A stretch of DNA of 64,000 nt from Desmodesmus armatus (taxonomy: Eukaryota; Chlorophyta; Chlorophyceae; Sphaeropleales; Scenedesmaceae). Where the stretch lies: NCBI GenBank assembly GCA_007449985.2, contig VIIQ02000667.1, positions 124,001 to 188,000 of the forward strand, given 5' to 3'. The notes beneath the pieces were generated by a model. That model did no database searches and had not been told where the DNA came from. It was given only the letters and a program-made list of their open reading frames with translations. The position numbers and the translations under genes are program-made. Numbering within the stretch: the first letter of the stretch is position 1; each line of letters opens with the position of its first letter. This document shows positions 1 to 64,000 of this stretch, one piece after another.

Positions 1-638
1 GGTGGTTGTGTGGTCGCCCCTGGTGCTGCTGCTGCTCCGACGCCTAGTTGGCTGCTGAGGTGCCCCAGGCTCGGGAACGTCTGCGGTGACGTAAAGATCG
101 TCATCAGGTTTGTTGCTGCCACTGCTGTGTTGCTGTCTAGGAGCTGCGTTCGGGGGCCTCACAACAGTTGCCCTGGGGGTGGGGGGCAGCTTGCCACCAC
201 CGGCTGCAGCTAAGCCCCATGCTGCAGCTGGCCTTAGATGGAGCATGTGTCAACCCCTGAAATGTTCAGCAAGCTGCATTATGAGATTGGCCTAATGGGC
301 TGTGCATTGCAGCAGTGCTGCTAGCGGCACAGCAGAAACTGCAAGTGAAGTATGTGCACACCCAAGGTATGGAATATGGTGAGACCAGAAACAATCATCA
401 GCTGCAAGAGAGTGCACGTGTCTGGTCGAGCTGCACAACACATTCTTTTTCACATGACGGATGACAAACTGGATGACATAACACGCTTGCAGGCCCTTTG
501 TTGAACCAGACGGCCCCGACCCAGCTCTTTTGAAGATTTCGAAGCTTGCATTGTTACTGATTGACTTCAACTGGACTGAAGGTTTGCCGTTCCAAAGTCC
601 TAGTCGTGAGATCAGCTGTCCGCAGGTCGATCAGCGCA
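1..638. other. upstream of the IDH gene, no gene seen
   Basis: Short overlapping open frames occur on both strands, but none has a recognisable domain, a convincing start context or matching splice sites. The stretch probably holds the promoter and 5' leader of the isocitrate dehydrogenase gene that follows. I see no clear TATA box close to the proposed start. Confidence 0.4.
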
Positions 639-2179
639 ATGCTTCCCCAGTTGGCCTCGGTGTCTGCCGTATCGCAGTTAGCAAAGGCAGCATGTGTTGG
701 AGCGCTGCAGAAGTCCACGGTGGGTGCCGCCCGTTCAAAGCACGTGTGCCATCCTGCAACCCTAGCTGCACAAATGGTGTCTTCAGCCTCTGTGCTAGGC
801 TCAGATCGCACATCTTGATTGTACTGCATCGCCTTGGGGCCTGGGCGTAGCCCCTTGGCCCCTCAACAAGGCTGCTGCTGTGTTGGCTCCAGCTCCCGCC
901 AGGGGTTTCAGCTTGCTGGGCATGTAGCAGCGGCTGATCAGGGGTCCAATAAGCTCCGTTCTCTATATAAGTGCCTTTCAAATACTACTGCACCATCAGC
1001 ACTTGCTAGCTGCTCATACTATACAACCCCGTTTGGCTATCGTGCCTGTGCAGGGTATTCGTTCCCTGATGACTTACATGCAGACACCAGGCAAAAACAA
1101 GTGCGTATCGACAGCTATCAGTTGAGAAACATCCACACATATTTGACACGCTTGCAGCAGGCTTGAGAGGTTATCCTGTTGTCAGCGTTTGAGTCGCAGC
1201 TTGCTGCCAGCAAATGTGGACACTCTGTGTCGGCAGCCTCTGCCACAGTCAACCAGCAGCAGCTTGAAGCAGTGTGGGGCACGTGTCTGTGTCACTTGTG
1301 ATTGGTGGCATTACCTCCTGCTTTCGGCCTGGCACTTCCAATACTTGCACAGGGTACCTTCAGCAAGCAGCCACCACGGTGTGTCGTCAGTGCTGCATGC
1401 AAAGGGTGAGCTATCACCATATGTACACCATACCCGGCCTCCTGTGCTGTGCTGTGCTGTGTTGTGCTGTGCTGTGTTGTGCTGTGCTGTGCTGTGCAGG
1501 GAGCATCGAGTCACCCTCATCCCTGGTGACGGCATTGGTCCAGAGGTGACCAACTCTGTGGTGCAGGTCATTGATGCACTCAGGGCACCCATCACATGGG
1601 AGCGGTGAGCTCACGCTGGGCAGCGGTGTGCGCTGACACCCTCTGCTGTTATAAGGCATGCTGGAGTGTGTGTAGCTTGGACGCTGCCACTTGGTGTCGC
1701 GCCTCCTTGGGGGTGTCGATGAAGGGCAACAGCAGATACCCGGCCGGTACAAGCTGTTCACTCAGTTTTGGGGGGGGGGGGGGGGGTTACCAGCGGGGTT
1801 GACTCAACAGCCCAGCAGTGAGGCTCTTTGCCTCACATCAGCAGCTGTTGGCACGGCACAGCCTTGAAAACATGGATACTGGAATCAGGGACATATGAGA
1901 AAGGCCCAGCTACGACAGTACATCTGGAGCTGCTACAGGCATATCGCAACAGCCTTATGCCCCCGGCCCCCATTCCATGTTGTTGTTGGGCTGTCCCTGC
2001 CCTGCTGCTGTTGTGTCATGTGCAGGTTTGACGGCCTGTCAGGCTCAACGCCTGACGGCAAGCCCCGCACTGAGGTGCCCCCAGAGGTGCTGGACAGCAT
2101 CAGGAAGAACGGGGTGAGTGATTGAGTCAGTCGGTCAGTCAGCCAGCCAGCCAGCCAGCCAGCCAGGCAGGCAGGCAAG

Positions 2180-2210
<31 letters not shown>

Positions 2211-5200
2211 TTAGTCAGTCAGTCAGTCAGTCAGTCAGTCAGTCAGTCAGTCAGTCAGTCAGTCAGTCAGTCATGCAGGACAGCATCTCAGTCAGTCATG
2301 CAGGACAGCATCAGGAAGAACGGGCTGAGTGGTTTATTAGCTCAGCAGTCATGACTTTACGGAAGTACGTGCAGCTGAGGATTGGCGCTGCCACTTAGTG
2401 CAGCTGGCGGAGCGCTGACCAGGGGGGGGGGGGTTGTAGTTGAGAAAATGTGCGCAAAGAAGTACTGCGCAGCTGCGGCGACAGCAGCTGCAGAGGCAGT
2501 GCCAAGGTCAGCAGTGCAGTCATACAGCATGTACGCAGGCAGGCAGCCAGACAGCAGCAGTTGAGCACTGTGACCAACTGACAGCTTGAACGCTGCTGCA
2601 ACATACATACACTTATCACGTCGTCAGTGCCAAGCACTCTCGTGTATAACCCCCATTTGCTGCATATTCCATACTCCATACTGGTGTGTCCCCCTGCAGG
2701 TGTGTTTGAAGGGCACCCTGTTCACGCCCCTATCCAAGAAGAACACCAGCACACAGTCCCTCAATGTGCAGCTGCGCAAGGACCTGGGCCTGGGTGTCAA
2801 CTTGGTGCACGGCTTCAGCCTGCCCAACGTGCCAGTGCGCCACCAAGACCTGGACATTGTGGTTATCAGGTGCGCTCACTGTTGCTTGGTTGTAGCTTTC
2901 TGATACAGCTCTATCTGTGTTTACGCTGTGTTTCAAACACAGCGTGGTTATCCGGTGCGCTCAATGCTGCTTGTCTTTGTTGCCGATAGATACAGCTCTC
3001 TCTGTGTTTGAAAGTGACTGCAGCGGGGGCTGGCGTCAGTGATCCTGTTGGATAGGGAATCCAGGGGAGACAGGGAATGCGGGGGAGTTAGCAGGGCGTG
3101 CAGCCAACAGGCGTACACGGGGTTGTTGCTGCTTCAGGGGTGCTAGCAGGGGGTGCAGTGCAGCTAACATGCGTACATCGGGTGAATAGACAGTCCCATG
3201 ATGTTGCAGTGCCACGCCCCCCCCGTTGCTGGCACTTGGTAGTGGCCAGCCGTATCAGTGGCAGTTCCGGCGGTTTCCTGAACATCAGGCTGGGTGGGCT
3301 TAGCAAAGTTGGCAGCGCCAAGCTTCCTAAGCTCAGTTGGTTTGATGCTGCAGCTGACAGGTGGCCTTGCAGGCACAGGGTCGGCGTGCTGCAGCACTGA
3401 CTGTATCGCGCCCCTCGTTGTTGCTGGCCGCGTTGTCTGTCTTGTTGTTCTGTTGCGGCAGGGTTGGCATGCTGCAGTGCTGACTGTGTTTCTGACTGGC
3501 CGCGGTGTCTGCCTTGTTGTTCTGTTGCTCCAGGGAGAACCTGGAGGGAGAGTACAGTGGGCTGGAGCATGAAGTGGTGGACGGCGTGGTGGAAAGCTTG
3601 AAGGTGAGGGTGGCGCTTCTGCAACATAGGGGCTGCCCCTAATGTAGCTACTTGCATTTGTTACTGCCTATGTGTGCACTTCAGCAATAAATATGGGTGC
3701 AGATGCGTGCCATTCAAGCATGTTTGTTTCAGGTTACGGCACCGGCAGGGTCTTGGTGTGAGTTGGGCTTGATGACTTCAGCGACGGTATTGCTGCATGT
3801 GTCTGTCAGGCACTGCGCCTGCTTGCTTATCAGTGCACATGCTGTGTCACACATCACCGGTGTGTGTTCTTGTATGGGTGTGGGTGTGTGTTTGGCATTG
3901 AGGATGCATGTGTAGCTAGCATACCATGAATTGTATGTGTGTCTGTGCCTCTGGAACACAGCTGCACCTGCTGCCGCCCTGCCTGCCTGCCTGCAGGTCA
4001 TTACTGAGGAGCGCTCCATGGCAGTTGCTGAGTATGCGTTTGAGTTTGCGTACCTGAACAACAGGCAGCGCGTGACAGCAGTGCACAAGGCAAACATCAT
4101 GAAAAAGGGAGACGGCATGTTCCTCAAAGTAAGTTGGGAAGCCTGGCATGGGGGTACAGGGCGTGGTGTCAACTTGTTGGGACGCACTTCACCGCTCAGT
4201 GTGTTTGTGTTGGTGACGCATACATGTTGACTCTGGCTGCTCTGCTTCATGGAAAGCAACTGCAATGATACCTGCACATTCACTCTCACTCTGCTCCTTG
4301 CAAAGCTGTTGATGTGACTCGCATCACTTCAGGGTGCACATGTACCACACGGCATGCCGCTGACCAAACCCCCGCCCCCCGGGTGTGATGTGCCTGCTGC
4401 CCCCCAGGGCCTGCAAGGCTGTTGCTGCCAAGTACCCCACCATACATTTGTGTTGTTGCGCACTTGTTGACTCAAATAGCTGCTCTGCTGCATCTGAAGC
4501 CACTGCCAATAATGTCTGCATGTTCTTCTTCTTCTCCCTCAGCCTTCTCTTTGCAAGGCTGTAGTTGAACCTCGTGTCACTTCAAATTACACAGCATGCC
4601 GCTGACCCCCTCCCCCCCCCTGGTGTGATGTGCCTGCGGACATGTAGGCGTGCAAGGCTGTTGCTGCCAAGTACCCCACCATCGAGTACACATGTGTCAC
4701 ACACCATGACGCTCCCCCCCCCCCGGGCGTGCAATGCAGTTGCTGCCAAGTACCCCACCATCGAGTACATGTGTCTCACAGCATGACGCTGACACCCCCA
4801 CCCCACCCCCACCCCCCCGTGTGCCGCCGCCCACCCTCCCCCCCCCCCCCCCAGGCTTGCAAGGCTGTTGCTGCCAAGTACCCCACCATCGAGTACACAG
4901 AGATGATTGTGGACAACACCTGCATGCAGCTGGTCAGCAGGCCCCATCAGTTTGACGTCATGGTCACACCAAACCTGTATGGCAGCCTGTGCGCAAACAT
5001 TGTGGCAGGTGGGGCAGGGCGGCAGCTGGCAGGCAGGGCAGATCTGCTCGGGGGTCTTTTATGTTCCTTGACTTGAGAGACTGAGGTTCGACAAGTTATA
5101 GGCCCTGTGGGCATCCTCATGAGGGGGCACGTGTGTCGACAGAAGGAGTACTTGGATACATGCAAGCTCAGTAACACTGTCCTACTAGATAGGCAAGCAA

Positions 5201-6450
5201 CAATGACGTAATCGCTCAGTACCGAGCAGTGCGCCGGTGGCAGGTGGAGACGCTCAACATCATCAATCTGCAGGAAAAAGTGTGTGTGTGTGTTGGGGCG
5301 GCTATCATGTCTGTATGGGTTCCGACAACCAACGATGCCTTGAGATGACGGTGACAGTGACAACTTACGTTGTGTGGCCCCTTGCTGCCCCCTGCAGGTT
5401 TGTGCGGCGGCAGCGGCATTGTGCCTGGCGGCAACATTGGCGCAAACGTGGCTATCTTTGAGCAGGTGCGCGGGACATTATAATATCGTGAGCCAACCGG
5501 GCACCAATTCTATTGTGTTGGTGTTGTTCTCCTGCTGGGGTCTGCATTAATGGGCTTGAAGCTGTGTTAGTACTCATTTGCATGAAGCAGCATGTCAATT
5601 CAGCCCTACTCTCCGGCCGCTCGCGGCTTTGTCGCAACACTGCTCGCAAATGATGTGTCACGTCGGCTAGATGCCGCCGCAGCCCTTCGATCCTGCATGG
5701 CTTGCAGCTCAGGAGGTCTACGAGGCACCATATCGAACTGGCGACGGCCCTACCTCTTGGGCACAGGTCCTCGTACTAACTGCACTCCCTGCCATTGCTG
5801 TGTGCTCTGCAGGGTGCCCGGCACGTCAGCAAGAACATTGCAGGCAAGGGCATTGCCAACCCCACTGCAGTGCTGCTGTCTGCGTCCATGATGTTGCGGC
5901 ACCTGCAGCTGCACTCCTTCAGCGACAGGTGGGTGAAGTGTTTTGAGCGCAAATTTTGTATGGAAAAAATTAAGAATTTGAAGTCTCTGAACCTTTTGGT
6001 CCTTCCATCTTGCTGTTGTTACCACACAAAGTAGTCAGCGCTGAGATCAATACCCCTTGTGCTTCCTGACTGGCATGACCTGACATTAACCACACATGCT
6101 GCATGCCATGAAGTTGTAATAGTTACCGTCACTGTTACTGCTGCAGTACCTGCATCCAGCATGTGTGGGCCATGCCAGGTCATGCCCATGTTGTGGCAAG
6201 CAAGCAGCAGCACACTTGCGTCTTGGTTCAAACGTTGACCTGTCAAGGTGATGGTATGGTTCATCTGCTGACACTCGTCTGTGTTGCTGTTCCTGTGCTG
6301 CGCTGCTGCCCATGCGTCTATTGTCTCTGTAGGCTGGAGGCTGCAGTTATCGACACATACATTGCCAACGACAAGTCAGTGCTGACGCCAGATGTGGGCG
6401 GCTCAGGAAACACCTCCACATTCACGGAGGCAGTGTGCAGCCGCTTGTGA
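639..6450 (+). CDS. IDH: mitochondrial NAD+-isocitrate dehydrogenase, regulatory-type subunit
   Basis: Eleven exons in phase: 639-719, 1353-1405, 1500-1604, 2026-2113, 2700-2869, 3534-3603, 3997-4128, 4855-5008, 5398-5465, 5813-5928, 6333-6450 (TGA), giving about 384 aa. Family features read in order: [13 protein letters not shown] near the N-terminus, [72 protein letters not shown], and a final [23 protein letters not shown] and the [13 protein letters not shown] segment match plant regulatory subunits (IDH1/IDH2 type) rather than the catalytic one. In this family the regulatory subunit pairs with a catalytic subunit in the mitochondrial matrix to oxidise isocitrate to 2-oxoglutarate in the TCA cycle. 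The first two exons (Ala/Ser/Lys-rich, few acids) are read as a transit peptide; they are phase-consistent but not homology-supported. Several introns carry extra copies of exon edges, listed separately. Confidence 0.93.
1441..1498 (+). repeat. pentanucleotide CTGTG/TTGTG array against a splice acceptor
   Basis: About eleven units of a five-base repeat (CTGTG with some TTGTG) run right up to the CAG acceptor at 1497-1499 of the third IDH exon, taking the place of a normal polypyrimidine tract. Confidence 0.85.
2116..2275 (+). repeat. tetranucleotide microsatellite, CAGT/CAGC/CAGG blocks
   Basis: The array starts directly after the donor of IDH exon 4 (GT at 2114-2115). It consists of a short CAGT block, then CAGC, then CAGG, then a long CAGT block, all with a four-base period. 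Confidence 0.9.
2276..2332 (+). repeat. extra copies of the 3' edge of IDH exon 4
   Basis: The exon end plus its donor (reading DSIRKNG, normally finishing at 2113) recurs once in full near 2301-2331 and once in shortened form near 2278-2287, downstream of the microsatellite. The full copy has GCTGAG in place of the GGTGAG donor, so it has lost the GT. Confidence 0.8.
2942..3016 (+). repeat. extra copy of the 3' edge of IDH exon 5 and its donor
   Basis: The segment around 2859-2936 (exon end GTGGTTATCAG, donor and about 60 intron bases) is repeated here with a few mismatches, including a retained GTGCGCTC donor-like stretch. Both copies end in a similar GATACAGCTCT...CTGTGTTT block. The copy lies downstream of the working donor at 2870. 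Confidence 0.8.
3421..3476 (+). repeat. extra copy of the acceptor region of IDH exon 6
   Basis: The intron end before 3534 (CTGGCCGCGGTGTCTGCC, then a CTTGTTGTTCTGTTGC tract and CAG) also occurs here, upstream, with its own CAGG acceptor-like end. Only the downstream copy continues into the RENLEGEY exon. Confidence 0.75.
4332..4800 (+). repeat. three extra copies of the 5' edge of IDH exon 8
   Basis: The start of the true exon at 4855 (reading [15 protein letters not shown]) recurs upstream near 4408-4444, 4647-4692 and 4727-4775. Each is preceded by a C-rich tract and a related CATGCCGCTGAC-type block. The second and third copies keep the frame through IEY, then run into unrelated bases. 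The second copy has TAG and the third GGG where the acceptor should be. Confidence 0.88.
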
Positions 6451-7240
6451 GGGGCGTGTATCAAGCAGCAGCAGTTGGTGTGGAACAGTCAAGCGCTTTC
6501 AGGGCCTGTATGCTAAGTTAGCGCCGGCGTCTTAGGGAGTGGCTCAACCCCCCCATGGGCAACTTGCAGGCCCTGCAGTTGCAGTTGTGCAGCCCGGGGT
6601 TGGGGTTTATGGTTCAGCCTCACGATAGCCTCACGATGATGACAGAAGAGTGTTTGGATGGCGACATTGGCCAGGGTTGGGTGTTCGTCAAGGCCCTTTG
6701 GGCCAAAGCAGCCACCCAACCTCCCTTGTAAGGTACACCGCACAGGGTGACAGCATCTTGGCTTGTGGTGTTTGGTGTCCATGTGCCAAAGTGGACGATT
6801 GAGCAGGCTTGGGCATATGCACTTGTACAGGGTGATAGATGATTGTGGTAAAGACACAGTCGTGCCGACATCTGGCTATGGCAACTGTGGTGATGTTCAG
6901 TATCCCATCAGAAGGCATACGTTGTTGTTTCCCTGCATCACCCTAGCGTGCTTGCTTCAGAACTCCACCCATCACAAGTCTGTCAGCAAACCTTTTCTGG
7001 GGAACTGAGCAAACCTTGCCTGGGGGCCCACGAGCAGCTGGTGCAGGCTGGCTGCACTCCCTTTGTGACTATGCACCTGCACACAATAGCCCTTGAAAGG
7101 GCTAGTAAGACTAAGGTTCACCTACCTTACCTCTCTTACATGGCCTGCTGTGTACGAAGCACATGTGCAACAGCTGTTGCCGTTTGAACTCACCTGGCTG
7201 TAGCAGAAGCAAGCCCACTAAAGCCAACATCCGCTCGGTT
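6451..7240. other. IDH 3' region and intergenic space
   Basis: I find no gene here. A TGTAA element, the usual chlorophyte polyadenylation signal, lies at 6727-6731, about 280 bases after the IDH stop. The rest is unremarkable. Confidence 0.4.
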
Positions 7241-7248
7241 CAATAAGA

Positions 7249-7254
7249 TATATA
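7249..7254 (+). promoter_or_regulatory. TATA-like element of SEN34
   Basis: TATATA sits 33 bases before the proposed SEN34 start codon at 7287. If it is the TATA box, the 5' leader would be only a few bases long, so this remains tentative. Confidence 0.35.
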
Positions 7255-7286
7255 CCTCAGTGCACGAATATCATTCCCATAAGCTC

Positions 7287-8349
7287 ATGAAGGTGGACGT
7301 CAGTATGATAGCAGTGCAGATCGCGGGCGATCGCGGGCTAGTCTGGGATATACAAGGTATGCAGCATATACAAACTCTTGATGGTGTTTGTAAAGCTACA
7401 TCTAGTTACCTTACCCGTGATTAACCGACTTTCGGCAACCACAACAGCAACTGCAGCAGCAGCAGTCAACCTTCTGACCTGTCGCATTGTGGGGTGGCAA
7501 CCGGGTGAGAGAGGATATTGAAACTGTTGCTCGACTCTTACCTCGTGCTGCAGATGTCCTCAAGCTCAGGAAGGAGTTCCGGCTGATTGGCTGCATGGTG
7601 GGCGGCATTGCAAGTGAGGACCAGCAGTCAGCAAGTCCGTGCAGGCATGATGATTTGTAATGCTGCCAGTGTTGTTCAGGCCGCCTATATATGCAGCACC
7701 CGGCTTTCATTCTTCCATCATTCGTCCATCGTCTGCCCCTAGACAGTCGCATCATGTCGCTTTGCAATTTCAACATAAAGGGTAGGGTCCACCGCACCCA
7801 CTGGCATGCACTTGCGCTGCTGTCCTGTTGCTGCGCAGAGTTTCAAAGCCAGGTGGCGGTGCTGGGGCTGCCTCTCCAGCTGTCCCCAGAGGAAGTGTCA
7901 CTGGCAGCAGCCGCAGGTGTGTATTCCGCTCACAAACTCTCAGCCGGACTGGACTGGTTGCAGTGTTGCCAACAGCAGCAGCAGTTGTTGCTCCCGTGCC
8001 GTACATATGTTGCAGTGGCTGGTGGTTGCAGCAACTGAATTGGCAGTAGGTTTGATGGCCTCACAGTGATAGTGGAAAGGGCCAGAAACAAGGGCACGAC
8101 AGGCGCGCAGCAAGTGCGAAGTACCAAGTAGCACCCCAGTCACACCCACAGCCAAAGAGATGCGCTTGGCAGATTGGGTGTGCATTGCGCTGTGTCCACT
8201 TCAGGCGTGCCTCGCCACACTTCACCCTCTCACAAAGCAGCAGATGAGAGCGTACTCCTTGCCTTGACTGAATTCATGCAACCAACAAACATTACGATGG
8301 GACTGCTGCAGGTTGGATCACACTGCATGAGCTCAACTTCACAATACCC

Positions 8350-8397
<48 letters not shown>

Positions 8398-8514
8398 GCA
8401 GCGGCAACGGCATCATCGCAAGGCCAACAGCCGCAGCAGCCGCAGCAGCAGCAGCCGCAGCCGCAATGGCAAGCAGCGCAACAGCAGCCGCAACCAACAC
8501 AACAGCAAGAAGAT

Positions 8515-8551
<37 letters not shown>

Positions 8552-8755
8552 TCGACCCAATGCAGTGTGATGGCCCTGCTGACGAGGAGTTTGACGAGTT
8601 TTATGCAGCCTACTATGGCCTGGACGCGCCACCAGCACAGCAGCAGCAGCAGCAGCTACAGCAGCAGCAGCAACAGCAGCAGCACAATGAACAGCCCATG
8701 CAACGACAACAGCAGCAGCCGGCAGTGGTGCCAGCGCAACCTGCTGCAGTTGAGG

Positions 8756-8786
<31 letters not shown>

Positions 8787-9669
8787 AGAGCCGCAGCCTT
8801 GGCAGGTCTGGTTGAAGGGCAACAGCAGGGTCACTGTGCCCCTGACTGCTGCTGATTCTGCCGCCACCATGGCAGACATAGCAAGCAGCCACAGCAGCAG
8901 CAGCGGGGGCACTACCGTCAAACCTGCTGCAGCTGCTGCTGGCTTGACTGCTGGCCGGCCTGACCAGCAGCAACAGCAAGGCCTAAGCACCAGCAGCAGC
9001 AGTGACAGCCCTTATTGCAGCTGCCAGCCTGTCAGCTGGCAGTATCCTTGCACCCCCATGCAGTGGCTGCGCCTGTCAGTCTTTGCAGACCTTCACTCCC
9101 GTGGGTTTTGTGTTACTGGGGGTGCCAAGTTTGGGGGTGACTACCTAGCATACCCTGGTGACCCCCACTTGTACCATGCGCAGTACGTGATCAGGGTTGT
9201 ACTGCCTGACCAGGTGCTAAACCCTAGTGTACTGCAGGGCCTGGCGCGTGGGGTGCATGCTGCTAGGAAGCATTTGGTGCTGGCAACTGTGCAGCCGGGG
9301 TGCATGCTGGCAGCTGCAGGAACAGCTGCAGGCGCGCAGGCAGCATCAGCAGCGGCAGGAGCAACAGAAGCAGGTATAGATGGCCAGACAGATTGCAGTG
9401 GGGGTAGTGTGGCTGCAGCTGCAGCCTTGACAGCAGCAGCAGTGGGTGGGATGAAGGTGTCAGCAGGGCTTGGTGTGGGCAGTAGTAGTGCAGAGGACAC
9501 CACGGCAGCTGCAGGGGCTGTTGCTGCAGCTACTACAGAGGCAGCGTGTCGTGTGTTGTTTGGTGGTGTTGCCCAGACAGGGCCTGTGCAGTTGGATGGT
9601 GCAGCAGGTGCCAGTGGAGCGCTGAGGTACCTCACGATAGCTAGGGAGACAGGATGGAGTGCTGAGTGA
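7287..9669 (+). CDS. SEN34: tRNA-splicing endonuclease catalytic subunit SEN34
   Basis: Four exons in phase: 7287-7356, 7554-7613, 7839-7916, 8312-9669 (TGA), about 521 aa. The N-terminal part reads LVWDIQDVLKLRKEFRLIG and then VLGLPLQLSPEEVSL, the small N-terminal domain of Sen34/TSEN34. The C-terminal nuclease domain (about 9030-9290) contains FCVTGGAKFGGDYLAYPGDP followed by HLYHAQYVIRV and RKHLVLATV. These supply the Tyr, His and Lys expected of the family's catalytic triad. It ends in ALRYLTIARETGW, like the family's last strand. With SEN2, SEN15 and SEN54 it would cut introns from pre-tRNAs. The two domains are separated by a long poly-Ala/poly-Gln linker, and an Ala/Gly-rich insert lies between the catalytic Lys segment and the last strand. 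The protein is well above the roughly 310 aa of the human protein. The exon 3 to 4 join is chosen by phase. Confidence 0.93.
8350..8790 (+). repeat. CAG microsatellites coding for poly-Ala and poly-Gln in SEN34
   Basis: Several CAG-rich runs (8351-8398, 8518-8550, 8638-8680, 8758-8787) lie within the last SEN34 exon. In the coding frame the first is read as GCA (Ala) and the others as CAG (Gln). Confidence 0.9.
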
Positions 9670-10703
9670 GCAACGCAACCAGGAAGCAAGGCTGTTGACT
9701 GGGCTGGTTTGCTTATTTGTGTCTCCTCTGGGCTAGGACTGGCAGTGGTTGGGTGAGGCTCACAGGCCACACAGACTAGTGCTGCAAGTCTCGTCACAAC
9801 ATTGATATGATGGCATTGCCATCGCTCTAGAGCAACTCTTCCCATCGGTGACCTGGGCACCACGCAGCTGCCGTTATTGCAGGATGCATTATGTGAGCCA
9901 GCGTTAGCCTATACTGGGCTGTCCATCATGCGGGCACAACTTGCTTGCAGCTGTGCACATTGGAGCCAAACATATGTGCTGCTTGGTTGATTGAGCAGCA
10001 TGATCTGTGCTGAAGCAGCTGGTGCTGGTTGCACAGCTGCTGGGGCCTGGTGTGAACTTGCTGCCCTGGGCACTGCAACATCCGACACCAGCGCTGCAGC
10101 TCGTGTGGGTGCTGTGCGTGCTGAGTCCGGCTGTTGTGTGGGGGCCTGAAGTGCCTCGCTGATCTCATTGGACGTGCTAACAGTGCAGTGATGCATCCTG
10201 GTCATGATAGCATCCAGCGTAGCCGCAGGGGTGGGGAGAGGCAGGGAGCAACACTGCCCCCGTTGGCTGGGCTGACAGAGCCAGCTGCCGGCCTGACATG
10301 CGCTCAGTGGCTGAATGTACAATCTGCAGAGGCCGAACCATCCTTCACTCGCACACCAAGTTGAAACATTGTCAGACATCATCATCATCAGCCAGGGGAC
10401 CAATAGAGCTCGAAGCAGGCGCTGCAATGCTTCGCAAGCTTCCGAAATTCAATTTGATGGCCACCAATACTTCGAAACTGCCCTGTGTGCTTGGTCCTCG
10501 AGGTTTTGGTGAACCGGTACGTGTGGTGAAGTCAAAGGGCCGCGGGCCTGTAGCTCATATTCCAAAGCAGAAGCGTCAAGCTTACGTGTGTACTACAGAC
10601 GTGTTGCTTCGTTGTTACGCAAGGGTTTCGTGAGAGCCAACTAGGCAAACTCGGTGCAACAGTAGTCACGCACACGCAGTAGACACGCTCAAACGAGGGA
10701 CTT
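9670..10703. other. intergenic, no supported gene
   Basis: This holds the SEN34 3' end and the upstream region of the next gene. A 172-codon minus-strand open frame (9909-10427) has no recognisable domain and is not supported. No clear regulatory element is seen. Confidence 0.4.
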
Positions 10704-12229
10704 ATGATGTCACTTGCACTCGGCAGTCGTTCTCTGGCCCTGACCAGGCAGCAGGGCCCGCTACGTGCTGCCCCATGCTTGACAGCAGCACGCCCAGTGC
10801 CGGTAAGCTCCCCCAGGAATGTTCCGATCACTTGTATGCTTGTTGGCGACGTGCCTGACCCCATGATGGGCCCTTGCCTGCAGACTCGGCCTCAGCAAAA
10901 CGCCCAGAGGTGTCGGGCACTGCCAAGCAGCTATCCCATAGTGCGTGAGCTGCCCACAAAGGTTGCGGAGACCTTCTACGTCGTCCAGGACCCGGCCCTG
11001 TTCAACACCAGCTACTCAGATGCACTGCTGGTGAGGGTGTTTGTTTGTGCTGTGCTGGTCAACTCCACCCCTGTAGGCTTGGACACCTTGTGTCTGCAAC
11101 ACCTATGCCTGCAACATCCACACAGTCTGCACATGAATGAGTGAAGTTGTTGGGTCTATATGTCTGCCCATGCAAGTCGTGGGCGACGGGCGCAAGTATG
11201 CTGTTGGTTGCAGCATCACCGTCTGTTGACCTGCCTCCTGCACTGTGCTGCTCCCTTGGGCTGTCCTGCAGACCTTTGTTGATGCAGCCATTCTGGCCTA
11301 CGAGTGTGGCATGAACGAGGACTCTTTGCGGCATGAACTCAAGGTGTACAAGACGTCCCTTGAGCAGCAGGTTGCACCACCTGGCATGGTGAGTGTGTGC
11401 GCGTGCCGCAGTGCTGTCCTGTGGCATAGTAGGGGAAGAGCTGGCACAGCTCTCCTAGCTGCAGCGCTTCTGTGCGCATGAAGATGCCGTTGCTCACAGC
11501 CGTGTATGTGCAACAAGGTTTCAAAGCGCACTGCATGCACCCAAGTGGCCAGCACACATATGCAGGACAGCACATGACGACAAGCTCTGACCCTTCTGCT
11601 GTGTTGTGCCGATTCTCGTGTGTTGCTGTTGATGAGCGCAGGCTTTGAATGAGGATGGCTGCATGCTGGGCGCCAAGATTGTGTGGATGACGCTGATGGA
11701 GACACGCAGCGTGCGGCGGTGGGCAGCATGTGAGTGCGCGCCTTGCAGGACAGCCAGCAGGACAGCCAGCAAACAGACAGCTGTGCTTGTCAGTTGCAGT
11801 CGCGTATAGAGAGCAGGAAGGTGCATCCGTTGCACCAGCAGCAGTGCGCAACAAGCGCTGGTATCATTGCTGTAGCGTGGCGCGCGCTTCAGCAGACCTC
11901 AAGACTCGAGCACAGCCTATTTGTGCTTCTTGTGTTGTCTCACAGCCACCCCGCACCAACGATCGCCTGCTGTACTGACACTCTCCTGCTTCTTTGCTGC
12001 TGCAGACAACCCAGTTACTGATGACACCATCAAGGACTGGGCAGGCTTCATCAGCATGATCGTGGACGGCTATTTCAACCGGCGCATGGCGTGGTTCCCC
12101 ATCGACCGGCTGCAGATGGAGCTGCTGGCAGTGCAGGGGCTGGCAGCACCACCCCACGATGTCGCAGAGTGGGCGCGCATCGTGTACACAGTGCTGGAGA
12201 AGGTGCACCCTCAGTTCCCATCTGAGTGA
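10704..12229 (+). CDS. unrecognised protein, probably plastid-targeted
   Basis: Five exons in phase: 10704-10802, 10884-11030, 11272-11388, 11642-11729, 12006-12229 (TGA), about 224 aa. The first 33 or so residues are rich in Ser, Ala, Arg and Leu with no acids, like a chloroplast transit peptide. The mature part is compact and mostly helical-looking, with conserved-looking blocks YPIVRELPTKVAETFYVV, FVDAAILAYECGMNED, GAKIVWMTLMETRSVRRW, GFISMIVDGYFNRRMAWF and WARIVYTVLEKVHPQF. I do not recognise the family. There is no transmembrane segment and no obvious metal- or nucleotide-binding motif. The 81-base first intron is a multiple of three and open, so exons 1 and 2 could also be read through. 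Confidence 0.8.
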
Positions 12230-14219
12230 ACCCCTTCCTGCACCCGGGGCAGGTATCACGCAGCCAGGCATGCACGCGTGGCAGGCCCCAGCACACACGC
12301 AGCATGCCACCAAAGCAGCAACGTCACCTTTTCAGTACCGTGTCAGGAGGCCTTGGGTGGTCGCCACTGTTCGCGCCCACTGTGCAAGGTGGCGGCCTCC
12401 AGGTGGCTTTTTCTCCTGGATTGTGCTTTATCTGTTTTACACCAACAACACTTGTCAGGGCGCCAGGTTTTTGACTTTCCTCCCTGCGCTGTGCTGTCTC
12501 GATCCTTGAAATGTGCAGACGGTGCATGGGGCATTCGGTGCCTGTGCTGCCTGTTGCGCGCAGTGCCGCGTGCATCCTAGCATTGTCGACTACAGCACGG
12601 ACAGCATATGTGTATCTGCATGCGTCTTGGTCATTGCTTGCATTGAGGTGCCACACATGTGAGGCTGTTGATGGGCGGGGGCTGCACTGGGGTGTGGCAG
12701 GGAGTCCTACGGGCGGTTGTTGATGGATGGTAGGCTTTTGGCAGCCCAGCTTTGTACTATAGCTGTGATGTGGATGCATTATTCGGGAACAGGCGATGAC
12801 GGTCGAGTGATCGCACCCTGTCCCATCTGCTTGTTGCAAAGCATGCAGTGCGGAATGATGACATGCCGTGTATAAATAGCCTGCCATGGCCTTGCAGTCA
12901 GGGCTTGCATCTGGCCAGTTGGCCAGTTTGTGCAAGCACCCCATTGATGCCTCTTCATGTTTCGTGGGTCCTGGGCGGCCTGTGCTGACTGGCACTAAGA
13001 TGGCCAACCTGGCTGGTTTGTGCGGCTGCAGGGGCAGCGGTACTTGCTCTCGCGGGTGCGCTCCCTTGCTGTGCAGCGGGTTGCAGTGCAGTCTCATGCA
13101 TACATGGACCTTTGCATTGACCCCATTATGCAGTGTGCATTTGCTATTGTGATTGCATACTAGGTAGCTGAAGCGGGCGACCGCCTCCAATCAATTATCG
13201 CGGCCTTGTCCTTGCATGGTGCTTCCAACAGTCTCCGTGCACCCACCGTGTCTGGTGGCCGACCTCGTAGCTGTGGCAGCCATGCTCATGCCATGCATGG
13301 CGGCATGTGTTGTCACAGTTGCGGGTGTGTCCTTGCATTGTTCAAGATGCTGAAGGCTTTGCGTGACCCTTACACAGGCAATCAACATAGCGACAGTCCT
13401 GGGCACTCATTTGGTGTGTGGGAACAGCCCTCATATGAGGCGCGTCGTCTGCAATGTTGCGGCAGGTTTCAGGCAGGCATTGTGACGAGAGCAAGTGCTC
13501 TCTCTCTAGTAGACATTCATTACTTTCGCAGGTGGGGCTTGACTGGCTTCTGGTGTGGGTTCGCACCCCGAAGGAGGGGTGTGTCTGGCAGCATGTGAGC
13601 TGGTTGTAGCTTTAGTACTGCCCAACACACTTGACTTTTTTCCACGGTTTGCCTGTTTGTTTGTTGTGCTGCCAACAGTTCGTTGGCATGCTTGGCTAGT
13701 GGAGCTGCAATAGCCTCCACACCCTGTTCTGTTTGGGTCAAGGGTAGGTGAGGGTGGTGCCAGGTGGCTGGCGCTGCGTGGATGGAGGGATGTCTCGGTG
13801 TTTTGGGCTGCCAGGGGGCTCAGGCGCAATGTTGCATGTTCCCAGTTGGCTGGTTATAACGTGAAGTACGTGGTAACTGTTCCTGTTACATGGTTCAGGC
13901 TGAGCCTGAACACCTAACAAAGTGAAGCAGTGCTGCTTGGCAACAGGCATGGGTGGTTGGTTTAATTCTTGACGCTGCAAGCCTGTTATCGATATTTCTC
14001 ATGTCATGATGTTGACGTCTCGTGAAACAATATGCATGATCAGCAACCAACCCACCAAATGACTAAACCGGCGCGAAAAACTCCCGTTCGGTGCTCACAA
14101 TCCCTCACGGCTTGGCGCAGCTCATCCCAATAGTCTGTACAAAATCACGGCTTCATGAAACAGAGACCATCATCGTGACTGCACAGCAAACAGCAGTTGA
14201 GGTGTTGGGGATCAGCAGA
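12230..14219. other. long gene-free stretch
   Basis: About 2 kb between two plus-strand genes. A 288-codon minus-strand open frame (12324-13190) looks compositionally random and has no domain. I see no RNA gene, strong repeat or clear promoter; part is probably 3' UTR. Confidence 0.4.
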
Positions 14220-17200
14220 ATGGTGCAGGTGCGGAAGCAGCCCGAGACGAAACTCAGTATGACTTGATTGTGAGCAAACACTTACATGATGCCGTTTACA
14301 TGCTGTGCTTGGCACCAGGTGTATCAAGAGCCCTTGTGCAGAAGACACCACAGCAGCATATGTTCGACCGCTGCACTCTTCAGAGCTGTGTCATTCATAC
14401 TTGCAGTTGTGCTGTCGTTTCTGCTAGCATATGCAACTGGTGGATTTTGGAAGAAAGTAGGACTAGAAGTAAGCCAGCCCACAGTCCATTACAGCGGTGA
14501 TGGCCTGTTGATACTTGAGGTGAGTGTGTGTGCTAGCGTGCAAGCTGGAGCACAGAGGCATGCACTCGAGCAGGACTACCTGTCTGAAACAGCTGTCAGA
14601 GGTTCAAAAGGTGTGTTATGAAAACATTGGTCCTTGGTGTGTTGCTGTGTGTTGCTGTGCAGAGCACGATTCCGGGGCAGGAGCAAGTGTGGACCACTTC
14701 ACCAGCACTGGCAGCGGTGCTGACGAGCAGCAGGCTGTCCGCAGCTGTGCAGGTATGAAGTGGCCATGGAGGCTGCAGCACAGCTCAACATGTTTGGTAG
14801 GGTTGTGATCATGCATCATGCACTTCAAGGCTGGCCTGCAAACCAGACAGTGCCTGCAGCCTTGCCATCAGCACACAGATCATGTGGCAGCTGCTCATGT
14901 AGCTGCATACAGGTGTTGCATAGAGTCGCCATGCGCAACCCATAGCTCTACCTGTGTCCCCAGACTTAAGCCAAGGCGTGGCTGCTCCATCGCTTTCTGT
15001 GTGCAGGTTGGAGAGGAGGACTATAACCAGGACGGCAAACCAGAGCTGATCCGTTTCACAGCAACAGCACAGAGCCGATACCCAGTGAACAGCTTCAAAA
15101 TGCTGCTGCAGTTCAGCTATGTCCTGCAGGTAGGGGTGAAGGTGGTTGTGGCACGGTTCAGTTTCACACGCAGCAGACAGAGTCAGCACATAGTCAGGGT
15201 GAAGCTGCACGCCCCATGTCACAGTGTGATCAGCAGCCAGCTTTGCTGTTCCTTGCAGCAGCATGGTAACAAACTACTAGCAAGCCCTCATATGCTTGTA
15301 TGCACCTGTCCTATTGGGTCCCTTTACATCAAAATAAACCGCACCCCGCAACATTGCAGCAGTGTGCAAGTCTACCCATGCCGAAACCGCCTCGATGCAG
15401 TCAACAGTCAACCCCATGTGGCTTGTTGCCCACATGGTCAAGCCTTGCCCACCATTGGACTCCTGTGTGCCTGTACCCTGCAGAGTGCTGTACATGTCAA
15501 AATGTACGGCCTAGCCTACTTGACAGCAGCTTCTCCACAGCCTGGAAACAGCTTCTCAGCTGATGGCGAGGTGAGCCAGGCGCACAAACTATCACCTGAT
15601 GCATTTGACTGCTAGCGATCAGGTCAGCTATCAGCCGTTGACGCGCAGCAGCTGCGACTCCAAGGCAACTGCTGCAGACAGGCGCTGCTCTACAGCATGG
15701 CATGCAGCCACAAGCCACCGCAGCTGGTGCAGCCGGTCGCGGCGTGTGAGCGAAAACCTCTTGAAGCCGCCTGTTTCAGGGTGTAGACGTCCAACTGCCG
15801 CAGCAGACGACTTGGGGGCAGTAGTTTGCTGACGGCAGCTTTGGTACCTCAAATCTTGAGCAAGGCGGCACAGCAGCCTGCTGCAGTACGGCGCATGTGC
15901 TGCTGTGCAGCAGCACAGTAGACAGCCAGTGGCATGGGTTGACACCACTGGCCAGCAATGCTCGTTCCAAAGTCTTGTAGCTTGGGTGGAGGCAATAACA
16001 GTATTGGAGGCAGCAGCAGCAGCAGAGGCTGACAACAGCAACAAGGCAGCTGTGCATGCTGCAAAGGGCCGGCGTGATACTTGTCACCACTGCACGTCGG
16101 ACACTGTGTTTCTAGCGTGCACCTATCACTCTGTTGCTGTTGCTGCTCGTGTACTTCAGCTTGTGCTGCTTCAGAAGATGCCGCTGCCTTCTGGGACTGC
16201 CCTGTTTGGGTTGGAAAAGCCTCTGCTGGACTCGAATTCGTTACTAGATGGGTCAGCAGTGCAGGTGAGGGCTAGTCATGCAGTGGCTGATGTACATGTT
16301 GTCTGATCATGTTGTCAGGGGTGACACCCTCTGGGTCCTCTGAGTGTGTGTAGCTAGGTGGACTCCAAGTGGCAAGTTGAGCCTTCAGGCAGATGATATT
16401 GTTGCTGGTACACCCTGCAGTGGACATGCACTCGGAATGTACTTTCATGCTGCATGTAGGGCAGCGGCATCTACCCATGCATGATGCTGCTGCCCTACAA
16501 GCAGCGGAAGCGAAGCTTTTCAAATGCATGTCTGCTGCAGGGTGTACCAGCAACGTTATTTGATGTTGTGCAACAGGCTTATGCAGTTTGGTGATGGATG
16601 CCTCTTTGCTATTATACAGTCGCCCCTGTAACATTTGCTGTTGCCACCTTGCAGGGCGGCGTGTTGCTGCAGCTCAGCAGTTTGCTGGCGGCGTATCAGG
16701 AGCGTAACGTCACAACCGTGTACAACAACCACTACCCTGTATGGCAGGTGGGCTGCTGTGGCATCGGTGCACTGCAACAACGGCCCCAGAAGCGTAGCGC
16801 TTGCGCCTGAGCAGCTGCAACGCTGCTGCATCATTAGAAATCATGCTGCAGTTCATGTTGCTAGTGCTGGCCCAGCGATGGTATCGCCCCATGGCCGCGA
16901 CTGCACAGCACAGCACCTGGCCCATGGCCACCACTGCACAGCACAGCACATGGCTGCGCTGCCGCCAAGCAGGCGAGTGCCCCCCACCCCACCCCATCCA
17001 CGCCTGCTTCTGACACCGCCGGTGTGCTGTGTTATCAACACCCCACCGTGCAGCTAGATATTGCACACTGCCGTTCGGCATGGTCTGTTAAGACAAGTAT
17101 GTTGCTTGATTGCTCTCTGGGTGCTGTGCCTGCAGGGTGGAAACACCAACACCTTCACAGTGGATGCGCGGATCAGGATTCCTCCCAACCAAATACAGAT

Positions 17201-17923
17201 GTACCGGTGAGTGCTGCTCCTGATGACAAATGGCAGCTGGAGGCTCACTTGGACACCACCTTCTAGGGCATACTGCACTTGTAGTACCAGCCATTGCGGT
17301 TTGGCTGTTTTAGCAAGCCGTTGCAGTACGTACCGTACTAGTGGCACTGTTCACAGATCTCAGAGTGCCAGCAGAGAGTGTGCACATGGCAGCACTGCTC
17401 TGCCTTAGGTGATCACACAGGTGATTGCAGGGGGTGCCTGAATGGGCCCCCCAGGTTTCTACACAGCAATCATCTACCACTGCATCATCAGTACACAAGT
17501 GCACATTTGTAAGTAACGCTTTGTGTGCAGTCTGGAGTTGGTATTGCCTGTGTGCTCTTCACCTGGCTTGCCATCCATCACGTGCTATTCAGCTGTCAAC
17601 TAGGTGCAGGCCTGCACCCCTAGGGGTCGTTTGTGCCACTCTGCAAGTGTCTCCCAGGCATACTACGGCACCCCCTGATAATTGCGTATGTGTCACTTTG
17701 AGTGGGGCTTTTGACTTGCTGTACCAACTGATGTTCACTGCCTGCTGCTGCCGCATGCAGGCCAAGCCTATCTGAGATGCTGAAGTGGGGCTGGGTCCAG
17801 TTTGCATGCACTTTCTGGATACTGTACTGGCTGCTGTCGAGATTGGAGGCTGTTGTCTTTCAGTGTCGCATCCTGGAGACCAGGGTGATCTCAGACATGC
17901 AGACCAGGACACATAGATACTAA
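14220..17923 (+). CDS. TMEM231: TMEM231, ciliary transition-zone membrane protein
   Basis: Nine exons in phase: 14220-14228, 14319-14519, 14663-14752, 15007-15129, 15484-15570, 16160-16264, 16655-16747, 17136-17206, 17761-17923 (TAA), about 313 aa against 316 in human. It has a transmembrane segment near the N-terminus (VSFILAVVLSFLLAYA) followed by GFWKK. A luminal domain follows with EEDYNQDGKPELIRF, FSYVLQ and the diagnostic AAYQERNVTTVYNNHYPVW. A second transmembrane helix lies near the C-terminus (FACTFWILYWLLSRLEAVVF). TMEM231 belongs to the MKS module that makes the diffusion barrier at the base of cilia, so the organism should make cilia at some stage. The three-codon first exon (ATG GTG CAG) is inferred because it restores the expected N-terminus. 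The alternative is an ATG at 14286 read straight into exon 2. Confidence 0.92.
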
Positions 17924-18009
17924 GAAAATATAAGTGTTGTACCCTGTCTCTTAGGTCTCTACGTTGACTGTTGGTGTTACATTGTCCTGTCTCGTCTGTC
18001 GTTTGCCGT

Positions 18010-18014
18010 TGTAA
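18010..18014 (+). terminator. TGTAA polyadenylation signal of TMEM231
   Basis: TGTAA lies 87 bases after the TMEM231 stop codon. This is the normal green-algal polyadenylation signal and a normal distance. Confidence 0.4.
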
Positions 18015-18140
18015 GCTGCAGTCTCGCCCTGCAGCAATAATCCATTGTTCGAAGGGCGAGTCCAGTTTCTGGCCTTGCTGGACGTAGCCCGAACTATCTC
18101 TCGCTGTTGACCTGGCACGGGTTGCTCACATTCAAAGGTT

Positions 18141-19076
18141 ATGGCATCCGTGAAAGTATTGTCTGGATATCGAGCAGCCTCCCGCCTGGCCGCATACAGT
18201 GTTCCACTTGCCGGCTTGGGAGTGGCAGCTTGTCAAGCTGAGAAGATCAAGCCCAGACAGGTAAAATCACCCGCAAACCTCTATCAGGATTTCTGTTGAT
18301 AGGCTGCGTTCTCTCCCCCTCTCTGGGGTTGGTCGGCCAGCGCGGGTTCTCAACGGTCATTCGGGCATGCTGTATACAAGCTTAACGAAGCACCCCAGCT
18401 AGTGTCAGTTTATGCTGAAACAACACCCAAACAGATGTCCCTCTAGCTGTGGCAAACCAGCACAGGAGCCGTGCAGATGCCCGCTCTTTGCTTCGAGCTG
18501 GCCCAGCAACGCTGAGTTGAAGGTGCCCCAACAGTTTATATTACGACTTCAAATACACGTATTGTCCGCAGATTGTTGCAATGGCAGCAGCAGTAGCTGG
18601 TCCTCTGCTGGCGACCTCGGCAGACCTAGGTGCATTGGTGGGACTGGGCCAGCACATACAACCAAGCAGAGAGGAGGTGTTTGCACCCTACTGCGGAAAA
18701 TGGCAGAAGGTGAGAGCTTTGAGCAGCGTGACCTCCGCATACGAAACTGCTTGTTGGTTGGAACTCCTGCAACCAACCATGAGGCATTGGGGTGAGCGCT
18801 GGTGACTCGAGTGTAGGCATTGGTGGGTTGAAAGGGAAAGCAGTCTGTATGTTGTTCCTCTGGCCTTATGGAACATGTGCAAATGAGTATGCCAAGCTTG
18901 CTGCTGGCAGCAGCATCTACAGTAGCCTCCTGTGGTCAGAGCTATCAGTGATTATGGTCATGTGTGACAGAAGCAGCGACAACGCACTGCATCATCAGCC
19001 GCCGCAGCACAGCACCAACAGTAACACCAGCACCAGCACCACCACCAGCACCACCACCAACAGCAGCAGCTGTTGT

Positions 19077-19159
<83 letters not shown>

Positions 19160-21404
19160 AAGCCACCACGACAGCAGGAGCAGCAGCAGCAATGACAGCA
19201 CTGTCAGCACAGCACCAGCAGCAGCACCACCACCACCAACATCAGCATCACTTGCAGCAGCACAGCAACAGCAGCAGTCATGAATCAGCATCACCAGGAG
19301 GAGCAGCAGCAGCAGCAGCAGCCGTCATTCATGGTGACCAATCGACAGCACAGTGGTCACCTTCTCTGCAGTGGTGTGCTGCAGCTACAGCACACTTCCA
19401 CCCTGTTTGCTCCTGCATACGCCAGCGACAGACACACTCATTCCACCTGAGTCAGCTTGACACACATTCCTGGTGACAAACTCCACTGAGTGGCTGTACC
19501 ACACACCACCCCTGCCCACCTCACTCAGGGGATGTGACCTTGTCCCCGTTACCTCCTTGTCCCCGGTAATTTCCTGTACTAACAATATCTCTCTCCCCCT
19601 CCTCCCTTATCCCCTTCCCTTTTCACTTCAACAGGACAAGGAGGCCAGTGAGCCCATGACGCCCTGCTGCCAGCTGTTGGGCTTCAGCTTGCCCCCAACA
19701 CCTGCGATGTCCTGAACTCAACTATATTCCTCTCACTCTTGTTCCCTCTCCCTCTCACTCTTGCTCCCTTCCCAACAGGACAAGGAGGCCAGTGAGCCTA
19801 TGACGCCCTGCTGCCAGCTGTTGGGCTTCGGTATGCTGCTGCAGCAGGCAGTGCGGCTGATCAACGGACTGGAGATCAACATGCACAACGGCGTCATCAG
19901 CGTGTCGGTGTGCAGCATCATCTCATGGTTCAAGGTGAACAGCCGCTGCGATTTCAATTAGCCAGTCTGCTCACTAGCCAGTCCACATTTGGCTCAGCAA
20001 CCGTCCTGCTCACCAGCCATTCTGCTTGCCAGCCATTCTGCTCACAAGGCATTCTGCTTATCAGCCACACCGCTCACCAGTCGTCACCATACTGCTGCTC
20101 TGGAGCACCTGTTGATGTCAGTATGCGCCACATGCAGTCTGCATGGCTGTCCGCTTAGACCATGCGTTAGTCCCAGCAGCACTCCTGCCCAGGCCCGTGT
20201 ACCGTAAGCTGCCTGGATTGGAAGTAGTGCTGGCCCCACCTGCTTCAAGTTGGTCACCCACCTGCTGCGCTGGTGTTGCTTCTCTGCAATTCTGGCAAAG
20301 GTACTAGCACATAGCGCCAGTTCAGCATGCTGGACACGCACATCCCTATGAATTTTTTTACTTACTGCTTACTTGTGACTGCGATGCAGATCACGGAGCG
20401 CTACCCCGTGGACGGCAGCCAGGTCAAGAACAGCAGACGAGACATGCGTGGAGGTGAGTCACGAGGGCAGGGGCGTCCCTGTGTAATGAGAAGGAGGTAA
20501 CAGTGGACATGAGCATGGGCCCTGTGCAGCCTCAGCAACACATCAATTCCATGCATTGCTGAAACACATGCAGTGCGCGAACAGACTCTGCATGAAGCCA
20601 GCATTATGCCCCCCGCCTGCCAGGGGGACTGCGCACCTGCTGATGAAGTTGATACATGTTTTCTCTTCCTGGCCTGAGCCCTAACTTTGACCTGCATAAA
20701 TTCTGCGGATTGCCATATTACGAGTCAATCCTAAACAACTGACATGTTCCTACCGCTTTCCCACTTGCCGCCTGCAGGTGGCATGGTGACGTGCCTCAAG
20801 GGTGACAGCGACAAGGTACACCTGCACATGCAGTGGGGCGGCAGCTACGCAGGTGGGTGGGGTGGGGTAGCAACATTCACATGCAGTCAATGCAAGTCAG
20901 TGGAGGTGGGTTGGGTGGGGCTCCAACAGAACCATGCAGTCACCCTTTGCTATGTGCTGTTCACTGAAGCAGACCCAGAAGCAAACGGCCATGTCATGCA
21001 GGCTCTTGGGCAAGCTGCTGCACTGATGTTGTGTGCTGTGTGCAACCCCACATTGCTGACTCATAATGACATATTATTTTCAAAGTCTGCAACCAGCATG
21101 ATGCCGTGGAAGCACATCAAGCTTGCTGACATAGTACAGTGCACACGGTGTGTCATAGTGTGAGGGCCATAACTGTTTTCACTCAACAGCAGGCCTCCCT
21201 CACTCTTACAAACACTCCTGCAATGACATAACCCCTGCATAAACCTCTGTTCCTGCTGTTTTTCTGTTGTCTGCTGCAGGTGGTGGTGAGGATGAGCTGT
21301 TCATGCCCAACCCCAATGAGCTCCACATCATCACAAAGATTTGGGTCAACGACGACCCAACCAGCCCAAAACAGGCCCGACAGGTCTACAGGCGGGTGGC
21401 GTAA
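18141..21404 (+). CDS. unrecognised protein with lipocalin-like GxW start
   Basis: Six exons in phase: 18141-18260, 18572-18709, 19779-19934, 20390-20453, 20778-20852, 21280-21404 (TAA), about 225 aa. The first exon is basic and Ala/Ser-rich and could be an organelle-targeting peptide. The second ends in FAPYCGKWQK. From there the protein alternates polar and hydrophobic stretches that look like beta strands (VISVSVCSIISWFK, ITERYPVDGSQVKNSRRD, GGMVTCLKGDSDKVHLHMQW, ELHIITKIWVND) and ends in ARQVYRRVA. A GxW near the start of an all-beta domain of this size suggests a lipocalin/calycin-type barrel that could bind a small hydrophobic ligand. That is inference from pattern only. The intron before exon 3 carries a second copy of the exon 3 start. 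Confidence 0.82.
18990..19325 (+). repeat. CAG/CAC trinucleotide repeats inside an intron
   Basis: Imperfect CAGCAC, CACCAG and CAG runs fill about 330 bases of the second intron of the lipocalin-like gene. All frames stay open across it only because of the repeat. Confidence 0.85.
19590..19695 (+). repeat. extra copy of the acceptor and 5' edge of exon 3
   Basis: A C/T-rich tract, CAACAG, and the exon start reading DKEASEPMTPCCQLLGF occur at about 19610-19692. They recur as the true exon at 19779, 144 bases on. The two exon starts are nearly identical (CCC versus CCT for one Pro). After the Phe codon the upstream copy diverges. Confidence 0.88.
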
Positions 21405-24400
21405 CAGGGTTTAGGGTTCAGGGTTGAGGGCGAGGCTCTCACCTCATGTGGCCACTGCTGCTGTGGGAGCGGCAGCTTCAAGGCCGATAGCTGCAGCCAT
21501 GCTGTTGGTCTGCTGTGGTTGAGCCATGGTGCTGCTGCTGTGATTGTGGCGGGCCCAACGGCAGCAGCGCAGGTGTCTGCCGCCCAGCGGCGATCTGGGA
21601 TGGTTACCACAGACACTGACTGAGAGATGTTGAGACAGCGGCAGGGGTCCCTTACCTAGAACTACCTGGGTTTCTGGCAGGGTTCTATGGAGACTACGAA
21701 TACCGCACTTCCTGACCTGAGAGGCAGTTGCTGCTGCTTGCAGCACTGATCGTGGTGAATTGCAGGCTAGGCCTCCTGAGATGATCACAGGTCTTGTCAG
21801 ACCGCTAGGATTATTGCTGTCAGGGGGTCTTCAGGTGCAGGCTGAGCTCTGTACCTACAGCCGCAGACTGATATGTAGTAAGAGACTGGTGTATCTGTGC
21901 AACCTCACGTAGCATAGGACACTAGTCAGTCAGCATTCCTTGTAAAGGCAGGTCCCGCTGGGAGTACCTGTGTGTATGTGGTTCCCACAGCCTGTGCAAT
22001 CCGGGCTTTGTGTACCGCGGCGTTCCTGCTGAGAATGCAGGGCGCTTGTCCTTCAGTCCGCCTGCTGCAAACGCAGGCGGTGACCAAAGCATGTTTGTGT
22101 TTGTGGTGCAGGGGGGGTTGGGTATTTGTGGTACCCAATTTCGGCCAATTACAAGTGTGCCCTCCTGCGGCACGCAGGCCAGACCTGGACCATACTCAAA
22201 GCTTCTAATGGTTATAGGCTAGCATATTGTGCATTAACAGGGCCGCATGAGCCCTCTTCGAAAACCTGCCAATTTCACAGTCACGGCCAATTGCAACTGT
22301 GCACTACCAAGCACCCTTCGCGGGCAGCTGAGCCCTTCAAACGTTATGTATTGGTGTTGATCATTTACGAGTGCGCGTCCAGCTTGAATAGCGCGTGTTA
22401 CGCAAAGCACCTGAAAACGCAAATTCGATGTAATTACAAGTGCGAGTCAGCCAAAGCCCCAAGCAGCCCATCCGCTGGCGTTAGGCATTACCAAGCTTAT
22501 CATGCATGTTATAAGGCCACTTGATGAGCCAGGGGCCTCCGCAAGTTCCCAAGCTGCTGTCACATTGTACATCTTGCAGCACTCTCAGCTGATCAGGGCC
22601 CATCTTGGAGCTTCAGGCACAAACATGCGCTCTCTGTGAACATAAGAAACCGCACCAACTGTCCCAGCTTCAGTCAAAAGCCTCAAGGGGGTGTGATCCC
22701 CTCACATCATGTGACTCACATGGCCACCACCACCCTGGCCTGAGCCTTGCTTGTTGATTGATGGCCTGAACAGCAAGCTGGCTGTGCGTGATAGGCCTAG
22801 CTGCAGTCACGCAGGCGCAGCGCAATGTCTGCTAGGTGGTCAACCCGCACTCAGTGCAAGGTTGCGGCAGCTGGTCCCCCGAACGTCAACAGCTGTGCAT
22901 GATTGTTTGCAGACTAGCGCTTCTTCCATGGCTGCTAGTCAGGCTTCCAGCAGCTGTGCTGAAGATGCAATCTGTGGCTTATCGGCTCAAATGCTTGTTG
23001 ACAGCAGCAGCACTGTCCAGTGATTCCGCCGGTGGTGACTGGTGGGTAGTGCCAGCCTCAGCTTGCAGCAGAGTGCCACTCTGCCGGGCAGAGCTTCTGC
23101 TTGGAGAGCATCCCACTCATAGTCACTCCCAGATCACGCCCACGGAAACGTCAGACTTGGGCTACTGTTGACACATCAGCTGAACAAAGACGCACAACAT
23201 GACCGCCAGTCAGCAGCAGCACCGTGGTGCTGCTGCCACACCAGCAGCTGCAGAACACCACAGAGACATGCAGCAAGGGGCCCAACAAGCTGCACTGCAC
23301 GTACAGCACGGCACGTCGTTCTCCAACAGCAGTGGCCTACCCGAGGGGACGGGCCCTGGCGGCACTGCTGCCGTACGAACTTCTGCCGTCCCTCCTGCCG
23401 TCCCTACTGTCACCAGCAGTGACTATGTGCCTAGCTTGAAGTCTCCACCCTTTATGCAGATGCTAGTGGTTCGCGTTTCAGTGGCAGCAGCAGTCCGGGG
23501 TGCCAGGCCATCGTGCATGCCCTGCCCGGCCCTGCAGCGCAAGGGCCTTGCAGCACACAAACCGGTTGGCACACACAAACTGGGTGCTGCCTACTCCAAT
23601 GTTGCACGGTTGTCTTTGCATACTGTCATGGCCGTTATGTTTCTTGCTGGACTGGCAAACTGCCTGAACAAGCTAGACTGCAGTAGATTCTGCCATGACC
23701 TGCCTTCAGCTATCGACAGCTGTTAGCGTGCACACATTGCCTGATCTCAGGAGCCCTTTGTGCATGTTATCCATGCTTGCACAAGCGAGTTTACATGCTT
23801 GCTGGACCCTTGGCCCTGTCATGTTTTGGGCACCTCATCCTGCAGAGCTGCACTTGTTGCACCAAGTCTGCCCTCTGTTGGCACCAGGGTGCAGTGTGGA
23901 ACACGGCACGAGCCTCAAAACATGCAACCGTGATAGTTCGGTTCTGACCTTAAAACCCTGCTTGCAAGCCAACCAGACAGCTTCAAGCCCCCTGACCCTC
24001 AGAACCCTGCAACCCCCACCAAGCCGGGCCTAAGGGTGTACCACACCCGCTGCCGCGGGTGTAAGTTCATCCCACAAATATGGAACATTCGCCAGGTGCG
24101 GCCACAACCGCATGTTTGTGCTATGCTATGTTTGTTGGTGTTTGGCTGGCTGCTGCCATTTTTTTCTCAAAGCCCTTCACCCACTGGTGGCGGCTTGTGG
24201 CAAACAGTGCAGCCATCGTTCATCTTTCCGCTTCGTTTCACCCACTGGCAAGCTTACTGTGTTGTAAAAGTAAGATGGTGGATTTGCTATGTTGGCACTG
24301 CTGATGCAAAGAGGTTGTGCCAATCTGTGGTGCTCCAGGATCTTGTGCTGACATGCCAGAAAGAGGTTTCACAGCGTCAGATAATGATCCTTGAATATCT

Positions 24401-24559
24401 GGGATTTTCACCAGCAGCTTGCACTAACCGTTAGTTGTGAGTTTGTGACCTGAAGGTTTGAAAACATTCGACGCAACTGGCAGTTTTGAGTGCTCAGCCA
24501 ACAGTTCAACGTTTGTACTGGCACAATCCTACCGCACTGCGAATGCTTCACGCTCTACA
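21405..24559. other. gene-poor region
   Basis: About 3.1 kb with only one weak candidate gene (23199-23726). The rest shows short open frames on both strands and no domain. A short TTTAGGG-like run after 21408 has only about three degenerate units. Confidence 0.4.
23199..23726 (+). CDS. doubtful small protein, unrecognised
   Basis: An open frame of 175 codons starts at an ATG in a good context (ACAACATGACC). It begins with a Gln/Ala/His/Thr-rich stretch (MTASQQQHRGAAATPAAAEH) and later has one possible membrane helix (MAVMFLAGLANCL). No domain is recognised and no partner exons were found. It could equally be chance open sequence, since CAG-rich DNA tends to lack stops. Confidence 0.25.
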   Translation: MTASQQQHRGAAATPAAAEHHRDMQQGAQQAALHVQHGTSFSNSSGLPEGTGPGGTAAVRTSAVPPAVPTVTSSDYVPSLKSPPFMQMLVVRVSVAAAVRGARPSCMPCPALQRKGLAAHKPVGTHKLGAAYSNVARLSLHTVMAVMFLAGLANCLNKLDCSRFCHDLPSAIDSC

Positions 24560-25234
24560 CCTGTCCTGAAGTCTGCTGCACACTGCAAATTGGAAGATAT
24601 GAAGACGTGGTTGGATCAAGAAGGTCAGCTTTTGCTGCAAATGTTTCTGCACATCAACATTATCGGTTCAACCCAACATGTGCCGCTGCATGACTCAACT
24701 GATAAGTTACCCTCATGCTGCCGTACGATTAGGTGCCACAGCTTAGTATCGCTACGCACGGTAAACACACACAAGAGCACATGCTGGTAGCTTCACATAT
24801 AAATGTGACACGGCCAACTGGTTGGCAGCATGAAGCGAACTACGTGCTTGAAGTGCCGCCACAGACTCGACATAAGAGCACCAACAAAGGTATGCCCCTT
24901 CCCATCTGCCAACCAAACACATATCATATGTGGCATGTGCTGGGGCACAGGCAGAGACCAGCCAGAGGGCTGTGCCGCCGCAAAGCTTTGCACTGCATTC
25001 GTCAGGCTGTTTATTCATAAACCAGGCAACTTTCCTGGTGGTGTGTGCTGTGAGTAAGGGTGTGCTGTGCAGTAAGAAAACGGCACATTAACACTACTGA
25101 TAACCCTGTGATTGGCATGCTCAACTGTACATGTAGCAAACTGGCCAAGTACTCAGCCATCCCAACAGTCAACCAGGCGCGCAACTACCCAACCGGGAGT
25201 CCCACTGATCGGATCTTGTTCTTCAAGCTGAAGT
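24560..25234. repeat. 3' flank of gene A, matched by the flank of gene B
   Basis: Blocks here recur in order at about 28895-29560: a segment containing AGTCTGCTGCACACTGC, a GCCAACCAAACACA block, and a GATGCTCAACTGTACATG block followed by GCCAAGT and CTCAGCCATCCCAACAG. This marks the left part of a tandem segmental duplication. No gene is seen in either copy. Confidence 0.75.
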
Positions 25235-27719
25235 TCAGCCCTTGTGGTAGCTGTAGTGCTTGCCGTGTCCGTGTCCCTTGACCAGGAACACAACCTTGTA
25301 CTTCTCACACTTCTTCTTCTTGTCATCGTCACACTTGTCGTCCTTTTCACACTTGCTGCACTTCTCCTTCTCACACTCCTCGTCATCCTTCTCACACTCA
25401 TCGTCATCCTCATCATCCTTCTTCTCCTTCTTCTTAACCACCTTGATCTGCAGCCACAGCGGTGGACGGTTATAACATGATTAGTCATTGCATATGTGCC
25501 TGATGTGTCACACAGTGTACCCCACTTGTAGCAATTGAGTGCTGTGTTCTTCGGCATTGCCGGCTGGCCACAGGTGCAGGGAGCATGCCAATCAGCAACA
25601 CGCGGTTGCCAACCGCGCAGTTGACAGTCCGTGACTTTCAAAATCACATGTATCTACACTATATCAAGCCTCAAGTTTGCGCCAATACATGTAACACCTG
25701 ATGACTCACCTCCACTACTTTCTTCTCCTCCTTTTCCTCCTCATCTTCCTTCTCAACCTTCACAACCTTGATCTGCGAGGGAGCAGGAGCATGCGCACAC
25801 TGTCAGCAAGACGCTCAGCGATGTGACATCATCAAGAGGCAAGGGCTGCAGGGCAACGTTGAATCACAGCGCAGCTTGTTGCAGCCCATCACAACGGCGC
25901 CTGCACCCACTGTTATGAGGATCTGGCTCCCGGAGTGATCATGAGCCACAACGTTGCATCCAAGCGTTGCAACTCCCGGGGGCTTGAGACAGCACCACTA
26001 GCTACTGCAAAGACCCTGATGCAAAGTCTCTAAGGCAACAGCCCCTGCAGAGTGCCGTTGTGGCCCGGCCCTTGCCCTCAGCATGTTGCGCAGTAATCAT
26101 TACTGAAGCTTTCAGTGTGGCAGAGAAGGTGGTCACTAGTAGTGATCACCCGGTAGCCTACTGTGGTAGGTACTAGTAGTGATCACCCGGTAGCCCTGAG
26201 GGTGAGTCACCCTTCTGTATGTGCCATAGCCAGCATCCATGTATACAGCAGCATGCAGGGCGCTCACATTTTTCTTGTCCTTGCACTTGTCGTCACACTT
26301 CTTGCACTTGTCATCCTTCTCACACTTCTTCTCGCAGTCACACTCCTCCTCCTCATCCTCGTCCTCCTTCTTCTCATCCTTCTTGAAAACGATGTAGGCA
26401 GATTTGCCGTGATTTAAAGCCTGTGACTGTACTCTGCGGGACAGCAGACAAGTGGGCAGCCAGACAGATCACTTCACTGTGTTTGTGTGTGCATGCGTGC
26501 ATGCGCGCGCAAGCGTGTGTGTAAAGCCTTGCGTAAGTTCCGGGGAACTGCACCATTCGAATTGACCAGCATCCCAAAAGGCAAGGGACTGAAGCAAGGT
26601 GTTTATGCACAAACATTGCACATGCAAGCAACAAGAAGGGTGTACCAAGTGCATTGAAATTTTCCAAGGGAAGTACCAGACGCGGCCTAGTAGGCTAGCC
26701 TACTACGCAGCGCTGCGAGCCAAGTAACTTACTTCCTGTCATCAACTTCCTTGATGCACCATGGAGGCGAGGCAGGAACTCGTGATCCTCTGCAGTAGCA
26801 ACAGTGTGGGGCAGCAGCACACACAAAGGCTGAGACACAGACCCTCGAGTCAAAGGCGATGAGCTTCATGCCGGCGGCACGTTCTCGACCGGCCGTGTGT
26901 GGCAAATGCGACGCCACTAATACGCTCAAGTGAAGCAGTAGTGCATTGAGTGCATTTGTGCGGCAATTGTGCTGCATGGTTGCTGCCAGCACAAGTGATG
27001 TGTGGACACAGCTGTTATGCCCAGCACCCAGGAGTGCTTGTGGAGACTGCAAGCTGTTGTTGCCGTACCCCCACCCACAGATGCTGCTGTGGCAGCAGCT
27101 AGCATGCCAAAGATACCCCCAGCGGACACCGACTGATGCCAGTGGATCCGCAAACACAAGCCAGCTCACCTTGGCTGGCAGATGCAGGCAGCAGCACAGC
27201 TGGAGGGGCAGACGAAGGGGTTCCAGAGTCGGTGCATTGGGGTTGACGCGCATTGTCCGGGGGTGTTTTGGCAAGGAGAACCAGACGGGTTGCAAGCAGC
27301 ACACGAGCAGCAGCAAACAGGGGGAGAGTAAGGAGAATGGAAGTGATGGGCAAGGCCACCCTGTGCAAGACGTTTACTACCAGCCCTGACAAGAAAGGGG
27401 TTGGCAACTGCTGCTGCTTCTGGAAGCAAATTTTCAGTCAGACAGTGCGCTGCCAGCTGCTTCGCTGCAGCAAGCACACCAACGAATGCCTTGGAATAAA
27501 TGACATTCGCGGCGAGGTTGTGCATTGAATGCGTTCTGACAAGGGGGTGAGTAAATCGTGCCCGTCATATCATGAGGGAATATGACTGGCGCAAGTCGCA
27601 GCGCTGGCCCCTTTGAACGCGTTTTAGCGCCTGAAGACTGCTTCAGTGCAAATCTTATCCGATTTGTACCCACCTGCTACAGCGCACGCCACGAGCAGGG
27701 TCAACAGGACAGACTTCAT
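25235..27719 (-). pseudogene. gene A: secreted Lys/Asp/Glu/Cys-rich protein, frame broken
   Basis: Exons by comparison with gene B: 27719-27674 (signal peptide MKSVLLTLLVACAVA), 26789-26733 ([16 protein letters not shown]), 26433-26268 ([20 protein letters not shown] type), 25772-25710 (IKVVKVEKEDEEEKEEKK), 25447-25235. The last exon encodes acidic/basic clusters with regularly spaced Cys and ends in GHGHGKHYSYHKG, then TGA. Near the start of the third exon the sequence is two bases longer than in gene B, so the frame carried from the signal peptide meets a TAA. A different acceptor could only rescue it with another change of phase. The downstream exons remain open and in phase with each other. 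Either it is a recently broken paralogue or it uses a splice pattern I cannot see. The family is not known to me. Confidence 0.65.
26122..26196. repeat. short direct repeat, each unit with an inner palindrome
   Basis: The block ACTAGTAGTGATCACCCGG plus TAGCC occurs twice about 40 bases apart within an intron of gene A. Each copy contains CACTAGTAGTG- or GTGATCAC-type self-complementary bases. Confidence 0.7.
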
Positions 27720-28118
27720 TCTGACTGCAGCAGGTCAATGACTGCAACGAGTCGAAAGGCTGAAATTGTGGATGCCTCTGTGGAGAATGCATTCGCTGCA
27801 GACGCGCATTTGTATGTGTGAATTGGTAGGAATATTCTGAAGCGCGCGAGGCGCGCACGACACCAACACGCCCAACATGCTCATGCTACGCCACCCCCAG
27901 AGGCGTAGATCTACGTCACAGGTCTCTGTCTCTGGCGAAAGCGTAGACTTTCACCCCCTCTTCTTTCCCTACCCCGGAACAGAGACAATCTTGGATGGCG
28001 AGGTATAGCTTGCGCCGCGCCGCGCCTCAATCGTTGTCGCACTTCAGCCCCACCATCCGAACGCAAATTCAAAGTAGGATGCATAGGATGTCGAAACCCG
28101 TCTTTGGCTTGAACGAGG
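27720..28118. promoter_or_regulatory. divergent promoter region between gene A and a RING fragment
   Basis: The block at 27989-28050 (TTGGATGGCGAGGTATAGCT, then GCGCCGCGCCGCG, then a GCACTTCA stretch) matches 42007-42060 in the corresponding gap beside gene B. It contains a GAGGTATA element that could serve as a TATA box. Conservation between the duplicated gaps, while surrounding bases differ, suggests a shared control region, but this is inference. Confidence 0.45.
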
Positions 28119-28189
28119 ATGAATGAGTGCGTTCCAAGCGGCCACAGCCAAGTCCAGGGGGTAACCTGCTCCGGCAGCCTACAATATCA

Positions 28190-28679
28190 ATCCTGGCGCC
28201 GGCGCTGCTGCTGCAGAGCCCCACACCCCACCAGCGCTCAAGGCAGCTGCCCGCCCAGGTTTGCTCCAGCTCCATCCGACCACCCACCAGCACGCAGCAG
28301 CCACTGCCGCAGCAGCAGCAGCAGCAGCAGCTGCAGCTGTGGCTCCAAGTGCGGCCGCAGCCGCTTACTCCCGTGACTGTGTGGAGGTCCTTCCGAGTGT
28401 GCTGGCCACTGACCAGGGCCTTGGAGCAATCACTCCAAAATTTGTGATTGGGCTGTGGGGGCTGCAGCAAGGTTTGTGATAGCAGCGCCAACCTGTGACC
28501 TTGACAGCGCAATCAATGGCATCATCACGATGGTGTTGATCACCTCATTTGTGATCATGCCTATGCTCTGTTTGTTCACAGTCTGCGGCTGCTGCGCACA
28601 GTTGCTATCACGACTGAACCAGCCTTTGGAATTCAGTACGCATCCTGGAGGTAAGCTGCCTGACTGTCAGGTCTTGTGA
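28190..28679 (+). pseudogene. truncated, frameshifted copy of the RING membrane gene
   Basis: Matches the second exon of the gene at 55218-56425: LLLQSPTPHQRSRQLP, a poly-Gln run, TPVTVWRSFRV, then after a frame change GAAARFVIAAPT and a hydrophobic stretch IITMVLITSFVIMPMLCLF. The RING exon is absent. The fragment follows gene A head to head, in the same arrangement as 42337-43581 beside gene B. Confidence 0.8.
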
Positions 28680-28869
28680 CGGACACCAGCTGCAGCGTCC
28701 TCCCCCTAGGGCAGTACAGCACTGGGCATGGACACACCTGCGTGCGGTGATCGCTGCAGCTGCATTCTGACGGCGTAGCCTACAGTGGCTGTTTGTACGG
28801 CTGCACACAGCACGGCTGGCTTGATGCCGCGAGCAGTTTGGCAGCCTCGCAGGTTGGCAGCCGCATACA

Positions 28870-30036
28870 TAGAAAAGCAGGCCGTTTCAAGCTATACACC
28901 TTGCGTCAAGTCTGCTGCACACTGCTAAATTGGGTGGTAGGAAGTGTCTGGTCGGAACTTGTCTGGTCAAATCCACCAGCCTCACTGCAAGTGCTGCCGA
29001 TCAACATGTGGCATTGAGTGCAACTGATGAATTACCCCCCTGCTGGCTCAATGAGTAGATGCCACACATATGGTGTGGTGAACACACAAACACATGTTGG
29101 TTGCTTCCGAAGTGTGACAAATAATCGTGACACTGCCCCAACTCAACTCATCAGCATGAACCCGAATACACATTCATGAAGTGCCGCTACCAACTCGGTA
29201 GGTGATGCACCAAGGAGATACATCCCTACCTACTGCCAACCAAACACACGTGGCATGTGCAGGGGCACAGCCAGTGACCACCCAGTGGGCGTTTGCACTG
29301 CAAGCTGGGATTGCACTGCATTCGTCACGAGCGCCGCCTGGCAGGCTGGCTTTTGATGGTGGCAACTTGCCCTTGGAGTGTGCTACGCAATAAAGGAAAC
29401 GACACATTCACCCAACTGCTAATCATTGTCGGACACACAAGTGCCGCACAGGCGGCCTTTGAATGAGTGGGATGCTCAACTGTACATGCAGCAAGCTGGC
29501 CAAGTGCTCAGCCATCCCAACAGCGCACCAGACACGCAACTTTGCGACGAAAACTTTGCGTCGTGCCAAGCATACTGCCACAGACGTTTACCCCAGACTA
29601 TGCAATGCCTTGAACAAGTCATATTTACCCCGCAAAACTACCCAAGCCAGTGCCCAGTCTGCAACCGTGGATGCAAGTCATCCAGAAGTGGTGCAGACCT
29701 TTGCATGCATTAGATGCATTGTCAAAGGCACCACAGAGCACCCCATAGTAGCTAGCAACTTGATTGAACCACCCATAGCTAGCAACTGGATTGAACCACC
29801 CACACCATCAGCAGGGCACATTACCACAAACCTCACTTCTGTAACCAGGGTATTATTCTGCTGATGTTTCTCTTGATAACAGCTGCTGCTTGCCCAGACC
29901 CTCCCAAAAACCCAATGATGCCGCTTGGCAAGCGCACTCGCAACTGCCAGCAGACAAAAACAGCTATGCTGGACACATTGTCTGACAATGTGAGTGCCTG
30001 GCCTGCCCGTTGCTCAGGTGTTTTTCACACTGAAGT
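28870..30036. repeat. 3' flank of gene B, duplicate of 24560-25234
   Basis: The left part (to about 29560) is homologous to the flank of gene A. The right part is further diverged and holds a short repeat of TAGCTAGCAACT-TGATTGAACCACCCA type near 29748-29795. No gene is seen. Confidence 0.65.
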
Positions 30037-33000
30037 TCACCCCTTGTGGTAGCCGTACCGGTGGCCATGGCCGTGTGACTTGACCACGTACACAACCTGG
30101 TACTTCTCACACTTTTTCTTGTCACACTTGTCATCCTCCTCACACTTGCTGCACTTCTCCTTCTCACACTTGTCATCACACTCAACATCCTTCTTCTCAA
30201 CCACCTTGACCTGCAGCAACGGCGGGTGACAGCCAAAACATGAATGCAAGCAGTGCGTCAGGACAATAGTATGTATGCTTCAAGCCTTGTGACATGCCGC
30301 ATCTGTGACGGTCACCACTGTTGGTGGGGGCGCAGGTATGACAGACCATTCGTCACAAATGCACAGGCTCGGCTGCACTGCAATGCACTGCAATGCAGTG
30401 CATGCAATTGTGCCGCGCCTCAAATGATTTGAGGCTGCAATGCTGCATCAAAAAGAAGCATGATCTTCGACAATGCCGGATTTGTCGGTGAAGTCCGACT
30501 TCCCGGGGTTGTTAGGTCAATAACTGCACACTGTAGGGGCCCCTATAGGGCCCCTACAGTGTGCACAGCACAGTTTTCACCCTGTGATGACTCATCGGAC
30601 CCAGGCTGCGCCACTACATGGGACACCTGATGACTCATCTTCACCTTTGCATCTGCCTTGGCCTTAGCATCGGCCTCCACCACCTCCACCTTCTTGAGCT
30701 CAGGCTCCTTCTTCTCCTCAACAACCTTCACATCAGCCTTGGAGTCAGCCTGCAAACATTCACAAAGTGGACAAGGAACACAAAGTGCCACCTTACAGAG
30801 GCCAGCGCTGCGCTCATATGCCAGACATCGTCTGCGCTGCTGTGCAACACACGCGCACTGGCAGCTGACCCTCAACAGCTTTTTGACAACAGCCTGGGCG
30901 GTCCCAGACCGAATGAATTTACTATTTGGACACTGTCTAATCCCACCTTGGTGTCAGCCTTGACAACCTCCACCTTCTTCTCAGGCTCCTTCTCCTCCAC
31001 CACAACCTTCTTCTCGCCCGCCTTGTCATCATCCTTCTTCTCCTCAACAACCTTCACATCGGCCTTGGACTCAGCCTGCAGGCAATTGCAGCAGTGAGAC
31101 ATGGACCGCTAACTGTGCGGCCCGCATGATGCAGTTTCAACACCTGCGTAAGGAGATCACTAGTCATTTGGACGCCGGCAGCAGGAATCAGCATCGCCAA
31201 TGTACAGTGTAATAGATAGCTGCGTACTCGAGATGCTTCTGTGCATTGTATTCTCTTGCAGAGTCAACAACTGCAGTTCACTTTGCGTGCCTTGCAAAAG
31301 TGTATCACACAACAACCGGTATCGGAGGGCTATCCCTAATTGACAGTGACTCAAGCCCAGGTGCCCAGGGTGAACACATCAGCATGCTCGACGCAGGCTG
31401 CTGCTGTGTGGCTTGGTGCCGCACCAACTCTGCAGTATGCTGTTGCTCCTCCTGCAGCTCCTCTGTTACCATTTGGATCCTTTTCCTGATTGCCATTGCC
31501 TTTGCCATTGCCCTTGCAGATGCTTCAGTACAACGTGGCACTGTAAGCTGAACTTCATAATGGCAATTTCTGCCCGGCATTTATGCTGCCCTGCGTTGCA
31601 GCCAGAGACTGAGTCTCACCTCCTTGGCTGCATGGGCCTTGTCCTTCTGCTCAACCTCGGCCTTCACACGGGCCTCAGCATCAGCCTTGCTCTTCGCCTC
31701 TGCCTCTGCCTTAGCCTGCAACACAAAGGGGGTGTCACACATGCGGCATGGACGAAGAGAGTACTTACCGAATGAGTCATGCGCACTCAGGGGTTGAAAT
31801 GTTCGGAGCCATGACCTGCAGACTGCAGCTGCAGTTTGCAAACAAGCTGAGGTTGAAAGGCAGATCATCACCCACCTTGGCTTCTGCCTCTGCCTTGGCT
31901 TTAGCCTCGCCCTCAGCCTTGCTCTGCGCTTCTGCCTCTGCCTTGGCCTTGGCCTCGCCCTCTGCCTTGGCCTTGGCCTCGACCTCTGCCTTGGCCTTGG
32001 CCTCGCCCTCTGCCTTGGCCTTAGCCTCGCCCTCTGCCTTGGCCTTGGCCTCGCCCTCTGCCTTGGCCTTAGCCTCTCCCTCTGCCTTAGCCTGCAACAC
32101 CAAGGGATGTGCATAAGGCGAGAGCCTTTTCGGAACACTCACCAAAATGAGTGGACTGCAAACTTGGGCAGAAGAATGTTGGGAGCCCTGGCATGCAGAT
32201 TACAGCTGTCACAGCGTTGTGCCACACGCTTGAATGATTCACGATGGTATCAAATGCACAGCCAGTCACCGACCTTGGCCTCGCCCTCTGCCTTTGCCTT
32301 AGCCTCGCCCTCTGCCTTTGCCTTAGCCTCGCCCTCTGCCTTTGCCTTAGCCTCGCCCTCTGCCTTTGCCTTAGCCTCGCCCTCTGCCTTTGCCTTAGCC
32401 TCGCCCTCTGCCTTGGCCTTAGCCTCGCCCTCTGCCTTGGCCTTAGCCTCGCCCTCTGCCTTGGCCTTAGCCTCGCCCTCTGCCTTGGCCTTAGCCTCGC
32501 CCTCTGCCTTTGCCTTAGCCTCGCCCTCTGCCTTGGCCTACAACACCAAGGGGATTTCCATGGAGCAAGAGACCAGTCACCGGGATGAGCAATGCAAGGA
32601 ACTTTTGAGAGCCTCATGATGCTGCACAAGCTCCCATTGCCTGTAGTGTGCATTCAAGCTGAGGGCCAACTCAGACCATCACCCACCTTTGCCTCTGCCT
32701 CAGCCTTTGCCTGAGCTTCTGCTCCACTCTTCACGATAGCCTCAGCCTTGGCCTTGGCCTGGGGGGGGGGGCACACAGAACAAACCATGGCATGTCATAT
32801 TTGGAGGGCAAAAGATACAGCCATGTCAGGGTGCTGTGCTGCAGTGGAACTCGTACATGACATCACCCCGGTTATGAAAAAACAATATACACTTACTTGC
32901 AGCCATCACAGTCACCGTGTAGTACAAGCACGTGGTCTGTCAAGACACTAATGGCACACAAGGAGTGGCAGTGCCACCGTGGCAGCAGGCTGCTGCCAAT

Positions 33001-36000
33001 GGTTGAGCAAAGCCAGTCAATCAAGTTGAATGGCCAGTACATTGAGGTGGCACACTTTCTTGGCAAGAGCAGCTGACAAGTTGTCAGCGGAATTTTACCA
33101 AGAAACTGTGCCACCTCTATGTCCTTTCTTGAATGAAAATGGTCAAGAGGGAAACATAGTATGCTGTCATGTAGGCGACACAACACACACCCGGGGCCCG
33201 ACCGCCTCCAGCCACGGAGCATCAGATGCTAGCAACACCCGTCGCCAAGCAGCACCAATTGCAGCTGCTGCGCCTAATCCAACCTCAGGTAGGTTGGTGT
33301 AGGTGTAGCCGCCGAACTTGATGCTGCTTCAAGCAGTGAGTCAGCCTGACCAAAGCCGTGCTGCAACCATGAATACCGTACTGCATTGCTGACCGTCAAC
33401 TCCCAGTACAACGGGCTGTGCAACATAGTTGTGTTGATGCCGCCGTTATCGACAGCATGCACTGCACTGGATGTTTGTGAGCATGGGCCACACTCGCAAT
33501 CTTCCAGTGCATTGCATGCTGTCAGTTACACAGCTCAGAGAACCAGCAATGCTGACCCCTGGTCACCGGCCCTGTGGTGCCCACCATTCACCTGCTCCGT
33601 GCAGACAGCTGACCGATGTCAAATGTCACGACAGGAAATGGCACAAGTCCTACTTAGCATTGTATGATGTGATCCTGCACACCAACCCATCACATGTGAT
33701 GCTGTAATACAAAGATGGTAGATGACCGTCGTCTTGGCTGTTATCGGACTTCATGCCAGTAGCTTGATGCATGCGGGCCACACACACCCCGGGACTGAGT
33801 CCCGAGTGCAAGAAAGCTGCTCAGTCTGATGCTGCGTCCGATGACAGAATATATGAGTCACAGCACCCCCTTGCGAGGCGGCAACATGTGCAGCAGCTGC
33901 ACCTGCACAAACATCAGGTAGGTTAGTGTAGGTGTAGCAGCCACACTGGTCACTGCTTGCACGGGTTTTGGTTAGTGCTCTCAAGAATGTGCCACCTTGC
34001 TTGACAACAAAGTGTTATGCATAGTGCTTGCTGACATCCAGCAAGAAGAAGCCGTGACGGCGCCATCCACACAAAGCACAAAGCTCAGCTAGGAGTGCGG
34101 CGAAGCAGCAGCAAACATTGTTGCATGTTGAGACTACCACGGAGTCCGTGGTAGTCTCAAATGTGCAAGATTGGATCTTGCACAATTCCCGGGTCAAAAA
34201 AGTCACAAAGTCGGTTTCTAAGAACTCAGCCTACGCATGCTCCATGGTCTGTCCAGCAGAAGCCAACAGTGCAAGCCGTGTGTGCAGGCGACCATTTACA
34301 TGCTGCAGGCTTGTGCACGGCACATCGATGAAGCTGTGCTGGACCAGCGCGGAGGACCCCATGGAATATTCCTTTGATAGGGGTGTGAGCCTGGGCGGAT
34401 GCGCACGGGTCGTCCCCCCCCCCCCCCCCCCCCATGCTCTCCAAGCTGCACCCATGCCTCCAGCAGGCCTAGGACCAGCCTGTGTTGAACACACCTAGAG
34501 GCACAGGCCCTGCCAGACCCAGCAGCACACCTGCCCGTGGCCACACTAGCGAAAACCTCATGCCAGAGCATAGGATAGCTGTGCCTGTCTGCGCAAACTC
34601 AGCTGCTCCATGCTCTGGCACAAAGCATTCAATACATGGGGCCACAGACCTTCAATGCATGGGGCCACAGCTTGCCCAACACAGTCCGCGAGGCCAGCCA
34701 GAAGCTGGATCGACTCAACAGCAAGGCCACCATTGCTTCCCTCAACAGCCAGTCCTGACATGTTTGCTGCCTGTCGTGTCCCTGCCAGGCCGACGCCGTG
34801 CCAGCCGCTGACAAAAAGGGACACAAGCCCACCACTCCTAGAAGCCATCATCAACAGCCTGCATTTTGAAATTCAGGTGGATCAGGATGGCCTCCCGCAG
34901 CGGCAAGACCAAATAGGGCAGGGTGGCGCCGGCCGGCAGCGGCCGCCAACGAGGCAAGCACTGCTTGCCTCGATCATGTAGACCGCGGTTCGCTGCTTAC
35001 ATACCCATACTGTAGCCCAAAATGTGCAGCTACAGTTCTAATAATAAGAATAAAGAGATACAAAATCATTTAGTTTTAGATTGTTTTCATCCGCACAAGA
35101 AGCACGCGGTGTACATATTTGAGTGCCTGTCAGCGCAGAAGCGCTACGTTGGCGGCCGACGCCAACACGGTGTCTCCCCCAGGACAAGATACAGCCTGCA
35201 GCCCCGGCATGAATGCCGCACTGGATTGCTGGCCGTCATTACCCAGTGAGCAAGATATACGTGTTGGTGCCACCGTTGATGACTGCATGCACTGCACTGA
35301 GTGTTTGTGAGGAAGGGTCATCTTCACAAACCACAGTGCAGTGCATGCTGTCAGTTACGAAGCTTGAAGAACCAGCAATGCTCAGCCCTGGTCACCAGCC
35401 CTGTACTGGCCACCATAAACCTGCATCGTGCAGAAACCAAAATTGAATTGTCATAGCAGCTGAAGATGCACACAGTACCACTTGCAATGCATGATGCAAT
35501 TTGCACATCAACCTATCACATGTGATGGTGTGATACAAAGACAACCCTGCGGCTGTATTCGGATATTCCGCCAGTAGCTCCATAATCGAGCATCGATCAT
35601 GGCATGCGGGCCACACACACCCTGTCCGAATGTTATAACAGCTGCAAATCATTAGGTCATCGCAGTGCCCCCTTGCTAACCGGCAACAAGTGCGATAGCT
35701 GCACCCACTAAAACCTCAGGTAGGTGAGTGTAGGTGTAGCAGCCACACCTGTCGCTGCTGGCAGGGTTTCAGCTTAGTGCTTTCGAAGATGCGTCGGCAC
35801 CTTGTTTGGCGCTCAAGTACTCCAAGTGTGTTACGCATAGTGCTTGCTGACATGCAGCAACCAGAAAACAGCCACAACCAGACAGACCCTAGCTAGGAGT
35901 GTAAACTTCAAGTAGCAGCAAACATGCCTGCAAGTACTTTTGCCAGTACATCTCAGTTCGTAACACCGTGACAAGGAGGCGGAAACAGTTGGCAATGCCT

Positions 36001-39000
36001 AGCATCTTTGCTGTGGTAACAGCCAATCTTCCGACCGTTGGACTCCGACGCTCTACTAGACTGAGGCTTAGTGGCCACAGACTACCAGGCTATGGCATAG
36101 TCTGGTAGTATGCCGTGATAGAATCGTTCTTCAAGCCACACATGTGGCACCCGGTGCCACTAGTAGTACTATGACAGTAGCTGGCAAGCCCAGCATGCTC
36201 GCTACCGTTATAGTACTTCTACACAGACACAGAGTGCCACTCTGTGTGCAAGTACTGCCAGTACACTCAGTGAGTGTTGTAATGCTGGCAAAGGCCATCG
36301 CCCTGCAGCAGTGAGTTCAAACGCTGTCGCAGCGATTGCGCAACCCAACACCCGCGCGTCACTGCTTGCCAAGCAGTGTGAGAAGGCATTCATCAAGGCT
36401 TCTGTGGCATCTGACGTCACATACCCCTTTGATGAACGCTTTCCCGTACACTTCTCTCGACATGCACATCGCAACGTATGGTGCATGCAGACACCACCAA
36501 CTAAACCAGCAGCTACATGCACACAACCCCAGGTACGAAGGGCGGCAGTACCAAATTGTGAGGTGTAGCAGGCGCTGCTGCAAGGGTTGCAGACCTTATT
36601 GCTGCCAGTGCCTGTGGGCAAAAGCTGTGAGCAAGAAAAGATAGCACCCGCCGCCAGGCAGCAATCAGTGCAGCGGCTGCACCCACACAAACCCCAGGTA
36701 GGTTAGTGTAGGTGTAGCAGCCACATGTGTCTCTGCTTGCCAGGGACTTTGATGCTTCATTTCCCAACACCTCCCTCATGCACAGCTTGACGTGCGGTGC
36801 ATGCTGACATGCAGCAATCAGACAACTCAGGCTGCATGCACACAAAACCCAGGTACTACTCAACATCGCAAAAAAAAAGTGAAAGACAAAGGATGAAAAG
36901 AAAATGAAAATTTCTGAGACAGACACATTGACAGCACCCGCCGCCAGGCAGCAACAAGTGCAGCGGCTGCACCCACACAAGCCTCAGGTAGGTTAGTGTA
37001 GGTGTAGCAGCCACACCTGTCACTGCTGCCAGGCACTGTGGCTTGCGCTTTCATAAGCAGCGGCTGCTCAAAAATTGCCTGGCTGTTGGGTGTCAGGATT
37101 CCACATACAGTGTATGTGGAGGGCTGGCACCAACAGCCACGCATTTCAGCTGGCAGCTGAGGTTGAGCTGCAAGCACTCAACAACACAAGAAGTGCATAC
37201 CAGTGGCACTGGTAGTGAAGTTTGCATTGCGCAATGACACTGCCGGGCAGTGGACCGACAGTGCGGAGATGTGATCCACAGCCAACTTGCACTCAAACAC
37301 AGCAGCCCCTGAAAGGTGCAGTGGATCAGGTTCTGGAGGCCATTTTGTCATGGCCAGTACGTCTGGGGTGACACTTTGACAAATTATTGACAGCAGGCAC
37401 TGCATGGCAGCGCTGCCGTGGCACAAGTTACACAAGTAGTGCCGCCCACCTGACTACATGCTATGTACTGCACGATGCTAGTGACTGGCAGGCGACACAC
37501 ATGTACATGTCTTGGATCCGTTCTCATAGCACAGCCACTGTCAGGCATGCATGCGCAGTCAATGCAACAGCCCAGGCTGGAAAAGCTGTTCATTGACCGC
37601 GTAGACAAGCCTGGCATATCTGCACCCAACTTTCAGGCAGAAATTAGTGCAGCGGCTGCGCCCATACAAACCTGAGGTAGGTTAGTGTAGGTGTAGCAGC
37701 CACGCTGCTCACTGCTTGCAGGGGCTCTTGTTTGATAAAAAAAAGTCTCCAAAGGCTCTCACACACCCTGCTTGATCGTCTAGAAGTATGCACAGTGCTT
37801 GCTGACATGCAGCAACCAGACCAGCGGCTACATTCACACAAACCCCAGGTAGGCTAGTGTAGGTGTAACAGCTGACCTGGTTGCTGATTGCAAGCAGATG
37901 CTGTACTTTACAGGCTCCGTAAGCCCCACAGTGTGGCTGTTGCTAGCTACAACCAGCGCTGGTGGGATGGTGGACATTGAAATCCACCCCAACCACCAGC
38001 GCCGGTTGTAGCTTGACGCCTCACTGAATCAACCCGGTAGCATCAGGCTGGTGCCCCCACGAATCCTCAATACACAACACAGTGCAGCTTCAGTGACCCA
38101 TTCAAGCATTGAACAACGGTGCTGAGAGTGTCTCAACTTTTTCACCATAAAAACCACGGCCGACAGTCAAAACCGGTCTCGAACAAGCTGTTACTGTAGA
38201 GCAGCCACAGGGCATCTGAGCACCCACTGCCAGGCGGCAAGGCAACAAGTGCAGCAGCTGCACCCGCACAAACCTCAGGTAGGTTAGTGTAGGTGTAGCA
38301 GCCACACCTGTCACTGCTGGCAGGAGGCTCTGCTTTTACACTTTCAACCACGATCCTTGACATGCATAGCATCGGATGTTGCACGGTGCCCATCAACAGG
38401 CAACAGTACAGCCGGCAGCTACAGCCACACTGACCTCAGGTAGGTTAGTGTAGGTGTAGCAGCTGGCCATTTTGCTGTCTTGCGAATGGCAGTTTGCGGC
38501 ACCTTGCGGCAACATGACATCAAGTTGACCACTGTACTTGCGATGTGATGATGATGATGCAATGTCACGAACTGAGTAGCTTTCATCATGGTATGGGAGA
38601 GATGGGGAATTCTGGCAGGAATAAGGAGAGATGATGCAGCTATATGGAGGAGGAGAGAGGGGGTGCGCGGAGGGAGCTCGTTGCAAAACGTTTGGGAAAG
38701 CAGGCAGGGATGGGGATAGGGGGGAGGGGGGGGGGACAGAGGGGGCATGGCGGGAGGCAAAGAATGGGGCCAAAACAGTGCCTCCAAAGCGCCGAAACAA
38801 TGCAGTGTGTGGGATGCCACCCCACAGCGTGAGCTGGGCCAGTGCAGTTCCAGGCATAGATGCCTGGCAATGTACGCAGCAGCAACATCTGGAATAGCAA
38901 GCGCAAGCAACCCCATCACCCAGATCTTTCTCGATTGCCTGCCCTTGAATCAGGTTACTAGTGCTTGAAGTTCAAGGGCAGGCGACCAAGAAAGAACTAG

Positions 39001-41881
39001 TAGTGGCACTCGCTTGTTTTGAAACCAGTATCTGATCCAGGCCCTGGGATGGCCCATGGGATGGCATATGTATAGATCCAGCAAGCCCCAAACATGGAAT
39101 TTGTGCGGCAGGCTGCGGCAGCATGGCGCTGGCTTCAACTATGGCTGGCCACGTTCATCATGCTCACCTCAGCGTCAGCCTGCACCACCACCTTCTTCTC
39201 GCCCTCCTTGTCATCATCCTTCTCAACAACCTTCACATCGGCCTTTGACTCAGCCTGCAGGCATGCGCAGCAGTGAGGGGAAGACACACCAGTTTTTAAC
39301 AGCCGGAGGGTCACCAGATGAACGCACTGTGTTCTCGACTCCAGGCAGCTGTTGCCGTTTCAGTCATCGATCTGTCACTGACACTGTTAGCCTGTACTAC
39401 AGGCTCCGAGCGGTAGTACTCTTGAGAGTCATTCTGCAGGGTGACCCTCCACAGCGGTGATAACCCTGTCTCATCCATCTAGATAAGTCACCTTGGCGTC
39501 AGCCTTGACAGTCTCCACCTTCTCCTCAGGTACCTTCTCCTCAACAACCTTCACATCAGCCTTGGAGTCGGCCTGCATACATTCATGAAGAATGTTTCCT
39601 GTTTCTGAAGAACACAAACTGCCAAGGATCATACCTGCGACTGTGTCACCTCACAGAGGCCAGCGCTGTCGCAGCGCTCACAAGCCATGACATTGCCTAG
39701 CTGCCGCACTGCGTTGGCCGCATTGACACACGAGCACTTGCACCGACCCTCAGCAGCTTTGATGAAGTGTCATGACACTGTAGCACCCCACCTTGGCGTC
39801 AGCCTTGACAACTTCCACCTTCTCAGGCTCCTTCTCCTCAACCACCTTCACATCAGCTTTGGCGTCAGCCTTTGCATCAACCTTCACAACCTCAACCTGG
39901 GAAGGACAAGAGCATGCGCACACATCGTCAGTAAGGAATATGCATGTACAGCCCGGAGTACGGCATTGATGAATGGCGGTGAAAGTTCAACCTGCAGTAC
40001 AGGATCGGCCCTCTGTGCCCAGTATCATGAGGAACAGATTCAGTAAGCCAGACTTCTGGAGTGTGCCACGGCTCTCTGCAGCTGGTAGCTCGCTCAACCG
40101 CTGCTGTGGCATGGAATCATTCCATAATGGCCCGCCCAGCATGATGTGTACAGTTTTATTCTCACGCAGGACGCCCCCACCTTCTTGTCCTTGCACTTGT
40201 CATCACACTTCTTGCACTTGTTATCATCGTACTTCTCACACTTCTTCTCGCAGTCACACTCCTCCTCATCCTTCTCCTCCTTGACAACGATGTAGTGAGA
40301 CTTGCCATAATGGTGGCCGTAGCTGTACTCTGCAGAGACAGCAGGCAGCATTGGCAATGAGACAGCCCGCAGCAGGACAGAGCACGTTGCTTAGGTGTGC
40401 ATACAAGCGCGCGCATGTGCAACGGATGTCATGCACATGGCATGTGCATGCGCACACAAATAGACAGTATGTGTGTGTGTGTGTGGGGGGGGGGTGCATC
40501 ACAACAAAGCGACCAACATTCCCCTTGCCATGGGAGCTGCTTGAGGCATTGATCCTTGCATGCAGTCATTGCGCGGCGCACAACCAGAAGGTCTACAAAT
40601 TGCATTGGGCCTGTCCAAGGTCAGATGGGCCTACTAGGCCTGGGCTGGGCTTCCAGCAAGGGGACTTACTGCCTGTCATCAATTTCCTTGATGCACCATG
40701 GAGGCGAGGCAGGAACTCCTGATACTGACCAGACAGGGACTCTGCAGTGGGTGGAATGTGGGCAGCAGCAGCAGCAGCAGCATACACACAGGGGCTAAAA
40801 CGCAGATCCTCCACAAGGCATTCAAAACGGCACGTCCTCACTGAGGACGCTGAGCGCTGTGCGCTCTGTGTGTGTGTGTGACGAAAGTCCACACCACCGT
40901 CCCCAAACCACTGTGTGTGACAAATGCCTGCACCGCCGCTTCCGCTTGAGTGAGCCCGACAATGCACCTAGTGCAAAGTCAGATGTGGCTGCCAGGCAAA
41001 AATGCATGCAGTGTGCATTGTAAGGTGCAGCTGTGATGCCCTGTGACCCAGGAATGTGCCCGCAGACTGCCAACTGTCCTTGGATCACGTCGTCTTGGCA
41101 TTACACACCCCATCAAGCCAGGCAATGCTGCGGTGCATGTGTGCTATCTTCAGGATCACAGCTGGCATCCCCAGCACCCAGGAGTGCGTCTTTGAAGTCA
41201 TCTGAATTCAGACTGCCAGCAGTTTGTTCATGCACCCTATCCCAATGCTGCTGCTGTGGCAGCAGCTATCATGCACACATTTCCAGCACAATTTTCAGAC
41301 CCCAGACAAACGCGATGGGATCCGCATGCGAACCCCTCTCACCTGGACTGGCAGATGCAGGCAGCAGCACAGCTGGAGGGACAGAAGAAGGGGTCCCAGG
41401 GTTGCGCATTGGGGGTTGACGCGCATTGTCCAAGGGTGAGTAGGCAGGGAGAATCAGACGGAATGCAAGCAGTACAAGAGCAGCAGAAGACAGTGGGCAG
41501 AGTCAGGAAAAGGGAGACAAAGAGCAGGGCCAGCCTGTGCGAGCCATTTACTATATGCCCCCAAAGGGCAGGGGGTGGCAACTGCTGCTGCTGCTTCAGT
41601 CGACAGCACGTTGGTGCTGCTGCGTTGCTGCAGCAGGCACATAATGAATGCATCGCAAGATCACGGCAGCGAGGATGAAGATGAGCATTGGATGCCTTCA
41701 TTTGCGAGAACGAGGTGAGCCCGTCTGACTGTGTTGCTGTGTGTCCGCCTGACGCAGGTTGCAGCGCCGCTCCCGTTGAGCACATTCTGGCCAATGGGAA
41801 CTGTTTCAGTGCAAAACGGCTCGATCTGCACCCACCTACTACAGCGCACGCCACGAGCACAGTCAACAGCACAGACTTCAT
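30037..41881 (-). CDS. gene B: secreted Ala/Lys/Glu/Asp-rich protein with Cys and His/Tyr ends
   Basis: Thirteen exons in phase: 41881-41836, 40741-40670, 40329-40181, 39896-39792, 39572-39492, 39254-39168, 32758-32687, 32537-32274, 32091-31876, 31715-31620, 31075-30947, 30749-30645, 30210-30037 (TGA), about 531 aa. From the third exon on every intron is phase 0. Order: signal peptide ([16 protein letters not shown]), [15 protein letters not shown], a Cys-rich acidic/basic block ([19 protein letters not shown]), repeated [20 protein letters not shown] modules, two exons of the eight-residue repeat AKAKAEGE, more [10 protein letters not shown] modules, and a Cys-rich tail ending [14 protein letters not shown] recognise no family. 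Signal peptide, polyampholyte repeats, paired Cys and a His/Tyr/Gly tail suggest an extracellular structural, adhesive or metal-binding protein. A 6.4-kb intron (32759-39167) is filled with repeats. The exon model rests on phase and on similarity between exons. Confidence 0.78.
30525..30565. repeat. perfect palindrome, 18-base arms
   Basis: Arms TGCACACTGTAGGGGCCC and its exact reverse complement flank a five-base CTATA loop, within an intron of gene B. Confidence 0.95.
31876..32537 (-). repeat. 24-base coding minisatellite (AKAKAEGE) across two exons
   Basis: Two neighbouring exons of gene B (32537-32274 and 32091-31876) are almost wholly built of a 24-base unit encoding AKAKAEGE. The two exons share the unit but not the intron between them. 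Confidence 0.9.
33360..35760. repeat. two-copy 350-base duplication in the large intron of gene B
   Basis: The segment at about 33365-33720 matches about 35205-35555: GCATGCACTGCACTG blocks, then GCATGCTGTCAGTTAC, CCAGCAATGCT, CCTGGTCACC and a CATGTGATG end. Each copy lies upstream of one unit of the nine-copy repeat, so the larger unit is about 1.8 kb. Confidence 0.7.
34128..34184. repeat. two adjacent perfect hairpins
   Basis: 34128-34160 has 16-base arms (TTGAGACTACCACGGA) with a one-base loop. 34162-34184 has 10-base arms (TGTGCAAGAT) with a three-base loop. They are one base apart, in the large intron of gene B. Confidence 0.95.
36081..36109. repeat. imperfect hairpin
   Basis: ACTACCAG-x-CTATG is followed by its reverse complement CATAG-x-CTGGTAGT around a one-base centre, in the large intron of gene B. 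Confidence 0.75.
38937..38983. repeat. inverted repeat, 13-base arms
   Basis: GCCTGCCCTTGAA and its exact reverse complement are separated by 21 bases, in the large intron of gene B. Confidence 0.9.
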
Positions 41882-42336
41882 TCTGACTGTAGCAGGTCAA
41901 TGACTGCAAAAAGTATTCTGAATAAAATTATTGACGCCTTTTGTGAAGGAATGCACTCGCTGTAGATGCGGATTTGTATTCGTGGCATTGGTGGTGACGC
42001 GATACCTTGGATGCCGAGGTATAATTTGCGTCGCGCCGCGATCGAGGTGGCACTTCACCCTGGCCATCAAGTACACAACTCCACACAAGTCTGCACAATC
42101 TGATGAGAAACGTCTACGGCGGAACCGAGGATGGCTGCCGTTTCATCCCAGTCGGTCGCTGGGCCGTCAAGCGGCATGTTGGAAGGTCGCCCGACTGGTC
42201 GAGCCGGCGAGGTGCGATATATATGCAGCTGTGTGTGTGTCGCGCTGTCTGATTTCCAGCAGCTGACCAGGGCGTCTTGCACTTCACAGCTGTGCATATC
42301 GACAACTCGTCAAGCTTTCTACAAGTGTCCCCTTGC
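41882..42336. promoter_or_regulatory. divergent promoter region between gene B and a RING copy
   Basis: It shares with the gap at 27720-28118 the block TTGGATGCCGAGGTATAAT near 42007 and the following GCGCCGCG. A TATATAT lies at 42218-42224, upstream of the RING copy. One control region may serve both directions; this is inference. Confidence 0.45.
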
Positions 42337-43581
42337 ATGGAGGAGTTGCTGCAGTGTAGCATCTGCCTCTAGACCTTCAATGAGTGCTGCCACAGGCCGC
42401 TGTCCCTTCCATGCGGCCACACCTTCTGTGCAACATGCATTCACAAGGGCCCTCTTGTGCGTTGTCCAGATGACCGCAGCTTCTTTGGCAAGCAGAACCT
42501 GCCCACCAACTTTGCAGTACTGAGGGTGAGTACACATGTTTGAGCATGGCGGGCCAACTTGGCGGGCCAGCCGGGTTGCAGGAGTGTTTCTGACGATGAC
42601 ATGTGTTCACTGAAGGCTGTGCGGCACACGAAGGCTGGCGCCCACTGTGTTCATGCACATACAGACGAGACGTCCACTGTGTTCGTGCATATGCAAAATG
42701 GATATCTACTTCCAGAACGATTCACGCGCATGCGGACTGGACGTTAACTGTGTTCAGGCACAAGAGAAGTGGACAACCATAGGCCGGGCCGCTCTCTCGC
42801 TGACCTCGGCACTGTACGTCCATGACTGCAGGCTGCCGTGCAGTGTGCGCATGACAACAGCTGCTCGACAAGCTGTGACAGGGCTAACCGCCTGCAGCAT
42901 CCACACTCTGCAGACAACAGCAACCCAGGGGCAGCTGCAGTAGGATCCACTCCTGAGGTAACCAGCAACGGCACCAACAGCAGCAGCAGCAGCGGCAGCA
43001 GCAGGTCAGGCAGGAGGGCTAGGTGCCGCAGGTGGCTGCTGAAAAGCCTCAGGCTCAGTGCGCAAGGGGCGAACAGCTCAGCACCAAACCCTCCCGCAGA
43101 GGCCGCGGAAGCAGCCGTGAGCCAAAGTGCTAATCTGGTCGATGGCTTGCCGAGGCCACCCACAAGGCTGGAGCTGCTGCTGCAGAGCCCCACACCCCAT
43201 CAGCATTCCAGGCAGTTGCCACAATGGCCACATCAGGCTGGTGTTGGCTACACCCCACCACTTAGCACCACGCAGCAGCAGCCTGCAGTGCAGCAGCAGC
43301 TGCAGCAACAGCGGCAGCCGCTGACACTAGCGGTGGTGTGGAGGTCCTTCCGCGAGTATGCCACTGCACTAGCAATCCTCCCAAGGATCACAGACGCGGC
43401 CATTTGTGCTGCAGCAAGGTTTGTGATGGAAGTGCCAACCCTTGATCAATTAATCGAAGTCTTTGTGACCGTCATCGAAGTCTTTGTGACCGTCATTGTC
43501 TTCATCCCCTCGTTTCTTTTTGTCTTGCTGTCTTGCATGGTCTACTTCTGCTTTGTAGGGTTGAAAGCACTGTTGAACTAG
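42337..43581 (+). pseudogene. RING membrane protein copy with nonsense codon in the RING
   Basis: Exon 1 42337-42525 reads MEELLQCSICL, then an in-frame TAG at 42370-42372, then TFNECCHRPLSLPCGHTFCA. The intact paralogue has GAG there. The last zinc-binding Cys pair is also damaged (RCPDDR instead of HCPDC). Exon 2, 42832-43581, is open for 249 codons and ends in TAG. It matches the paralogue through RRARCRRWLLKSLRLSAQ, RPPTRLELLLQSPTPHQ, a Gln run, PLTLAVVWRSFREY and a C-terminal hydrophobic part. A 21-base tandem duplication there gives IEVFVTV twice. The RING is dead, but exon 2 has stayed open, so a RING-less product from an inner start cannot be excluded. Confidence 0.8.
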
Positions 43582-46500
43582 CCCACTGAGTGTTTAGTGT
43601 GCATGCCGCAGCACCGTGTAGCGCTGGGCGTGCCCAGCTGCAGCTGCGTGGCGACTGTGTGTTCCCTGTATGCAAGGCTGCCAGCCTGTGCGACACACAA
43701 CTTGCAAGTTGCTGGTAGAGTGCATTTGTGCATCTGTGACCTCTTCAGTGCCACTGGTCGACTGGCTGAACATGCATCATCAATTTTTGAACTGCCATCT
43801 GTTTGCTGCCATGTGCCATGGCATGTATGCGATCCTGCATCTAGTTAGTACCTTCATTCTTTTGTTTACGGAGCTCTGTAACATCACAAGCAACACTGGG
43901 ACCCATCCTACGTTCATTTTTATGTCTTGAAATGGCCTTGGATACTTTGGCCTGACATGCCCTCACTATGCCCCCACTGGGGAACACGGTGTTTCAGGGT
44001 TCGGTCAGGCTGGACCAACCCCTGCGGGACAGTTGAGCCTCTCAGTGTTCGTAAACCCAGAAAGCTGGCACTGGCTGAGTTGACTCGGCCCAGATTGGCA
44101 TGAACTAGTCCAGTTGAGGCATGGGCCCAGAGTCCTAAAGCCCAGAGTCGTAAGGCCCAGAGTCTTGCATTGCATCAGCATAGTTGATTTACACAACAAT
44201 CCAGACAGTGCAAACACATCAGGCCTGGGCTGTGACCCAACTGCAACCAACAACCATGAATGCATGCAGCATGCCGCAACGGGGGCAAGCACTGCACTGC
44301 AGTACTTGAAGTACTTTGGCCACTTACACAAGAAAAGCAAGAGCAAAAAGCGCTTGAAATGCGCCATGCGATGAGCGTGGGGCACTGACCCATTGCACCA
44401 ACTGTGCGTTTCCAGCAGGCGGCCCGCAAGTTGCATTCTTCCCCTCTCGGCCTCTGATATGACACAGCAGCTGGCCCAGCTACACCGAGTAGCCGCTACA
44501 TGATGGTAGCTTGAAGCCTGTGGATGACAGCCTCTGGTGTCACCCCAACTGCTAGCCTAGCAAGGGCCTTGCAACCTGACATTGGCCATGGACCCCACAC
44601 CACCAGCAATGTTGCACTGCCTTCGGCACATACCGGCTGCTTGAAGCAGTGGCTTTGAAGCGCAACACAGACTGTCCGCACCTGGATTTGAGAAGTTCAT
44701 GGCATATCCTTGCATCAAACGTCAGCACCCCCTGCTATGAAAGGCCACATGCACTGCATGTGGCATTTGTGGCACAAGCAGCGTTAGCCACACGGGGCCT
44801 TGGGTGCATTCCCATAAAACCTATAGGTAGCTACCAGACAAGCTCTGCAACAGTGGCAGAGCTTCATGTTTGACAGCAGTGCACTTGCCTCAACTGAAGC
44901 TCTGAGCCAGTGGCTCACACAGACGCCAACAGGGCACCCCCAGCCTCTGATGGTGCTTTTTCCGGCGGTCATCAAATGCATCACAACATAAAGTATCAAA
45001 AGCAACATATTGGACAGCAACCCTCTTGAAGTGTGCTGGCGCCTGCACACTTTGCAGCACTGCTTGAAGAGGCGACATGAAATCAGAGGCTGAATGAAAC
45101 CAAAATGCTGACAGACCTCGCAGTGCGGCACTCAAACAACAAAGCGTCTTCTGCATGTGCAGGCACCTCAGGGCCTGCACTATCAAATAGTGCAACGGGT
45201 GCTGAGCCCTGGCCGTTACTGCACGGCCTGGCAGGCTGGTGGCACAAGATTCAAACCGTCAAACTTGGAGTTGCGACTGTTGCAGCAAACAACATGTCGA
45301 AGCAATCTCATTGTGACGCCGTCATCAAACACAGAGCTGCCAGCAGCACCAAGGTACCATCAATCCCTTCGACCGCCCTACCCGGGCCCTACAGGGGCCT
45401 TGTCCTCTTCAGATGAATTTGCCGCAGCCTGAACTAAACAAACATAGATGTAGACTCTGAGGGCCTCAGTGACTGCACCCCAAACACAAACCTGCTGTGC
45501 TATCAAATGGTGCGACCTGCATGAAATGCGCGGCCGCAGGCTGGTGGATGACACACTGACGTCACACCTCCAACAACACACCCATGCAACTCATTGCTAC
45601 TGGCAACACCCATGCAACTCATTGCCCCTGGCAGGCAGCACAGCGCTGCCAACAGGTGCCATCCTACCATCGCCAACTTCCCCATCCTTACCCTGGATGC
45701 AACTTCTGCACCTAAATCACCTCAAAGACTGGATGAAACCCAACAAAAGACATAAAGCTGCAGTGGCAGCGCTATCAAACAGTGCGGCTCCGAGTGTGGA
45801 GTACTGGGTGGCACTACCATCACGCGACAGGCAGCAAGCATACACCAAAAAGTGACATTGCTCTTCTAAGCATGTACAGCAGTGCCATTGCAAGGCGGCA
45901 CAGCGCTGCCACTGGGTGCCAACTTGCAGCTACCATGGTCATGCTGAGTGGCACTACCATCCCACAACAGGCAGCAAGCACACACCAAACATGAGACTGC
46001 TCTACCATGCATGCACACGCAGTGCCATCGTGATGCAGCACAGCGCTGCCAATTGGTGCCAAGCTACCATCAACATACACAATCACCCCCCCCCCCCCAC
46101 ACACACACACACCCCTAGAAATGATCCAGGATCTTGATGACTCATCACCTCAGATGAAACCATGATAGAGGCAAACGGCTAACCGCACCCACAACCAAAA
46201 AAACTACTTTGTGGATGAAAGAAGAATTTGGACAAGGTGCACACGACTGCACTATCACCATGGCGGTACAACGTGTGGCCTGCACTCCGTGTCAAACAAC
46301 AGGCGTCGCCTGCTTCCAATTGGAGCGCACAATGCCAGTGGTTGCATATTCACACTGTTGCACCAGCAGATGCCATGCCGCATGTCCTGCCGCCATACCA
46401 AACAAGCTGTCTGGTGCCACACAGTCTCAATCAGAGGCAGCACAGTGCTGACAGTGGCCCAACCCACACTGTGACACAAACCTCCGAGGTTTGTTGAACA

Positions 46501-46761
46501 TAGTGTCCTCCTGTACCTCCCTACCAATCCACATGCATGCCCACCATGCACTATGTCAGCCGCCGGGAACAGCTCCCAACATTATCGCCACAACACAAAG
46601 GCAACGACGTATCATGCGGCAAGTTGCCATTTTCAAGAGAAATGCAAGCCAGGTGGCCAAGTGCACCGTGGTCTGGTACAACCAATGCTCTGACCAAACC
46701 CCTCAAAACGCACTGCCCGCTGCAGCCGCTAGATCAACCTTGACCCCAACAGCAAAATGCA
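43582..46761. other. gene-free stretch of 3.2 kb
   Basis: No coding region, RNA gene or transposon ends are recognised. Small local repeats occur, for example AAGCCCAGAGTC / AAGGCCCAGAGTC at 44138-44165 and CAACACCCATGCAACTCATTG at about 45587-45625. A GGCGGCACAGCGCTGCCA-type unit recurs near 45892 and in weaker form elsewhere. Confidence 0.45.
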
Positions 46762-49349
46762 TCAGCCGCTGGCCTTGACCCCACCAGAAGACTCGATCAA
46801 GTTAGTGCCGCCAGTGACCTGAATGGTATCTGTGCCACCCGCTGAACGAATGGTGTTTGCACCCCCTGTGACCTGAATTGTGTTGCCACCCCCTGAGCCA
46901 CCAAAGTAGATGGTGCGTGAGCCACCCGCACCCTTGTGGCCATTGGAGTCCCCATTCCCTGCCTCAGCCTTTGCGTTGGCATCAACACCCGAACCAGCGC
47001 CCGCACCAGCACCAGCACCAGCATTGCCAGCACCGGTGCTGCCCCCAGTACCGGTACTGCCACCGCTGGTGCTTCCCCCACTGCCACTGGCACCTCCCTT
47101 TGCATCGGCGTCGGCACCAGCACCAGCCGTGGTGCTGGGGCTAGGGCTGGGACTTGGGCTGGGGCTGACACCAGTGCCTGCAGCAGTCTTAGCGCTGGCA
47201 TCACCACCTGTACCGGTACTGCCACCGCTGGCACCCTTCTTGTCGTCAATGTTATCGCTGTCATTGACATCATCATCATTGTCAGTTGCGGTGGCGCCGC
47301 CTGTGCCGGCAGCAGCCTTGGCGTTGGCATCACCCCCTGTACCGGTACTGCCAGCACCTCCCTTTGCATTGGCGTCAGCACCTCCAGAAGTGGTGCTGGT
47401 GCTGGGGCTAGGGCTGGGGCTTGGGCTGGGGCTGGGGCTGCCACTGGAACCGGCAGCAGCCTTAGCGCTGGCATCACCACCTGTACCAGCACTGCCGCCA
47501 CTGGTGCTGCCGCCGTTAGCGCCAGCAGCAGCCTTGTCGTCGCCGTTATCGCTGTCATCATCATCCTTGTCAGAACCGGATGTGCCGCCGGTGCCGGCAG
47601 CAGCCTTGGCGTTGGCATCACCCCCTGTACCGGCACTGCCACCGGTGGTACCACTGGTGCTGCCACCACCGGAGCTTCCACTTGTGCCAGAAGCAGCCTG
47701 TGACTTGGCGTCACCACTGGTGCCGGCAGCAGCACCAGCATCCGCACCACTGGTGCTGCCACCGTTGGCGCCAGCAGCAGCCTTCTTGTGGTCACAGTCG
47801 CAGTCATCGTCATCCTTCTTGTCATCCTTTTTGTCATCCTTTTTGTCAGAGCCGGAGGTGCTGCCTGTGCCTGCAGCAGCCTTGGCGCTGGCATCACCCC
47901 CTGTACCGGCACTGCCACCGCTGGTGCTGCCGCCCCCACTGCCACTGCCAGCTCCTCCCTTTGCATTGGCGTCAGCACCAGCAGTAGTGGTGCTTGAGCT
48001 AGGGCTGGGGCTTGGGCTGGGGCTAGGGCTAACACCCGTGCTGGCAGCAGCCAAGGCATTGGCACCACCGCTTGCACCAGCACCCAGTGCCGGTGATGTG
48101 CCAACAGTGGTGGATGCTGTGCTGCCACCCGCCCCAATGCCGGCACCAGCAGTGCCACCCATGGTAGATGCGGTACCACTGGCAGTGCCACCGACACCTG
48201 CACCAGCAGAGCCACCCACACCTGCACCAGCAGTGCCGCTGGTGAATGCGGTGCCACCAGCAGTGCCACCAGTGGTGGATGCAGTGCTGCCGCCGGTTGC
48301 GGCACCCAAGCCCGTGACTGAGGGGGTGATCGCAGCACCAGCACTGCTGCCACCAGTGGCAGCAGTGGCAGTGCCACCAGCGGCCGCGCGGCCTAAGAGT
48401 GGCAGCAGTGCTGAAAGGGCGTTGGCCTGCCCTCCGGATCCAGAATGTGTCTTCCAGAACCACCATCCTGCACGTGCAATTGTCAGCATCGGTTGCAGAA
48501 GCGTCATCATGGGCGTTATGCAGAAGTTACAACGTCAGCAGCAGCTGAGCGGCGTGTTATTTGATGCTCCTATGCCGGATCTGGCAATGAACACAAGCAG
48601 TCTATCGCACACATGCATGGTGCATGCGCCACCGGCGCAGGCACGTGCCTTGCCTGTCGAATGACTGGAGCAAGCAAACTACTAAAATCATTTTAGTAGT
48701 TTGCTTGCGCCAGTCATTCGTTCAGGCAGTGCCTGATACTCAAGACAATACCCAGTTGGGTTGACTGCATGGGAGCAGTCCTAGTTTGGCGATGCTTCTG
48801 CCACGGTGTTTTTACATGCACCTCTGCTCATACACAGCAATTGGCAAGCTACACCAATGCACACATGCAGCTGCTGAGTCCCTCAGCAGTTGAGGCTCCA
48901 ATTGGCAGCCTGGCAGGGCTTGCTGAGACTGCGCGCAACCTTGGAGTGCCTTGTAGGCAGTTGCTAATAGGCTGGGGGGCTAAAGGTTGCGTCGCTGAAA
49001 CTGCCCAGGCTGAAAGTGTTGCAGCTACCCCTGGCTCCCCCTCCCCACTGTCGTCATATGCCTCAGCTGGGCAACTCACCGAAGAGAAGCTTTCGGGGAA
49101 CAGCAGGCACAGCTTCGTTTTGGTCTGCATGCGACCCTAGCAAGGCAAGTGTCGCAACAACGGCGGTGACAGAAATTGTGAGAAATTGTGGGCGATGAGC
49201 GATGCGACCACGTACATGCTGCCGCCTCCTTGACGGATGCAGGCGTAAGATTTGATTGCTTTAAATGAGCAAACAGTCTCACCTTGAGCACACAATAGCA
49301 GACTCAACAGAAACAGAGTCCCCACGAGGAGGGCAGTTTTATTCGCCAT
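46762..49349 (-). CDS. gene D: secreted Gly/Ser/Ala/Thr-rich, SP-repeat wall-type protein
   Basis: Two exons: 49349-49283 (67 bases, MANKTALLVGTLFLLSLLLC, a clear signal peptide) and 48467-46762 (TGA), joined in phase 1, about 590 aa. After WWFWKTHSGSGGQANALSAL come long Gly/Thr/Ala/Ser stretches and modules of GGDANAKAAAGTGG. Four (Ser-Pro)n tracts and three acidic patches (for example SDKKDDKKDDKKDDDDCDCD) follow. The last 60 or so residues are a nine-residue array (GGANTIRSA, GGTDTIQVT, GGTNLIESS). (Ser-Pro)n tracts are typical of hydroxyproline-rich glycoproteins of chlorophycean walls, so a glycosylated extracellular matrix role is likely but inferred. It shares exon plan and C-terminal array with gene C. 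A long open frame on the opposite strand is a shadow of the repeats. Confidence 0.82.
48660..48718. repeat. near-perfect palindrome, 29-base arms
   Basis: AATGACTGGAGCAAGCAAAC and the nine bases after it are followed, after a single C, by the reverse complement with one mismatch. It lies in the intron of gene D. The arms contain the AT-rich ACTACTAAAAT. Confidence 0.95.
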
Positions 49350-51229
49350 CGCAACTATTGGTGGCGCTGCGCTGGGGTGAGCGACGAAAGTATGCCTGAA
49401 CTCAGAGCTGTCGAGGTGGAGGGGGCATGTTTCACCGTGGGAACGACTCGGCGAGGGCAGGTGCTTTCGCGGTTCGAGGTTGCGGTTACTTGTCTCCAAG
49501 GTTGACCGATACTTGACCGATAGTGTTGGGCGAAGACTGAGGCGCGTGAGTGAATGCTGCTGATATGAAGGTTTCTACCTGCTTCAGTAAGTAGTCTTTG
49601 AAATAGGTAACGCCTGTTGAAGTGAGCTGAGGGTTGGTCTCCCCCCCCCCCCCCCACAGTGCGCATTGGGTTCTCAATGCACTCTCCGCTGTGTACCATG
49701 ATGTGCCTCCAATGGCAGTTGTCTATGGCATTTGTACCGCCCAATCCTTGCATACCTGATTGTCTATGTTGTCTGAGGAGAGAGGAGGGGCGGTGAGGAT
49801 TTGGCAAGACATGGGGTTTGAGATGGGGCTTGGAATAGCTGGCGAGTAGCTGGGGAGTAAATTAAATCAAGTGAAGACGCTCCAATACCCCACCCTACCC
49901 CCTACCTCAGCCTTAGCATCATGCCAGTCACTCCCATACATCATGTTCCACCTTTTTTTTACTGAGCTTTCATGTGTTCTCAACTCCAGTTTATTTCAAC
50001 TTCAGTCCTGCCTGCCAAGCCATGCAAGCGTGGCCGAGTGACTGTGCCAAGTACGCAAACGGCATTGTTGCTTCCACACAGCCACACCCTTTTTCGCCGG
50101 GATCGGACGCAATCCAAAGGAGCTGGCCTCCCGCAGCCATTGGCAGTGCACTGCACCTCCACACTTAACTGCACTGGCAGTGTAAAACACACGAACTGCA
50201 TCCTCAACAGGGAGGATTTCCCCCCTCCAAAACCTACATACCAGTGTGACCTTGAAGGCACATGCAAACTCCACTGGCTCATCCGGCGGCTTGACTACAG
50301 CACCTGCCTGGTGGGGAACTATGCTAGTTTAGTGAACATTCATGCGAGCCTCAACAACAAGCAGCACCTGCAACAACGTCCTGCACTGCGAAACGTAAAA
50401 CTTTTCAGTGAGCTTCACTCTGTGCTGGTGAAGCGTAACTCAGACAACAACTACAGTACGGTACTGTATGCTAGTGTGTCATACATGGTCTACTAGATAC
50501 TTGGTTGCGGACCCTCCCCAACCAACCACAACAGCAAAAGGCTGACAAGGGCCAGGGTGTTTAGCGGAGGATGCTATAGACTGCACCTGAGACTCTTGAA
50601 AGGCTAACACAGTCGGACCCTGGAACATCCCCACAATGCTGCACGGCCTGCAAACCGTTTGCACACATAGTGACTATGCATGGCAGCAACACCACCATGG
50701 GACTGTTGCACCAGCCAACACAAAGAATACCCGGTATTATTGTGGGGCAGCACAGTAAACAGCCGCTGGGCACTGACTCAGTGACTGAGCCAGCAGGAGC
50801 CTAGCTGGCACTAACCTTGTCAACAGCCCCTGCCCTGTCCCTCATAGGGTTTCCCTTCTTGCAGGGAAACACATTATCTATCATACATCATCTATCATGC
50901 CTATGCAGCATGCACCCTCGCTTGCCCTATTGCCGTGCTGCATGACGAAAAAGAAAGACAGCAGGCATGCCAGTGACAACCTGCCACTCTCAAGGCAGCA
51001 GCGCTGCTGCCGAACAAGCCGCTTGTGATGAACACCCACTGGTGAAATGAACAACCACATGGCATGGGGGCACTGCCGCCCACAACTTTGAAAGCGCTTC
51101 ACTCTGACACTGGCATTGTCAGAGTGAGACACCGTGAGTGTCTAAGCCTGTTGCCAACAGCTGTGACAGCTTCACTAACTCAATGCGCACCCACTCCAAA
51201 CCCATGCTTGGTGGCCTGAGCAACCCACA
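49350..51229. other. upstream of gene D and downstream of gene C, no gene seen
   Basis: The first 150 bases upstream of gene D share short blocks (for example TTTCGCGGTTCGAGGTTG near 49466) with the region upstream of gene C near 53192, suggesting common promoter elements. A 174-codon plus-strand frame (49972-50496) has no recognisable domain. A hairpin with TCTGACA...TGTCAGA arms lies at about 51101-51124. Confidence 0.45.
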
Positions 51230-53057
51230 TCAGCCGATGGTGTTGATCCCGCCAGAAGATTCAATCGTGTTGGAGCCTCCAGAGGCGTGAATGGTGCTGG
51301 TGCCACCGCTTGAGCGGATAGTGTTGCTGCCGCCACTGGCACTGATGGCGTTGAGGCCTCCGCTTGTTTGGATAGTGTTGGTGCCTCCACTGCCACCGAT
51401 AGTGTTGCTGCCGCCGCTGGCTTGGATGGTGTTGGTGCCGCCACTGGCTTGGATGCTGTTAGTGCCGCCTGATCCACTGATATGGTTGCTACCACCAGAG
51501 GCACCAGCCTTAGCATTGGCATCAGCGCCCGCACCCGCACCCGCACCCGCACCAGCACCAGCACCAGCACCGGCACCAGCACCAGCACCAGCACCAGCAC
51601 CGGCACCGGCACCGGCACCCGCCCCAGCAGCCACACCAGCGCTGCCGCCACTGCCAGCTGCGGCCTTTGCGCTTGCATCAGCCGCTGCTTTTGCGCTTGC
51701 ATCAGCCGCCACCCGTGCGCTTGCGTCAGCGGCTGCTTTTGCGCTGGCAGCGGCAGCGGCTTTTGCGCTGGCATCGGCTGCGGCTTTGGCATCGGCTGCG
51801 GCTTTGGCGTCGGCTGCGGCCTTTGCATCAGCTGCGGCTTTGGCGTCGGCTGCGGCCTTTGCATCGGCTGCTGCCTTTGCATCGGCTGTGGCTTTGGCGT
51901 CTGCTGCGGCCTTTGCATCAGCTGCAGCCTTTGCACCAGCTGCTGCCTTTGCGCTTGCATCAGCTGCGGCTTTGGCGCTGGCATCAGCTGCCGCGCCACC
52001 ACCACTGGCACCAGAAGCCCCAGACTCGGCACTGCCACCGCTGCCAGCAGCAGCCTTTGCATCAGCATCAGCAACAGCGCCAGCACCTGCATTTGCTCCC
52101 GCACCCGCAGCCGCGCCCCCACTGCTGGCTGCGCCTGCGACTGGCAATGCTGCTTGGGTATGGCCAGGAATCACATAGATGCCGCCCGTGGGTGGGACCA
52201 TATAGACGCCGCCAGTGGCAGGCAGGGCCTGTACTTGGGGCGCAGTATATTTACCTGCACAGGTCAACAATGCAGCCGTGTCAACAGACATCACCACCTC
52301 GGTCTCAGACCTAAGGAAATAGTAAGACGATGTCAAGCACCTGTTGCAGCACCAGCTGTGCGTCAACCACTCGAAGCAGCAAGTGCTCAAGGCTGGAGAT
52401 GCATTACCACGAGCGCACATGCTGGTCAGTGCTTGCTCTATGTGCTGCTCGCTCATGTCATGTTTTTGCATGTGCTTGCAGCCTGTGACTGCCAGGTATC
52501 ATCCAAGCAAGTGCTCAAGTTGTGTGTGCTGACTGCAACACTGCCAGTCGCAGTCTGAACTGGCTTCTGCTGTTGCACCATGCCAGGCTGTTTGTGCAAA
52601 AGCAGGGCCAATCTGCACCTACGTACCCCAGAACCACTTCACAGCCGCTGCATGTTATTGCATGCTATACAATGCTGCACTGCACCCAGCATCAGCCCCT
52701 GAGCACTGCACCAAGGCATCACAGCATTGGAGTGCCAGCTTGGTGCCAGCTGCACCCCACCCCCAAGCCAGTGATACCCTGTACCCCTGCCTGCTCACCA
52801 CTGAGGAGCTTGCGTGGTGCAGCTGCCAAGGCCTCACTCTGGCCTCCAAGGGACCCTACAAAGCAGCAGACCAACAGCACAGCTGTATGTCAGTCTTGAG
52901 GGCGCGAACTTCCAGGCCACGACCAACCACATGCTGGTGCTTCCCGACACATGAGAAACAATGATAAATCAAGGAATTGAAATGTCTTACCTTCAGCGCA
53001 TGTCAGCAGACCGAGCAGAAGCAGAAGCCCCACGAAGACGGAAGCAGTGTTCGTCAT
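51230..53057 (-). CDS. gene C: secreted silk-like Gly/Ala protein with nonapeptide array
   Basis: Two exons: 53057-52991 (67 bases, MTNTASVFVGLLLLLGLLTC, signal peptide) and 52254-51230 (TGA), joined in phase 1, about 363 aa. The mature start is KYTAPQVQALPATGGVYMVP. Next come a Gly/Ala/Ser part and a long run of AAADAKA and AAADASAK units. A run of about 18 Gly-Ala dipeptides follows, the dipeptide that forms crystalline sheets in silk fibroin. It ends with ten units of GGTNTIQAS type filling the last 90 residues. The regular nine-residue spacing with an Ile in each unit would suit a beta-solenoid. I know of no named family. The exon plan (67-base first exon, phase-1 intron) is the same as in gene D, so they are paralogues with exchanged middles. 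An extracellular structural role is inferred. Confidence 0.82.
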
Positions 53058-55217
53058 AGCGGCAACCGATCGCGGCAACGGGAAAAGAGACACTCAAATA
53101 CGGTGCAGAACTGAGCTCATGATGCGAAGAGTTTGCTTGGAACGCGCCCGCCGAGGGTGGTTGCCATTGAGACGCGTCCGCCGAGGGCAGTTGCCTTTGC
53201 GGTTCGAGGTTGACCGTTCAGACAGAGTAAGATCGATTATGCTTGATGGCAGAAGAAAAAACATGCTTTCAGAAAGTTTATTGTTTGAAAGAGCATGTGG
53301 CGCCAACAAGTAACCTGGGATGATTTTGTGCTGTGTGCGAGCAGGCTGTTGCTGTTTGCACAGCCTAGTATCTGCTGGGTGCCCACTGCCCGCGTATGGC
53401 GTCAACTGGACATGATTTTGGGTGTTGTAATGCTGTGAGACACATTGCTGCTGGCCCCTGTGTGACTGACCACCACAATGCTCTGCACTGTGACAGGTCA
53501 TAACAATGATGGCGTGATCGACACGGGCCTTTGGGGGCACTTGAACGCTATAATCTCAGCGCCCAGAAAGCCGTTTGCTTCCGTAATTGGTGCGTTAGAA
53601 CACATTAAATCACCTCAAACTTATGGTATATACAATTACGTGCATACTGACATTTACTTTACGAGCACCTCGGCAGTGACAACAGGCTTCTGCCGTGACG
53701 TTTGAGTGTGTAACATACTTATTACATGTCAAACAAGCAAATCTGACCTTTGGCTGGCTAGTATCGCCACCACATGCGCCAGAAGCCACCGATCTTTGTG
53801 ATGGTGATCAACAACAACAGCAATTCAGGCCATGCGGCTGCCCCTGCTGGCTTCTTGGAGGAGCATTGTTGTCATACGAAGCTGTTTCCGTCACAGGACA
53901 CCTTGCTGCTGCGTGTGTGTTGAATGCTGCTGGATGGCAAGGGTGGGTGGTGTCTATGGCCAGTGCAGCTGCAAGGCCTGTGGGGCGAGCACACAAACAG
54001 TATAGACATCATTAGACTTGAACAGCACGTGCAGCATACAGCAGCAGCCCTGCATGCTGAGCAGCAGGCCAGTGTCCCTTGCTGGTGCTGCTGTTCTGCC
54101 ATAGCACACAGCACAGGCAGCAGGAAACCCTCCGAAAAACGTTTTGATAATGTTTAGTAAGTATGTTCGACCATTCCCATCAATAAGAAGGTGAAACGCG
54201 CCGAGTTTCGATAGGGGCCAGTAACGATCACGCCATCATTGTTATGTGAAGAACATATTGAAAAGAAGAGGTGCTGGGTGTGCCTGCGCTGTGTGCATGG
54301 CCATTACAAGGCTTCAGTTGCCTTGCCAAAGCTTGAAACTATAGCCTCACTGCAGCAAGTCTTTACTGCCAGATCACTTCAGTCCGCACAGTGCTTGGAT
54401 CACTGGTGCTGGAAGGGTAACCTCAGGTGCCGGCAGCACCTTGCCACGAGTCTGGGCTGATGTGCAGCAACTTCTGGATGTGATGTCCAATAAACACTGC
54501 CATGATATGGTGAATGGCGCACTGGGCAGGCTGGCGGCACACAGTGTAGGATGGATTCAATCCACTGGCAGTGTGCAGTTTGCCAACCGTTTAGAGGTCT
54601 GGAGCACACACACTCAGGCATTTCAAGGCCCAACTATGAAAATTGCCCGTACCAAGGCCATGAGGCATTTGCAAGCACAAAGTCCGCAGCAAAACACAAC
54701 CAGTCATTTGTAGCGTCTGCCTGTTGCCACACATAGCCGGAAACAAGCCTATGCACTGCTGCTGTAGACCCCCCAGTACAGGCCAGCTTGGACGACACTG
54801 CTGGTCAGCAGAATCAGAATCACTGTAAGCAACACTTGTGCAAAAAGGCGAAGAAAAGACCAAAGATGTCAACACATGAACACACGGTCACTAACTGTCT
54901 GTCAGACATCGGATAGCTTGCCTGCGATCACACGCTGTCACCGTCATCAAGTGCCGCATGCAACCTCCAGTCACAAAGCTGCCATCTGGCGTTTCTACTT
55001 GCGGCTGCAAGGATGCCAACCTGATCGTGGTATCAAGCAGTCACAACGGCTGTGTGCAGCCTTACAGACAGCAAGTCGCTGCCAGCATGCAGTTGCAGCT
55101 GGGCATCCCCAGTGCTGCACAGGGAGCTGCAGTTTGGTGTCAGTCAGGCAGGTCGCCCAGGCTTGCACGGCTGCAGCATGCATACTGACCGTCCGACGAC
55201 ACTGAGTGTTTGGTCAG
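53058..55217. other. gene-free stretch with a candidate TIR element
   Basis: Apart from the inverted-repeat element at 53499-54246 nothing is recognised. The segment 54280-54350 (GTGTGCATGGCCATTACAAGG, GCCTTGCCAAAGCTTGAAAC) is similar to 57137-57190, so a dispersed repeat is present in both places. Confidence 0.45.
53499..54246. mobile_element. possible non-autonomous TIR element (MITE-like)
   Basis: Perfect 22-base terminal inverted repeats (CATAACAATGATGGCGTGAT plus CG) lie at 53499-53520 and 54225-54246, with partial similarity for about ten more bases inwards. The interior of about 700 bases has no transposase-like frame. I do not see a clear target-site duplication in the flanks, so the class is open. 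Confidence 0.55.
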
Positions 55218-56425
55218 CTAGAACAACAGTGATAGCAGCCCTGCACAGCAGCCGTACACTATGAACAGACCAAACAAGGGCATGACGATAAAGGTAGTGA
55301 TCACCACCATTGTGGCGATGCAATCAATGGCATTGGCAGGATGAGAAATAGCCCATGCACAAATTGTTTGAATGATCACTGCCAGGCCCTGGCCAGTGGC
55401 CCGGCCACTGCTCAGAGCAGCAAGGTACTTGCAGAAAGACCTCCACACACTCACAAGCGTCAGCGGCTGCCGCCGCTGTTGCTGCCGCAGCTGCAGCTGC
55501 AGCTGCTGTTGTACGATGCTGTGTGGTGGGATGGAGCTGTACCGAGCCTGGGCCTGCAGCTGCCTTGAGCGCTGGTGGGGTGGTGGCCTCTGCAGCAGCA
55601 GCTCCAGCCTTGTAGGTGGCCGAGGGGAGCCATTCGCATCGTTTTCATTGTGGCTCACGCTAGCTTCCGCATGCGCAGCCTCTGCTTGAGGGGCTTGTGC
55701 TGAGCTGTCTGCCGTTTGCGCAGTGAGCCCGAGGCACTTTGAGAGCCACCTGCGGCACCTTGCCCTCTTGCCTAACCTGCTGTTGTTGCTGCTGCTGTTG
55801 CTGCTAGTTGCATCAGGGGCGGCCCCAGGCACTGCTGCTCCAGTGTGACTGCTGTCTGCTGAGCGCGGATCATCCGCGGGCTGCATGCAGTTAGCGCTGC
55901 CACAGCTTGGCGAGCAGCTCCTCTCATGCGCACACTGCACCGCAGCCTGCAGTCATGGTCATGCAGTGCAAAGATCAGGGCGATAGCCGCCCGGTCAATG
56001 GTTGTCCATCTCTCTTGTGCCTGAACACAGTGGACGTCCAATTCGCATGCGCGTGAACCGTTCTGGCAGTAGACATCCATTTTGCATATGCATGAACACA
56101 GTGGACGTATCGTCTGTATGTGCATGAACACAGTGGACGCCCAGCTCTTGTGTGCATGAACACATGTCATCGTCAGAAACACCCCTGCACTCCCTCCATG
56201 CTCATTGTGTGCACTCACCCTCAGCACTGCAAAGTTGGTGGGCAGCTTCTGCTTGCCAAAGAAGCGACGGCAGTCTGGACAGTGCACAATGCGGCCTTGC
56301 TGGATGCATGTTGCACAGAAGGTGTGGCCGCATGGAAGGGACAGCGGCCTGTGGCAGCAGCCATTGAAGGCCTCAAAGCAGACGCCACACTGAAGCACTG
56401 AGCTCAACTCACTGACATGGGCCAT
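55218..56425 (-). CDS. RING-finger membrane protein, likely E3 ubiquitin ligase
   Basis: Two exons: 56425-56219 and 55946-55218 (TAG), joined in phase 0, about 311 aa. A C3HC4 RING fills residues 13-52: CGVC, then PCGHTFCATC, then HCPDC, with all zinc ligands present. It is followed by RRFFGKQKLPTNFAVLR, a common RING-adjacent sequence. The second exon is low-complexity (Ser/Asn/Ala, Arg-rich RRARCRRWL, Gln run) and ends in a strongly hydrophobic C-terminus (IATMVVITTFIVMPLFGLFI) that should anchor it in a membrane. RING proteins of this kind normally pass ubiquitin from an E2 to a substrate; the substrate is unknown. Two degraded copies lie at 28190-28679 and 42337-43581. The intron contains repeated TGAACACAGTGGACG blocks and is open in one frame. 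Confidence 0.85.
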
Positions 56426-57520
56426 GTCGTACAGGAGTGAGGCTGGTGATGCTCTTTTGGGCAGGACTGTGATAAGGAATGAGCCGTCTTATGAACTGTC
56501 ACATGCCAACAATGTGGAAGAAAACGGGTTGTTCTTCCTGTGCAAGTAGTGTGGAAGCTATCTGGCTTGACCTTCAGGGCAGCCTCCATGGAAAGGTCAA
56601 TGGAAGGCGAGGCAACCTGCGCATCGAAACGCTGCAACCGCACACGAATGGTTTTTGCACTATACAGCTCAACTTGCTTTAAATGTTTAAAAATTGGATT
56701 CGCCCAGTCGCGTCGCCTTGTAGTCCGAGGTTGCGCGCCATCTCCTCGGTACCGCTGACGTCATTCACCCTCGGTGTCACGAGCATGTCGTCAAGACTGT
56801 TTAATTGTGCAGCTTGCAGCGGCCTGCGATTCCTGATCATACCCAGCTGCTGCGGGGTTGAGGTTGGCACCCCTCGGGGGGCCCGGGGGTGGGGGTGGGG
56901 GACACTGTGATTTTCCCCAGTAGATAAAAGCCGCCTTGAAGGTTGTGCGCGTGAGTTGGTGATTGGTGATAGACCCAGTGACCCACACATGATGCAATCA
57001 CGTGCCAGTCCTGTGCTGCCTCAGAAATTTTTGAAATTTCTGTGTTTAAACCAGTGCGGCTGGTACTTGCTCGTGCGGGCTGATGCGGCATGCATTTGAG
57101 AAAACTGTTGCCGAGCCCTTCCACACCCGTAGGCTACATTGTGTGCATGGGCACTACAAAGCTCTAGCTGCCTTACAAAAGCTTGAAACTTTGCATTCAC
57201 ATTAACTTGGCTTTGCTGCACGGTTACTATCAGTGCGCACATGTGGAAGAACACATTCGTGCAAGGATACATCATCAAGCTTCAACCCGCTTGAACTTCA
57301 GCTCATAGTGCAAGTAGAAGTGGTGTTGAGTTTCATGTGTCCTCCTTTACGCTAAGCTGCAAGTACGTACACAACAACACCTGGGGCCAAAGGCAAGACG
57401 GCGTGTGCCCAGGTTGCCTGTAGTGCCTTGAACCCCCATCATGTGGCACATGCTGTAACAGCATGTCACATGTCACAGCACATTACATGCGGCTGTAATG
57501 TTCAAAACATCATGGCATAA
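56426..57520. other. intergenic space between two minus-strand genes
   Basis: No gene is recognised. It includes a GCATGCTGTAACAGCATG-like palindrome near 57450-57475 and the dispersed repeat shared with 54280-54350. Confidence 0.4.
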
Positions 57521-60500
57521 TCACAACTTGGGCTGCAATGCAGCCACTGCCTCAACAGCCTGCCTGAACACCAAACCCAGCATGTCACGGTCACTTGACA
57601 GGAACACTGGCTGCTGCTGCTGCTGCTGCTGCTGCTGGTACCCTTCCTCCACCCTTGACTGCTGCTGCTGCTCTAGCTGCTGCTGCTGCTGCTGCTGCTG
57701 AACCTCTAAAAATGGCAGGCTCTGCAGTTGCACCCCCTCCATGGCAGCCAAGGCCTCCAGCAGCACATCACAGAGTGATGTCACTTGAGCCTTGGTGTGG
57801 GCTGCTGACAGGCTCAACCGCAGCCGACACGTGCCTGCAGGGGTGGGAAGGGCAGGGAAGGCTTGGGTCAACGCAAGGTGGGTTCAAAACAGGACAAAAA
57901 TGGCAGTCTGCGATGATTGGTGTGAGCGGCTGACAGGCTCAACCGCAGCCGACATGTGCCTGCAGGGGGGCGCAGGCGCGGGGGGGGGGGGGGGGGGGGG
58001 GTCAAGCAATAATTGGGTGCAAGACAGAAACCCGATAGTCCGTGAAACAATGCGATGCTGAGTTGGCATCACCCAGTGAGGTCACTTGAGCCTTGGTGTG
58101 GGCAACTGACAGGCTCAACCGCAGCCGACACGTGCCTGCAGGGGTGGGAAGGGGAGGCAGGGGGTGTGGTAATAAGTGGGTGGAAGAATGCAGCATGGTG
58201 GTCTGCCAGACCGGCAATTGGCAATCCCACCGCAACATCCTTGCCGGGACGCTAAGCACAGCGCAACCAGAAGCATTTGCTGCATTGTGCCTCTTCCCTC
58301 TCATGCTTGATGCGACCATGCTCTTTGTCTTGTTCTTGTTTAGTGGTTGTTGTTGCTACCATAGTTTGTGCCAGTAAGTCATACGAAATCCTTCCTGCAA
58401 AGAGAACACCTTTGACGTAATCAATTTTCATACTCCTTTGCATACCATGGGTGGGCGTATGACCGGCAAGTGCAACCCTGCTCCCAGCATGTATCCTGTC
58501 TCCAGCACCAAACAGTACTAGTACCTGCGGGCACCGTGGGCGGGCGTATGGCGGGTACGTGGAACCCTGCTTGCAGCAGTGTCCTGCTGAGCCCTAGTGC
58601 TGCTGCCTCACTGCCCACCACCAGGGGGATGATGGGGCTCACCACAGGCACGGCCAGGCGGGTGCGCACCAGAGACATCAGCTCATGCAAGTGCTGCTGA
58701 CGCCAACGCTCCCTGCATATGGCGGCGGCAGCAGCAGCAGCAGAAGACATGAGTACTGAGGTGCAATATGCGAACCAATGGCACGGCCAGGCGGGTGCGA
58801 ACCAGAGACATCAACTCATGAAGGTGCTGCTGTCGCCAACGCTCCCTGCATATGGCGGCAGCAGCAGCGAAGACAAGTCAGAGTTGTGTAACTACAGGCA
58901 CAGCCAGGCGGGTGCACACCAGAGACATCAGCTCTTGCAGGTGCTGCTGGTGCCAACGCTCCCTGTAGATGTCAGCAGCAGCAGGTGCCAGGAGCAGCAG
59001 GAGAAAAAGTTGAGTGTGTGATCTGAGCAACTTGATTGAATGGGTATAAATGCGGAAGACACAAACCCACACAGGCGCACAGGGCGCCCCCCGCCCTCCG
59101 CCCCCCGCCCCCACCCATTTGCCTATCCACCCACCTTGCTGCCACTTGTATGGCTGCGTGTACTGCCACCACAGCCACAGGCAGTGTCGTGCTGATCACC
59201 ACACTGCGGCCCTCTTTTGGCAGCAAGGCCAGCCTGGAACATTCACTGCACAGGTCCAGGACTCATTTCTTGAAGCACATGTGCTGGTACCCCCCCCCCC
59301 ACGACCCCCCCCCCCCCCCCACACACACACACACACACACCCACGCCTCCCATGTGCATGGCAGCCCTGTGCTCATCCACCCACCTTACTGCCACCTTTA
59401 TGGCTGCCTGTGCTGCTGCTACCACCGGCACAAGAAATCGTCTGCACAAGGCACCCCCACCCCCACCCCCACCCCCACCCCGGACCCCACCCCCACCCCC
59501 GATGTCCCTACTGACCTACCTTGCTGCCACCTGTATAGCTGCCTGTGCTGCTGCCACCACAGGCAGAGGCACAAGAAAGGGTGTGCAGAAGGCAGCCCCA
59601 CCCCCACCCCCACCCCCATGTGCTCATCCACCCACCTTGCTGCCACCTGTATAGCTGCCTGTGCTGCTGCCACCACAGGCACCGGCAGCGCAGTGCTGAA
59701 CACCACACTGCGGCCCTTGTTCAGCAGCAGGGCCCGCAGGCTGCTGCTGCAGGCTACAAAGCCACCCAGCGCTCCAACAGCCTTGCTCAGGGTACCTGCG
59801 CGTGTGCGCGCGCGGGGGAGGGGGGATGGTGCACAACATGTTGATTGAATGTGAGCGCACATGTGTGTGTGTGTGGTGGTGGGGGTGGGAAGGCTATTGG
59901 GCTGGAAGGAGGTGTGCAGATGGGGCAGGATGTAGAGGAGCAGGGCCTCAGGCTTTTGCTGCAGGCAGCACCCACGCAGCCGCACCAACAAACACCCCCC
60001 AACACCACGACCACGGCTGCAAAGCTGAATTTTACTCGCCTGCCGGCTGGCTCAGCCTCGCCACCGCGCTTTCCTAGCACAAGTAAGCCAACATGATGTG
60101 CCAACAGAAAGTACCACCCCGCGCTTGTCACAGCTCAATAGTGAGCACACCAACTGGAGGGTTGCCATCCCTCCCCCCCCCCCCCTACCCACCCCACCAA
60201 CACCAACACACCATTGCCCCCGCCCCCCAAAAGTGCATTTGGTATGCGGCCCCACACCAAAACACCAGCACTCCATCCTCTTGTGCCCGACGGCATTGCC
60301 CAAACAATCAACTTGCCAGCTGTGGGTATGTCTGCCCCTACCTGTGTGTACGTCCATGTGTTGGGCCACCCCTGCTGCCTCTGCTGCCCCTCCACCATGC
60401 TGCCCCGCCACCAGGGTAGCATGAGCCTCATCAACCACTAGCAGGAAGCCATAGCGCGACCGCAGCTCAACCAAGCCCTGTGCAGCATGATGCAACACAA

Positions 60501-62512
60501 TACAGTAACAACAGTGGTGGGCAGCGCCAGATCTATGTGTGGGGGATTGGTGGTGTTTGTATGTGTGTGTGTGTGTGGGGGGGGGGGGGGGGTGGGGGGG
60601 TGGGGGGGGGGGGGGCAGGCCTTCAGCGTGTGCCTCATCAACTACCAGCAGCAAGCCATAGCGCGAGCGCAGCTCAACCAAGCCCTGTGCAACATGATTT
60701 CACAACACACAGCAGTGGAGGGCAGCGTCAGGTCTTTGTTTGGGGATTGGTGGTGTTGTGTGTGTGGGGGGGGGGGGCTTTCGGCATGTGCCTCATCTAC
60801 CACAAGTAAGAAGCCATAGCGGGACCCCAGCTTGACCAGACCCTGTGGAAAAACACAGTGCAACACAACATAGTGACACACTGGTACACGAATCCATGGA
60901 GGACAGCGCCTGTCATGGGTGTGGATGGGTGGGTGAAAGAAAGAAAGAAAGATACAGAGACACCCCCTTGGTCTCTTAACGCCATAGGACTTTGTCCCAT
61001 TGGCCTCGCGTCCGTTGAGGACGGCTCTTCATACCAACACGCCTGGGGGTCTAGGGCAATGGCACTCGTGACCACATCTCACTCCCCAGGGGCACACCTG
61101 GGTGGGTGGGTGGGTGGGTGGGTGGGTGGGTGGGTGGGTGGGTGGGTGGGTGGGTGGGTGGGTGGGTGGGTGGGTGGGTGGGTGGGTGGGTCAGGGCCCT
61201 CGCAGTTACTAGTAATGCAGAAACAGGACCACATAGGTATCAGGTCATGTGAAATAACAAAGCAAGGGGTGCTGCATGACAGGGAAATGTCAGGAGCAAG
61301 GAAGGGTTGAAAGGGTGGTGACTGCAGCACAATCAGGTCAAGAGGCAGCAGTGGTTCCATCTCCCCTTCCTACTGCCCTCCACCACACCCAACTTGCCCC
61401 CTCACTTACAAACCACATGGCAACAAAAGCCACTTGTACCACCCCCTCAGGAACAAATACCCCCCCCCCATCCCCCTGCCTACCACACACACACACACCT
61501 TGAGGTCAGCGTAGTCTCCATCCATACTGAACAAACTGTCAGTCACCACCATTTTCCTCACACCCCCAGGCAACCCCCTCAGCAGCTGCTCCAAGTGCTC
61601 CATGTCATTGTGCCGATACACCAACAGCACCACACCAGACCCTCCCTCCCCCCCCCCCCCCCCCCCACACACCAACACACAGACTGTTCTGTTGCTGTAT
61701 TATGGCGTAGGGCGTGACTAAACACCCACAACAGCCCCCCCCCACACAAAACACACATACCTTGAGGTCAGCGTAGTCTCCATCCATACTGAACAGGCTG
61801 TCAGTCACCACCATCTTCCTCGCACCCTCGGGCACCCCCCTCAGCAATTGCTCCAAGTGCCCCATGTCATTGTGCCGATACACCAACAGCACAACACCAG
61901 ACCCCCTCGATTGTAGCCTAGGACCCCGAACACAAAGATGGCAACTATTTTGGAGAGCCCCCCCCCCTCCCCCCCCCCCCCCCACACACACACACCTTGA
62001 GGTCAGCACAGTCTCCATCCATGCTGAACAAGCTGTCAGTCACAACCAGCTTCCTCAACCCCTCAGGCAGCCTCTGCAGCAGCTGCTCAAGATGACTCAT
62101 GTCATTGTGCCGATACACCAACAGCACCACACCAGACCCTCCCCCCCCCCCCCCCACACACACACACACCAACACACAGACTGTTATGTTGCTGTATTAT
62201 GGTGTAGGGCGTGACTAAACACCCACAACAGCTGCCCCCCCCCCAACACACATACCTTCAGATCAGCATAGTCTCCATCCATACTGAACAGGCTGTCAGT
62301 CACAACCATCTTCCTCGCCCCTTCAGGCAAACCCCTCAGCAGCTCCTCCAAGTGCTCCATGTCATTGTGCCGATACACCCACAGCACCACACCAGGCCCC
62401 CGACACGCCAGCCTCGCCCCATCAATGATCGACGCATGATTCAACTCGTCACTGAGAATGTACACCTCTGCCTGCTGCTGCTGCTGCTGCTGCTCCTGCT
62501 GGGAGCTGGGTG

Positions 62513-62592
<80 letters not shown>

Positions 62593-62771
62593 GCTAAGAC
62601 TGACACTACTGCTGTGTTGGCAGCAAAGCCTGTTGGGAACAGCAGTGCATCCTGAGTGCCTTTGAGTCGAGCTAGAGCGAGCTCCAGCTGCCGGTGTGCA
62701 TTGGTGAAGCCACCCACAAGGGCAGAGCTGCGGGGACCACTGCCAACCTGCAAGAGAGGGGGGGGGCAGCA

Positions 62772-62839
<68 letters not shown>

Positions 62840-62880
62840 TGCAAGGAGTCAGTGTTGTTTTGTAGCAACAGTGACAGCGT

Positions 62881-62951
<71 letters not shown>

Positions 62952-63956
62952 GCAGAAGTGGCGGCAGTTTGATGAGGTGGCAGCAACATCATGTGAGTGC
63001 CTTCAGCTGAGCAAGCACTGGGTTCAGCTGCCAATATGTGCTTGCATGAAGCATACACATTTGTGATTGGGGGCGGAGCGAGCCACAAACAGACCACTGC
63101 AGAAAGGAATAGGGAAGAAAACAAGCCACAGCTACCCCCCCCCCCCAAGAAAGCTCCCTGATTCACCTGTTGTGCTGCTGCTGCTGTCACCGCCCTGACA
63201 TCAGGATGTGCTGACAGTCCCAGGTAGTCATTCAGACCAAGTTCAACATATTCCAATATTGGTTGCAAGCCATAACTGCTCCATATCTTGTGCGTGGCAT
63301 TGAGTTGAAGCTTCAGATGGAAGCACCCCAACCAGTCCCCCCCCCCAGCCCCCCGGAGGGGCGTTAAACGTCACCCCGCGCCTCCCTTGGTTCACCTGTT
63401 GAGCTGCTGCTGCTGTCGCTGCCCTGACATCAGGGTGCGCTGACAGTCCCAGGTAGTCATTCAGACCAAGTTCAACATATTCCAATATTGGTTGCAAGCC
63501 ATGACTGCTCCATATCTTGTGCGTGGCACTGAGTTGAAGCTTCCGATGGAAGCACCCCAACCAGTCCCCCCCCCCCCCCCCCCCCCCCCGGAGGGGCGTC
63601 AAACTTCACCCCGCGCCTCCCTGGTTCACCTGTTGAGCTGCTGCTGCTGTCGCTGCCCTGACATCAGGGTGCGCTGACAGTCCCAGGTAGTCATTCAGGC
63701 TGAACAGCACCAGCCGCCTGAAACCAGGGACATCTACCAGCTGCTGCTGCTGCTGCTGTTGCTGCTGCTGATCCTGACATGGCTGTAGCAGCTGTTCACA
63801 CTGTTGCTGCGGGTATGTGCCCAAGTCCTGCTGCTGCTGTTGCTGTTGCTGCTGCTGCTGCTGACTAACACTGTGACTGCTGTCTGGTCCAGTGCAGCTG
63901 TCAGGTGAAGGTTGGCCCGCCAGCCAAGCATCAAACTCAGCTTCATGGATGTACGC
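57521..63956 (-). CDS. BIO4: 7-keto-8-aminopelargonate synthase (biotin synthesis), 5' end outside the window
   Basis: Visible exons in phase: 63956-63630, 62747-62256, 60477-60342, 59795-59636, 58712-58525, 57834-57521 (TGA), about 540 codons; earlier exons lie beyond 64000. Alpha-oxoamine synthase motifs in order: [114 protein letters not shown] (PLP lysine), [41 protein letters not shown] and [16 protein letters not shown]. The pattern matches plant BIO4 and bacterial BioF, which join pimeloyl-CoA (or pimeloyl-ACP) and L-alanine with PLP. Poly-Ser and poly-Gln inserts from CTG repeats interrupt the domain after [14 protein letters not shown] and pad both ends. Each visible exon has two or three partial copies beside it. 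Confidence 0.95.
57915..58135 (-). repeat. two extra copies of the 5' edge of the last BIO4 exon
   Basis: The acceptor and exon start ([17 protein letters not shown]) recur upstream of the true exon, starting at 57959 and 58135, each with a TGCAG acceptor. The first stays similar only to about 57921 (an AAHTNH variant). The second continues through HTKAQVTSL with Ala changed to Val. Confidence 0.88.
58776..58962 (-). repeat. two extra copies of the 5' edge of the fifth visible BIO4 exon
   Basis: The exon start read as [20 protein letters not shown] recurs starting at 58845 and 58962 (the latter read as [20 protein letters not shown]), each with an acceptor (TGCAG or TACAG). Both stop resembling the exon after AVPVV. 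The true exon starts at 58712. Confidence 0.9.
59135..59575 (-). repeat. three extra copies of the 3' edge of the fourth visible BIO4 exon
   Basis: The exon end ([16 protein letters not shown] and donor) recurs downstream at 59575-59520, 59440-59385 and 59240-59135, each with an intact GT donor (GTAGGT or GTGGGTGG). The last copy also includes the [11 protein letters not shown] part as [12 protein letters not shown]-rich and ACAC tracts separate the copies. Confidence 0.9.
60624..60842 (-). repeat. two extra copies of the 5' edge of the third visible BIO4 exon
   Basis: The exon start ([20 protein letters not shown]) recurs starting at 60684 and 60842, both upstream of the true exon at 60477 and both with CAG acceptors. 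Each ends after EAHAE and runs into a C-rich tract. The farther copy reads [18 protein letters not shown]. Confidence 0.9.
61096..61191. repeat. tetranucleotide TGGG array
   Basis: About 24 uninterrupted TGGG units in the long intron of BIO4. The G-rich strand could fold as a quadruplex. Confidence 0.95.
61499..62140 (-). repeat. three extra copies of the 3' edge of the second visible BIO4 exon
   Basis: The exon end ([20 protein letters not shown] ... [13 protein letters not shown] and its GT donor) recurs downstream at 62140-61996, 61905-61761 and 61645-61499. All three keep the frame for about 45 codons. Most differences are synonymous or conservative ([57 protein letters not shown]). The minus-strand bases before each copy are G-rich, not a polypyrimidine tract, so they lack a normal acceptor. 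Confidence 0.93.
62465..62952. repeat. CTG/CAG microsatellites in and beside a BIO4 exon
   Basis: CTG runs at about 62471-62497 and 62511-62588 lie inside the second visible exon and are read as poly-Gln and poly-Ser. CAG runs at about 62768-62840 and 62881-62950 lie in the intron just upstream of it. Confidence 0.95.
63167..63575 (-). repeat. two extra copies of the 3' edge of the first visible BIO4 exon
   Basis: The exon end ([23 protein letters not shown] and donor) recurs downstream at about 63467-63396 and 63237-63167. The copies sit in a roughly 230-base tandem unit that also holds a CCAATATTGG-containing block and a C-run. The unit's non-exon part is not seen beside the true exon. Confidence 0.9.
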
Positions 63957-64000
63957 CTGCAGAGCGGGGGTAAAGGGGTCCCTGGTCAGAGCTTACTGTA

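What the first reader, a model, noticed from the sequence alone, without database searches (positions are those of the whole stretch)
57521..63956. Every visible exon of the biotin gene has tandem copies of one edge
All six visible exons of BIO4 have two or three extra copies of one splice junction, 14 in total. Three exons have copies of their 3' edge and donor lying downstream; three have copies of their 5' edge and acceptor lying upstream. That geometry is what results when a segment crossing a splice site is tandemly duplicated, because only the outermost-joined copy stays attached to the full exon. Duplication of splice-site-bearing segments is a known model of intron gain and growth; finding it at every exon of one gene is, as far as I know, unusual. 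The copies differ from each other, so simple assembly stutter is unlikely.
Basis: seen in the sequence. Interest (0 to 1): 0.88.

Follow-up and report, generated by a model that had tools for sequence, protein, structure and literature searches.

The report
Tandem copies of exon edges
In this green alga, short stretches of DNA that straddle the border between an exon and an intron have been repeatedly duplicated into the intron, lengthening it and leaving extra, intact-looking splice sites; the biotin gene is an extreme case of something also seen in several other genes.

Summary
The minus-strand gene is a bioF/BIO4 gene; all 14 partial copies exist, and each keeps its splice-site GT or AG. 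Corrections: a weaker 15th copy makes exon 5 duplicated at both edges; one internal intron has no accepted copy; a first exon outside the window has none.

It is not unique to this gene. In 7 chaperonin genes chosen without regard to repeats, 9 of 122 edges have copies; in a SKI2-type helicase gene, chosen because repeats were seen there, 8 of 34. BIO4 is the outlier at 7 of 12. Wrong-side introns gave 0 of 118. Copy-bearing introns are longer (median 678 vs 335) and usually hold a simple-sequence tract (11 of 12 vs 11 of 55); both hold without BIO4.

Best explanation: slippage or template switching near simple repeats duplicates segments across splice junctions, and introns grow because the exon-attached site is still used. 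This is intron growth, not demonstrated intron gain. Whether edges exceed intron interiors depends on the counting.

Unexplained: the exonic parts of copies show too few replacement changes (pairwise omega 0.26; dead copies should give at least 0.5). No transcripts or relatives were available.

The parts
63630..63956 (-). BIO4 exon E1 (second coding exon; a first exon lies outside the window at 64300-64413)
   Evidence: spliced protein alignment
63366..63464 (-). copy 1 of E1 donor edge, 99% identical, keeps GT
63159..63235 (-). copy 2 of E1 donor edge, 92%, keeps GT
62256..62747 (-). BIO4 exon E2
62000..62127 (-). copy of E2 donor edge, 84%; GT present 4 nt beyond this local alignment
61729..61906 (-). 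copy of E2 donor edge, 89%, keeps GT
61489..61633 (-). copy of E2 donor edge, 90%, keeps GT; 61461-61906 and 61958-62401 are an 88% alike two-unit block (offset 497)
60342..60477 (-). BIO4 exon E3
60629..60709 (-). copy of E3 acceptor edge, 91%, keeps AG
60786..60874 (-). copy of E3 acceptor edge, 79%, keeps AG
59636..59795 (-). BIO4 exon E4
59514..59571 (-). copy of E4 donor edge, 95%, keeps GT
59371..59431 (-). copy of E4 donor edge, 92%, keeps GT
59125..59233 (-). copy of E4 donor edge, 85%, keeps GT, one 3-nt gap
58525..58712 (-). BIO4 exon E5
58774..58868 (-). copy of E5 acceptor edge, 92%, keeps AG
58891..58984 (-). copy of E5 acceptor edge, 87%, keeps AG
57521..57834 (-). BIO4 exon E6 with stop codon
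57917..57963 (-). copy of E6 acceptor edge, 94%, keeps AG
58067..58157 (-). copy of E6 acceptor edge, 93%, keeps AG

Best explanation
These are local tandem duplications with offsets of about 90-260 nt, some repeated serially, whose units straddle an exon-intron junction. They are probably generated by replication slippage or template switching promoted by simple-sequence tracts (poly-G/C, GT, GGGGGT, CAG, telomere-like GGGTTA) in the same introns. A duplication wholly inside an exon would change the protein and is usually lost. One that crosses a splice site adds its copy to the intron, and is tolerated if the splice site attached to the exon body goes on being used. The intron lengthens and fills with partial exon edges carrying good but unused splice sites. 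This happens in several genes of this alga; BIO4 is an extreme case. Shown: the copies, their geometry, their locality, recurrence in other genes, association with simple repeats and longer introns. Inferred: the molecular mechanism, that the copies are skipped in splicing, and tolerance as the reason they survive.
For: Edge probes searched in the intron on the other side of the same exon hit 0 of 118; the best score in any non-adjacent intron of the same gene reached 50 for 0 of 134 edges. The one E2-edge copy searched genome-wide occurs only at this locus (4 hits). Copies recur in CCT5, CCT8, CCT4, CPN60 and SKI2, and none were found in CCT1, CCT2, CCT7. 23 of 35 copies bring recognisable intron sequence (alignment z at least 4). 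E2 shows a two-unit block. Introns with edge copies are longer: 12, median 678, vs 55, median 335, p 1.5e-5; without BIO4, 8, median 599, vs 53, median 326, p 7e-4. They hold a low-complexity tract of 16 nt or more in 11 of 12 vs 11 of 55; without BIO4 7 of 8 vs 9 of 53, and among introns of at least 375 nt 7 of 8 vs 4 of 19. Of 31 copies assessed, only 4 would leave an open in-frame product if their splice site were used (three CPN60 rows rechecked with the right frame, same answer).
Against: Exonic parts of copies evolve as if partly constrained: pairwise omega 0.26 (edge bootstrap 0.19-0.35) when dead copies should give at least 0.5; simulated dead copies give a replacement fraction of 0.57-0.59 +- 0.04 against 0.42 observed, none of 400 runs per setting as low. 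Zero stops in 672 codons against 3.1-5.0 expected is weaker: 4% of the simulations also had none. Simple neutral tolerance does not predict the omega. The simple-sequence tracts could be a product of the duplications, or spread with them, rather than a cause. No transcripts were available to show that the copies are skipped.
Confidence: 0.78

Rival explanations
1. The copies are functional: alternative exon edges used in some transcripts, so their coding content is under selection.
For: Pairwise omega 0.26, no stops in 672 codons, one frameshifting and three in-frame gaps in the exonic parts of 35 copies against 41 gap events in 916 complex intron columns. Acceptor copies look more constrained (24 replacement of 71 changes) than donor copies (55 of 114). 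Splice-site scores of copies equal those of parents (5.30 vs 5.33, 31 copies).
Against: Copies are truncated at one end and not attached to an exon body; using their splice site would in 27 of 31 cases shift the frame or meet a stop. One of the 35 exonic copies is probably one copy split in two by an insertion (CPN60 exon 6), which understates gaps.
Confidence: 0.12
2. Assembly artefact: collapsed or stuttered reads inflate copy number.
For: Some copies are identical or nearly so (E1 copy 1 has 0 of 69 exonic differences; the CPN60 donor-edge copies are identical to each other); a likely one-base error in the CPN60 exon suggests the assembly is not base-perfect.
Against: 28 of 35 copies differ from the parent's exonic part by 5-20%; the pattern occurs in six genes on six contigs; the BIO4 contig is 389 kb long.
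Confidence: 0.04
3. Ordinary intronic minisatellites, with exon edges involved only because introns are short and units must often overlap an edge; nothing edge-specific.
For: Tile-wise, edges are not richer in copies than intron interiors (9 of 122 vs 28 of 262 outside BIO4); with introns capped at 250 nt the event excess outside BIO4 is not significant (p 0.13). This is close to the best explanation and mainly removes the edge-specific element.
Against: By events, 23 of 29 include an edge, expected 9.6 (present introns), 15.0 (335-nt cap) or 18.4 (250-nt cap), p under 1e-4, 0.002 and 0.04.
Confidence: 0.35

Closest known systems
[quoted passage not shown] potato RdRp case, PMC4974935: abstract and the Results and Discussion section read)
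   Same: A tandem duplication crosses an intron-exon boundary and copies splice signals and part of the exon.
   Different: In potato the duplication created a spliced new intron with RNA support. Here copies are serial, occur at many edges in several genes, and appear to lengthen existing introns; no new intron is shown.
Intronic minisatellite / VNTR arrays (named from general knowledge)
   Same: Head-to-tail units of about 100-260 nt, local expansion, simple repeats nearby.
   Different: The first unit is a live exon edge, so the array is anchored on a splice junction and the repeats carry a good splice site.
Introners (PMC9860276: search listing and start of abstract only)
   Same: Proposed source of intron sequence carrying splice signals.
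   Different: Introners copy themselves into many genes; the one BIO4 edge copy searched genome-wide was found only at its own locus.

Membership tests
[quoted passage not shown]
[quoted passage not shown]
   no transcripts; the BIO4 model needs no extra intron for an open frame
[quoted passage not shown]
   G000 has no relatives in the collection
Introner elements | similar copies dispersed in introns of many genes | tested here: not met
   E2-edge copy: 4 hits, all at this locus; only this one copy was searched genome-wide
Tandem exon duplication / mutually exclusive exons | complete second exon with its own acceptor and donor | tested here: not met
   BIO4 copies carry one edge and end inside the exon
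Minisatellite array | head-to-tail repeats of one unit | tested here: met
   successive BIO4 spacings 116-262 nt, serial copies; CCT5 and CPN60 arrays

The most novel reading that the evidence does not exclude
The exonic parts of the copies are under coding constraint, so they are not dead leftovers: exon-edge arrays would be a standing set of alternative or back-up exon ends maintained by selection in this alga.
Probability: 0.12. Interest if true: 0.85.

Novelty: new variant of a known kind. Interest (0 to 1): 0.52.

Why it matters
How introns get longer is mostly inferred from old, decayed sequence. Here recent and older duplications across splice junctions sit side by side in several genes, most carrying a competing splice site. 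That makes two questions testable in one organism: how often segmental duplication lengthens introns, and how the spliceosome ignores equal-strength decoy sites. The unexplained coding constraint on the copies, if it holds, would mean that such copies are used.

Tried and rejected
A functional-exon reading was tested by frame and stops and is not favoured. CpG context as the cause of the low omega was tested and rejected (0.28 without CpG sites). Shared parent-lineage changes were modelled and do not remove it. The first attempt to assign changes to copy or parent branches was judged confounded, because parent changes between successive duplications look copy-specific. One weak E4-acceptor match (three frameshifting gaps) was dropped before the 35-copy counts (36 found). 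Three CPN60 micro-exons and one CCT8 micro-exon from the aligner were dropped; the CCT8 model is weak between 2587 and 3903, so its event at 3200-3347, counted as intron-only, may be an unmodelled edge. The CPN60 exon-3 donor was placed 5 nt late and read in the wrong frame; the recount changes little (107 synonymous and 78 replacement changes instead of 106 and 79). A second family search (aldehyde dehydrogenases) was answered but not used. Rfam: no hit in the window. Paper searches listed no report of edge-copy arrays in an alga; I saw titles and starts of abstracts, passages of PMC8226300 and PMC5966456, and the abstract and one section of PMC4974935.

Its size and GC (115.8 Mb; 55-58% in three samples) resemble Tetradesmus obliquus (108 Mb, 57%, mean intron 462 bp; passages of PMC5966456), an untested guess.

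Full report
WHAT IS THERE. The minus strand from 63956 to 57521 encodes most of an 8-amino-7-oxononanoate synthase (bioF/BIO4). Six exons splice in frame to a stop codon and match TIGR00858 with E 2.5e-107 (359 bits, below that model's curated cut-off of 426 bits). A further, first exon lies just outside the window at 64413-64300. A 15th, weaker one lies on the donor side of E5. Intron 3 has no accepted copy, and the first exon has none. So 7 of 12 splice edges carry copies, and E5 carries them at both ends.

CHANCE. Edge probes (up to 60 exonic plus 15 intronic nt) scored 47-113 at these seven BIO4 edges. Of 1340 alignments to dinucleotide-shuffled introns the 99.9% quantile was 29 and none reached 50. 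Searching the intron on the wrong side of the same exon gave 0 of 118.

OTHER GENES. Exons were modelled by a spliced protein-to-DNA alignment that reproduced the hand-made BIO4 model. Nine of their 122 edges have copies, in 4 of the 7 genes. A SKI2-type helicase gene in a sampled 100 kb stretch has copies at 8 of 34 tested edges, but that gene was chosen because repeats were seen there. BIO4 was likewise picked for its repeats. Against the seven chaperonin genes BIO4 is an outlier (Fisher p 5e-5). Repeat density varies widely: 38% of 75-nt tiles in BIO4, 27% in one 10 kb bin of the SKI2 stretch, 0-12% in chaperonin genes, 1.6% in another 100 kb sample.

EDGE OR INTRON. By 75-nt tiles, edges outside BIO4 (9 of 122) are not richer in local copies than intron interiors (28 of 262). 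By duplication events, 23 of 29 (16 of 21 outside BIO4) include an exon edge. Uniform placement of units predicts 9.6 (7.6) with present introns, 15.0 (10.8) with introns capped at 335 nt, and 18.4 (13.1) at 250 nt; the last is not significant outside BIO4 (p 0.13). So an excess is likely but modest, and slower decay of exon sequence would also produce some of it.

MECHANISM. Introns with edge copies are longer (12 introns, median 678, vs 55, median 335; p 1.5e-5), and 11 of 12 hold a low-complexity tract of at least 16 nt against 11 of 55. Leaving out BIO4 the figures are 599 vs 326 (p 7e-4) and 7 of 8 vs 9 of 53; among introns of at least 375 nt, 7 of 8 vs 4 of 19. Recognisable intron sequence travels with 23 of 35 copies, and E2 shows a two-unit block duplicated whole. 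This fits serial tandem duplication promoted by simple repeats. The slippage or template-switch step is inferred, and the tracts could also be a consequence.

SPLICE SITES. In eight genes, 26 of 26 copies whose alignment crosses the junction keep GT or AG; 10 of the 36 did not reach it, and 6 of those 10 show the dinucleotide at the extrapolated place. In SKI2, 6 of 11 copies keep it, one reads AC and 4 do not reach it; over the 46 copies 88 of 92 dinucleotide bases match. Since a unit that crosses a junction includes the splice site at birth, only its retention is informative. Copy splice scores equal parent scores (5.30 vs 5.33; 31 copies), and using them would keep an open frame in only 4 of 31. 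Why the spliceosome should prefer the parent site is unknown.

AN ANOMALY. In 35 copies, synonymous differences run at 16.8% per site and replacement differences at 5.5%; the intron parts of 23 of them differ at 18.7%. If the copies were dead, replacement changes should run at about half the neutral pairwise rate or more. Pairwise omega is 0.26 (edge bootstrap 0.19-0.35) and 0.28 without CpG sites. There are 0 stops in 672 codons against 3.1-5.0 expected, though 4% of simulated dead sets also have none. The simulation, with shared parent changes, puts dead copies at 0.57-0.59 +- 0.04 replacement fraction against 0.42 observed; copies with omega near 0.5 fit. By codon position the changes fall 52, 37 and 105. 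Against a reading of function: intron alignments may include non-homologous columns, copies are few and related, most of the signal is from BIO4, and no outgroup was available. I treat this as unexplained rather than as proof of function.

KNOWN OR NEW. Tandem duplication across an intron-exon boundary is known from the potato RdRp gene, where it made a new intron (PMC4974935, abstract and Results section read). New here, as far as I could see, is the serial, multi-gene pattern anchored on exon edges in one genome, which lengthens introns. My nine paper searches listed no such report; the library lacks most subscription papers.

Noticed in passing
L010 (window-equivalent 64765-68541), minus strand: Upstream of BIO4 an element of 65-90 bp recurs about 8 times at irregular spacing; not identified.
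   Followed up: no
window 33238-38477: A family of roughly 70-110 nt repeats in direct orientation, about 74-90% alike, spread over 5 kb.
   Followed up: no
window 8272-9666 (+): ORF with a tRNA intron endonuclease catalytic domain, PF01974, E 8.6e-18, in a frame rich in alanine and glutamine runs.
   Followed up: partly
window 55775-56488 (-): ORF with a RING-type zinc finger, PF13445, E 3.4e-6.
   Followed up: partly
L031 4900-5200 (CCT5 intron): The intronic part of the CCT5 edge repeats is telomere-like (GGGTTAGGGTTAGGG).
   Followed up: no
L036 (CPN60 exon, oriented 3029-3221): The exon changes frame once between two conserved stretches, probably a one-base assembly error.
   Followed up: partly
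C526 sample, local 15889 and 22980: The same ORF and repeat block recur 7091 bases apart, which suggests a large tandem duplication.
   Followed up: no
C563 sample, local 66781-69984 (+): A 1068-codon ORF that looks like an endonuclease/reverse-transcriptase element lies inside the helicase gene region (label by eye, not tested).
   Followed up: no
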